NCBI GenBank assembly: GCA_011634665.1
Contig: WAEK01000020.1
Span: 384,001 to 448,000 of the forward strand
Direction: 5' to 3'
Length of the DNA stretch: 64,000 nucleotides
Source of the DNA: Mortierella sp. BCC40632
Taxonomy: Eukaryota; Mortierellomycota; Mortierellomycetes; Mortierellales; Mortierellaceae
Both the position numbers and the translations under genes were made by a program. The notes beneath the pieces are model-generated. The model was not told the DNA's origin. It saw only the letters and a list, made by a program, of their open reading frames with translations, and did not search any database. This document shows, piece by piece, positions 1 to 64,000 of this stretch (within the stretch, counting starts at the first letter, position 1; each line of letters starts with the position of its first letter).

Positions 1-2162
1 TGAGGATCAATTGGGGTCGATAGAGTTGAGGACATTACTGGTTGCCTTTTACGGCCGTGGGTGGCCCCCCTTTGGGTTAGTAATGTTACATGTTCTATTC
101 TCCACAAGGATCAGCCTAGTGAGCTTGTTCAGGTACATGAACATACATTTGTCATAGTGATTGACAGCTATATTGACTGCATCATGGAAGCGGTCAATAT
201 ACCAGGTAAGGGATATCGATCCTGTGGACAGTTGTCAGAGGCCGAATTTGTAAGAGACTGAAGAAATCAGAGGTGCTGTTGTGGCTAGGTCGGCGTCGCG
301 TGGATAAACGTTTAACTAGGTAGGTTTATTGCCTTTGACAGAGCAAACAAAGAGGCTGGTCTAAATGTAGAGAAAGAGAGCATTGAGCGCGTGCAAACAC
401 TGCAAATGAGGGAGTTTTGGAGTATATGAATTGGGAAGAATATGGCGCTGAGCAAACTTGAGCTGGCAAAGGCGCTGCCTGTGAATGCAACCATTGACTA
501 TGATGCCGGTGCAGTGGGGCCGACTCCTGAATGGCAAGAGGCGCCAATAGGACTGCGGAGCTCCGACTCTGATGATGGAGCGGGAGGCGTTACCAAGATT
601 TGTTTCGACACAAGAGAACAAAGACCTGGGGTTGCATGATGCACAGACACAGGTGTGGGAGAGGACTGAAAAAAAAAAAGAAGTGTGTTGTGAGCATTGC
701 TCTCGACCCCCGTCCCTTGCACCACTGAGCCGAGGTCACTCTGGAGAATGGGACTTGCAAAAAACAGGTGCATTCACTATAGGAGTGCATGTACATTACC
801 TTGAAGGCAAAGGCCTCGGGACATTGCTGTGGATTGTTTCCTTGGATGTCTTGGCAAGACATCAGAGATGTCATCTGTCGGGTTAAGCTCGGTCTTGGAA
901 TCAGCCGCATTCAGGCTAGCGCTTGTTGACCGCAATGACCAGGATTACAAGTCAAAGACACAGTTCAACAGCAGAATGTCGTCAAGCCGTCGCGTCTTTT
1001 TGGACTAGATAGCATTCTTAAGGTCATAGGTGGTGTTGCTAGAAGATATTTTGACAAGGAGCGCATTGAGCGTTGTTCACCGTTAACAGGGCAGACGAGG
1101 GCCAAGGTGTTGGGGTCAGCTAGTTCAAGAGCAAAGCAGGCGGGGAAAAGTTTCTCAGAACCAAGGCCTGTCACCAATGCTCTCTCGTTGTCAAAGAAGG
1201 AAGGACGAGAGAGCAATGACTATGGAGAAGAAAGACGACGCTCTTCTTCTGTCATTGACGATCTACGCTGCTTTATTGGTGTTTCCCAAAGGATTTGGCA
1301 CAAGAATAGCCACTGTGCCAGGCAAAGGTGTCTGATAGACTCAGACAACCTTCACAAAGCTTCTCCAGCGATGTGACCAACAGCTATGGGAGCCAGGTCC
1401 AGTCTCTTCCTACAAACCAAGGAACACGCGGAAAGGGAGAGGCAGCCGAAAGAAAAATGCAACCATTGGGGGTCGCGGTCCACCGCCAATGGTTCTCTCT
1501 ATTGTCATTGTCAAAAGGATTCATGACCATAGGAGCTGAGCTACGAAGCATCAATAAAGACTTACACCATTGCATTCAACTCGTGGAGCTCGATTCGACC
1601 CTCTCGTAGCCCATGAAAGATAGCATGAATATCCTTTCCCACGATACTCTTCAGTGGACTTATCAAGCACTCTAAAGGACCATGTCGTTTGCATCAGTGC
1701 TTTTTTTTTAGGTGTAAACATCAGATTCCATGTACCTTTGCCCTTTTTCTTTTTCTTTGGCATTGAATCTGACATTAGGTTACGAGGAGGCAATGGACAT
1801 ACCATGCTCAAACGTTCAGACTTCAGACCAGGTTCTGCAATGCCAAGCTGGAAATATAAAGCCACCTTTACCCATTTCAACCGACTTTAGCGCACCATGC
1901 ATGAATCTCTACCACAGACTTGAACTCATTTGCATCTTCCTTTTCAGCCAATTCCTCTTCCTATGCCGCTGTCTCGCCTCTAGTAGAAGAAGCACATCCT
2001 ATTGTTCTATTCCCGCAGTCATCATGTTCCTTGTTCGGAGTAGCTTCACCAACATCCATGACTTTCTAGCCTAAGTCTGGTAGAGGGATTACTTCTTCAA
2101 GGTCCAACTCGCCAAGGATTGTTACCCTAGCGCCAATAATTAATGTCAATAAGCGTAGAGCA
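1..2162. other. No intact gene; scattered protein-like fragments
   Basis: I find no gene model with an ATG, open frame and credible introns here. Some short stretches still look coding. Around 319-420 (+) a frame reads like a charged helical protein (residues such as RFIAFDRANKEAG) and ends in a stop. A second frame from an ATG at 442 runs to 639 in a different phase. A third lies near 1107-1376. The frame changes and stops suggest an old gene or mobile-element remnant, but I recognise no family, and chance open frames are possible. Confidence 0.3.
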
Positions 2163-3376
2163 ATGCCTCCAGAGTCGGCACTTTCTATGCCCGCCAAGGA
2201 AGCAAAGACTGGCAGCAGAGAACTCTGGCTGGTCAAAAGACTCACGGATCCTGATATTTATCTCCCTCTGCAGGCTCGGAGGGAAGGGTCTACTCGGCTA
2301 GGGGTCTACTCGGCTAGGGGATCGATTCCGGCCAAAGGTGGCAGTCCATCGACAGCTTGCCTTTGAATTCAACGGGGAAAAGGATCATGCTGGATTCGTT
2401 TGGATGAGTCAAAGATCAAGAACAAGATCGCCAAGATGTCCCAGTATTTTAAGGTTGGCACATCGATTTCGATACTCAGACTTGGTCAACATGGATGAAA
2501 TAGCAAGGCAGGATAAAGTCAAGAAGAAATACGCCTATTATTTCCTTTTGGAGCCTGTTTGGGCCTCTGTTTGGGGCCAGGGCGTGAACTCTCATACTGA
2601 TCCTCTCCATAATCCCGACGATAATACCATTTCCGATAGTCGTTGTCTACCTAGCAGCTCCCGGCGTTATTCAGATGAAGAGAGTGAGGACGAGAGGATA
2701 AATACAGACACAGGCATTGGACAAGACCAAGGCTGGAAAGACATCACTACAAGTACAGATAACGGCGATATTGAGAGAGAGAGAACGAAGAGTACGAGCC
2801 CCTGGAGAGGATGATACGGGGTTTGCATCATTCGGTCATTCAATCAGCACTGCAGAACGACCAAGGCGAGCAAGCAAAAAGTGGCGAAGGGTCCAATGAA
2901 GAGCAGCTCATCAGCGATTTGTTAAACGTTCTAAGTACCCTGGGCCAATATACGATCGATGCCAAGAAAGAGAAAGCAGTGGTTGAAATTGATTCTAGGA
3001 AAACAGTTCGTCTCGCTGAAATTAACGCAGCACCAATGCAGGAAAAAAAAATCTTCTCGAACGAGAAAGAAAACTTCTTTCAGAGCTTGAGGAGAGGCTA
3101 TTGACCAAAGAGAGGGACCTGGATAAGCTTCTTGAGACAGCAAAGAGGCAACTATGGTCGCACCAGTCAACTGAGTCATCTCCTAAGCAGGACAACAGCC
3201 TCAAAGGAGCAAAGCGACGCGTGTTTTTTTCCCACCCAATAAGTTTCGAGATTGATTCTCGAGGACTGATTCCTTCTATTGTTCATTTTGGGTACAGAAG
3301 ATTCACTTGCTCTTCGTTAGCACTTCACCACTCTCCTTCTTTCCACTCCTTCTTTTATTTTCTCACCCAAGTATGA
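2163..3376 (+). pseudogene. Degraded Myb/SANT-like DNA-binding protein gene (tentative)
   Basis: The + strand holds overlapping open pieces at 2163-2366, 2338-2814, 2811-3104 and 3101-3376 that do not form one frame. Near 2405-2450 one frame gives a K-I-x-N-K-I-x-K-M-x-x-x-F pattern. A following piece near 2490-2580 reads KKKYAYYFLLEPVW, then an acidic Ser/Asp-rich linker. After that comes a Glu/Lys-rich stretch that could form a coiled coil. This order (DNA-binding trihelix tail, aromatic 'YY..L.PVW' segment, acidic linker, coiled coil) resembles Myb/SANT-like proteins that are abundant in Mortierella-type genomes; that comparison is from memory. Frame breaks at about 2455 and 2814 suggest decay, though unrecognised small introns could explain some of them. 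Confidence 0.35.
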
Positions 3377-4676
3377 GCGGATTGAGGGTTTGAGATCTCT
3401 TTCTATTTACAGACGATTTCAAGCCTTGCAAACTCGTCGAGCCTTTCCCCTTTTCCAGGCATCAGGATGAGCGGAGCACAACGTTGACACTGAAGAATTC
3501 AAAGAGTTTTAGTAAACAGGACAGGCCGCCGTATAATGGCATAGAGTGATGCAGGGAAAACCTTTTCGACGGATTCCAATCAGGAAGGAGAGTGCTAACG
3601 ATATGCTCTCGATCCACAAAGTGATTTTTCGACTCTATTGGAGTTTTCGATTTCGTTGCAGGGGACATTCGTCCTGCCGCAGATTTGCAGATCGGTTGTT
3701 GAGTTTCAGTTGGCAATGGATGCTCAGTTGAAATCAGGATACGAAAGTTTAGGAGCCAAAAGAAGTGGCGGAGCACCGTTGGCGCCGTAGCCAAAGCGAT
3801 TCAGCAAAGACAAGATTAAAGAAGTCTCTGAGTGGGATCGAACTTGAGTGGGTCAAAAAGATGGCTACAGATGGTCTTGACCAGAAGTCTATCAAGACCA
3901 AGCTCCAAGTGGAAAACTGGTCCCTCCTTCAGGTAAACTTGATCCATAACCCCTCTAATTTGCCTAGCTAGAGCCCTGACAGTTTTATCCTTGTCCTGTA
4001 AATTGGTTTTCAATAGCTTGAAGATCAAGAATGTCCCGACATGCTACAGCTATGCCTCCACATATTGTATGTGACATTCGAACTGTTCGTCTATCGCCAC
4101 AAAGCAGGATAGTCTCGTTAGACAATCAGCCCAGTGTTTAGTGTAAAACTTTGAGCGCAAAGGCATGTTCAAGGGTGAGGTCCTTCAGAAACACAGAGCA
4201 CTGCGTTTTTTTTTTGCTTGGCGCACACACACTCCAGTCAAAGGTACGTGTTTGTTTAATGGGTATACTATTTCCCAATTGAGTGCCCTGACTCAATACA
4301 TAGAGTGGTTTTCGTTCATCCTACCAGGAGGGAGGTCGCCTTGAGGCGATGTGAAGAAGGGAGGCGATGTTAGAGCAACAAAAAAATGGATGGATGGTAA
4401 AGACAAGAGAGCACGAGTAAACTCATTCCAAGCAGTGGTGTGCTGTTTTGGGACGAGAGCCATCCGAATGGTAGCCGGGAAGGAAAGCCAATGAGCGAGA
4501 AGGCACAGGTGCGCAAGTTGAGCGAAGAGCGTTTGACACAAACGGATTTTCCTTCTGAGCGAACGAGCAGTCGAGCGAGAAAAAGACTCCGGTCCAAAGA
4601 CCCAAAACCGAGATTTGTTTGTCACGTCATGTCTACGGTCGGTCGACGGTCGGTCGGTCGACGGTTGTCTCTCTTT
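3377..4676. other. Spacer with a short open frame; upstream region of the WW gene
   Basis: A short + frame at 3765-3971 encodes a basic, helical-looking peptide. It may continue across a possible intron (donor near 3932, acceptor near 4016), but it ends after about 30 more residues. It may be the tail of the relic before it. The rest of the interval has no coding signal that I can defend. The last few hundred bases up to the CT tract probably hold the promoter of the WW-domain gene. Confidence 0.3.
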
Positions 4677-4750
4677 TTCTCTCTCTCTCTCTCTCTCTCT
4701 CTTTCGCTCTCTCTTTTTCTCTCTCGCTCCCTCGCTCCCTCTCTCACTCT
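4677..4750. repeat. CT-rich microsatellite in the WW gene's 5' region
   Basis: Imperfect (CT)n/(CTTT) tract about 110-180 bases upstream of the WW-protein start codon. It lies in the presumed promoter/5' UTR, where pyrimidine-rich stretches are common in fungal genes. It creates a long artificial Ser/Leu reading frame that is not a gene. Confidence 0.8.
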
Positions 4751-4858
4751 CCATCCAGCTATCCATCTTGTTTCCTCTTCAGTAACATCGACCCCATCTT
4801 TTTATCCTCTTCTGCAACATCCCATCTCTTCATTTCCTCCATCCTCATTTAATTCGTC

Positions 4859-5643
4859 ATGGGTTGTTCAAGCTCCAAAGGCATCGACAGTGGGACGACT
4901 CACCCTCCTCAGCAACTCCAGTCTCAGCCCCAGCAGGTTCCATACGGTCTTCCCCAGCAATCTCTGCCACCCTCCACCCTTCCCCAAGGATGGTGAGTAT
5001 TCTTCATATTCTCCAGGTCTCTCTCTCTCTCTCTCTAAGGCCGTTTTAGGCGTGCACCTTGCTCATACTCTTCCGCTCCGCTGCGCTAGGATTTCTCAAT
5101 ATGACCCCAACAAGCAGCGTCTCTACTACGTCTACCCACAGACTGGACAAGTAACCTGGACGCATCCAATGGGTCCGCAGGCGGACGCACAGGAGATGGA
5201 ACGATTCTATCAAATCCAGAAGCAACAACAACAGCAGTATGGAACTCAGAATAAGCATGCCTTCACAGACTCTTACAACCGCCAGGGCGGCATGGGTGCA
5301 GGTGCAGCCATGGCCATGGGCATGGTCGCAGGCAAGTGTCCAAGCAATTGCAGTGACGAGTGTATGAAGACGGAGGTATCCGATAACAAGAATGGGAAGT
5401 GCTAACGGTTTTCGGTTTATTTATTTCATTTCTCTAGGTGGTGCGCTAGGACTAATGGCAGGAGGTATGATGGCCAACAGTGTAGTGAATTCAAGCTTCG
5501 CAGGAGATATTCCTGCCGGGTATGGAAGCGAAATCCCAGTTGGTTATGACTTTGGTAGTGGTGAAATCCCGGCTTCTTATGACTTTGGAGGCGGTGGCGG
5601 CGACTTTTCTGGTGGCGACTTCTCGGGCGGCATGGACTTTTAG
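4859..5643 (+). CDS. Small WW-domain protein with an N-myristoylation signal
   Basis: Model: exons 4859-4992, 5090-5331 and 5438-5643, giving 193 residues. The protein starts MGCSSSK, a textbook N-myristoylation plus palmitoylation signal (Gly2, Cys3), so it probably sits on membranes. A Gln/Pro-rich linker leads into a WW domain at about residues 41-72: L-P-x-G-W, then YYV in the middle, then T-x-W-x-x-P. Intron 1 splits the first WW tryptophan codon. The rest is Gln-rich, then Gly/Ala/Met-rich, ending in Gly-Gly-Asp repeats. WW domains bind proline-rich (PPxY-type) peptides. The Gly/Met-rich tail recalls yeast Wwm1, a metacaspase-interacting WW protein, but the likeness is loose. Intron 2 has a GC donor (gcaagt) with a normal AG acceptor. 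The start is chosen because it gives both the lipidation signal and a complete WW domain after splicing. Confidence 0.82.
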
Positions 5644-5664
5644 ACTTTTTTCTACTCTCACTTC

Positions 5665-5670
5665 AATAAA
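5665..5670 (+). terminator. Polyadenylation signal AATAAA of the WW gene
   Basis: Canonical AATAAA 22 bases after the stop codon. Only about 390 bases separate this stop from the next start codon, so the two transcription units are tightly packed. Confidence 0.6.
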
Positions 5671-6032
5671 GCAAGCGATACCCCCACGTGATGAATCTCT
5701 CTGCTGGCGTGTTTTCTTTTTGTTTTTTCCATTCGTTTTTTTTGAGGCCCCCCAATGAGGAACTGGCTTCTCACTCACTTGAGCTCGCATTTTCCTTCGC
5801 CCACCGGTCGCCATCCCGCCCGAGCAACCCTGGAACTATCCCGCCTGCAAAGAAGCACCCTGCTATCCCCCTCTTCTTACTTCTACTAACATCTTCGTTC
5901 AGAAAGCGAGCGAGCGAGAGAGATCCCCTTGTTCTTCCCAGTTTTCCTTACCTCACCCTCCCCCGATCGTGCGAGTTACGCTGCCCTGTTGACATTACGA
6001 AGTTTAATCCTTTCCCTGTCCCCAACGCCACC

Positions 6033-9000
6033 ATGTCCGATTCTGATCTCAACCTTCAATCGATCGTCTCCATGTTGCAATCCAAGCCCCTCACCTCATC
6101 CAAGGACTCGACCGAATCGCGACCACAAAAGACTGCTCAGTCCGAGGCTACAGTGATTCAGCATCCCCACCTTGTCCCATCCTCGCTCAAAGTAGAGACA
6201 GCCCTCCTGACAAAAGAGCTTGCAAAGTTCCGCCCCTGCGATCTGAACAATTGCTTCTACTGCAGAGAATGGGCGCAATGGGTCTTCAAGAAAACCTTTG
6301 GCAAGGAGAAACAGAGTCCTGGAAGTGGCAGCATCGCGTCGGATAAGAAAGGACGACCTTCTGGAACTAGCAGTAGCGGCAATACCGGAGAGCCTAAAAA
6401 GAAGCACAAAGAATATGCGATGGTTGTCTGCGAACGTTTCTACCAGAGGTCTACTGCGACAGAAAGTGGAAGTAGCGGTTCAGCACGATCTAGTTCTGGT
6501 GGTGCGGGATCGGTTGCAGCAGCAGCCATTGCTGCAAGCAAAGCAAAGACAGGCACAGGATCCGCAGCGGCTTCGGGAGGATCAACGGCTTCTACCAAGA
6601 CTGGTCAGGAAGGATTTGTGTCAGAGATTGTCGACACTGTTCGGGACTGGATTCAACAGCCAAGCGCTCTTTATACCTCGCCTGAGGTCTTTTCACTGGT
6701 CGACTTTGAGGCACTCTATGCTAGCCTACCTCTTGGCACTATTGAGCAACAGTCGCCATCAACACAGGGAACGCAGCAGGATGACGTGACACCGATCTTG
6801 GCGGCGATCACAATCGAGAAGGCGCAGATGGTGCTTGCGCACCAGGGATACCCATTATTGAAGAGGGTCACTAAAGCCCAGTTACAGAACCAGATTATGA
6901 GTCCAACCTGTCTCCACAAAAAGGGAGTGTCCAAGACACCGGCAGATCTTGAGCTTGACAAGGAACTCTTCAATGAGGAACTCAAAAAGATGAGGACGCG
7001 TGATCAGGAAGGTCTTCGAAAACAGATCGGGCCAGTCTGGAAACATGTCGAGGAAGCACTTGAGCGGATGGATGGCGCTGAAAAAGTTCGCTCTGGTATC
7101 TTGTCCCCATCTCGCGCCAAGGAGTTTGCACAGACGTACAAGGATAAACTCTTGACATTCCAGGAGGTATTTGGTCTCTTTTTACTTGACTCGGTTTTCA
7201 TTTGGCGATACCATTCTATTCTTTTTTTTTTTGTCTTTAAAAAGTTGATCTTGAGTTATTAACTTTTTGCTTTGCTTTTCACCTTTATTCGCTTTTTTTT
7301 TTTGGTAGATCTGGAACGAGGTTGAAGCAACAGCCAAAAAGACCTCGACTAAAAAGAAGGGCTCTTCAACGGATAGCGCAGCATTGGACCCAGTGGAGGA
7401 AGTTGACCAGGGGTTCAGACTATTTGTCGACAATATGCAGTTCGTTCACAAGCAACTGGTCTCGGATGTACTTGAATCTTCAGAGAGATCCTTGCGCGAA
7501 TTCATCAAGGAGCTTGCAACTGCTCAAACCAAAATACTCAAACTGGCACTGACACGTATACAGGAAGGAAAAGTTGGAACGGCAAGGATCGACAAGATTC
7601 TGGAAGAGAGTCCTGAAAAGTGTCGTAATGCTCTCAAGATGGTGGAGCAACTCATTCCCATCTTTGACACTAAAATGGCACAGTTCCGAGTTTTGGTTCT
7701 GAACAAGTTCAAGGAAGTTGACGAGGAGGTTGAGGCTGTTGCAGCGACTTTTTGGCAAGAGTCTCAAAAGACTGTGCAGGGTCGACTTGAGAAGGCTGCT
7801 AACAAGGAGTTCAGGAGAAGGATAAAAAAGCTTGAATTCATCTCTGTTGAGACCCGCAAGTGGTTCTTCCAGTCAAGGCTGACTCTTTTCTCAAGTCTTG
7901 ATTTTGCAACCGTTTGTCTCAACACCCTCGGGATCCTTATGGAGGAGGCGGAAGTACTGGAGGCAGTTCAACTTGGATTACATGATGACCATTTCCAGTC
8001 TCGCGTATTAAAATCACAGGAGGGCAGAAAGAAGTTGACACAGCAGTTCCGGGAGGGTATCAAAACGGGACGTCGCGTGTTGGCAGTGATGATTTCTCGA
8101 CTGATGATGCGTGAGGGAGCCCGAGCGATGGGTGAAATGGCAGCTATCCAAAAGGGCAAAAAGTTCCTGAAATCCATCGGACAAGATGTCAGTGATGAGA
8201 AACTGAATGGAAAGGGACTCCTTATTCCAAGTCGTGAGGGTACACCTACGGCTAGTGCCAATGTTTCTGATAACGAGGATGTAGACGATGCGACCAACGG
8301 CCCTACGACAATGAGTAAGAGCAAGAAGAAGAAGGAAAAGAAGAAGAAAAAGGCAGCGGAGGCAGCAGCAGCAGCAGCGACATCTACGGAGACTGGGGCA
8401 TCGGGTTCTCTTCAAGTAGAATCCGAACAGTCGCAGGGAACAGGAGCTAGTCAGGCAACGCCGAACCGTGCCACAAACCTGACAGTTATCGAGGGAGCAG
8501 AGAACGTCATGTCCTCTAAGGAAGCGCGAGAGCTAAAGAAGCAAGCCAAAAAGGATGCTAAGAAACAAGCCAAAGAGGAGGCCGAAGCGGAGGAATTGGC
8601 GAAAGAGCAAGAGGCGGCCAGGAAAGCAGAGGCAGCTAGACGAGCAAAGGAGTTTAAGGAAGCCCAGGAAGCCATGGAGAGACAAGAAGCCCAGGAGTTG
8701 CGAGATAGAGAAATAGCACGGTTGGCTCAGGAGAAGCGAGCGGCCGAGGAAGCTCTGGAGCTTGAACAGGCGAGAAAAAGAAAGGCTGCCGAAGAAGCTG
8801 AAGCCCGACGCAGAGCACAGGAGGCTCGTGAGGTGAAGGAGGCTCTGGACCGTGAACGAGCCAAGGAGGCCAAAGAAACCCGGGAAGCAATCAAGACTGA
8901 AAAGAAAACCACCTCTCATACCAGTACTCCAGCCCGTACGGGTGGTAAAGCCCCCAGTGGCAACAAGAAGGGTGCTTCATCTAATCATGCTCAGGCACCT

Positions 9001-11535
9001 ACTGTTGTGGAGCCCAAGGTACCGACGTGGGGTCCCTCGACATCTTCTCCGATCAGCCGTGCAGAACCAGTTGTTATGGAAGCAGAATCACAGGAGAGCA
9101 AGACAATGGAAACTGAGCCAACTTCGACTTTGTCTCCTTCCGATGGATGGGGAGCTCCACCTGGTAGAAAAAAAGATGAATGGGGAGCTCCGTCTGCCAA
9201 AAAGGAGGATGACTGGGGAACTCCTGCTCCTGCTGCCAAGAAAGAGGATGACTGGGGAACTCCTGCTCCTGCTGCCAAGAAAGAGGATGACTGGGGAACT
9301 CCTGCTCCTGCTGCTAAGAAAGAGGATGAGTGGGGAACTCCTGCTCCTGCTGCTAAGAAAGAGGATGAGTGGGGAACTCCTGCTGCCGAGAAGAAAGATG
9401 GATGGGGAGCTCCACCTGCCAGAAAGGAAGATGGGTGGGGAACTCCTGCTGCCGAGAAGAAGGATGGATGGGGAGCTCCACCTGCCAAAAAGGAAGATGG
9501 GTGGGGAGCTCCGTCTGCCAAAAAAGCGAATGAATGGGGAGCAGCACCAACTAAAAAGGAACACGAGTGGGGAACTTCATCGCCCAAAAAGGAGGAAGGA
9601 TGGGCTGCACCTTCTACAAAGGAAGAGGTGCAGGAGGTCACGTCAACCAGATCGGAAGAGGCACGAAGAGCTGCACCAGCCAAGGCAGCAGACGGATGGG
9701 GCGCTGCAACGTCTACAAAGGAAGACGGATGGAAAGCTGCACCAACCAAGGCGACAGACGGATGGGGAGCGACGACATCTACAAAGAAAGATGGGTGGGG
9801 AGCACCAACCAAGGCTGCAGATGGATGGGGGACTACCCCTATTACTGAGAAAGATCCTTGGGAAGTTGCGATGGCCAATGCAATGGATGAGTGGGGTTCA
9901 GCGCCAGCGCCAGCCAAGGGCAATGCAGATACCAAGCGCACTTCTCCCGTAGACACTAGGAACACCACCCCAGCGGAAGCTTCCAATGCGTGGGGTACTA
10001 AACCAACCATATCGCCAGAGACACGAGGCAAGAAGCCAGCAGGCAGCCCCGATAGCAGCCGAGGCCCTAGACCGGCCCCCGCTTCGAAGGCTTGGGGCAC
10101 CAAGCCGGCCCCGGGTCCTGTATCTGACAACTGGAGATCCAAGCCAACAAACACTGCTGATGGCTGGGATGCTAAGTCAGCACCTGCATCCAACGCCTGG
10201 GGACCTAAGGCCGGAAATGTTATTGACAGCTGGGATGTCAAGTCTGCACCTGTCAATGATGGTTGGGGTTCCAAGCCCACTAGTGCCCCTAATAACTGGA
10301 ACACTCAACCAATCACATCTCAGGAGCCATGGGAAGCTAACCCGTCCATTTTGTCAACGGCCGCACCTCTACCCCCACCTGCTGATTCATCTTCAGTCGA
10401 AAGTGGATGGGGCTCAACTCTCCCTACTGTTTCGAATGGGTGGCCTTCTGCATCCCCACCACACATGTCCTCTGCTCAAGGCGGCGATATGATCAAGGCA
10501 GGACAACATCAGAAGGACTCAAGGGGAGAGACAGAGCCCTTGAAGCCAGTGGCGACTATGACTGGATCCTCACAGGAGCAGGTGTCTGAAGGAAGCGGGG
10601 CTGAGGAATTAGCACGCTTGCCCAAGGAGACGCTTGTTTCATTGGTGAACACGCTTCAGGTCGAGAACAAATCACTCTTGACAACGCTGGTGTCAATGCA
10701 GCAACAGGTTTCGTCCCTGACGGAGCGGTACTCGACTCTTGCGTCTCTAGCACGACAGCATGAACAACAGGCAATCCAAGCGATGGAGGCCCAGAAGCAA
10801 CGTGAGATGGAGGAAGTGCAGCGATATGTGTGGAAGCTGGAGGAGAGATGTCGCCAGCTGGAAAAGCATGTTCTTTCAACACATCGGATGCAAATGCAAC
10901 AGATGCAGCAGTTTCAACAACAACAGCAGCATCAGCAGCAGCATCAACAACAACAACAACAGCAGCAGCAGCAGCAGCAGCAACACATGGGCCCTCCAGG
11001 GATGCCTCCACCAGGATTTAGCAACTTGTTGGGATTGAGTCGTCAAGCCTCGGCGCCCTCTTCACCATCCATGGCACAACGGAGTTTGAATGTCAATGGC
11101 ATGGACCAAATGCCGATGTCTCCTTCTAACGTATCGTCTTCAGCGGCGATGGCGATGATGTACAACAACATGATGTCGACGACCAATGGTGGCGGATTTG
11201 ATTCCGTCCACTCTCCATTGACGGCCAATAGCTCGGCATCGATCCTTTCCTCTGCTCCATCCAACATGTCCTCGCCGCCCTCTGGCTCGATAGGACCACT
11301 GTCGACGGCGGCAACGTCTACCTCGGCCAATGTACAGGGCTCGTCAGGTCCGGGTGGATATGGTGATGCGCCTGGACCCAAGAAGTCGCATTGGCGACAC
11401 CGAGGAGAGGTCCGATGCGGTAATTGCGCACAACAGGGGCATGCCAGTGCCGAGTGCCGGGAGGGATGTCGATACTGTGGTCAGCCAGGACATTTGAGCC
11501 AGGATTGTCCTCGGATGAGTGGTCAACCTATGTAG
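6033..11535 (+). CDS. WG/GW-repeat (Argonaute-hook-like) zinc-knuckle scaffold protein
   Basis: Two exons (6033-7166, 7309-11535) give 1786 residues. The ATG sits in gccaccatg, the best start context in the window. Order of parts: a Cys cluster at C69, C74, C77; a folded-looking helical region to about 690; a Lys-rich stretch then poly-Ala (about 712-735); a long charged coiled coil (about 783-911). Next is a low-complexity region (about 951-1427) with about 27 WG or GW dipeptides in Asp/Glu/Ala/Pro/Lys context, partly in perfect 13-residue repeats. Then a second coiled coil (about 1476-1580), poly-Gln, a Ser/Pro/Met-rich part, and two C-terminal CX2CX4HX4C knuckles starting at C1748 and C1765. 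WG/GW platforms bind Argonaute's tryptophan pockets in GW182, S. pombe Tas3, plant NRPE1/SPT5L and Cryptococcus Gwo1; knuckles bind RNA. I infer a role in small-RNA silencing or mRNPs. I know no family with this exact architecture. Simple repeat expansion without Argonaute binding is the alternative. Confidence 0.85.
9022..10455 (+). repeat. WG/GW-coding repeat block, including 39-bp tandem units
   Basis: Inside the preceding gene. From 9208 a 39-bp unit (codes DDWGTPAPAAKKE or a close variant) repeats at 9208, 9247, 9286, 9325 and 9364, the last one partial. Flanking units are diverged versions in which the Trp-Gly pair is kept while the spacer changes. The first units are nearly identical at DNA level and therefore recent; the later ones (to about 10455) are old, which implies long-term retention of Trp. 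Confidence 0.9.
10912..10985 (+). repeat. CAG/CAA repeat coding for poly-glutamine
   Basis: Mixed CAA/CAG run with occasional CAT codons, about 24 residues long, directly after the second coiled coil of the WG/GW protein. Poly-Q next to a coiled coil is common in proteins that form condensates or P-body-like assemblies. Confidence 0.9.
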
Positions 11536-12072
11536 AGTAGTTTACCCCTTGCTGGGGTTGTGTAGGAAATGAGTAAAAGAAAAAGAAGAAGAAAAAAAAG
11601 AAGCAAAATTCCCACCAAAAACGCATGTTGGGACGATACTTCCGACATAGTACAGCGGTACCTAGATGGGCCGAGGCTATGGATAATCTGGAGCGATGGA
11701 GATGGCGGAAAGGCTAGAGGAGCGCGTGTCGAGAACAGATGAGGGGGAGGGGGGGTCATGACGGGGCTGTGTGAGAGTAGTAGTAGGTAGCGAGTACAGA
11801 AGGAAAGAAGGCGGGGGGGAGAAGGAAAAGTACGAGAGCAAAGAAGTCAGAAACTACATAAGATGACTCTTTTGTTGAAGAGTTAAACTGCGGAGAAACC
11901 GCACGCTCTTGTGGGGGTTAACAAATGGTGTTATATTCACTGCAAGGCCTCGCGCAGAATAATTGGTGCAACCTGCAAAAAAAAAAAAAAAAAAAAAAAG
12001 GGATCGCTGGGCGTCGAGCGAGGAAAGAGGAGGGGAGCGTTTGTTTGCCATGGCTGGAGGCGGAATGGCAGT

Positions 12073-12079
12073 TGAGTCA
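12073..12079 (+). promoter_or_regulatory. TGAGTCA, Gcn4/Cpc1-type site
   Basis: Palindromic bZIP heptamer (TGASTCA) about 350 bases upstream of the ARO8-like start. In yeasts and moulds Gcn4/CPC-1 uses this motif to switch on amino-acid biosynthesis genes under starvation. One such heptamer is expected by chance about every 8 kb, so the match alone is only suggestive. Confidence 0.45.
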
Positions 12080-12272
12080 GAAGGGGAAAACGCTGAACCT
12101 ACAACAAGTAGGTTGCCTTAAGATGCAATGTTGAGCAAGAATAAGCGAACGAGCGAGCAACTTGTGTGGGAAGAAAGGGCGGAGTGTTCCCACATTCCAT
12201 GAAGGGAACAAAAGAAACTCCACTGGGAGCCCTACCCATGCTTTTGCTATTGGCGGGGGAAAACCCATCGGC

Positions 12273-12278
12273 TATAAA
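12273..12278 (+). promoter_or_regulatory. TATA box of the ARO8-like gene
   Basis: TATAAA in the context ggctataaaacc, 154 bases upstream of the start codon and followed by a pyrimidine-rich stretch. Position and context fit a fungal TATA element. Confidence 0.6.
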
Positions 12279-12431
12279 ACCATCGGCTCGCTCGTCGCCA
12301 TCCGTCCTCTTTCCGCCGCTCAGCACTTACCTGCCTGCCTCCCTACCTACCTTGCCCTCCTTCACCCTCATCCCTGCCCTCTGTCCTCTTTTTAATTTCA
12401 TCTTTTTTTGCTGAACTATAATCTTGGCACC

Positions 12432-12602
12432 ATGTCCCCCTCTGTTCCTGCTCCAACTCTGCCTCTCGCCAAGGACTTTTCGTCCTTTCTTTCGCTTGAG
12501 GCAGCTGCTCGCAAGAAGAGTCCACTCAAGGGTTTGCTCCGCTTCATGACTGGCGACATGATTTCTCTTGGCGGAGGCAAGTCTTGTTATTATCCCCCCC
12601 CC

Positions 12603-12643
<41 letters not shown>

Positions 12644-12935
12644 GGATCTACTCGGCACCCAATACAAGGGATCCCGAGCGTCCGTCGTTTTCCTCTCGCC
12701 TAATATACTAGGCTGACAATGGCTTTCTTTGTTCATTACAACTATACAACAGGTCTACCTCATCCTTCTACATTCCCTTTCTACTCGGTCTCGGCCGAGG
12801 TTCGGAGCATGACTCCAGCGACATCAAAGAAGGGGGAATCTGGCCAAGAACTTGTCACTGTACCCCATACACCCACACCCGGAAAAATCGAGAGTTTGTC
12901 CAGTTCACTCCAAGTAAGTTTTTTTTTTTTTCTTT

Positions 12936-12990
<55 letters not shown>

Positions 12991-14350
12991 TTTAGTTTTG
13001 GTGTTGTTGCTTGTTTGATGATCAGGGCTGCTTCGCATTACCTGGGCAAGGAAAGACTTGAGCCACACAACGCCATGTGCTCCGATCGGGCGCGTCTTTG
13101 GTATCACAACTGCACGATGTTACGCAAAAAAAAAACAAGAGAAGAGAGTGGAGTGGCCTCCTCTCTACAGGTCATGCTTGTCTGACACAGAGCAAGAACA
13201 TTTCTTAATACAGTATGGATTAGGAACAGGGATCCGCACGCTGCGTGAATTCTGCAAGGAACATATTGCTTCCATGCATCGTCCTCAATACCAGGACTGG
13301 AATGTCGTGCTCTCTGCAGGCAACACTGATGGCTTTGCCAAAGCCATTGCCTTGCTCTGCGACCGTGGTGACACGGTTCTGGTCGAGGAGTGGACCTACC
13401 CTACAGCGCTCGAGACTCTTGAGCCCCTCGGTGTTGACTACATCCCCGTGACGATGGACAAGGAAGGTATGTCAGCAGTGGCGCTCAAGACTCTGCTCGA
13501 TAGCTGGGGTTCTAGCCCTGGTCAGGCTTCCGAGTCCAAGCCCAAGGTCGTATACCTGATTCCTACGGGACAGAACCCCACCGGCACGACCATGTCGATC
13601 CAACGTCGCCATGATATCATGCAAGTTGCTCAGGAACATAACTTGATCCTGATTGAAGATGATCCATACTATTACCTCCAGTTCTCTGCTGAAAATGAGC
13701 AAGGACTCATGCCAACTTTGCTCTCGCTCGATACGGATGGACGTGTGATCCGTTTGGATACCTTCTCAAAGACCCTTGCTCCTGGATGTCGTACAGGATA
13801 CATCTCGGCGAATGCACACTTTTGTGACATTTTCCAATATCACAATGAAGTCACCACTCAACAACCCTCGGGCTTTTCGCAAGGACTCCTTGCCGAGATG
13901 TTGGTCTCGCATTGGGGTCAAGAAGGTTACAAGCGTTATCTGACAGACAACGTTCGAACAGAATACCTTAAGCGATCTCAGCATCTTCAGCAATGCTTCC
14001 ACAAGTACGTCAATGGAAAATACGCTAGCTTCAATGCCCCCTCGGCAGGTATGTTCTTGTGGATCAAGATCCATGTGGAGCAGCACCCTCGATACGGTAC
14101 CATTTCGGATAGTGCATTGATGCTCGAGGCCTTCAACACCTGTGTGGATCACAATGTGTTGTTGGTGCCAGGATGGCAATTCAGCTGTAAGCCCAAGCCC
14201 CCTGGTTTGGATCCTGCCGATCTGCAAAACGTTTGGATTGATGATGCTGCGACCTATTTGAGAGCTACGTTTGCATATGCAAGCTTTGAGGATATGGAAT
14301 CGGCCATGAAGCGATATGGACAAGCTTTGGATAAGTTCTTTGCTGCATGA
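12432..14350 (+). CDS. ARO8: Aromatic amino-acid / 2-aminoadipate aminotransferase (ARO8-like)
   Basis: Exons 12432-12576, 12753-12913 and 13214-14350 give 480 residues, normal for the family. This PLP enzyme moves amino groups between Phe/Tyr/Trp (or aminoadipate, kynurenine) and 2-oxoacids, the last step of Phe and Tyr synthesis in the cytosol. Visible landmarks: MISLGGGLPHP near the N-terminus; YGLGTGIRTLREF after intron 2; NPTG in the PLP-binding half; the cofactor lysine in FSKTLAPGCRTGY (about K288). Intron 1 has a GC donor (gcaagt). Intron 2 is 300 bases with a T-run of about 70. The frame of exon 3 stays open upstream into intron 2, but only splicing at 13214 gives the conserved L-Q-Y-G-L-G join. 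A DAHP synthase gene follows on the same strand. Confidence 0.93.
12607..12642 (+). repeat. Poly-T tract in intron 1 of the ARO8-like gene
   Basis: T-run of about 36 bases, preceded by a C-run, between the GC donor at 12577 and the acceptor at 12752. Confidence 0.9.
12915..12989 (+). repeat. Long poly-T tract in intron 2 of the ARO8-like gene
   Basis: About 70 T with a few C, starting just after the gtaagt donor. The tract is on the sense strand as pyrimidines but lies near the 5' splice site, well away from the acceptor at 13213. Confidence 0.9.
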
Positions 14351-15238
14351 ACAGGCAGTAAAGCAAAGTCACCTCCCCCCCTCCCCCTCCCTCCTTCCCA
14401 CCCTTTCCAACGCTCGTAGTGAATCTGGCTTTGGGGACAGGGTTTGGCAGAGACGAAGTGGACAGGAGATGATTGTAGGAGCAAAAACAGGAGGTCTGAA
14501 GGATCGACAAAAAAAGAAGAAAAAAAAAAAAGATAAACAGCATCAACAAGCAAGCAGACGAGCAGGTAGATAGGCGGGCAAGAAACCCCTGCCCTCCCAC
14601 CCCCTCTCCCCTTAGAACTCAGTTCTCAATACCGTCTACGAGTGGGTTCATCTTCCCTTCCCCCCAACTCTAGACAACGGATCTTAACCCTTTGGTCGTC
14701 TTCAGAACGTCCATTGATCAGCATTTCACCCAGTGGAGGATTTTTATTATTTGTTGCCTCCTCGATATTCCCATATTGTATAAATTCTAGTCGAGGCCAA
14801 TAAAGTCACTGTGGGCGTTGTTTTTTAAACATCAGAAATACAATACAGGGCAACGAAGGGGTTGAGCAAACGACTTTAGGTCTATCAATACGGTTTTGAT
14901 GGTTGGTTACTCCTTTGGGAGAAGAAGTAGAAGAAAAAAAAAAGGTCGCTCTCTGGCTCTGGGACACAATTTCCCAGGCACCCTCAGACACGTCCATTTT
15001 GTTTCCCTGACTGGCTGTCTATTACCAATCCAAGTCGACCGGGGAATGAAAAGGAGTGGTCTGAGATAGAAAGAGAGGGGAGTGACGAACAAGACGATGT
15101 AGTCGTATGGACAAGGGTAAAGCATTAACCCTTTTAGCTATTGGAGTTGTGGCGGAATGGGTTATGGGTGGGAATATAGAAGTTTTCTCCAGAAATACGG
15201 GTGAGAATGAGAGTGAGTATCCGAATGGACCAAATGGG

Positions 15239-15274
<36 letters not shown>

Positions 15275-16394
15275 GCTAAGTGGGAGCTGTAGGAGACAAT
15301 GGACCTCCAGGCGGTGCATGTCGTGCTTTCCGTACTCTCAGCAACGTGGGCGCAATGCTGTCTCTCTGGCTCTGGAGGTGGAGGGAGGAGGGAGGGCTAT
15401 TTCCTCATTTTTTTCCCACTAGAGGTGACGGCGATGTTGAACCAGTCCAAGAGGCAAGGAGAAAGCAGTGAGTCAAGGGGAAAATCGAGTAAGGTTTTTT
15501 TTTCATATGCTGTTGTTCGCCAGCGTGTGAGATAACAAAATGAGCAGGTCTAGCAGCGTCCGTGGCCGTGGCTGCCAGCGAGTGGATCGGAGAAAATCTT
15601 CAAAAAAAAAATGAGGACGGAGCTCGCAGGTCCGCCTCTTCGGTGATTGTACGTCCAGGGATAATGCACGGTGCTCAAAGGACGAAGCCCAGGAAGAGCC
15701 TAGAAAGAAAGAGTGAAAAACCATATGCATGAAAACAATGACTCGACGTTTTCTCCAACTCTGTTTTGAGGTCTACAAACTAACTGGCTCCTCCTCCTCT
15801 TTCTCCTGCACAACAAAAGGGTGACTAACAAGATCGACCCATTTCTCCGAGCAATAGATTGCCATCGCCCTCGGCTCACTTGGCCCCTTCTCTCGTTCTT
15901 GAAGTAGATGAAAGGAAGGACAGATGAAAGGTGTCTGTGTAGAGAGAGGGAAGAATAAAAAAATATTCATGAAGAGGAGGCAAAGAGTACTAAGATGGGG
16001 CATGTTGCAGCCAGAGCGGAGGAGACACTGTGGCAGTCCGATGTGTGAGTACCCTTCGTCCCAGCAAACTGGCGCCTTGCTGCTTTTGTGCTGGCAATGT
16101 TCCAGAGGATGGGGAGCAAGCAACTGCCGCTAGACACCCTGCCGTCTCGGATAGGGCCGCCACTTCGGACAGCACGGGCAACACAAGGGAGGCGGGGGTG
16201 TCGAGCGAAAGCGGTGAATCACAGCGATTACTCAGAGCAATCTCTGTTAGGCTGCAGCTCAAGGTTGCTTTTGGAGTGACACCAGGGGAACACGGACAGA
16301 GAGAGAGAGAGAGCGAGACGACCAGGGGTCGTCGGTCGGGCTAAGAGATCTCCAAGACCCGCCGTTATCTCTCTTCACACACTCTCCCGTTCTC
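14351..16394. other. Intergenic, about 2 kb, no gene seen
   Basis: Contains a possible AATAAA for the ARO8-like gene (14799), an A-run of about 31 at 15241-15271, GA-rich stretches, and a TGAGTCA at 15469. Open frames on both strands are short and carry no family signature. The long distance to the DAHP synthase start suggests a large promoter; a non-coding RNA cannot be excluded. Confidence 0.5.
14799..14804 (+). terminator. Possible polyadenylation signal of the ARO8-like gene
   Basis: AATAAA about 450 bases after the stop codon. If it is used, the 3' UTR is long for a fungus; an earlier unrecognised signal is possible. Confidence 0.4.
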
Positions 16395-16400
16395 TATAAA
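16395..16400 (+). promoter_or_regulatory. TATA box of the DAHP synthase gene
   Basis: TATAAA (tctctataaaaaggtg) about 258 bases before the start codon, followed by a C/T-rich leader with CA repeats. This implies a 5' UTR of roughly 200 bases. Confidence 0.6.
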
Positions 16401-16592
16401 AAGGTGACCGCCGGCGCCGTTCCTTTCGTTCATTCACTCACACACACACCCTTACCAGCACTCTTCGCTTGTCCTGTCTTTTGACATATAACTTCGCCTC
16501 TCCTCCACTCTGTCTTCGATCTCCATAAAAGAGACTTTCATACTACCGATCTTGTCACTCACTTCGGACCAAACACCAATCTCATTACCCGC

Positions 16593-16599
16593 TGACTCA
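16593..16599 (+). promoter_or_regulatory. TGACTCA, Gcn4/Cpc1-type site
   Basis: Perfect bZIP heptamer 54 bases before the ATG and downstream of the TATA box, so probably in the 5' UTR. Another copy (TGAGTCA) lies at 15469. Sites that far downstream are less typical of Gcn4 promoters, so function is uncertain. Confidence 0.35.
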
Positions 16600-16652
16600 A
16601 TTTATTGCCGCTCTGCCCAGCATCTCCATTCGCCTTATATCCATCAGTCAAC

Positions 16653-17929
<1,277 letters not shown>

Positions 17930-18043
17930 GCGACAAAGACAAAGCATTCCCCCCTTTCTTTGTTTGCTTCAGCCATCTCTCTTTCATCTAATCGACACAA
18001 TCGATCTGTACTTTTACCCCACTTTCTCTCTTTTTCATCATGT

Positions 18044-18049
18044 CAATAA
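18044..18049 (+). terminator. Polyadenylation signal of the DAHP synthase gene
   Basis: AATAAA in gtcaataaaaac, about 115 bases after the stop codon and before the convergent TRM11 3' end. Confidence 0.6.
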
Positions 18050-18279
18050 AAACAAAAAAAAGAAAAATTACACTTTGAATTGAACATATTTTTCAGCTGC
18101 ATTTGATGTTGAGCCAAAACCCATTTTTTTTTTTCCTGACCCAGAAAAAACATTCCTCGATGTGTGGAGATATTTTCCTTATCCATCTCCGGAGGCAATC
18201 CACAATGAAAGGGAGCACAAGAAAAGTATATACAACAAGATGGTCATCAATTTTTTTTTTGTCCAACCTTCTTCTACCA

Positions 18280-20700
18280 CTACTGATTTTCCGCCTGCGA
18301 CTGTTGCTGCCGATCGGCTTTCTTCTTTTCCTCTAGTGACTTCATATAGGCTGCAACACCTTCCTTGCCACCTGCTTGATATGCTTCCTTCAACTCTTTT
18401 TTCCTCCTTGCATTGTCCACAGCACTAAATGCAAAATAGCGGTCCCGGAATCCAAAGTGGCCTGCTTGACTGGGGACTGTCTTGGAGGTGTTCATCTCTC
18501 CCGTTGGAGGGCCCAGTCGAATATCGTTTCCGTCCCAGTCGGCAATCTTTTCCATCGTAATCAATCGTCGACTCCATTGTCCAAAGGCTTGCTCACAGTT
18601 AGCAACTAGCTCCATGCAGGGGTGCGTGGGCAGATCCTCGATAGAGTAGTCCTCAGTGACAGTAGGGAGCCAGTAAACGAGGCGACCACCCTTGACCAGG
18701 TACTTGACCGCAAACACGAGAAGATCTGCCACAACCTCGGTCATTTCATAAGGTTTGGTTGGAGGAACATAATCCGGCAAGCTTTAGCAGGGAGAGGGGA
18801 GAAAGAAAGAAATCAGTCTCAGCATCAAGACATAGTATGGGGTCATATTAGTCGTCTGTTTGGTCTTTGACTTACAGATGCGCATGTACACCCTCTTCAA
18901 CAGCCATCCTAGGCTCAGTTGCTTGCTTGGCGGGATCCTTACGGCCCAAAGTCTTGGCTCCAGCTCGTACTCCATATGGAGCTAAATATTGTTTTTTTTT
19001 CCGATGACAAGTCCAAAAAAAAAAAAGTCAATCTCACAAAAATAGGTATCGTGATGCGTAGAAAGGAGAGGATAACATATTGTCTGGCTTTCTCCAGTCC
19101 CAAAACGAACTAAACGGTTCCTTACGATCTGTGACAATGGCATCAAAGAGGCCTCCTTTGAATGTCCTCCATGGCGAATGACAGACGTCAAAGACAAGTG
19201 TATCAAGGACTCGATCCTTGACCTGATATTGTTCAGAGTTGGAGTGAATGCTTGCCTTGCCTTTGCCTCGGATCTGTCGTCCATCAATGTCACTACCGAC
19301 GGTCATGGCTCCAAAGTGGGCACAGGTCATCAAGAATGATCCAGTTCCAACAAAGGGATCATAAGCAAGCTTTCCTGGTCCACAAAGTGCCTGGTTGGCC
19401 ATGATCAAGGACAATTCAGCATCCATGGTCGTGTTGCCGATATATCTCCGTCTCTTGACATTAAACTTTTCGATCAAATCTCTTTGTCCATGTCCGATCT
19501 ATTAGATTTCAGAGATGAGATAAAAGAGTAAGTGGAGGTACTATGAAACTGTCAGAGCAGGGGGTCACAGTAGAGGTCAACAGGAAAAGAAGGATATATT
19601 ACCAGGCGACCCATGTAGAACGTATGAGCAATGACACAGTCAGGATCAATACCATAGTCTGCAATCAACACAAACTCTTCTTCTGGGTTCTTGAGGTCGA
19701 TCTTTCCCATGAATCCAGTGAATGCAAACCGGTTGATGATGGCAGGCTTGTCCTTCATCTCGATCGTGCCTCCAAAAGTGACGACAGAAAACTTGAAGGT
19801 CGTATCGAGATACTGCGGCTGTATGGTCGGAGAGTCGGTAAGAGGGTGACCAAAAAGAATGAACATGTTATCCTCATATGGCTGCGATTCGGTGATGCGG
19901 ATGAAATTATGCTAAGTAGAATAGAGCTCCTTTGGAATTTTCTCCTTACCCAACGTTCGGGGTGCTCCTTCACACTTTCGATCAAGCTATCCCATGACGC
20001 GCCTTTGCCCCACAACTCTACGATGCTCCTAATGGGAAGAAACACATTTAGATGGGACAATTAAGAATAGTTAGTTCCAAACTTTCTTCATGAAATGTAA
20101 AAGTCTTGAACAGCCAGAGGTCTTTTGACCCATAGGTCTGCTCAGGACCATAGCCAAAGGTCTACACTCTCACACACGATGGGCACATAGTCTGTAAAGT
20201 TTCTTACTTGATCAAGATGGCTCGTTTCAACAGCAAAGCAGCTTTCTCTGCAGACTCGATCTCCACAATTAAGAAAGGTGACTACAAGTATCCATTCAAT
20301 CATCGCAAAGGAGAAAAGAGAAATTGATAATGAGAACCCTTGACCATAGACCCTATTCTCACATTCATTAGATAGTTTCAAGTAAAGTCAGCTAGTTCTG
20401 AGTGACTGGTTGTTACCTCGAGACTGTAGTCGTTTGGTTCATAGGTCATCTGGACATCCTCGATAGTTGCCAGCGCCTCTAGTTCTGGGAGTCGAAACTA
20501 TAGGATGAACATGGCCGATCCAATAAAAGAGAGGTGACAGCGGTTGCAAAGGAACAGAGTCTGGGTTAGAGACTGTAATTTTTTTTTTTCCTTCTTGAGG
20601 AATGATGACTGGAAGAATCTTGGTGCGAGACGAAAAAGCAATGCTACAAGTGCCACACCTCTTCATGTTGCTGAGCAAACTGAATTAAGAAATGAGGCAT
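18280..20700 (-). CDS. TRM11: tRNA (guanine-10-N2) methyltransferase catalytic subunit Trm11
   Basis: Eight exons on the minus strand: 20659-20700, 20417-20497, 20208-20281, 19950-20028, 19603-19881, 19126-19498, 18876-18981, 18280-18781; 511 residues. Trm11 with Trm112 makes m2G10 in tRNA. The N-terminal exons give the short segment before FRLPELEALA typical of Trm11, then the THUMP-like half. The methyltransferase half has KRRRYIGNTTMDAEL, the S-adenosylmethionine motif DPFVGTGSF (exon 6) and the catalytic TDPPYG motif. The TDPPYG codons are split by intron 6 and appear only after splicing. The C-terminus is Lys/Glu/Gln-rich. All exon phases agree. It is divergent from the SLX9-like gene (289 bases between starts), and its obligate partner TRM112 lies 1.5 kb further. 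Confidence 0.93.
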
Positions 20701-20989
20701 CTTTCTTTCTCTATTTTTTTCTTTGTTTTGTCCTGTCCTTGTGATTCCTGCGACCTGGTTATCTCTGAGAGCCGTCCAAAGGTATAAGCGAAGAAAAAAG
20801 ACTGGTGGTCAGAGATACAAGCTCCCTTCAAGTCCGTCGTCGGTCGTGGAGCTAGTTTGGACGGTGGCTTGCAGTCACTTTTTTTGTTTTGCCACTTTTT
20901 TTTTTTTTTTTTTTTTTGTCCTTCAAAGTGGGGGAGAGAGACTGGACTTGGAGTCTTCTCATTCTAGAGCTAGTCAACAAAGTGGAGAA
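20701..20989. promoter_or_regulatory. Shared bidirectional promoter of TRM11 and the SLX9-like gene
   Basis: 289 bases between two divergent start codons, with a T-run of about 17 near 20900. No TATA box seen. Both products act in making the translation machinery, so joint control is plausible but unproven. Confidence 0.45.
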
Positions 20990-21939
20990 ATGCCAAAGGT
21001 CAAGACTAAGAAATCGCGCGTGCATCACAAGTCGGCTGCTGCCTCGGTGGCAGCTGCAGAGCCAGCAGCAACAGGAGTAGCCACAACAGCGCCCGTGAAT
21101 GTGACCACAGCCAAGCAACTGAATGAACAGCTTGGACTCGAGTTGCTCATGCAGGGCGATCAGCATGAAAAGAAGCACGATAAACGCAAGCAACGACATG
21201 ACAAGTGGATGCAAAGTATGACCTAATCCCAAACTCTTCTATCTCGACCCATAACCTTTTGGGCGGAAACCACTGTCTTTTCTTTACTTTTAATCTGAAG
21301 AAATCCCAGCAGAGTATTCTCGTTTTCAAATGCTGACTATCTACATCTTTTTTTTTTTTGTTCTACACTCTGTACCCAGAACTCGAAGCAACTTACAACC
21401 CACAGAAAAAGAAAAAGAAAAAGGGGTCAGTTCAAAATCAGACACTTTCCGTTGACTTTGGATCTTTCCACGATGCGCTGTCGGCCATGGATTCCAATAA
21501 TGGTGTCAAGTCCAAAGAGTCCAAGAAATTTGGTCAGGTTGCATCAACGCCCACGGGAGTAACAGGAGCAGGAGCCTCGACCCAGCAGCAGTTCGCAATC
21601 CATGCAGACTCTTCAAGGGCGCACAAATCCAAGAAGGCCAAGAATAAGGCTGCGTAAGTCCCACCTGTGTCTCTCACTTCTCTCAGCAATCCAATGGACG
21701 AGGATCGAGGTTACCCCTAGTCTAACATTCCTAATCGCTCATTTATGATTTCTGTTCCTTGCGTGGTTGATACGAATAGTATGCAAGAGATCCTGAGGTT
21801 CCAGAATGTGTTGGCTCACCCGGCGTTCAAAAGCAACCCTTTGCTGACGATTCAGCAGCATGTCAAGAATACCATGGAGATGGCGCCCCCAGAGACTTCG
21901 GCGGTCGCAGTAGATGATGCCGAGCACATGCAGGACTAA
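20990..21939 (+). CDS. SLX9: SLX9/FAM207A-like ribosome biogenesis protein
   Basis: Exons 20990-21215, 21380-21653 and 21780-21939 give 219 residues. The protein is small, basic and mostly helical. A central KKHDKRKQRHDKWM segment is followed by a Lys-rich stretch. The C-terminal conserved block (EILRFQNVLAHPAFKSNPL and on) is typical of the Slx9/FAM207A family, whose yeast member helps process and export pre-40S ribosomal particles from the nucleolus. Intron acceptors and phases all agree. It sits between TRM11 and TRM112. Family identity is from remembered motifs; the diverged family makes this less certain than its neighbours. Confidence 0.75.
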
Positions 21940-22222
21940 ACGTCTAGGCGAGTGGCGCGCCCATCTAGTCTAGGAGATAGAAAGAAGATACTTGTACTAT
22001 AATCTAAAGAGCTGCAACAAAGTCGTTCGAGTTTTTTTTTTTTTTTTTTTTTTTAGCAGTCCCATCCAGCACCTTTTTTTTTATTGTATGTTGGTGGCTC
22101 GAGGAGATCAACCTCGCCCAGGATCGACATCATAACCTTTCCAGGACCTCATCAAGGAGCAATAGTCCATTCCGAACCTCTCAACAAAACACTATTCCTT
22201 AATCAAATACTTATTTTTCATC

Positions 22223-23127
22223 ATGAGGTTGATCACACACAACATGCTCCAGTGCCATGTCAAGGGTTGCAACGCCAACAACTTTCCACTGGAGTTTCAA
22301 GATGTTTCTCTGGAACAGCAGGAGGCCGAGTTGAACGAGGACTTTTTGCGTAATATGCTTGGAAAGATTGAATATGAGGCTCTTGTCTCCACTTGCCTCA
22401 AGGTAAGACCCTCTATTCACTCTATTATCACCCTCAAGCTCGCCCTTTTTTATTATTATTATTATTATTGTTGTTTGCTCGTTTAAGAGCTTTCAGGATC
22501 ATTGAGGGAGAGAGATCACTTGCTTTGCAGCAAGCCAGCAAACGGATGGGTGCACCAGCATATAATTGACTATGCCCCCCCTCCCATGGACACGGGAACG
22601 ATGAGAGAGAACTTGCGATAGTGGGACAAAGTGTTATCTATCTGGTAATTATGGCGACTAATGGCTTTTTTTGTTGTTGTTGTTGTTGTTGTTCTCTTTG
22701 TCTCCTTGCTGTGATTATAGCTCAACATCACTGCCCTCCCTCCAACAATCCCCGCCGATGCTGCCACAAACGAAGAGTTTCTCCAGGTCCTTCACCAAGT
22801 TCTCTTAGAGGTAATCCTCCTCCCTCCCCCTCTTTTTACGAGCCTCTACCTTAATGACCACCACCATCTAAAGAGAGAGAGAAGATGGACTTGGATCACT
22901 GTTTACATTTTTTCAGCACAGCAGGTCGATCCTTCATTTTTAGCCATTCACTAACCGAAAAGATTCATTATTACTCTTTCTCAAATTTGCTCCGCCGTTC
23001 CCATTATTCCTCCTCACTTGTCTAGACTCATGTCTTGTCCGGAAAAATGGTCTGCCCAAACTGTGGCCATATTTACAACATCCGTGACGGTATTCCCAAC
23101 ATGCTCTTGGCTGAACACGAAGTTTAA
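22223..23127 (+). CDS. TRM112: Trm112, activator subunit of several methyltransferases
   Basis: Three exons (22223-22402, 22721-22810, 23026-23127) give 123 residues, against about 135 in yeast. Trm112 is a small zinc protein that stabilises and activates Trm9 (tRNA wobble uridine), Trm11 (tRNA G10), Mtq2 (release factor eRF1) and Bud23 (18S rRNA). It begins MRLITHNMLQC. Four zinc-ligand cysteines are in place: C11 and C16 in the first exon, and the CPNC pair (about C100 and C103) in the last. The ending GIPNMLLAEHEV matches the family. Start-codon choice is fixed by the conserved first ten residues. Two of its four partners, Trm11 and Trm9, are encoded within about 7 kb. Confidence 0.96.
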
Positions 23128-23365
23128 GACTAGAGAAGTAAAAAAAAAATCTAAATCCACCTTGGAGCGTCCTTCTCCCCCCTTTCCTTCCTTCCTCCTC
23201 ATCTCTCATTTCTCATCTGATAAAGCTATGAAAAATATGAAAAAAAAAAAAAAAAATGGAAATCTTTCATATCTCGGACAGTATATGGAAGAGTGGTTTA
23301 GTTTTTCCGCAAGATAGATGCGAACGATATGCTATGATAACTACGGGTTACGGATGGATATAAAA

Positions 23366-23402
<37 letters not shown>

Positions 23403-23683
23403 AAAGGGGTGAGGAAAGACTATGGTATTGGCGACTATAATATAAACTGCAGCGATGTGTTTGTGGTGAGAGTTTGGATGAGGTAAAAAGTGAGAGAAAT
23501 TGTGGGGGAGAAAAGAGAGAAAGAAAAGAAGAAAAAGAAAAAAAGGTTTTCATCAACACTCAATGATTTGAGTATCCTCGCCCTCTTAACTACAAACTTG
23601 TGAACAAGGCTCCATAAAAAAAAAGAGAGAGCGAAAGGAAGGAGTACTGGAGGAAATAGAGAATAAAGAAGTTAAAAAAAAAG

Positions 23684-23739
<56 letters not shown>

Positions 23740-23875
23740 TAAAAAAAAAGGAAAAGAGGAAGAGGGCAATGGTATTGTATTGTGCAAGCGAGTGAGTAAA
23801 AGAAGGCGAAGATTATCCCTATTAGGGAGAAAGCCCTTGTCCGCCAATAATTTTACAGAGACAGGAGACACATGT
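23128..23875. other. Convergent spacer with long A-runs
   Basis: Lies between the stops of TRM112 (+) and the FYR-domain gene (-). Holds A-runs at about 23240-23256, 23370-23400 and 23675-23737, the last about 60 bases with two interruptions. No coding signal. Poly-A/T this dense can mark 3' ends of both genes or old retroposed tails, but I see no body of a retroelement. Confidence 0.6.
23675..23737. repeat. Poly-A tract
   Basis: About 60 A interrupted by single G bases, in the convergent spacer. Confidence 0.9.
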
Positions 23876-25403
23876 TCACGGCTCTACTGCAGAGCGACCA
23901 TAGTTTTGTGACTGGACTGCGCTTGGTCGAGTTTCTTTGACTGGATGACCAGTCGCTTCCTTAGTTCCAAACATTAGCCTAGAGTTCGGCTCAAAGTCGT
24001 GCACGGGCAGCGGCGGTAGCAGTGCCATGGGTCGTGACAGAGACAATGATGATGATTTCCTTTCTGTAGTGTTGATCCCTAGGATGATTCCTTCCATCGG
24101 CTCGCTGACCGCCATCTCTTCCAAGGACGTCGTCGTCGTCGCCGTCGTCGTGGCAACGGCTGCAGCAGTAGCAGTAGCGGTGGTCGGTGATCCTATTGGA
24201 GAGTTGGTCTTTCGTTTCATATACTTTCGAGGTGTGTAGGGTGCCTTTGCCTTGGATGACAATCTACCTTCATTCGCCTCGAGAGCTGCCTCATTTCCAG
24301 CTTTTGCAGCAGCTTTTGCAGCAGCCTCCTCTTTCATTGATGACATTAACACCTCATGATTGCTTGCATAAATGCTGTTATTGATCTTTTTTTTCCTCCC
24401 AGGTGATTTGACACCACCTGAGCCAGCCTCTCCAGGGTGGTTGGTCAAAAGGTCGCCCTCAGTATGTTCCTCATCAATGATCCACTTCAATGGCATGTAC
24501 CGCCGGCAACGGTTTGCGTTCGGCATCTCCTGGATGTACTTGATAACGCCTAGATTGGTCAGACCGTACATATCTGGACCAGAGGCATGGGTTTTGGCAT
24601 TGTACCCAAGTTCGATCAGTCCCTTGAGCGCCAACTCCCACGCTCCGCTCGAAGAAGTATGCCGAAAAACCTTGTCCGGCATATCCTCGAGAGTAATTTG
24701 AAACTAAGAGACACAGAGCAAAAATGATATGATGCATCGTCAGGCTCGGAAACCGTTGATTGGGCGAGCGAGTTAGAGAACCAGAGTGTGTGCGTGGTAA
24801 AAACAAGATCGGAGAAAGATAGAAAATACGTGGATAATGGCGACCTACAATCGGATAATCGCCTCCATCGAGAATCTCACTGATAAAATAAGTTTTCTTG
24901 GACGTGTCTGATAGAGAGGTGTATTGCTTCTTGCTCCTAAACCCTACCGGGAATATATATCGGTGGTTGTGGTATCCTCGTCCGTTCCAGACAATCTTGC
25001 CTGACAAATGATAATAATAATAATTAAGATCAAGACAGAGTGGAGACCGGCTATCAGGACTCTTCCTTCATTTACAGCATACAACTCAAAATAGAGAGGC
25101 AGTTCCCGGGATGCAAAGATTTAGAGTCCTTAGAAATAGAGCGTTTCATTCCGACTCTTACCCATGTTCTCGATGATGACCTCGTTGGTGCCTTTTCCCA
25201 CGATAATGGGGTAATTCAAAGAGCCATCAGGGTTGGTTTTCAGCGGAACCACCACTCGAGGTCGTCCACGGTCCGCACGTTTCTATACATGGATTGAGCA
25301 TAGCGTGGGGGGCAAGTGGTAGATCCAGTTGCTTCAGTAACTGTAACAAAGGTGGAAAAGTATCGTGGAGTAACATGCGCCAGATGCCTCCAAGGATTGA
25401 TCC

Positions 25404-25465
<62 letters not shown>

Positions 25466-26859
25466 TTATTTCTCTCACTCGCTCGCTCTTTCTCTCTTGG
25501 ACCCCTCTTGTGGAGAACAAAAGCGAATGTCCAGGGAATTACCGTGGCTCGCCGAGTCTGTTTCCGAGGTGGTTCGCCCTCCACACCCCCCTGTTTATTG
25601 GCTGTTTGTGCCGATGTAGCTGTAAAAGGCCCCATGACGCCCGTCGAGTCAGTAGCTGTCCCCGCCTGTGGTGCACTTTCATTCTGGCCCTTGTTCCTAG
25701 CATTGCTGGTACTGATGTCATGAATGAGGCTGTCAATGTTGTCCTTGGTGATAATGGTCTTGGGGACGGTGCTTCTTGGTGGAGGGCTGTTCGCCTGGCT
25801 ACTATTATTGCTGGCCGCTGTCCCGACGACGCTCTCGGGAGAAAGCTGGTTCCATGGCGTGGATGGGGTATCTATAGGAGATGTGTATAGTGTGGTGTGC
25901 GTGTGTGGTGTGTATGTTTTGTGTATGTGTGTATGTGTTTACATGTGCGGAACAAACACGTCTGCATGAGGAAACATAGAACAGAAAACAATATTCGTTA
26001 CGGCTTTGGTGTGGGTGCTTAAATCGGGTGGAGCAGCGAAAAATAATAACAATAAATAATAATGTAGTAATAATAATAAATAATAAAAAGGACGTGGGGC
26101 GTGTGTGTGCTTGTACGAAGAAAACAAGACTTGATAAGGGAGCGGGGAAGGGGGAACGAAGAAGGAGAAGGTGGAAGGGGGAGGCGGAAAAGGAGGATAG
26201 ATTTCTGGGCGTGGGGCATGTACGAATGATCCAAGAGACTTCGATGGGATCGTACTCGACGCAACCCAGGAACAGGGTGGAATCTCTCTCTCTAGTGTCT
26301 AGATGTGTATGCCTATGCATGCTCTTTTACCTTTCCGGGACTTTTCCATGGTCCGTGATTTGGAGGGTGAGTGTGCCTGGAGATGATCTGGCGTTGTCTC
26401 GGTTGCTCTCTTCTCGTTCTTGACGCTACTCATCTCTGTGTCGCTATTGTCCGTCGAGTCGACATCGTCCATCGATGTATCGCTGTCGCTCGACAGTCTG
26501 TTGCGCCAAACACACACACATGGCCAAAAGAAATAAAAGCAGAAAAAAAAAAAAAAAAAGAGAGAGAAAGGGCCATTCAGTCTCAGTATCGCCTGCAATG
26601 ACAATAACTGGACGCTTCAAAAGATCATGCGCCACACTTACCCAGACCCAGTCATCTGTTGGATGTCGCTCAAGAGATCTAGGAGATGGCTAAATCGTGA
26701 GTGTAGCGGAGGGTGGTTAGGCTTCCGGACCAACGCGATCTCTTTGAGAGAAAAAGAGATAGGCAAGCACGGGAAGACATTTCTGTCCTCCCTCCTCCCC
26801 CGGTTTTACGGGATGGTTGTCGAGGGGACAGGAGGAAGAGAAGGAAGAGAAGGAAGAGA

Positions 26860-26909
<50 letters not shown>

Positions 26910-26971
26910 GAGAGGAGGCCTCGGGAGGTCATGTCGCGTTCTGTTGATGGTATGATGGGATGACGCTCTGC

Positions 26972-27014
<43 letters not shown>

Positions 27015-27446
27015 TGTCCAACTATACTAGTTCTCGTCCGGAAGTGACCGACCGTTGGGATATGGTCGTCGCGAGCTATTAAAGTCAAAGGCGGAGAGCC
27101 CACGGGGCATGGCACACCGTTGGGGAGAGGAAAGGATAAGGGGGACTTACTTATTCTCTTCCTTCAAACGCCGGGCCTTGAGTCGAGCCGCATGGAGGTC
27201 ACTTGTGTATTGGCGCTGGGTCTAAAGAGGTTTGTCCCCAAAGTCAAGGAGAAAAGAGACAGACTGGGTCAGTACGAGCAGGCGCGAGAGAAGGCACAAA
27301 AGACGAAAGAGGGGCGGAGTCATCGAGTCGACAGTCCGTACCGCTGAGACTCTGTCGAAACGCTCGCGCAGACGCAGGTACTTTTCTTTGAACGTCAGTC
27401 CTGTCTCGTCTGGCCGCTTGGCAGAGCGGGAATCAGACTGTTGCAT
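23876..27446 (-). CDS. FYRN/FYRC-domain nuclear protein (TBRG1-like)
   Basis: Eight exons on the minus strand: 27342-27446, 27151-27215, 26642-26689, 26331-26497, 25543-25871, 25162-25282, 24849-25000, 23876-24703; 604 residues with all phases agreeing. The N-terminus (exons 1-3) is a coiled coil: KEKYLRLRERF, then YTSDLHAARLKARRLKEEN, then LLDLLSDIQQM. Next come an acidic Ser/Asp stretch and a disordered Pro/Ser/Thr linker. Exons 6-8 code the FYRN part (VVPLKTNPDGSLNYPIIVG, later HNHRYIFPVGF) and the FYRC part (GAWELALKGLIELG, later GPDMYGLTNLGVIKYIQEMPN). The tail is disordered. FYR domains occur in chromatin proteins (trithorax/MLL, TBRG1). Coiled coil plus FYRN/FYRC without SET or PHD is the TBRG1 layout. 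Role in fungi unknown to me. Short exons 2 and 3 rest on splice logic and coiled-coil continuity. Confidence 0.8.
25404..25452. repeat. T-run joined to A-run (snapback) in an FYR-gene intron
   Basis: About 27 T directly followed by about 21 A, then a CA repeat, inside the intron 25283-25542. The two runs can pair into a long A:T hairpin in DNA or RNA. Confidence 0.85.
26862..26920. repeat. GA microsatellite in FYR-gene intron 2
   Basis: (GA)n with flanking AGAAGA units; reads as CT in the sense of the minus-strand gene. A CT/TTCT tract at about 26972-27016 in the same intron has the opposite orientation, so the transcript could fold GA against CT. Confidence 0.85.
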
Positions 27447-27711
27447 GGCAAGAGGGGAGCAGGCAATGGTGGTGATGGAAGGGAAATGAGGGAAGGGGAT
27501 GTCGCGTCGGGAAAGAAGGGGTGGATGCAGGATGGGACTATGAGGAGGAATGGAACAGAGTCATGTGATGAGTGAGAGAGAATGTGTGTGTGTGTGTGAG
27601 GTGAGAGAGAGAGGGAGAGAGAGTCGGAGGAAGAGCGATGGCGGGAGAGAAGGAGAGGAGGAAAGGGAGATGGGGAGGGGGGGCCGTCAAGAAAGAAGAA
27701 GAGAAAAGAGA

Positions 27712-27752
<41 letters not shown>

Positions 27753-28247
27753 CAAACCAAACAGTGAAAGCGGCAAGCGCCAGCCTGCCAGGACAGAACA
27801 GACACAGACACAGACAGACAGAACAGAAAGAAAGAGAGAAAGAGAGACAGAAATTATCGGTGCGTGGGTTCCGCTCCTCCGCCCGGCTGGCTGGTGGTCT
27901 CTTGTAGGACAGGACAGAAGGACAGGACAGGACAGAAGGACAGACGCGGCCCTGCCCTGTACCGCAGAGACCCGATGCCCAGGTTCCCGCCCTGCCGAGA
28001 CTATCCCTTTCCGCGGGTCACTCCTAGCCTACATCACGAATGTGCATTGCATAGGAGGTGAACGGGATCAGGAGCCCTGATCCTTGGGCGGCTCATTCTG
28101 ATCCCAGCATCCTACTGGATTGGGGGCGTGAGGACTGGACTGCTTTTGCTAGTGGACATCTAGTTGAAAGTCCATTGGTTGGCGATCGATCTCTCCTACT
28201 CGCTGATCCGTTCTGATTCATCTCTCCTCGCTTCTCCAGCATAAAAC
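27447..28247. other. Divergent spacer between the FYR gene and TRM9
   Basis: Very purine-rich on the + strand from about 27480 to 27860: GT repeats near 27585, GA repeats near 27600-27630 and 27715-27750, and CAGACA repeats near 27800. Then five or so degenerate copies of an acaggacaga unit near 27905-27945. No gene. The GA-rich side faces the FYR gene and may be its CT-rich 5' leader. Confidence 0.6.
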
Positions 28248-29757
28248 ATGGAAACTAAAGCAAAAAACCCGCTACACATCCCATCGCCATTCCAGGCAGA
28301 GGAGCCAAACTTGACCCCAGCAGAGCAGGAGCAGCAGTATGTCCACGACGTCTATCAGGTCATTGCGTCCCACTTCTCGGCAACGCGGTACAAGGTATCG
28401 CGAGTTTATGCGTTTACTAGACTGACCTTGTCGTTTTCGAGGAAATAGATTAGGAATAGTTTGATGCCAACTTTGCAGTCTTTTTTTTTTTTTTTTTTTT
28501 TTTTTGTGTTAGCCGTGGCCAGTTGTTGAAGAGTTTTTAAAAACAATGCCTCCAGGATACGTTGGGGCCGATGTTGGGTGCGGAAATGGAAAGTATATTG
28601 GTCTAAATCAAAAACTGTTCATGGTCGGCTCCGACAGGTAAGATCACTAATATGGTCTACAATTGTATGGTCTGGAGAAAATAGTACTCTGACACCATCG
28701 TTCTTTCTTTCTTTTTCGGTCTTGGGGAATGGCAGGAGTTCCAACCTGATAAGTATCTGTGGTGAACGGGGTCATGAGGCCATGGTCTGTGATGGCCTGT
28801 CTTTGCCGTACCGCTCTCAGTTCTTTGTAAGTTGCATATTTTCTTAGCCAAAACTGCATGTGCGTCCTTGTGCCCATTCTGTAACATGCAATTTAAGATC
28901 GCAAGGGTGCCTGTGATTCTATTCGAATTTTCTCCGCGAATATGCATCATGCTGTTTGTCCCAGAGCGTCGCTGATTCCCTGTGTGCCCTGGGCCCTCAA
29001 AAATCGCTGGTGCATCTCAACAAGACCTGCTCACATGTTTTTTTTTTTTTTGTCGATGGTGATATCTGCCCTATAGGACTTTGCCATCTCGATTGCTGTC
29101 ATCCACCACTTTATAACTCCTGAGCGCCGAATTGCAGCCATCAACGAAATCCTTCGTGTCGTCAGAGTTGGTGGAAGGGTATTAATCTTTGTCTGGGCTC
29201 TCGAACAAAATGGCAAACGCGAGTTTGCGAAGGATGTTCAGGACGTCTTTGTCCCCTGGGCCAAATCCAATAATACAGAAACGTCCAAATCCGGGAAAGG
29301 TACCTCTACCAAACCACCTAATCCAAATTCGAGACCACAGGGTGTCAAGCGGAAGGATAGGCTTAAAGCAAAGGCCGATCAAGTGAGACAGGATCAACAG
29401 GCTGAAGACCATACACAGGATTCCCTAGATGCAAAGCGACCCGACATCACAGAGACAGATATCGCAGTCTCAATGGCCAAGATAGATATAACGGGCGGGG
29501 AAACGAGCGAGCATTCATCCTTAACGCAATCGGACATTTCGTCCGCAGTACAGGAGGCGGAGGCAGTGGAGGTGTCAGAGTCTGCCTCATCATCAGCACC
29601 ACCAACGCAGGCAGCCTCTGTCTTCAACCGGTACTACCATCTCTTCCGGAAAGGAGAATTGGAGGATTTGGTGAAAGAGACAAAGATAGCCAACGTTGTT
29701 CAGCAGGGTTATGATCGCGATAATTGGTGGTGCATTATCGAGAAGACCTCCAATTAA
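28248..29757 (+). CDS. TRM9: tRNA wobble-uridine (carboxymethyl) methyltransferase Trm9
   Basis: Exons 28248-28394, 28513-28637, 28736-28826 and 29077-29757 give 347 residues, against 279 in yeast Trm9. With Trm112 it methylates carboxymethyl-uridine 34 to mcm5U in tRNAs for Arg and Glu (and mcm5s2U). Landmarks: YVHDVYQVIASHFSATRYK before PWP; the SAM motif VGCGNGKY; the AISIAVIHHF segment; VVRVGGRVLIFVWALEQ; and the C-terminal YYHLFRKGELEDL and RDNWWCIIEK. The extra length is a disordered acidic Ser/Thr-rich insertion of about 110 residues (genomic 29250-29615). Intron 1 carries a T-run of about 24. It is convergent with TRM61 (290 bases between stops). Confidence 0.94.
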
Positions 29758-29803
29758 AGTGATGTAACCGCTCATGTTTTCTCAGCTTTCCCAATCGTTC
29801 ATA

Positions 29804-29809
29804 AATAAA
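29804..29809 (+). terminator. Polyadenylation signal of TRM9
   Basis: AATAAA within ataaataaaata, about 47 bases after the stop codon. Confidence 0.6.
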
Positions 29810-30047
29810 ATACAGGCTACAGTGAGATGGACGAGCATATTAGACTGGTGGTGAGGGCTGCTCTATGGCAGTGTGCCAGTAGAAGGAGTGATCTGGCAAG
29901 GAATCTTTACAGGACAAGCTATGTCAATGACTCACAAATACATAAGTTGGATCGTATCGGACTTAAAGTGTTTTTTCTTACGGATTTTTTTTTTTTTTTT
30001 TTTTTTTGTTCATTTAGGCAAAGAGTCGTCTGACTAATATGAGGTCT

Positions 30048-31546
30048 CTATTTCTGCGTGGTCGCAGCAGCACCTTGCTCAGAAAGACTAGGTCTCTGAA
30101 CAGCAGGCGTAAAGGTCGCAAACATGAGATAGGATGTGTGGCCGCGCTGTTCTAATGGTAACTTGGTAGTCAGAATATCCCTGGGCTCAATCATCTCTCT
30201 TGGTTCTGCGATGCGCGCAATTGCTTCTAGTGCTGATGAATATCCACCAGTTACTGAAGAAAGAGTTGCTGCTGTTGCATCAGAGATAGAGGGCATTACT
30301 CCAGTCTCTGGTGATAGAATCGGCGTGACTGAGGTCGTGGAGACGGGAGTAGAGCTCATGTCCAAATCCGAAGACATTGGTGTTCCAACAGCTGAAGATT
30401 GATTGCTTTCACTCGTTTCTGGGCCTTGTAATCTACTCTTCTTTTCTTTTTGATCTCCTTGGCTATCATCGTTCTTGTCGCTATCCACTTCCGTGGGTAC
30501 CTTTGAGGACTCTCTCAAACTCCTAGGAAGTGCTCGTTTCCTCTTTCTTTCCAATGCCCTTTCTCGCTCTAGAGCCTCATCGATAGTGAGAACAGGGACG
30601 ATACGGATATCCTGATAACGGATCAAACATTCATACATTTGAATGTCAACAAAGCCATTCTCGCTCAATGCTGTAACAGTCTTCGAGATTTGTTCGATGC
30701 ATGGGCTGAATGTGCAGATCCTGCCCATTTTGTCCTGTTTAAACGCAGCTTTTGCAGAGGCTACAGCTTCCCAAGGGGCTGGAAGATCTAAAAAGACTAC
30801 AGCATGGTCAACGCCCATGGATACAAATCAGTAAATATAGAAAATAGCTTCAACAATGACAGTCTAGTTGTTCGCTAAAAAAACTTAGTCATAATACCTG
30901 CATCAACCTTGTTCTCAATCCCAAATCCATTTTTACAGACATCTCTGCACTGGATCGTGACAATATCTGAAAGTCCATGATCCTCAAACTCCTTCGTGGC
31001 GGCCTTTACTCGCTCCTCATGATACTCAAATGTGTAGAGGTGGCCAGTCGTTCCAAGTGTTCTAGCAATTGAATGTGAGAACGACCCTGATCCTGTGCCT
31101 GATTCAATCATAGACATCCCAGGTTTCAATCCCAACGAGCTCATGATGAAGGAGATGTCGGCAACGTAGAGGATCTGTGTTCGATGAGGAAGGATCATTG
31201 TCCAAAGCTCTGGTGTTGGGTAGAGTAGATAGAGAAACCCTCGACCGGTGCTGGAGCCGAGCTTTGAGCCAAATTCGAGGCCAATCATATTCGAGTGGGC
31301 ATAGTCACCAAACTTGCAAATGAATCGTTCTCCACTCTGGATACGCACCAACTGCATATTCTCCTTTCCCTATCGACAAAGTCAAAAGAGGCAAGAGGTA
31401 AATAAAATAATAGTAGGCAAAGTGAACAGGGGGGGAGGGGATTTAACAAGCCTATTGGTAGCTACCAGATAGAGAACGACCAAGTCGCCTTCCTCGATCG
31501 TGTTGTTGTCCTTGTAGCGGGCAAAGCTTTGTTTTGCAACACTCAT
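30048..31546 (-). CDS. TRM61: tRNA (adenine-58-N1) methyltransferase catalytic subunit Trm61
   Basis: Three exons on the minus strand (31466-31546, 30898-31369, 30048-30796) give 433 residues. Trm61 (Gcd14), with Trm6, makes m1A58 in the TPsiC loop of tRNA, including initiator tRNA, in the nucleus. Landmarks: GDLVVLYL at the end of exon 1; LYPTPELWTMILPHRTQILY; SAM motif IESGTGSGSFSH (about residues 113-124); FEYHEERV; and VDAVFLDLPAPWEA, which only forms after splicing intron 2 (donor 30897, acceptor 30797). A Ser/Thr-rich disordered insertion (about genomic 30190-30540) precedes a C-terminal TSYLMFATF strand. Trm6, its structural partner, is not in the window. Confidence 0.94.
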
Positions 31547-32351
31547 TTTCAGCCTGTGGGATGGATCGTTTGCTCGATGAAGAGACCTAAAAAAGATTTT
31601 GCATCAACCTGGAGACGTGCTGGACATTCAAGAGACAGTGGCTGAGTCGCGACTGAGAATGGAGTCGGCGGGGCTCTCTCTCTGTCTCTCGCTCTCCCAT
31701 TCTCTCTTTCTTTCTCTTTCTCTCGGCCCATGTAAGTAGTCAGAATGAATACCATTCCAGCTGTCTACCTTATCGGACAATTGCTCCTCCCTCATTCAAC
31801 TCTATTGCTTTTTTTTTTTTTTTTTTTTCCTTCGGTTTCTGTACCATCTCAGGGGAGTGAATGAGCCACAAGCAGACGCGAACAGAATGGCCGCGGGCAA
31901 TTGTAGCATTCTTCTCTTTCCATGGAGCAATAAAGTCGAGGGAGTTTTCCTCTCCTAGTCTGACTAGGAGGTCACTTGTGCCGATGAGAATCATTGCCCT
32001 TGGCCCGACTGGCCCAGTCGGGCTGTGACAGGGTCTATTGGATATCGGATAAAGGCCAGCAGTCCCTGGCTTAATGTGGAGTGGGAAGGATATCAGACGT
32101 CAGTCTCTACTGTATCAGTGATTGAGAGAGAGCAAGTGAGCGAAAGTGAGAGAGAAGAGAACAAGAGACAAGTGGTTGACACGAACTGCGCTCGCACACA
32201 ACGGTTACTGTGCGAGTAGGTGTTTAGGGTTGGCACAAGGACAGGTGTGGCTGCTGCCCAGCCAGAGTAAAGAGTGAGAGGGGAAAAAAGAAAAAGGAGA
32301 AGAGAGAGAGAGAGAGAGAGAAGAGAGAGTAGAGCAAGAAAGACGACTGAC

Positions 32352-32385
<34 letters not shown>

Positions 32386-32669
32386 CCACTGATGTTGTTG
32401 CACAAGGTCTCTTCCTCTCCTTCCTCTCTCCCTTCTCCCTCTCTTCTCTCTTCTCTTTCTCTCTCTCTTTCTCCCTCTCTTTCTCTCTTCCTCTCTTCCT
32501 CTCTCTCTCTCTCTCTCTTCCTCTCTTTCTCTCCCTACTCGCACCACCCTCCACACACCCGCTCGCCTGCACTTCGTTTTTTCTGACTCGCACCAATATT
32601 CACCCTCACTCACACCACTCTCTCTCTCTCTCACGCTCGTCTCTTTCACCCAGTCTGACAACTCACACA
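31547..32669. other. Divergent spacer between TRM61 and the F-box/ankyrin gene
   Basis: CT-rich near 31680-31725, T-run at 31806-31828, GA tract near 32300-32330, T-run of about 33 at 32353-32386, then a long CT-rich leader to about 32640. The CT leader on the + strand fits the 5' region of the F-box gene. Large Ser/Leu or Arg/Glu frames here are products of the simple repeats. Confidence 0.6.
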
Positions 32670-33267
32670 ATGACCACTTCTCGACAACAGGACTCTTCCG
32701 GTTACTCTTCTTCCTCTTCAACTCGACACACTGACCCAACAGCACCGGTGTCCCAGACAACACTACCGCCAACCCCACCAGTCTCGGCGTTACAGCAAGC
32801 AGCTGGCTGCACCAAAACACTCGAGAAAGCGTCAACAGCAGCCTTGGTCTCTATCCGTTCCTCGGCTAATATTCCTCAAACACCCATCCACTCAAACATG
32901 GACTCTGATTGCCACTCCATGACACCTCAGGCCATGGATGACCAGTGGCTGTCCTCGCTGCCAACGTATTCGGGCGACAACGACTCTATCTCCTCTCTAA
33001 CAACCCCTGCGTCTGCCAGGTCAGCATGCCTTGCTCTGCCAACAAAATCGCAACCTTCGTCTCCATGCAGATGCTCCTCTTCCTCTCAATCGCCTGCTCC
33101 TTCATCGATATGCAGTACCCCGGTTTGCAAGCAACCTTGCTCTCTGCCCACAACAGTAACGCCAGTTAGTTCATCATTAGACCCTCAACCCCCGCAAGCC
33201 TCTCAAATGGCTCCCTTACAACAGCCCTCTTTCGCCTCCTTGCCAGAATGGATCGACACCCCTTTTG

Positions 33268-33309
<42 letters not shown>

Positions 33310-34786
33310 CCACCTCGGGATCCACAGCCCTACTGTCAACAGGGACACGGCCCTCCGTACCTGTGTTGTCAGAGCCCTCAACGCTATTCTCAACGGCTGG
33401 TGCTGTTTGTTGTTTATGCGTCAAATCTGCAAAGCCCAGGGAAACCAATTGCCCGAGCAGTATCAACTGCCAAGACCCTTGTGTGGAGGAATCCGCTCAG
33501 GGTCCAGAGAATCAAAGTACATTATCATTATCGTCGTCCTCATCACCACCATCATCGGTAGCAGTCAAACATGTGCAACAGCGGCGAGAGCGGACGCCGC
33601 TCAGTCTCTTGGATCTGCCGACTGAGATCTTGGAAGAGATCTTTATCCGGCATCTGGCTCAGCCTCGCAACTTTATTCGGACCTGTCGACGACTGTACGA
33701 GCTTTCCCGAGCCCCATTCTTGAGGGCCAAGTACCTATTGCTGCAACATGGCCCTGAGCTCGTACTGACAAGGAAGGTGGTTGAGAACGATCGACTGATG
33801 ACCTCGATCTTGACGCCGCATGTGGTTCTGTCCCTGATGAGTATGGGTGCGACCTTTCGTGATCGAAACGAGTTCATGTAAGGCATATTTTTTTTTTCCT
33901 TTGTGTGTGTGTATGTGTGTGTGCGTGTGTGTGTTTTATCTCGCATTTCGTGTGAGCACAGGGGTTTTCACTTTTCACGCAACGAAGGGAGTGGGGGGGG
34001 GGATGTGGGTGTGTGGTAAGGAATGGAAAGGCAAAAGGCACGAGAGGCTGTTGAATGGCGTGAGTGGAGACGGTTTCGAGGCGGAGGAAACGATGTATCC
34101 CTGTTGGGTGGTGCACTACTCGGGCGGGCATTGAAAGAGTCAGGGCAGTCGGCCGGCCAAGTGTTCGTTCCTTCTCTTTTTTGTCTCCAGGGAGAATGAT
34201 GCCAAGAGAGAGGAAGCCGAGGGGAGTGAGTAAATGGGGATGAGTCTTTTTTGGGCGTTCGTTTCTTCTTTTCCTGTCCTTTCGGCCATTTCCGCCCATA
34301 ATCGAAAACAGAGTTTGCGAGATCCTCGAACGCTGTTGGGCGGAGATCAAGTGGCCGATAACAGAACAGACCTCCATTTTGTGTGTCCATTCTTCTCATC
34401 TTGCTCTCTCGCAATGCTCCACACCCCAACTTGATCACTCTTTTTTATTATTATTATTATTCTTTCTGGTTTGATCTGCCCTTTGTTGCTCTCTCTCTTT
34501 CTCTCTCTTTTCTCTCTCCTCCCTTCCCCACTCTCCTCCTTCCCCACCCTAGCCCCTGCTCGCACGCTCGCACCCTCGTCTGCGCACACTCTCATGCAAC
34601 TTCGCTCTCTCAACACCTCCATCCAGACGACCTGACTGACGAATGAGCTGCAGCGTAGCCCACATGCTCCTTTAATTTCAGGCGCTTGCCAGGCCTTGTG
34701 TCCGCTTGTGTTCTATTCCTTTCTTCTTCCCTGCGTCGTCGCTTCTCGAGGACAGCATGAACCAAGGGAGAAAAAAAAATAGAGAT

Positions 34787-34845
<59 letters not shown>

Positions 34846-36574
34846 CTTGAAAGGGCATTCTACAGCAAGCCTAGTGGTTACAGTGTCTGAGTTTCAGCCC
34901 ACTTGGCCAAATAACTAACATCTTTCTTTTTTCACGATGCCTACTTTCTTGATTTTTTTTTTTTTTTTTTGTCTGTCTGGAAAATAAGTTTTCGATGGGC
35001 TTGTTCAAAAGGCCACGTGGATCTTGTTATGCAACTGTTAGGAAGCGAGCCAAGGATAGACCTTCGATTGAATTCCGACTGGTTCCTCCGCGAAGCAGCA
35101 GAGAATGGTAGAGAAGGTAAAAAAAAAAAAAAAAGAAAGGCCTTCCCTCAATGGATAAATTATACCTTTGAAGCAGATCTTGACAAGAGAGACACGATGC
35201 ATGCAAAGATGCAACCATGTGCCTGTTATCAAGACCTTGATCAAAGTTTCTCTTGTTTAATTGTTGTTCTTCTTTCCATCTTTCCCCCCTTTGTGTCTTT
35301 CCCACTAAAATAGGTGTCGTGTCAACATTACTGCAGCAGTCGGATTACTTGCCTTCTGAGTATGGCCTCAACAAGGCATTCGAGGCTGCTTATTCTCAGT
35401 CACACCATGGAACTGCAAAGGCGTTTTTGGACTATGCAGAGCAGCGAGGCGCACAGCTAGAACTGGAACCACAGCAGCACCAACCACCTGGTCAGTCAAG
35501 TGGCCCATCCTCCTCCTTTTCTGTCCCCTTCACGAGCGCCAACCCCATGGCGCGACGGGCGAAACGAGTGTTAGCAGGAGGACTGAATGTTCAAAAGGAC
35601 GAGGACCGAGCGCTACGATACGCCGTCCTAGGAAACGACATCGAGATGGTGAAGCTACTGCTCGACTATGGTGCGAATGTTCATGCCTTCCAGGAAAATG
35701 CTATTTTGGTTGCAGCACAAAAAGGCCATATTGAGGTGTTGAAACTATTGATCGCCGCTGGCGCTGATTTTGAGGTTGTCGCGGGCGCTCCACTCAGACA
35801 TGCCACGGAACAAGGGCATACGGAAGTGGTCCGAGTCTTGTGTGAAAGCGGAGCGGATACGATGTGGAGCGGATGCAGCGCGCTACGTACTGCTGCTCTT
35901 CAGGGTAAGGACCATCCAGGGGGTGTAAGAATGGAATGAGTTGGACTGTCTAATCAATTACTAACGAAAGCCTGCCTCATTTCGTGGTCTTTTCTCTGAA
36001 TATCTCAGGCCACGAGGAAGTTATAGCGATCTTGCTGGATCATGGAGCTAATGTAAACATCCATGAAGGGACGCCATTACAACTGGCTTGCCAACGAGGG
36101 CATGAAGGCGCCGTGCGTGTATTATTACAGTATGGAGCAAATCACCGACTTGACGACGGAGCAGCCTTCAAGCTTGCGCTTGAAGCCAACCATGAGTCGA
36201 TCATGGCATTACTGATCCAAGCTGAGACCAAGATGCGAGCCAAAGAGCACGAAATAGAACGGATTTGGTCGCTCCAACAGCAACAGCATATGCAGCAACA
36301 GCAGCAGCCATTACAATGGCCCTTAGCCACTGTCTGGAACTCAAGCCATTCAAGAGCACTTTCAGACTCCTCGAATGCAGGATCTGGATGGATGTTGGCC
36401 GCGGGAGGTGGGCCAGAAACGCTTCTGGTAAGAGGACAAAAGCGAGTGTACAGCCAAATGTCCTCAAATCCGTTATCGGTCGCAGATCTGTTCCGGTCAG
36501 GATCAATCTGTGGATTGGTGGCTCTAGACGATGAAATCCGGTCTCGCCAGAGAAGTGAAAGCAATCGACTCTAG
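32670..36574 (+). CDS. F-box protein with ankyrin repeats
   Basis: Exons 32670-33877, 34989-35116, 35314-35904 and 36009-36574 give 830 residues. The N-terminal 300 residues are disordered (Ser/Thr/Pro, poly-Asn). An F-box follows at about 311-350 (SLLDLPTEILEEIFIRHL). Ankyrin units run from exon 2 to about residue 720: typical pieces are DLVMQLL, GNDIEMVKLLLDYGANVHA, GHIEVLKLLIAAGADF, GHEEVIAILLDHGANVNIHEGTPLQLA. The tail is Gln-rich then Ser-rich. F-box proteins bring substrates to SCF ubiquitin ligases through Skp1; the ankyrins would bind the target, which is unknown. Intron 1 is about 1.1 kb, unusually long here and rich in GT, CT and GA repeats; it could hide a missed exon, but the F-box to ankyrin join (NEF-I-FRWACSKGHVDLV) is in phase. 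Confidence 0.85.
33268..33309 (+). repeat. AAC repeat coding for poly-asparagine
   Basis: About 14 AAC units in the disordered N-terminus of the F-box/ankyrin protein. Confidence 0.9.
34785..34842. repeat. GA microsatellite in F-box gene intron 1
   Basis: Nearly pure (GA)n of about 55 bases on the sense strand, roughly 150 bases before the acceptor. A CT tract (34488-34520) in the same intron could pair with it in the RNA. Confidence 0.9.
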
Positions 36575-38178
36575 ACAAAACAAAACTTTTTAAATATTTG
36601 TGCCAATATAATGTATGCGAGTAATGCCGTCAGGCAGACACAGCAGTGAACGAGTATTTGTCAATAGCTGCCTCCGCTCATGGCCCGTGCGTGCTCTCAG
36701 TAAAGTCCCCTGCATCACAATTGACTCTTTGCCGGGGTGCTAATCAAAGGAGTGGGGACATAGGTTTGGCTGAACATGCGATAAAAAAACACATTCCATC
36801 TTGAATACCCTATGATGATAGTGGATAATAAGAGAATGAGTGAAGTAGACCGACTTGTGCGATAACTCTATATTGTATTTCGGCGTTGTCCAAATGCTTA
36901 GAAGCGACCGAACGGGGGGAAAAAAGGAGAGAGGGAAAGAAGATGAAAGAGGGGGCTCGAGGTCTGGGATGCAAGGAGGCAGGAGACAAGAGCGAAGTCA
37001 AACGGAGACAAAAACGGGGAACGGGGACGGAGACAGAACCTGAAATAGAGAGAGAGATGTGGGGAAATGGGGATGTAGTGGAAAGATTTCGAGGCGTGGT
37101 GTCTTGAATGGTATGGGATCTAACCTCCAATCAACCTATCCAACAATGGTGTACCATCGAACACCAACGCTACATTTAACTTGTAGAGTTCTTTTTCTCT
37201 GTCTCGAGGCCAAGCCGGCAGTACCATAGCCTGGAGCCCATCCGCTCTATGGCGACTTGTCTAAACTTGCACTCTGAACCTTTACAATCACTCGTCTGGC
37301 CATCATATCCGACACACCGTTGTCTGCTCACTCGAAAGTCGGCAAAGTAACTGTCCTGCATGGAGCTATTTGTTGTTTCCATGTCCAAGACCCTTTCCCT
37401 CTCTACTTACTGTGGTCGAGCAGCTCTATCCATAGGTGAGGAGAGTTTGTGACCCTATCAACCATTGTGTTTTGGCATGAGCAAATTTGCGATGTTCTGC
37501 CAGACCCCGTACTCTTAAGTCAACTAGGTAAGCTATTTTTCGTTGCTCATTTGCGCGCTTCTCGGCTGAGCAACCTTTCTTCATTTCTTCTGTGCGTGTT
37601 TTTTTTTTTTTTTTTCCGTTTTTTTCTTTTTTTTCATCTTTTTTTTTTTTTTTTTTTTTCTTTTCTCTTTTTCTTTCTCTTTTTCTTTCCCTGACAGCAA
37701 CGTTCCTCATACATCTGGCACGCATACATAGGATAATCTCCATTGTTTGCAGAGGAGACATAACAACTCTGCTCGTGCTAGTGCTTCCACTTTTGTTTGA
37801 CCCGATCAAGTTGAACTCGACGTCCATTCAGCATATACATTCTAGTCACTGCCCTCCCTTGAATTAATCAGCTTGTCCACCAACAGATCTGCCATTCTAG
37901 TTTTGAGACAGAGAGGGCCCGGTACCTGTCTCCTCTGTACCACCACCAACTAGGGCGACTTTTAATCTCTACACCCTTCGACCTCGTTACAAGGAGCTGG
38001 ACAGTACTATCTTTTAATTCGTCCAATTCTTGGTTAATCGAGCCAAGCTTCACCAGCGGCACAATCAACGACCATCCCATCCTACCACTACCACTACACT
38101 CCATAATCTTGACTCCGGATGAAAAGAAACACCTTATTAATAATGCAAGGGTATCACCCACGCTTTAGACGCGTGGAC
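36575..38178. other. Intergenic, about 1.6 kb, no gene seen
   Basis: Long T-runs lie at about 37600-37616 and 37640-37660. Minus-strand frames at 37176-37388 and 37868-38161 lack family features and promoter context. The part next to 38179 is the subtilase promoter; ATGs at 38119 and 38143 are in frame with the subtilase. Confidence 0.5.
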
Positions 38179-40051
38179 ATGTCCAGGACAACGAGAGGCA
38201 CTTTAGCGATCGCCTTTCTCATGGTCTTGCTGGCGCTTCTTGGCGTCACTACAGCAAGAGATGTAGTCAGTCTTCTAAATATTCCTCCAAGCCATATCAA
38301 AGTCTTGTAAGGCTCCTTCCCCATTGTTACTTTGTCCATCCCCCTACCCCACTCCTTTCCCTCCACTCTACAACTCTCTGCCAATCTCTTCACTCTACCT
38401 TCTCTACCCCTTTCTTCAATTGCCTTACGTTTTCTTCTCCCAACTCATATCCTCGTCATATTACCATATTCGTATCACCTAGTCCTCACGCGTACCTGTT
38501 CGAGTTCAAAAGCGAGCCAGGAAGTACCGAGGCGGCAGCAGATGTAGCGGCGTTCCAGCTTAAGATCCAAGGAATGAAGAGCGTGAGCGTCCGACAGGTC
38601 TTTGGGAAACTATTGAATGCCGTTTCAGCCTATGTCCTAGATAAGGATGACTTGGACCAGATCATGGACATGGATCAACTTCGTATTATTACACCTTTAG
38701 TAAGAGGATGAAAAAAAAAAATCAAACCGAAAAGCTACTATCAAAGTATATTTGAGGCATTGTAGAATGCTTTATTTGATACTAAATAGTTTTTCTTTTA
38801 CAAATGGCTGCTCCTCCTGTAGACAATTGTGTCGCCACCAGAACGGGTTCAGCCCTCCCAAAATTCGATCACCATCAGCGCGTATGTTTTCTTTTTTTTT
38901 AACATAAATTTTGGGATCGAGCGGACATGATCTCAGGCCAATTTACTCACCCTCTCGGCGTCGTTTCTACCATTGGGGGAGGGGGGAATAGACTTGATAT
39001 GACAGAAGCATCGCGAGCACATGAAGAACTTAGCTTGACAGGCGAGGGCATCAAGGTTGGGATCATTGGTAGGTTCCGACTGGGATTTTTCATTTGACCC
39101 ATCCGTTGACTAAACTTCAGAGTTAACTCTAACAACTCTTTCTTTCAAATCGGCAAAAAAAAAAAAAAAAAATGTGGTCAGACACGGGCATAGACTATAG
39201 AGTAAGCGAACTGCATCGCAAGTCAAACCTCCGGATATATATGACTTTGTTCTTTGTTCTTTTCTGTCTTCTCGTTCATTTTTCAACTTACATCAGTAAA
39301 AGGAATTAACAGCTGGTTTACATTTGTAATTTTTTTTATATCCGCTATTCTTGAAGCACCCAGCGCTTGGTGGATGCTTTGGAAAGAACTGTAGGGTTGC
39401 AGCTGGATGGGATTTTGTAGGCGATGATTACGACGGCACGACAACCCCCAAGGAAGGCAATAACCCATTGGACTGTAATGGACACGGAACTCATGTCGCT
39501 GGAATTGTAGGCGCGTTGGATGAGGTTGTTACTGGAGTGGCCCCAAAAGGTATGAGGATGCACCCAAAACGGTTGTATTGTCGTTCTTATTGAAGCGAAT
39601 CCTTTTTTTTTTTTTTTTTTTTTTTTTAGCAGATAATAGCTGACTTAATTTTTTTTAACTATCCCATTGCTATACGCACTTTTGGATATTTTCAGTGACA
39701 TTGGGAGCTTATAGGGTATTGGGGTGTAAAGGCAGCACGAACGATGATATGATGATTGCTGCCCTGGAGAGAGCCATTGCGGATGGGATGGACGTTATCA
39801 ACCTTTCTATTGGTCAGCCCAACGGATGGCCAAATAATCCCGTGGAACGTGCGACATCCAAAGCCCAAGCAACTGGAACTATGATTACTGTTTCGCAAGG
39901 AAATGAAAACAACTATGGGCTTTTCAGTGCCAACTATGCAGCCGAAGGAGAGGCTGCATTGGCAGTCGCCTCATTCATTAATTCCAAGGTTGCGCTATCC
40001 TATTTCACAATGAAGCAATCTGATTTTCGTTATGGTAAGCTAGCAAAAAGA

Positions 40052-40083
<32 letters not shown>

Positions 40084-42784
40084 ATCAGGTGAAAAAAGGG
40101 AAGAGGTGTTCTAGTACTCAATAACCTCTTCATATCCCCTCTTCTTCTCTTTTCTTGAATGCTACAGTATTTCAAAAATCAGACTATCCAGGTTTGAATG
40201 GGACATTGCCCATAGTGGCGCCCATCAATGGCACAACAGTTGGTGATGGATGTAATCCGTTTAGTCAAGATTTCACAGGCAAAGTTGTTCTTATTCTCCG
40301 AGGCGGGTGCCAATTTGTTACCAAGGTAATTGTGAGAATGATTTGTTTATATGCTCCAAATGAAAGCTACTTGGGCTCATAGATTGTCATTTCTTATTGT
40401 TCCTTCATTCAACATAGGCAGGAAACGCACTGAAACGCGGTGCTGTTGGAGTATTGTTTGTCAACAATCAGGTCGGAGCTTTTACTCCGAGTCTTGGTAA
40501 TGTCACGATCGCCGCTGGAGCGCTTTCGAATTTATTAGGCACCAAGGTTTTCGAGCAACTGAAAGCAGTAGGCACCGGAGTGGACAAAAGTATAACTGGA
40601 GAAATCGTGGCTTCCTTTCGCGGAGCCCCAACTGCGTTCCGGAACCCTGCTGGAGGTGCATTGTCTTCATTCAACTCTTTTGGACTCGACAATGAGCTTC
40701 ACATTAAGCCTGTAGGAGTGCTGTCTTGTTTTTTTTTTATATCCGCTAGGAGCTGTGAATTGAATTATGCGAGAAACTATTATCTGTGCTAACTCCCTAA
40801 CGATCCAAACGGTACAATGTTCCCTCAATCAAAACAACAGGATATCGGAGCTCCGGGAGAGAACATTTATTCTACCTGGTAAGTAGTGACCTACTGTATT
40901 ATTAGAATCCATTTACGGTACAATCTAACTCCGTGTTTCCTACAACTACCTTTCATAACCTGTAGGTTGACAACCAAGGGACGTTACCAGACTCTATCTG
41001 GAACATCGATGGCTAGTCCACATGCTGCTGGAATACTGGCATTGGTCCTCGAATACTGGCGGAGAATGACAGGAACGACAGCAGCTCTTACATGGCCTCA
41101 AGTTCAACAAATCTACATTTTATTGAAGCTTACCGCAGAACCAGCATATGTATACGCTCGCCATATGCCTTTTGAGCTTTTCACTGAAGACCCTGATCAA
41201 AATTCAACCAAACCATCCGTTAATCCAGACGGATTTGATATTTCCACTCTTGAGTCTGTGGCACGGCAAGGATCTGGAATGCTGAATGTTTACCGAGCCG
41301 TCGGTAATTTACATTATCATCTCCGAGGCAGCGGTCTTAGTCCTGGTGGGAGTGCTACATCGACCGTGGTGGCACCCCCAGCTGGAGCGGACAAGCCAAT
41401 CAGTTGGACATATGTAACACCTGCATCCCTGGAGCTGAACGACACCGAGTGGGGATCACTGAACCCGTCTCGACAGTTGACTATTACCAATCACGGATCT
41501 GAGATGGTGCAGTACGAGCTCTTTAATTTTGCAAGCGAGTCATTGCACGACATCGGGACTGAGGAACGAGCCATCAGATTGAAGTATTATAGCCAAATCA
41601 TCGACTCGAGCCAAGAATTTTCTTTTCATAGTATATCCTTTGATAATAGCCATGGAGCGTCGGTTATGTTCTCACAGAAGATACTCTCTGTACCAGCAGG
41701 CGGAACAGGAACTGTAGAGGTCACGTTCACACCACCGACCGGTTTTCCAGCAGACGAACACTGGATCTACTCAGGATACATTGCAATCCAGGCATCCACA
41801 TCACAAAGTCGGTCAGTTGTTCAAGAAGCGCTCAAGGAATATATCCATATCCCTTATGCCGGTGTAAGTGGGCGAATGAAGACCCTGCCAACTCTTTTGC
41901 AGCCAACTCTGAGCGAGCTCAAAGCCAACAATAAGATAGAGTTCTGTCAAGTCCTCGGGGCTGGTGTTGAGAATAAGGTCTCATATGAATATTCGATGAA
42001 GGGTGAAGATGTTCCAATGGTCTCGTTTTGTATTCAGAACCCAACTCGATTGTTGATCTTGGATCTTCTCCAGACTGGGGCAAGCGATAATAGCAGTGTC
42101 TTTTTGGATCAAAATAACACGGATTCCATGCCGGGATCTGAAAACTTTTCGGAGGACAAGGACTACACCCTCTATGGACGCGTCGCATTGGACGAGTTTG
42201 TTCCGCGGGGGATAGACGACAAGGCTGTCACAGTCGTAAAGTGGGATGGATTCATTGACGAGGAGGACAGCAACTCCAAGGGACTAAGGAACAAGGGAAT
42301 GATTAACTGGCGCGACGGTATCCATCGCGGGTTTGGCTTGGAACACATTTACGGAGTGAAGGGGGCTTCCGAGAGAAAATCAGACAAGGAGAATGACTGG
42401 AGTTCAAGCATGGCGAGCTCGAGAGGCTCTATGGTTGAACGTGGACTTGAGGCCAAACAAAACCAAGGACTTGCATCGGCATGGAAGAGGAGTGTTGGAG
42501 GAGGTAGTCTCCGTCACTACCAACGCGCAGAACCTGGAGTGGAGTCGATGGACAAGGAAGAGGCTGACGAGACCCGGGTCAAGAAGGTGAAAAAACCAGA
42601 GTCCAAAAAAGAAGCTGTCAAATCAGGGGGTAAAGAGGTCCCAAATGGGCGGTACAGGTTGCGACTACGAGCTCTGCGGATATTAGGCAATATAGACGAA
42701 CCCCGGGATTACGACGTTTGGGTGACGAGAACATTTGAAATCAAACGAGAAATAAAAAAGAAAGGGCGTCACACTGGAGGTTAA
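38179..42784 (+). CDS. Secreted subtilisin-family serine protease with PA domain
   Basis: Eleven exons: 38179-38306, 38483-38699, 38823-38881, 38992-39068, 39182-39201, 39357-39549, 39696-40034, 40168-40325, 40418-40711, 40841-40878, 40966-42784; 1113 residues. The ATG at 38179 is preferred because it puts a signal peptide ([16 protein letters not shown]) at the very start; in-frame ATGs at 38119 and 38143 would bury it. An inhibitor-like propeptide follows. S8 catalytic residues: Asp about 161 (GIIDTGIDY), His about 210 (NGHGTHVAG), Ser about 521 ([11 protein letters not shown]). A protease-associated domain ([24 protein letters not shown]) is inserted between His and Ser, as in Vpr-like and plant subtilases. 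The C-terminal half has a beta-rich Fn3-like part and a basic tail. Exon 5 is only 20 bases and carries part of the Asp motif. It probably digests external protein. Confidence 0.88.
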
Positions 42785-42811
42785 AAATGGTGGTCTTTCG
42801 CCACCATTTTT
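42783..42811 (+). other. Perfect 11-bp hairpin over the subtilase stop codon
   Basis: AAAAATGGTGG, a 7-base loop, then CCACCATTTTT: a perfect inverted repeat starting inside the TAA stop. It fills nearly half of the 61 bases between this stop and the next ATG on the same strand. It could shape RNA 3'-end formation, act in the leader of the next gene, or be chance. Confidence 0.75.
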
Positions 42812-42845
42812 TACGCCTTTTCTCGAACGACAATTTCTCCCACCC

Positions 42846-45602
42846 ATGGCAACCCTTGGCCGCACCAGAAGCAGCAGTCGTACTGCCTCGAATGCTGCGT
42901 TAGCGTCAACACCAACTAAACGGGGCACGCGATCACAGGCACAGAATCCAGCATCTGCAAGCATTCCACAGCCGTCATTCAACTCGCGTACTGATGATTC
43001 TATACGATCCAGGAGGGTTCAACCGCCAAAACCAAAAAGCAATTCGTCGACCACGCCCAGGCTTTCGGCGCGAGGAGTTCAAGCAAAGACTCTACGCAAA
43101 CAATCTAGCGAGCATGTTGAGTCTGTAGTAATCAGTACTGCTACTCGGTCACGACGAGGTCGGTCCCAGGTGGTTGACTCTCATTCGTTGCACGACAACA
43201 ATGATGTTGAGGTTATTCAACATGAGAAAAGCACTCTGACTAATAAGACAGCAAAGTCGGACAAGCACCACATGTCACTCTCACCGCTCGAAGAGATTGA
43301 CATGACTGAGGCTGTAAAGGAAGGATCCCTCAATGGAGACAGCCACGAACCAGTAATCAGTTCATCGTCAATGGAGATTGAGAATGGACCTGATTCCAAG
43401 TCAACTCGATCACCTCAACCACCCAAGACGCCACCATGGCAGGAGAGAGTGCAACGGCTCAAAGTCAAACTTGACTCTCTTTCACCTCCGCCAACGTCAG
43501 AGGCCATAGCAACAGATGACGCATCAGAGTCAGGTCCAGAGTTTGACTCTACACTTTCGATCCCAGGGAAGCGGTCCCGTCAGCCATCGCTTCAACCTTT
43601 TCTTTCATATGAGGATTTGGAACTCGAGAATCAGGTCCAGGATCGAGATTTTTATGACCAGCTACAGGAAAATAGCATTACTTTTTCACCCTCGTCAATA
43701 TTTGTAGGATCCTCGACAAAGAACAAGACAGATCAACTTTCCAATGGTCAGTCCCCCTTCAACTATAACAGCTGGCGAAGAATGGAACACCGACAGTACT
43801 ACCTGGATGACGTAGATTATATCCGCGAAGACGGTGATCCTAACCAACATCACCGAAACAACAACAACGAGAGCGAAGCTTTTGATTTCGCTGCGGATGG
43901 GGATGTTGGCGGTCCTAACTTGACGGAGACCAATGTTTCAGATGATGAAGACGATCCATTTGGCTTTTCCAAAGTTAACCGACGTCAACAATGGAGTATG
44001 AAGTATGGACGAAAGCCTCGACTCATGGCTATCAACCAAACTCAGCGTCAGTCCGTTGGCTTACCCAATATTGCCCAAATACGGCAGGCCCTTCAACAGC
44101 ACCAGAGAAACCCATCGCAGCCAAAATCACAGTCACCAAAACTATCATCATCACTTAAACAATACTCCCCTGGTAGTGTCTCCGGTACTGATCCAGAATC
44201 GGCATCTTCTTCACCTGCTCAAGATACACTCACTGCTGCAAGGTCAAGAATGGCGGAGAGGCGCCGAGGAAATGCTAATGACAAGGGAAAGTCTGTATTG
44301 AGAGGATATAATACACCACCTCAGGAGACAGTCATGGTATCTACCCCATCTCCAAATGGAACCAATGTTTCTGTTGAAAATGACCCAGCACTAGCCCGCG
44401 CCTTACAGCTTAGCCTGGAGACCGCAGAGGTGCGTGGGCTGCCCTTACTGGCAGAAAGCCAAGGGGATGCTTCTTCCTCCCGACCACCACGAGTAACGGC
44501 AGCAAATACTTTAAAGATCACAGGCGCAGCGGTACCTATTACAAGTGACAGTAGTAAAGAGACACCACCAATTTTGATCGGGGCTGAGGAAGCCGTCGAC
44601 AAGTTGGCGTCAATGAACCCCCGTCGAATTTCACGCACCAATGGGCAGTGGGAAGAGAACGAGTCAAATCCGATCACTTCGTTTAATGGAGACTTGCACG
44701 TGCCTACAAGGGATGCTACAGGGAATATGAACTCGACGATGCGTACGGCAACCAGGACATTGAGGAGCCGCCGCCCGGATCCCAGAGCATCTCTGGAGTC
44801 ACCAACCCCCACCTCAAGGCCAAGGAAAAGTCTTGATCTTAGTCGAGCATCGAAACGTAATATATCAGGGAGCGACATTAGTGATGTAGATGATGACGAT
44901 GATGATGGGCGACCCCCTATCATTTTTTCGCAGTCGCCCATGAAGAATCCCGAGGCAGGAATGCCACTTTCTATGGAGTCGCCGTCATCCAGTGCTGGGT
45001 GGCGCTATCTACCTAGTCAAAAGAACACTACAAAGACGACAATGACCGTAAGGCCTTCAAAGAAACGACGGCTTCGAACCGAAGATTTGGAGGCATTGTT
45101 GCCAAAAAGCAGACGGAACTTGATGGGACCTTCTCGGCGGCCACAGCCCACTGGTGAATCGGTCTTGAGGAAATCTAAGCGGGTGCAGAAGCAGCAGATT
45201 CAAGAGTTGTCAGAGGATACGAGCAACGACAAGACTTATGAACTGGAAGATGAAGGTCAAGGCGAGGCTGAAGAAGATGAAGAGCCTCTGATCCGTCACC
45301 GTCGTCGTCGGCCTATGACAACTGCAGTACCTGCAGAGACAAGGGCACCCCCGATTACTGCTGTAGGGACCACCAAGTCTACTGGAGCGGGAGTGAACTT
45401 GAACAAGATACCAAAGATGGTCTCCAAGCCGTTATCAACCAAGGCGCGGAGGGAGTCTGTAAAGGAGGCGAAAGGAAATGAACCCAAACGAGATAATGCT
45501 GGAGCTGATTGGACATCGGAGCAATTGGAAGCACGCCAGAAGAGACTTGATTTCTTCAAGGAGGTGGATGGCTTTGAGCTGGATATTGAGACCACTCGTT
45601 GA
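42846..45602 (+). CDS. Disordered 918-residue protein with a ubiquitin-interacting motif
   Basis: Single exon. Nearly all of it is disordered, basic and Ser/Pro/Arg-rich, with many S/T-P sites and short RR/KR clusters, suggesting a nuclear, kinase-regulated protein. One clear motif is a UIM at about residues 513-530 (DPALARALQLSLETAE): acidic start, Ala-x-x-x-Ser core. Other short islands: an acidic DDEDDPFGF segment (about 364-372), a run of Asp (about 680), and a C-terminal helical island with RLDFFKEVDGFELDIE. FGF plus a conserved C-terminal aromatic/acidic helix is reminiscent of sororin-type cohesin regulators, but this is a weak impression. The ATG is only 61 bases after the subtilase stop, so its promoter must lie within the subtilase gene, or the two are co-transcribed. 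Confidence 0.72.
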   Translation: MATLGRTRSSSRTASNAALASTPTKRGTRSQAQNPASASIPQPSFNSRTDDSIRSRRVQPPKPKSNSSTTPRLSARGVQAKTLRKQSSEHVESVVISTATRSRRGRSQVVDSHSLHDNNDVEVIQHEKSTLTNKTAKSDKHHMSLSPLEEIDMTEAVKEGSLNGDSHEPVISSSSMEIENGPDSKSTRSPQPPKTPPWQERVQRLKVKLDSLSPPPTSEAIATDDASESGPEFDSTLSIPGKRSRQPSLQPFLSYEDLELENQVQDRDFYDQLQENSITFSPSSIFVGSSTKNKTDQLSNGQSPFNYNSWRRMEHRQYYLDDVDYIREDGDPNQHHRNNNNESEAFDFAADGDVGGPNLTETNVSDDEDDPFGFSKVNRRQQWSMKYGRKPRLMAINQTQRQSVGLPNIAQIRQALQQHQRNPSQPKSQSPKLSSSLKQYSPGSVSGTDPESASSSPAQDTLTAARSRMAERRRGNANDKGKSVLRGYNTPPQETVMVSTPSPNGTNVSVENDPALARALQLSLETAEVRGLPLLAESQGDASSSRPPRVTAANTLKITGAAVPITSDSSKETPPILIGAEEAVDKLASMNPRRISRTNGQWEENESNPITSFNGDLHVPTRDATGNMNSTMRTATRTLRSRRPDPRASLESPTPTSRPRKSLDLSRASKRNISGSDISDVDDDDDDGRPPIIFSQSPMKNPEAGMPLSMESPSSSAGWRYLPSQKNTTKTTMTVRPSKKRRLRTEDLEALLPKSRRNLMGPSRRPQPTGESVLRKSKRVQKQQIQELSEDTSNDKTYELEDEGQGEAEEDEEPLIRHRRRRPMTTAVPAETRAPPITAVGTTKSTGAGVNLNKIPKMVSKPLSTKARRESVKEAKGNEPKRDNAGADWTSEQLEARQKRLDFFKEVDGFELDIETTR

Positions 45603-45733
45603 AAAGATATGTAGTCGATTCCTTTAATACTAATCATGCCTAGCTACTGTGAAACTAGTGCTGTATAATAGAAATGCGGGAAAAAAAAAAAAAAAAAAAA
45701 AAAGTACCGCAGGCGATGTATTCTTTTGTCACA

Positions 45734-48199
<2,466 letters not shown>

Positions 48200-48793
48200 T
48201 TTTAGGACTAAGAAAAGGTGCTGCTATTTCTCTTCCTTTCTTCTTTGAAGTAGTTTCGACGGATGGGTGTTTTGAGAGTGAGGTTGTATAGAGGAAGGAA
48301 TGATTGTAGGCTAGTCCTGTCTTATGCTAGGTCTTTTTATTGCCATTTGCGAACTCCTAGGAAGGATCATGTGACTCCTGACTCACGCTAGAATGCTAGG
48401 AGAAGTTTCGCCAGAAATTGATGATTCACGCTCTAACTCCTATCTACTCTCCTTATCATGGTAGTGCCGCAGTTGCCTCCATGATGCTCTACAGCCAAAA
48501 GCCAGGAGTCACCGTAAACCAAAGGCATCTCCATAATGCATCCCTCTTGCCCTACCTAAAAGCTATGGTCCTCGTGAGTCAAGACACTAGAGCCTCCTGC
48601 TCTGAATAAACCCGCCTCTTTGTCACAGTTAATGGATATGAATATCCAGAAATAGAAATAGAGAAGAAAAAAAAAAAGAAAAAGAAAAAAGAGAAAAAAG
48701 GAAAGAAGAAAAGAAGAAAAAAAGAAACATGACAACGAGAGCAAAACGCCTCTCAAGCAAGTTCGTCTAGCCCTATTTTCCGCATTCTGTTCT
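48200..48793. other. Spacer between the synthetase start and the OMA1-like stop
   Basis: No gene seen. Holds the promoter of the minus-strand synthetase. A purine-rich A/G tract lies at about 48660-48730, close to the 3' end of the OMA1-like gene. Confidence 0.6.
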
Positions 48794-50014
48794 CTACCAA
48801 GAGGCCAAATTTGACCGATTAAACATTTGTGCGTAGGCATTTGTCGTAGCACAGTCTGATTTATGCCAGGTATCGAGCGCCTCTGGCATCCATTCTTCCA
48901 ATTTCACAATTCGGTTCTTGCTCGTTGGATGCGTATTCAGGAAACCGATCGAAGGTCCCCGTTCCTGTGCATGCATACGTTCCCACATCTTGATACTCTC
49001 ACGTGGGTCGAAACAAGCTTGAGCCATCAACTGGAGTCCAATTTCATCCGCTTCGGTCTCGCACTTGCGACTAAAGGGCAACATCACTCCCAAGTCCATG
49101 ATTAAACGTTGCATTATCCATGAGGGATCAATGATGATCGAGACCAACACTCCAAAGAAGAGAACGACCTTGGTAAAGCTCATTTTCTCGGCTGAATGAC
49201 GAGCCAACTGATGACCAATTTCATGGCCCAGCACGGTTGCCAACCCGTCCTCGTTCTGAGCAATGGGAAGAATTCTGAAAAAGAAGAAAAAAATTGAATA
49301 TGAGGGTCCAAAATAGAGTTGCTAAGGCTCATGGAAGGGCGTCCAAAAGAAAAGTAGAAATCAATGCAAGTTACTGCTCAATGGGGATAGGGTAGTTGTC
49401 CGGCAAACAGGGAATACTCTTACCCTGTGAATACAAAGACTTTTCCACCTGGTAGAACGAATGCATTCTTTTCATCGCTGTGGATCACATGGAACTCCCA
49501 ATCCAGATCTAGTCACAGAAAAATAGTCCAGAAGAGAAAGGAAGAGAGAGAGAGAAAGACGCTTTTTAAAAGATTGTCTCATCTCAGTGATTCCTATACA
49601 ATAGGTGGGCGACAGATAAGGCATGAAGGTCTGGATGACATACTATCCATTCCTGCAGCTTTGATAATCCTTCCAGCGACCCTCTTCACAAGCAGGGTGT
49701 AAGGATGATTGGGTGGTAGAACCTGATTGCCAAACTGGAGGGCCATACAAAAGGACAGAGAAAGAAGAAATAAACAATTCAGTCATGACCTATTTGAAGT
49801 GAGGGCTATAAAAAGCCATTACCGTGAACATGACTTGCTTATAAGCTTCCTTGGCCATCATTTCTTCCTGTTGTACGGACACGTCAAGGAATCGGCGGCG
49901 TCCCGTCATTGGCACCCTATTACCGTTCGAAAGAACAGATAGAGTCAAAGTCTGGATAAACCTACTGTAGTCTCTAGATCGAGATCCCTTTCCCATCCTC
50001 GGATATGATCATAC

Positions 50015-50047
<33 letters not shown>

Positions 50048-50494
50048 GAGGATCACTTACGTCTCCAAGTGAGTAACATAGTATCCCCCTCCAAGCACCA
50101 CAAGTGTTCCTCCAATAATTTGGTACCGCTTATCCTGCCAGATCGGAGACCGACGGCCACCACCGCCTCTTTCACTGTTGGGAGACTGTCCGAACCGTTT
50201 GTATTGAGGTCGGAGCAAGAGTTGGCCAAGAATTTCATCACCTCGGTTGTTGTTTTGGCCTCCATTCCTAGGTGAAGAAGGTATCAGATCACCCCAGGAA
50301 GGAGGCCGTTCACGAGAACCGGGAAATGAGGCATGAAAGCTTCGGCTCGTGCATTTAACTGTCCCAGAATTGTTCCAATGAGACCATGTTGGGAATGTCT
50401 TTGTTGCCCCAGTCAGTGAAGGAAGATTGGTACGGAAAGAGCGGACTCCAAGCCTGCTTGCGATCCTTGTGACAGATGCTAATGAACTTGACAT
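48794..50494 (-). CDS. OMA1: OMA1-like mitochondrial inner-membrane metallopeptidase
   Basis: Five exons on the minus strand: 50061-50494, 49823-49916, 49644-49734, 49424-49508, 48794-49274; 394 residues. The N-terminus is rich in Arg/Ser and free of acids, a mitochondrial presequence. A membrane segment follows ([17 protein letters not shown]), then [12 protein letters not shown], the usual OMA1 entry. M48 peptidase core: [17 protein letters not shown], zinc-binding HEIGH (HExxH) and the third-ligand region [19 protein letters not shown], ending with the family's THPTSKNRI segment. OMA1 cleaves misfolded inner-membrane proteins and, in stressed mitochondria, dynamin-like fusion factors. Intron 1 carries a T-run (sense) of about 31. 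All phases fit. Confidence 0.92.
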
Positions 50495-50745
50495 GATCTA
50501 TGAGGTGAACGAGGCGCGCTTTCCTTGTCCAAGAGAACGAAACTTAGGTATGTGCGCAGATTAAAAAAAAACGTGACTTTTTTTATTATGAAAAGGCAGA
50601 ACAAGAAAGAAAAGAGGTTGGGAAGTGGGGAGGGGGGAAGAGGAGTACAACAGCAAACAATGGGTACAGTAAAAAAAGAAGAAAAAGAAAAGAAGAAAAA
50701 GAAAAGAAAAAAGAAAAAAGAAAAAAAAAATAAAAGAATGGCCGT

Positions 50746-53016
50746 CTAGGAGAATGATGCCAGCCGCTCCTTCAACATGTTCAGTCGACGCACTGTCTCC
50801 TTCTTGACAGACTTGGCCTCTTGTACAACCTTGTGGCCCGTCCGGCTCGACTGGAGATCTTCCAGCTTTTTGTTCAGCTTTTGACCAACGCCCTTCATAA
50901 ACTCATTTTGCATCACCGACTCGACTTTACGCTCTGACTTTTCAAACAACTTTTCAGCCTTTTCAAGGAATCGCTGTGTCGGGACCTTGGAGGCTGATTC
51001 CTTGAAGACCGTCTTTACCTTGAGCCAACGCCGATCCAACTCGTCTTTAATGTCGCGTTTGTCCGAGCCTTTCTGTCTCAGCCGGGCATTCAAGCGACCT
51101 GTAATCGTATCCAATCGCTGGCCTGTCTGGCTTGTAACAAAACGCGCATTTGTCTTGGCTCGTTTCAAACTTTCTGATGCGCGCTCTAATACCTGATCTC
51201 CACTCTTAAGAAGCTGGCTCGCCATCCGGACGATCCATTCATGGACCGAACGAATAGTCTGCTGTACGTGTATCAGTGCTGTATCCACCATATTCTGAAC
51301 TTCTGTAAGCATTGGCCACATCCGACTCCAGTCAATATCGAACCAAATTGCTGCTTGAGAAGAAGAGAGTCGAGCCGAAATCTTCCCGGACATGCGATAC
51401 CATTGCGACTTCAAATAACTCAAATAGTCATCCCCCTCCTTATAGTTTTCTCCATCTTTTCCAGTATTGGGGATTTCGAGGAAACATGGCCACCCTTGAT
51501 CCTCTCTTATCTTGCCTTTAAACACGCCGACAGGTGTCCCCGGGACTCGAGTGCCGTTTGCGAACCAAACATGCCAGTAATGCTGAGGATAAGGAATGCA
51601 ATGGTCTGTAGGGCGAGGGAGGGTTGGATCCAACTGGGGATCAATTGGTTGAGTCAGCAAAGGTACTACACCAAACTCGTAAGGTCCCGCTGACAATTCC
51701 GTGACAAAGATCTCTGAAAAAAGATCAAACGTTTGCTCCGGTGCCTCTTCGAGCGACCACAGTTTGCTGTCGTTCAGTACTCGAACATGGAATCCTGCGG
51801 AAGGTCGATTGGAAGACCATTTCTTTCTCTTGAAGTTTGCCGTAAGTACATCCAGTCTCAAAACCGCGAGTTGATTCCTTCCATCGTAATGAATTTCGTC
51901 AATCAATGCGTGAGCTAGCCGCGATGACGGATCGAAATATTCTACGGTCATGGATACCAATCCAAGGTTCAGGTAAATGAATCCAGCGAGTGAGAGTATG
52001 ATCATCCAACCTATCCAGCATGGTTCGATGACCATTCTCCGTGATGGTGGCTCCTGGGGAACTTTTCTCGCGACGATATCACCAGAAGACGGACTGCTCA
52101 ATCGCTGATAGATGACTTCGGATTTGGTGGCCGCTTCCGACTCTAACTGCTCCTGTTGTTTCCGTGGTTGTTGTTGTTGTTGTTGTTGTTGTGGTGGTGG
52201 TGGTGGTGGCAGCTCAGCTGCCTTTGTATCTTGAGCAGGATCCAAGGCTATTGGCCCTGTTATAGGGAACAGCTCCTCCATTTCCGCATGTGCAAATGTA
52301 GCCTTTTTATCAAATTGTCTCTGGGCTTTGCTGGATGAAGTGATTTCAGAGTCCGCCATCTGTAGTGGAATCCCAGTTATAGTGTCCATACTAGAGTCTG
52401 CAGCACTTGGCGCCTCATGGAAAGATGGCTCTCCCCAGAAGGATACGGACTGGTGATCATCTTGAAGTTCTTCTTCGTCATCGTCTTCTACCTCTCTATC
52501 AGGCAACTGATCGCCTTGGTCTTTGGTATGCGATAATAAAGAGTCCAATGGAGAGTGAAGATGCTCGTTTGAATCCTGCTCTTGAGAAAAAGGCTGTCCC
52601 AAAGACGACACGGTCATGGAAGGGTAAATGAGGCCCATGGAGTCAGTCTCACGGTCGTGGTCCGAGTGCCGGGACAATGAACTCTGTGGGCGACTCAGGG
52701 AGTCGGCATCAGAGGGTTCGACCAAATAAAAATCGTCCAGATCCCGCCTGGTTCGCTTCTGGTGGTCTGGATTCAGGTCCTGACTTGTGAGCAAAAACGA
52801 AGGGAGATCGTCGTCGTTGTCAGTGTGAGGGCCCGATGGGTAGGTGGCAGAGTGAGCAGGAGAAGATGAAGCCGAGAGCGAGTGATGGGTTTCCTCGTTA
52901 TCAGATGGCTGGGAAACCAACTCAGAGTCGGACGATGGTGGGAGGTCGTCGGTATCGAACCCGTACATGTCGTCGGTGTCCGAGCCATAGTTCGAGGATG
53001 TTGGCGGCAGATGCAT
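50746..53016 (-). CDS. Unrecognised single-pass membrane protein with amphipathic C-terminus
   Basis: One coding exon, 756 residues from the first ATG (53016). The open frame continues upstream to 53115 without an ATG, and that part reads as a 3' splice region (pyrimidine-rich, ending ctttatag at about 53052). A good donor (gtgagt) lies near 53165, so a 5' UTR intron is likely. Residues 1-330 are acidic, Ser/Asp-rich and disordered, with poly-Gln/Pro. A hydrophobic helix follows at about 330-353 (WMIILSLAGFIYLNLGL). A folded, beta-rich part comes next (to about 560) with an NGT glycosylation site and conserved-looking aromatic residues (HYWHVWFANGT). The last 180 residues are charged helices with regular Lys/Arg/Glu/Leu spacing. 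I considered seipin or lipid-droplet proteins but see no second membrane helix. Function unknown. Confidence 0.75.
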   Translation of the reverse strand: MHLPPTSSNYGSDTDDMYGFDTDDLPPSSDSELVSQPSDNEETHHSLSASSSPAHSATYPSGPHTDNDDDLPSFLLTSQDLNPDHQKRTRRDLDDFYLVEPSDADSLSRPQSSLSRHSDHDRETDSMGLIYPSMTVSSLGQPFSQEQDSNEHLHSPLDSLLSHTKDQGDQLPDREVEDDDEEELQDDHQSVSFWGEPSFHEAPSAADSSMDTITGIPLQMADSEITSSSKAQRQFDKKATFAHAEMEELFPITGPIALDPAQDTKAAELPPPPPPQQQQQQQQPRKQQEQLESEAATKSEVIYQRLSSPSSGDIVARKVPQEPPSRRMVIEPCWIGWMIILSLAGFIYLNLGLVSMTVEYFDPSSRLAHALIDEIHYDGRNQLAVLRLDVLTANFKRKKWSSNRPSAGFHVRVLNDSKLWSLEEAPEQTFDLFSEIFVTELSAGPYEFGVVPLLTQPIDPQLDPTLPRPTDHCIPYPQHYWHVWFANGTRVPGTPVGVFKGKIREDQGWPCFLEIPNTGKDGENYKEGDDYLSYLKSQWYRMSGKISARLSSSQAAIWFDIDWSRMWPMLTEVQNMVDTALIHVQQTIRSVHEWIVRMASQLLKSGDQVLERASESLKRAKTNARFVTSQTGQRLDTITGRLNARLRQKGSDKRDIKDELDRRWLKVKTVFKESASKVPTQRFLEKAEKLFEKSERKVESVMQNEFMKGVGQKLNKKLEDLQSSRTGHKVVQEAKSVKKETVRRLNMLKERLASFS

Positions 53017-55181
53017 CGTGTCAGCTTGATATATTGGAAGAGTATGAGCTATAAAGGTGAAGCAGAAAAAAAGAATGAGGATGGTGAGTCGAGTCCAAGG
53101 ACGGGGTTCTGCCAAGCCTTCATATGAGTGCTTGTTTAAGCTCCAGTCTCAAGGCCACAAAACTCACGAGCCAGAGCTGGTCAGGAGAGCAAACAAGAAT
53201 GAACGAGTGGAGCTGCGGGTCGCTTGAGGCTGGCACCCTTCTGCCCCGATACAGCATCTCTGATACGAGGTCATACCCAATAAGAGTGCGCGCTCGCCAA
53301 CCAGTCTTCAAAACAGAAGCAGTCTCATGGATGCGTGTGCACATTCTGGGCTCTACCCAAAGGTCAGAGAAAAAAATGGCCGGGATGTCGTTTTAAAGTT
53401 TGGCAGCTCGCGAGTCAAGAGAAAAAAAGGCCCATCAAGCCAGTTCTCTCGACAAGGAGAGATGGACCAGACATCTTGGTGACCCATCCCTACTCTTCCC
53501 ATTCATTCATTAGACCATCGTGCTGTAACCATGGCACGAGGTCCCGTGGTCCAACGCCACTGTGGGCAAGTGTGACGAGAACGAACTGCCCTCCAGGAGA
53601 GTATGCCTCGTCATCAGTCCCGATGAACAAAAGGCCCCCGAGCTCAGGGGTCCTCGAACTTTGAACCAAAGACCGACACCCCGGGCGTTGGTCATCATCG
53701 CAAAGGCGGGGAATGAAATTACAGGACCACCAATGGAATGCATGCCAAGAGAATGTTGATGCACTGCATTCAAGGATCCATTCAGGGAGTTCTCATATGG
53801 TCTGATAGAACTCTCAAGGTTGCCACAGAGTTGCCATAGAGGTGCTTTTGAGAGGGTAAAGATGGGAGTGATGACGCCTTTGTTACCTTGTGCCCAGGCT
53901 GGAGCTGAACAGGGTCTTTCAATAAGTGGTGATAGGTTGGTTGGTGTGAGAGTGTTCTTTGAGTTCTTCTTGTGTCCAAGGATGAAAGTAAGAAAGAAAG
54001 AAAGAGAGAAAGAGAGAGAGAAGAGACGGCTCCCGGGGGAGGGGGTTGTCTGGGTAAGGGGTGAGCGCAGTCCCAGTTGGCGATGGACGTGCTGTTGAGA
54101 CGTGATGTCGACACAGGCTATTAGAAGGGCGCGGGGGACCTTGGCGAGGAGTTGGTGGGTGAAGAGTTAGTGAGTGGAGCGAGCGAGTGAAAGAGAGAGG
54201 AGAGAGGGGTACAAGAACAAATGCGTGGCCATAGAAAAGAACTCGATAAGCCCGCAATGTACGTGCTTCTCTTATTGACCGCGCGCGACATGTGGGCGTA
54301 GCCACGTCGCTCTTGCTCTGTGCCCTGAAAGAACCCATGGCGCACAGTCTTGTCCTAACCGACGCAGTGCGCATCCACTAACCGGCTCCTCTTACTCCTC
54401 CTTGCGTGTGTCCATTCCACGTTTGCATCCGTTAGCGCACGTTAATCTCAACGAGACCATTGACTCTCTGGAGTCCCTACAGAAGGATATGATCCTTTTC
54501 CGTATCAAGGAGGCTTAGAGAAGAGACTGGACGCGACGAGAAGATGGCTCAGGGTCAGGGGTAACCAGAGAAAAAGAGAGAGGAAGAGAGAAGGGGGCGC
54601 GGAAGGGATTCTGTGTAAGAGAGGAGCCTGACCTACACATGCAGCTGCACGCATCCGAGTCGTATTATGGGTACTCAGACTCAGTGCAACTGACCAGAGT
54701 CAGAGCCGTGCTCCAAACGCCTTTGATGGCAATACACCCGGTCCTTTGGGCATTTCGGAGAACGCGGCGTTCAGTTAATTCGCGCGACAAACTCGGCAGA
54801 CATATTTTCGCCTCTTTGACAGACAGACAGCCTCCGTTTACTCTCTCTCTTCTCTCTCTCTCTCTCTCTCCTTTCTCTCCAGCTCAGCCGCTTGGCGCCC
54901 ACTCCCAACAGAATCTTTTTTTGCATTTCCTCCTAAATCCATTTTCATTTCTCTTGTTCTCCTTTTTTTTTTTTTCCACTCCAACCATCTCTCTTTCATT
55001 ACTCTCTTCCTCTCCCATCATTCAAGCGCTGATCATCGCCTCTTCGCCTATACCCCCCTCTGGCTCGTGCCCACTTGGTCTGACCCTGGTAGCCGCCGCC
55101 AACCCACTTGGTGCCACATATACCCTCCCCTCTCTTACTTTTCCCCTCCCTACTCTCCTCTCCAACTGAACAGGCAGCACC
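53017..55181. other. Divergent spacer of about 2.1 kb; probable 5' UTR exon
   Basis: Probably contains the 5' UTR exon and intron of the minus-strand membrane-protein gene (donor near 53165). A frame near 54345-54518 (+) ends with a helical peptide but has no gene context. CT repeats at 54840-54880 and the C/T-rich stretch up to 55181 belong to the 5' region of the Opy2-like gene. Confidence 0.5.
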
Positions 55182-58064
55182 ATGGCAACTCGACCCAGAG
55201 ACAAGGACGACGATGATTCAGAGATCGTCACTATCACTTTCTTCCCTTCGCGCCCACAGACTTCTATCGAACCCACCTCAAAATCCACAACCTCAACTCT
55301 TCCACCTACGCCATCCTCAACTGCCTGCGTTTGTCCTCCACCGACATGTGTCCCCTCCTGCAAGACTGGATATGTTTGTCGGCTCAGTGTCATCCAGTCC
55401 ACTTGCCAGTGTCCCATCGCCAGTTGTGCAAAGATCGACTTTGAATCTGGCACAGGTGATAGTGGTGGCGATCGAGGCTCTGGAACACCTACTCCTTTAC
55501 CTGCTAGCTCCTCCAAGTCAGTTGTTGGGCCAGTTGTTGGAGGGGTCCTCGGCCTGCTTGTCATTATCGCAATTGCCGCTTTTCTGTTCCTCCGACGCAG
55601 ACGCATGTTGCGACGGACCAACTCGGAAACGCTATTAGAGCACTCAGGAGCCAGTGCTGGAGCCACTGCCACAGGATCGCCTCGGGCAACGCACGAGATG
55701 GATGAATCAGCGGACGTCAAGAGCTGGCCAGAGGTAAGACTTATCCCAAGCCTTGAACTCCTTGTTGCCATGCAATAACGGGTGTTTATCGAACCTCCTC
55801 ACCCCCCTTCCCTTTTGCCTTGCCACATACACATTAATTCACTGTCTGTTCTAGTGTCTGTTTTTCTACCCGCCAAAGTTTTCCCCCTCCGCTTCCAATG
55901 TTGCACACATGCAACATGCACATCATTCACATTTTCGTTTCAGTGCGCCGTGGACCGCACACAGGTTCATTTGTTGGGAAAAGAGTAGCACCATTGGCTA
56001 CATTGTTACCGACCCTTGGTTTGCAACGTGCTTGCTGAGCCAATGCCAAATAGTCTGGTGATATTGGTCCAGCACTAGGTCCTACTCTGGCTGCCCCCTT
56101 TTCATTGCGCTTGTTCCTGAGGATGTTCAAGCCGGAGATTTAGAAAGAGTCCTCCCCAAGGAGAGAGAATTGAGTACAGGCACAAGAAGAGAAGGAGCGG
56201 GGCAGGGCGGGGCTGTGGTTGAATGCCTGTCTGCCTCCTGCAGCCCCTCCCTTCCTCTTTTGTTGAGCGGGATGAAAGAAAAAGCAGTGGGAAAGAGTGA
56301 AGAGATCGAGACATGGTCCCTGACCGCATGCCTGTATCACAGTGATGCGAGAGCGAGAGAGAGAGTTTCATCTCGATAAATTGCCATTTTCCCCCTCATT
56401 AGTGCGCCTCTCTTTCCCTTTCTTACCTTCTCTTTGCCGCTCTTCTCTCCCTTTTCACTTTCCACTTCAGGCTCATCGTGGTCCTCGGGGCGCCAGGGCG
56501 GCAGGGTCACAGTGGGCAGCACATATCAAACCATCCATCTCGCATTAAGCATATTCACACTCCCGCCCCCCTCCTCCTCCTCCCCTCGTCCTTCCTCAGA
56601 TTGTTTCGCGGTGATGCCAATTGTGCATTAGTTTGGTGGTGGTGGCGAGCAGGGTCATTAACTGAGTTATGTGTGTGTGTGTGTTTGTGTGTGTGTATCC
56701 TGGGCTGAAGAGAGCACATATTACTGTCCCTCCACTCCAACGGACCCTGATCAAGTCCTCCTTCTTTTGACTCTAACCCAAACCTTATTCCGTCTACACT
56801 CTCTTTGATATTTGCTTATCACACTCCATAGGATATCATCCAGATCAAGTACATCCCCGGAAGTGCTACCAGCAGCCCCGCCCAGGGTCCCGTCAAGTCG
56901 CTTAACCTCGTTGAGGGCCCACGGGCACCTTTCATGAACAGTGACAACGACTCGTACAACAAGCATGATTCCATCGCCTCAACAGCCTCCACTGGGTTCT
57001 TGGACGAGGCCACCGTCATGACCGTTACCAAAAAAGCGACCCCACAGGTACTCCGTCTCAACACAATCAAGGCCAACAACAATGATCTCATCCAACGCTC
57101 AAATTCTCTGCATCGGTCAAAATCCCAAAGAAGACAGGCCAGTCAAGCGGCTGCGAACAATGCTGCTGCTATCACAAAGGAGGAGGACAACACAAATAAG
57201 GGCGTAGGTGTGGCCTCTTCGGCTGTAGTAGGTGCAGGTGGCAGCAGTGGCAGCCCTGGTCCAAAGGAGGAAATAGATGAAAATGATGTTCGTATTGTTC
57301 AACAAAAGTACAGCCTAAAGGAAGAGTACATCGAAGACGATACAGAGGAAACTGGAGGGCAAGAATGGCTACCTGACAGACAGGAGTACACGCCCGCAGT
57401 CATGGTCACGGCCCCTTCTGTGCGCTCTTCTTCGCACTCGACCATTCAACGGCCAAGTGTCCCTAGTCTAATTTTGGAAGCAAGGCCTCTGGGTACTGAC
57501 AGTAATCGATCCACAGGGTCGCCTACTTCACCCTCGTCCTCTCGATTTAGTCCTTCTTCCCCAAGAATCTCTCGACCGTCCTCACCACTGGTCCAGAGAC
57601 CTGCAATTTTGTCTACACAGTCGCCCACGGTTCCTAACCCATCTGTGCCAACTGTACCAGCAGTAGCACCAGCGACAACAACAGTGGGAGTAGCGACAGC
57701 GGGGGTAGTGACAGCACCAGCAGCAACGGCAACAGCAGCAACGGCAACAACAGCAGCAGCAGCAACAACAGCAGGAGCAACAGCAGCAGCAGCAATAACA
57801 ATGTCTCATCCAAATCAAGGCCCAGCTCAGCTACAGCCTCAAGAACAGGTACCACAGCCACACGACACGGGTTACAGCGACAATGACGGCCATTCCATTT
57901 TTACGATCGAGAACATTGACCATCTTCGACCATGGGTCAACTCGACGGGTCGAGACTCTACCCTTTCGACGCTTTCCGATTCCCGGTCTTCCACAAGGGG
58001 CGATGGTGAGGAGATTATGATTTTTTGGGACGGCAATCGGAACTCCAAAATCGCAAGCGGCTGA
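55182..58064 (+). CDS. Opy2-like single-pass membrane anchor
   Basis: Exons 55182-55733 and 56832-58064 give 594 residues. The outside part has a compact eight-cysteine cluster at about residues 48-82 (pattern CxC...C...C....GYxC......C.C....C), matching the Opy2 N-terminal domain, whose members hold the Ste50-Ste11 kinase module at the membrane in osmotic (HOG) and filamentous signalling. A Ser/Thr-rich stretch and one membrane helix follow (about 113-136, VVGGVLGLLVIIAIAAFLFL), then RRRR, which fixes the tail inside. The long tail is disordered: Ser/Pro-rich, a poly-Ala/Thr stretch, and many possible phosphosites. The intron of 1098 bases is very long for this window, with a GT repeat near 56670. 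If it were retained, translation would stop at 55778. Confidence 0.75.
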
Positions 58065-59375
58065 GCGAGCTGGACAATTGAGCTTCTCGGGTGAGAGAGG
58101 AAGTGAAGAAGAAAAAGGGGTGCCAAAAAAAAAAAAAAAAGGAGAGAGCCTAGAGGACAAGTTGCTGTCCAATTTTTGTGTATATTACTGAGACGCAGAC
58201 ATAGCCGCTCATCAGGTCCGAATGGTACCGACCACCCTTTCTTCGATGACGTCTGTGTCGTATCCACCTTTAAAAAAAAAAAAAAAAAAAAATAGCATTA
58301 AAAGGACTTTGCATCAATGTGTACCGAGCACCGCCTCATCATCAGAATCCTGTTTACATTTATTGTCGTTTGCCATTTGTCACGGAAGTAAATTGAAGAG
58401 CCCAGTGGTGGTCCCGACGTTCTTTCGGATACTCCCTTTCCTGTCTGAATGGAGTGGAAAGACGACTTTGCCCGCTAACCACTGTGCACGCGTGTTCGTG
58501 ATTGTGTGTAGTGGAAGTAGGATGGAGACTCTGTGGAGAAAAATATGCCGAACTATCCGCCTCCTCCGGTAAGCTGCGCTCTGCGGCAATTGTTAAATGT
58601 ACGACTCTGGGGAATGGAAAGAAAAATGAGCCTAGTTTTCAATTGCGAAGTCAAGGCGCAAACAAACTTGGCGTTTGCGTGGAGGCAAGAACACTGCCTA
58701 ACAAAACCTGTTGCGCATGGTTTCCAAATTTAGCTTGCTCCGACGGAGCTCGAGCCAAGGGAATACAGTACGCTCCTGATCCTACCGACTTGTTTTTGGA
58801 AGCGGGTTCAAGCTGGGAGGAAGGGGGAGGTTTGGTTCCGAACACAATGAACACAATGACAAATTTATCCCGGTAATAATCCTGCAGGCGTCTTTTCTGG
58901 CTTTTCTTTTGCTCGGAGAACTGGATAAATTCGATAGCGAACCTGCCGACGGCTCGTGTCGGATCAGCAGTGCGTGCAGTGCGTCTCCCATTCGATCAAA
59001 AGGCGACCGATCGGGTGGCTTTTTTTTTCTCTTTTTCTTCGTTTGGAGAGAGAAGATTGTGTTCAACCCTGAGCGTGTGAATGCTTCTGGTTGTTTACTG
59101 TTGGCTGCATGAATACACCGAGTGTAATCCATAGAAGCTCGCCACAGGTAGTGCAAAAATGTATAAATGGGAGGAGCGAGACAGTTTACACCCCAGAATT
59201 GCGTCCATTGCTCTCACAAGAAACCCTTAGTGCACACACAGTACATACACACCTTCAGTCTCATTCTCACCTTCATTCTTTTACTTCTCTTGCTGCGCGG
59301 TATTTCTCTTTCTCTTTCTCTTTCTCTTCCTTCCTTTCTCATCATCGCCAATTCGCCCTTGTCTTATCTCCCGCC
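58065..59375. other. Intergenic, about 1.3 kb, no gene seen
   Basis: A-runs at 58124-58140 and 58272-58291. The stretch 59275-59345 is C/T-rich and is the 5' leader of the P450 gene; a tataaat at 59161 could be its TATA element. Open frames are short and unsupported. Confidence 0.55.
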
Positions 59376-61502
<2,127 letters not shown>

Positions 61503-61592
61503 AACTGGCCAAACACTATTGTTCATTCATATATAAATCACAACCTGTAGATCCGATTGGCACAATACAAATTTCGGTGTAAGATGAGCGTA

Positions 61593-61707
61593 CAGCAAAA
61601 AAATTTTTTTTTGCTGAAAAACATAAGAAGTTCAGCAAAAAAAATTGAGTTGAAAAATATAAGCGGGGTAATCTAAAATGTTTGGTGGAAATAAGTGCTC
61701 TCATCCC
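61593..61707 (+). repeat. Left terminal inverted repeat of the transposon
   Basis: 115 bp. Its outer 25 bases are themselves a palindrome (CAGCAAAA... TTTTGCTG). The repeat contains an ATG and first codons identical to the transposase start, because the true start lies in the right repeat. Confidence 0.93.
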
Positions 61708-61729
61708 ATGCTTTCCCCCCCCCTCGGAT

Positions 61730-61766
61730 TGCTGAAAATGCTGAAAATGCTGAAAATGCTGAAAAT
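61730..61766 (+). repeat. Four tandem copies of a 9-bp unit inside the left end
   Basis: TGCTGAAAA repeated four times just inside the left inverted repeat and absent from the right end. It shares GCTGAAAA with the terminal palindrome arms. Multiple subterminal repeats are often transposase binding sites. Confidence 0.9.
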
Positions 61767-61801
61767 CTACTGCAGAAAAGAGTCTTTATTATTACCCCTA
61801 T

Positions 61802-63749
61802 CTACCATCTTTTTTCAAAATCATATCGAAAGAGTAGTTCTTTTTCAGCTCTTCTCGTAGTGCTTTTATCCACGCAGCGTTTATCTCTCACCGCCTCGAG
61901 TCCCTTAAAGATACTGTCCCATTTCTCTGGGGTTGTATTGACGCTTGAGATCGCCTCACGTTCGGGGGTAATATTTCTCATTAAAGTGATCTTGGCCTCT
62001 TCGATGGCCAGCTCTTGTTCTGTGGGTTGGTAGTGGCCATTTCCGATAACCTCGCCTTTGACTTTTGCTACAATCTGTTTCAAAAAAATGCCTTCTCTAA
62101 TTTCTCCAGTTTAATATTAACTTGAGGCTCCACTGGACGATGGGCCTCTTCTCCTTCAGAGATAGGCCACTGACGAAGCCTCTTCTTCAATGCATCAGAG
62201 ATGGTAGGCGTCTTCGCCCAGCAATGCCGGACAGTTGTTGGTTTGATGTGGGTCCACGCATAGGGAATCAACGTCCATGCCTCGCCACTTGAAGGATTTT
62301 TCTTTTTTTCGACCATGCGGGCAATGGATGTACGGCGGGTAAGAGACTTCAGGTAAAAGTGCTTGAAGACAGCAATGATCCCTTGATCAAGCGGCTGTGT
62401 AATAGCAGTAGAGTTGGGAGGGAGTCGTTCGACTCTAAGATGAGTCCAATTCCTTCCCTCGTACCAATTGACTTCTCCATCTTTATGTTGAGGTGCCGAG
62501 TCCATAAGCAGGAGAGTGCTTTTTGTTAGTTGGCTATCAAACTTATCGAGCCATTTTATGAAGGTAGGACTTGTCATCCATCCGCTATCTGTCTTGTGCA
62601 CCGCCATCGGTACTCGTTCGTCGTGAATGATATTCCTAGCAATGTGCTTTTGCTACTCGGTGGTGTTAGCAATTGTTTTAAGACCCAACAATTTGAACTA
62701 TTGCGCACATATTGGCCGGTATGACTTACAAATGATGAGCGGTTGCAGTGAATCCATCTCTTTCTGCTTTAATAGCGACGAGCCCGTTGCGTTAACACAA
62801 AAAACATGGCAGTTACCCTCGAGTTCCTTGCTGGTTTGCTACCAGCTTTAAACTCGGGTGTCGTGAGAGACCGCGTGACAAGCTCTGTCAGATGGAACCC
62901 GCACTCGTCGCAATTGTAGATGTCTTCTGGGTCATATTGGTCACAGATATCTCGAAGCTCTTGAAGCCGAGGCTGGATTGCAGGAACGTCTACGGAGCCT
63001 GCTTGACCATGGAGTTGGACGTATGCAACATCGTATTTCTCTTTGAAAGCCGTGAAAAAAGAACTGGATAGCGATTTGGTATTTTTCAGTGTTTGGTGGC
63101 CATCTTCTCGCAAAATAATTAGAAACAGGTTGCCGGCATCCTTTAAAGACGTTCCGTTGACGGGTAGATTTTGTTTGCGTTGGCAGATGAGCCATTCGTA
63201 AAGAGACTCCATTAGTAGTTCATCTTTTGATTTGACCACATTGAGTGCGCCTGAAGGGAGACGGCGCGAGGCTTCGGATATCTCTTTGTGGTTTCTCAAC
63301 CAAACAGAAAACGTCGTCTGTTTAATGTTGTAAAGCTTGCAAAAGGTTTCTTGACTCCAGGCCCGCAAAGTTTTAGGATCCTCAGAGGCACGCCTGTTGT
63401 GGGCCAGGAACTGGGCCACCAAAGCAGTTTTTTCCTCGAGCGAATATCTAACCTTGGAGGAGGCGTGCGTTGCAGCGGGTACTATGATATCCTGGAGTTG
63501 TCGGTTCTTCTTTGCATCTTCAATCTGCCAAGCAACCAGCTGAGCTCGTCGTTCTTGGAATACACTGAGGTCTGCTTGTGAGAGCTCTTTCTCGCTGACA
63601 GGCGCAAGCGCGCGAGCTCGCTTAGTACTGTAAGATTCGGTCTGCTGTTTTTTGGTCATCTGGTAGCAGATGAGGGTGAGGGGTGATGAAGACTGTTGGG
63701 GATCAATGACAATGAGGGAGGGATGAGAGCACTTATTTCCACCAAACAT
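61802..63749 (-). pseudogene. Broken pogo-type transposase gene
   Basis: Minus-strand pieces: 62769-63749, 62080-62607 and 61802-62083. The first has a helix-turn-helix of CENP-B type (RYSLEEKTALVAQFLAHN, TFSVWLRNHKE), a second Tc5/CENP-B-like DNA-binding part (MESLYEWLICQR...), and the first catalytic Asp in IYNCDECGF. The second piece has LLMDSAPQHK (second Asp) and LPPNSTAITQPLDQG (third Asp). Breaks: a frame change in a run of six A/T near 62803, two in-frame TAG codons between about 62650 and 62700, and another frame change in an A-run near 62085. Two breaks fall in homopolymers, so sequencing error is possible there, but the stops are real decay or G-to-A type mutation. Confidence 0.88.
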
Positions 63750-63834
63750 TTTAGATTACCCCGCTTATATTTTTCAACTCAATTTTTTTTGCTGAACTTC
63801 TTATGTTTTTCAGCAAAAAAAAAAATTTTTGCTG
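63720..63834 (-). repeat. Right terminal inverted repeat of the transposon
   Basis: 115 bp, inverse of 61593-61707 apart from a few A/T run-length differences. The apparent transposase ATG (63749) lies within it. Confidence 0.93.
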
Positions 63835-64000
63835 TACACAGGGGTATGATGGAACATTTGAGGCTCAAATTTGTAGTTTTGTCCATCATTTGATCCATCT
63901 ACCTCCTTCCATAGACAAATCTGCCACATGGAATCACAGCTCATTAATTGTGGGCTATATTGAATAAATTGTTGCAATGCCCATTTAGTGAGTACTTTTT

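Follow-up and report, generated by a model that had tools for sequence, protein, structure and literature searches.

Known proteins with reiterated, glycine-flanked tryptophans (WG/GW arrays) are built on different hosts. The plant proteins NRPE1 and SPT5L are defined by the core domains of the RNA polymerase largest subunit or of SPT5, and animal GW182 has UBA and RRM domains besides its Argonaute-binding region. The fungal stress protein NST1 has a charged and low-complexity layout that resembles that of the protein described here. The C-terminal region of Pol V NRPE1 and SPT5L/KTF1 carry disordered arrays, and arrays of the NRPE1 type are said to evolve fast via repeat restructuring (Trujillo et al. 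2016, as quoted in passages of PMC6526901 and PMC7714444). In animal hooks (GW182/TNRC6), the Trp residues lie in a disordered region and are at least 10 residues apart, according to an excerpt of PMC9262622. In fungi, Gwo1 of Cryptococcus was found at P-bodies, where it is complexed with Ago1 (excerpt of PMC6643885). In C. deuterogattii, which is RNAi-less, Gwo1 and Gwc1 were among the genes that had been altered or had disappeared (excerpt of PMC4778953).

We analyzed a gene in a 64,000-nucleotide window of the Mortierella sp. BCC40632 genome. The closest evolutionary analogue of its product appeared to be the NRPE1 Argonaute platform; both have a disordered WG/GW array. The host proteins, however, were unrelated by Pfam: the Mortierella protein combined a helical domain, a coiled coil, and CCHC knuckles, and its Argonaute docking is putative. 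In Pfam searches with E values up to 1, the RNA polymerase largest-subunit and SPT5 core domains were absent, the UBA and RRM domains of GW182/TNRC6 were unmatched, and so was the NST1 domain (PF13945), which was found in a separate gene at C1:2582848. The protein shared with GW182/TNRC6 the spacing of at least 10 residues and the disordered setting given in the excerpt of PMC9262622. The likeness to Gwo1 and Gwc1, which are GW proteins of the fungal RNAi pathway, was one of description, as given in the excerpts cited above.

The gene consisted of two exons, and the spliced product was 1786 amino acids long with its sole stop at the end (Table 1). The start codon at 6033 had a Kozak-like context, GCCACCATG. 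Exon 1 was alignable with 27 relatives, and the spliced protein was colinear with relative P0001 across the exon junction, which supported the intron. The poly-Q tract and the two C-terminal CCHC knuckles that had been reported in a preliminary description were both found, and one of the knuckles passed the Pfam cut-off.

Table 1. Features of the gene, with positions in the window
Feature	Position	Strand	Basis
Exon 1, residues 1-378	6033..7166	+	Open frame with a Kozak-like start; GT donor (phase 0) at 7167
Family signature around CxYCREWA, residues 52-81	6186..6275	+	Alignment, n=28 sequences
C293 and H295	6909..6917	+	Invariant in 28 sequences
Conserved long-helix domain, ~residues 300-670	6930..8184	+	AlphaFold model of orthologue P0034
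Intron, GT..AG, phase 0	7167..7308	+	Exon-1 frame, unspliced, meets stop at 7262
Exon 2, residues 379-1786 and stop	7309..11535	+	Gene model
Lys-rich, then charged Lys/Glu/Ala-rich region, residues 714-910	8314..8904	+	Sequence
WG/GW array, residues 952-1423, with 33 Trp (28 of them Gly-flanked; median pitch, 11)	9028..10443	+	Sequence
Most repetitive array part, 33-, 39-, 66-, and 99-bp periods	9142..9604	+	Tandem Repeats Finder, unit identities
Conserved coiled-coil-like helix, ~residues 1477-1566	10603..10872	+	Alignment; helix 781-864 in orthologue model
Poly-Q tract	10891..10983	+	Sequence and repeat listing
CCHC knuckle 1, residues 1748-1761	11416..11457	+	Motif
CCHC knuckle 2, residues 1765-1778	11467..11508	+	PF00098, 24.8 bits (Pfam cut-off 20.8)

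The N-terminal half, which the preliminary description had overlooked, was a conserved and mostly helical domain that defined the family. Nine residues of the signature (L52, K61, R67, C69, Y76, C77, R78, E79, and W80) were invariant in all 28 aligned sequences. C293 and H295 were likewise invariant, and together with C69 and C77 they form a possible Cys3His-like metal site. In the AlphaFold model of P0034, a Glomeromycete orthologue, the N-terminal domain was long and helical, with most blocks at a pLDDT of about 90 over approximately residues 223-588. The two coiled coils that had been proposed for the protein were supported only in part: besides the helical N-terminal domain, the orthologue model contained a single long helix (781-864). 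A Pfam search with the N-terminal domain gave zero matches above the cut-off, and a fold comparison gave no clear match; the protein was therefore undescribed in these libraries.

Relatives were found in Mortierellomycetes, Glomeromycetes, Umbelopsis, and Kickxellales. The Mortierella gene is apparently a single-copy orthologue in this undescribed family of early-diverging fungi, which we call the CREWA-CCHC scaffold family and whose members are probably RNA-binding scaffold proteins. The CxYCREWA module, the helical domain, and the coiled coil that mark the family were all present. Tandem C-terminal knuckles were usual in the family, not universal: among 24 distant relatives, 18 had two, 2 had one, and 4 had none (including both Kickxellales sequences).

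The WG/GW array was as large as previously described (about 27 dipeptides over some 470 residues). All 28 of the Gly-flanked Trp residues, which made up 24 WG and 15 GW dipeptides, lay within the array, compared to 6.1 ± 2.2 when the array residues were shuffled (maximum of 15 in 2000 shuffles). None of the 32 Trp-Trp spacings was below 8, whereas 500 shuffles gave 12.4 such spacings on average. The spacings ranged from 10 to 40 (median, 11), and 5 of them were 26 to 40 residues long and resembled vanished Trp slots. The array had no Phe or Tyr, and the residues flanking Trp were small or polar. Thus, the protein had the Gly-flanked, reiterated Trp residues at least 10 residues apart in a low-complexity region that characterize the Argonaute-hook class. 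At the DNA level, Tandem Repeats Finder reported rows at 9142-9604 and 9668-9830. When the array was divided into 33 Trp-centred units of 33 bp, 7 units matched some other unit at 90% identity or more and 10 did so at 80% or more; four adjacent pairs were 94 to 100% identical. The Trp residues were therefore not independent, since they arose partly by recent tandem duplication, although most of the units had diverged.

The preliminary description had named a loss of WG pairs in orthologues as evidence against its reading, and most of the orthologues examined did lack them. Among 32 Mortierellomycete sequences with the linker anchor, 14 had no linker Trp and 8 had one to three. All 24 distant relatives had at most two Gly-flanked Trp residues, and none had an array. 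WG binding therefore cannot be a job shared across the family; the array is a fast-changing insert that occurs in some relatives only and lies outside the family core. Its state changed at least four to five times on the tree. A median pitch of 11 was common to the Mortierella array and four other large arrays (P0001, P0024, P0028, and P0015), and the spacers differed. Spacings below 8 did occur in other arrays (1 of 20 in P0028 and 2 of 40 in P0015), and in the smaller arrays of P0026, P0027, P0016, and P0023 the count of Gly-flanked Trp did not exceed the highest shuffle. The first units resembled each other in several lineages, and a single ancestral 33-bp unit may account for the common pitch.

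Genes for three kinds of RNAi protein (Argonaute, Dicer-type, and RdRP) were present in the genome, with at least three Piwi-domain loci, at least one RdRP locus, and at least three Dicer-dimer matches. The Argonaute at C6:2805k kept six of the nine AGO2 Trp-pocket residues that were checked (P590, K660, C691, L694, Y698, and P700) and had substitutions at the others (E695 to D, V591 to T, and F659 to Q). The three Argonaute loci were identical to AGO2 at six, four, and five of the nine positions, respectively; K660 was found only in the first, and F659 was altered in all three. A 2025 survey, in the part of PMC12477606 consulted, described the Trp pockets of fungal Argonautes as variable overall. 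Pocket residues were similar in species with and without an array and thus gave no link between the array and Argonaute in particular.

Several explanations of the array can be weighed against this evidence. It is very improbable that the protein is simply an orthologue of GW182, NRPE1, or NST1. Charged helices, poly-Q, and a WG array are arranged in a comparable way in these proteins, but the Pfam domains did not match, the conserved part was a different and unnamed domain, and NST1 was encoded by a separate gene on C1. A neutral minisatellite, in which a 33-bp unit expands and decays in a tolerant disordered linker and Trp is inherited from the seed unit, is unlikely, and several observations are in line with it: the near-identical neighbouring pairs, the repeated changes of array state, the apparently vanished slots, and a candidate common seed following the anchor, in which Arg takes the place of the missing Trp in several species without an array. 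The persistence of Trp in diverged units did not argue against neutrality because the units were picked by their Trp. Two observations did. Gly-flanked Trp recurred at the same pitch in P0024, P0028, and P0015, whose spacers differed, and Trp was retained at 24 of 27 aligned sites between the Mortierella protein and its sister-species counterpart P0001, compared to 235 of 419 for other residues (Fisher p 0.0005), a weak test because Trp is usually conserved anyway and aligners favour Trp matches.

It is possible, if rather unlikely, that the Trp residues are selected for something other than Argonaute. They may enter Trp pockets of decay factors, such as CNOT9/Rcd1 of CCR4-NOT, or they may condense the scaffold by acting as aromatic stickers. 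CNOT9 (Rcd1) was encoded in the genome, a work cited in the part of PMC9262622 consulted has the Trp pockets of CNOT9 in its title, and the Argonaute pocket residues did not follow array presence. Evenly spaced aromatic residues would also favour condensation of the sticker-and-spacer kind. On the other side, Gly flanks and spacings of at least 10 are Argonaute-hook traits, yet they are compatible with other partners.

We tentatively favour, at somewhat less than an even chance, a scaffold whose tandem-grown Trp array acts as a multivalent dock for guide-loaded Argonautes and tethers them to knuckle-held RNA. Besides the conserved helical domain, the scaffold would have a coiled coil that probably forms oligomers and C-terminal knuckles that probably bind RNA. 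Tandem duplication in some Mortierellomycete lineages, including this one, would have enlarged the disordered linker upstream of the coiled coil into an array of Trp with a pitch of about 11 residues. Pairs of Trp would most likely insert into pockets on the surface of at least one guide-loaded Argonaute, which the array would thereby tether to RNA on the knuckles, perhaps in P-body-like granules. The earlier proposal of an Argonaute partner that binds RNA in the same chain fits the spacing, the flanks, the pitch that recurs with other spacers, the retention of Trp between the sister species (with the weakness of that test), the RNAi genes, and the pocket residues kept by one Argonaute, and it does not extend to the family, in which most of the orthologues examined were missing the WG pairs. 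The array may thus be a candidate Argonaute dock. Because the array was patchy and pocket residues were similar in array-less species, the hook would plausibly be a lineage-specific add-on and not the core function of the family. It is doubtful that the protein is a fungal counterpart of the NRPE1 platform, a conserved RNA-binding scaffold whose linker repeatedly evolves multivalent Argonaute docks with a fixed 11-residue Trp pitch and unrelated spacers, with genera gaining and losing the tethering of Argonaute to RNA.

Whatever the array does, the conserved N-terminal domain marks a widespread fungal protein that was undescribed in the libraries searched. If the array docks Argonaute, rapid turnover of Argonaute platforms would exist outside plants, and related Mortierellomycetes, whose versions of the protein have about 40, 30, or 10 Trp residues or none, would form a natural series in which the number of hooks that matter could be tested.

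Window positions 6033 to 11535, where the preliminary description had placed a WG/GW-repeat protein, corresponded to a real gene with two exons, and the spliced gene model encoded 1786 residues.

Structure of the WG/GW-repeat gene (window coordinates)
Feature	Position	Strand
Exon 1	6033-7166	+
Intron, 142 bases, GT..AG	7167-7308	+
Exon 2	7309-11535	+

Exon 1 had a single match place across the query genome (49.9 Mb, 62 contigs). The closest relative seen was P0001, the protein of Lunasporangiospora selenospora, with 93% identity over 654 N-terminal columns. Elsewhere in the window, an upstream frame (4440-5405) contained a WW-domain-like stretch scoring 24.6 bits, just below the Pfam cut-off of 26.9, and a minus-strand frame (62769-63749) contained a Tc5-type transposase DNA-binding domain.

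The Trp-rich array contained 33 Trp, of which 28 had Gly on at least one side, compared to 6.1 +/- 2.2 in shuffled array residues. The Trp spacings were mostly 11 or 13, with a minimum of 10 and five at 26 to 40, and Phe and Tyr were absent. The array is partly of recent origin, with TRF rows covering 9142 to 9604 and 7 of the 33 units having a copy at least 90% identical. A small open frame at another locus (L017, G000:C7:1213561-1213815 and surroundings) had a signal-peptide-like start and repeated KR-ended units whose cores contained GW. This frame, which is unrelated to the query gene, resembles a precursor that is secreted and processed into repeat peptides.

Linker Trp, from a VPxWxPS-like anchor up to the coiled coil, were counted in 34 rows from Mortierellomycetes, including the query. 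The anchor was absent in two rows, P0015 (41 array Trp) and the partial record P0026 (17). Among the 32 anchored rows, 14 had no linker Trp, 8 had 1 to 3, 6 had 9 to 12, and 4 had more than 20; these counts include a few downstream Trp in P0020 and P0028, where the pattern misplaced the linker end, and the rows include a partial record (P0025), shorter proteins of about 1000 residues (P0031-P0033), and several strains of one species. None of the 24 distant relatives (P0034-P0057) exceeded 2 Gly-flanked Trp. Hence, the WG/GW pairs that the preliminary description proposed to trace across orthologues were not kept in most of those seen, and the array is not a family trait. The longest array, that of P0015, continued into an RGRGRG stretch and then a long run rich in Asn, features absent from the other linkers inspected.

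On an N-terminal-domain tree (34 rows, P0025 uncounted, very long outgroup branches), the state "at least 7 WG/GW" required a minimum of 4 changes and "at least 10 Trp" a minimum of 5. Identical minima were obtained on a second tree, which had 29 rows and left out the outgroups, P0025, and P0030. The AU test rejected a single clade of array bearers (p 2e-53 with 6 rows, 1e-57 with 11 rows), with groups chosen after the tree was seen and several deep forks weak.

The conserved portion of the protein was the N-terminal half, which the preliminary description left undiscussed. Residues 1-670 matched 38 proteins at E <=0.001 (7990 candidates scored), and a profile built from nine of these listed 21 (7989 scored). 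Nineteen of the 21 named an organism, all Glomeromycetes, and P0040 and P0042 named none; the profile search omitted its own Mortierellomycete members, and therefore absences from its list carry little meaning. Across both lists, the organisms named were one Umbelopsis, two Kickxellales, and otherwise Mortierellomycetes and Glomeromycetes. The N-terminal half matched no Pfam family at its cut-off. In 28 aligned sequences, the invariant columns included L52, K61, R67, C69, Y76, C77, R78, E79, W80, C293, and H295; of these, C69, C77, C293, and H295 could be metal ligands.

P0034, an orthologue from Funneliformis with 985 residues, had a structure model (mean pLDDT 69.5, with 307 residues below 50) that contained a confident helical domain at about 223-588 and a single long helix at 781-864. 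Foldseek returned no match at E <=0.001, and the VIA-align rows were generic helical bundles. The C-terminal CCHC knuckles occurred as a pair in 18 of the 24 distant relatives, singly in 2, and not at all in the other 4, some of which are partial records. In the Entrophospora records P0050 and P0053-P0056, one predicted protein joined the scaffold to a stretch bearing Pfam accessions of the Kelch type; these are possibly two adjacent genes fused by annotation.

Between the query and P0001, Trp matched at 24 of 27 aligned sites and other residues at 235 of 419 (Fisher p 0.0005), as did 12 of 14 Trp columns and 116 of 187 others in the distal block, although Trp is conserved in general and aligners reward Trp matches. 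This hints at selection on the array Trp but falls short of proof. The median Trp pitch was 11 in P0001, P0024 (Lobosporangium), P0028 (Entomortierella beljakovae), and P0015 (Mortierella sp. GBA43); in all four, Gly-flanked Trp exceeded every shuffle, and the unit sequences differed. The spacing rule was not strict: P0028 had 1 spacing below 8 among its 20, and P0015 had 2 among 40. The smaller arrays of P0026, P0027, P0016, and P0023 had median pitches of 15, 13.5, 11, and 11.5, with 1 to 2 spacings below 8 apiece, and their Gly-flanked Trp (7, 5, 3, and 3) never exceeded the highest shuffle (7, 6, 5, and 5). The first units after the anchor were similar in several lineages, with Arg in place of Trp in several array-less species; because of this similarity, the arrays could equally have grown from a single common seed or arisen by convergence.

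The co-occurrence with RNAi genes that the preliminary description proposed to check was found: the query genome contained at least three Piwi-domain loci, one RdRP locus, and three Dicer-dimer matches. It also contained at least one CNOT9 locus. We compared nine Trp-binding pocket positions (AGO2 numbering). The C6:2805k Argonaute kept six (P590, K660, C691, L694, Y698, and P700), with E695 changed to D, V591 to T, and F659 to Q. The C6:2527k locus kept four (P590, C691, L694, and P700; F659 to V, K660 to V, E695 to N, and Y698 to F), and the C12 locus, with exons joined by hand inside the compared stretch, kept five (P590, C691, L694, Y698, and P700; F659 and K660 both to H). Joint mutation of ALG-1 P733, F802, K803, and E838 abolished GW182 binding (PMC5147811), and pocket 3 includes C691 and P700 (PMC9262622).

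In C6:2805k plus the best 120 of 2563 matches, a selection that biases the survey to close kin, K660 was kept in 120 of 121 rows, P590 in 117, C691 in 119, and L694, Y698, and P700 each in 120 (one row gapped there), and none had Phe at F659. In PMC12477606, the TRP3 pocket of fungal Argonautes is distinctly conserved and TRP2 less so, and GW binding is argued not to be common to them; the loss of F659 agrees with this as regards pocket 2. None of the nine pocket positions distinguished two species lacking the array, Mortierella alpina (P0061) and Linnemannia gamsii (P0063), from two array bearers, Lunasporangiospora (P0068) and E. beljakovae (P0072); all four had identical letters.

Because of the Trp spacing and flanks, we tentatively favor Argonaute docking as the likeliest single function of the array. 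It is rather unlikely that the array instead serves other Trp-binding partners or condensation, and less likely again that it reflects neutral repeat growth; the recent copies speak for that last reading and the Trp retention against it. Among fungal GW proteins, Gwo1 offers a possible comparison, by description rather than by sequence; it associates with Ago1 in a complex located at P-bodies (PMC6643885). In its evolution, the array resembled the NRPE1 platform, as known here through citing papers. The array is a lineage-specific feature with fast turnover on a conserved scaffold.
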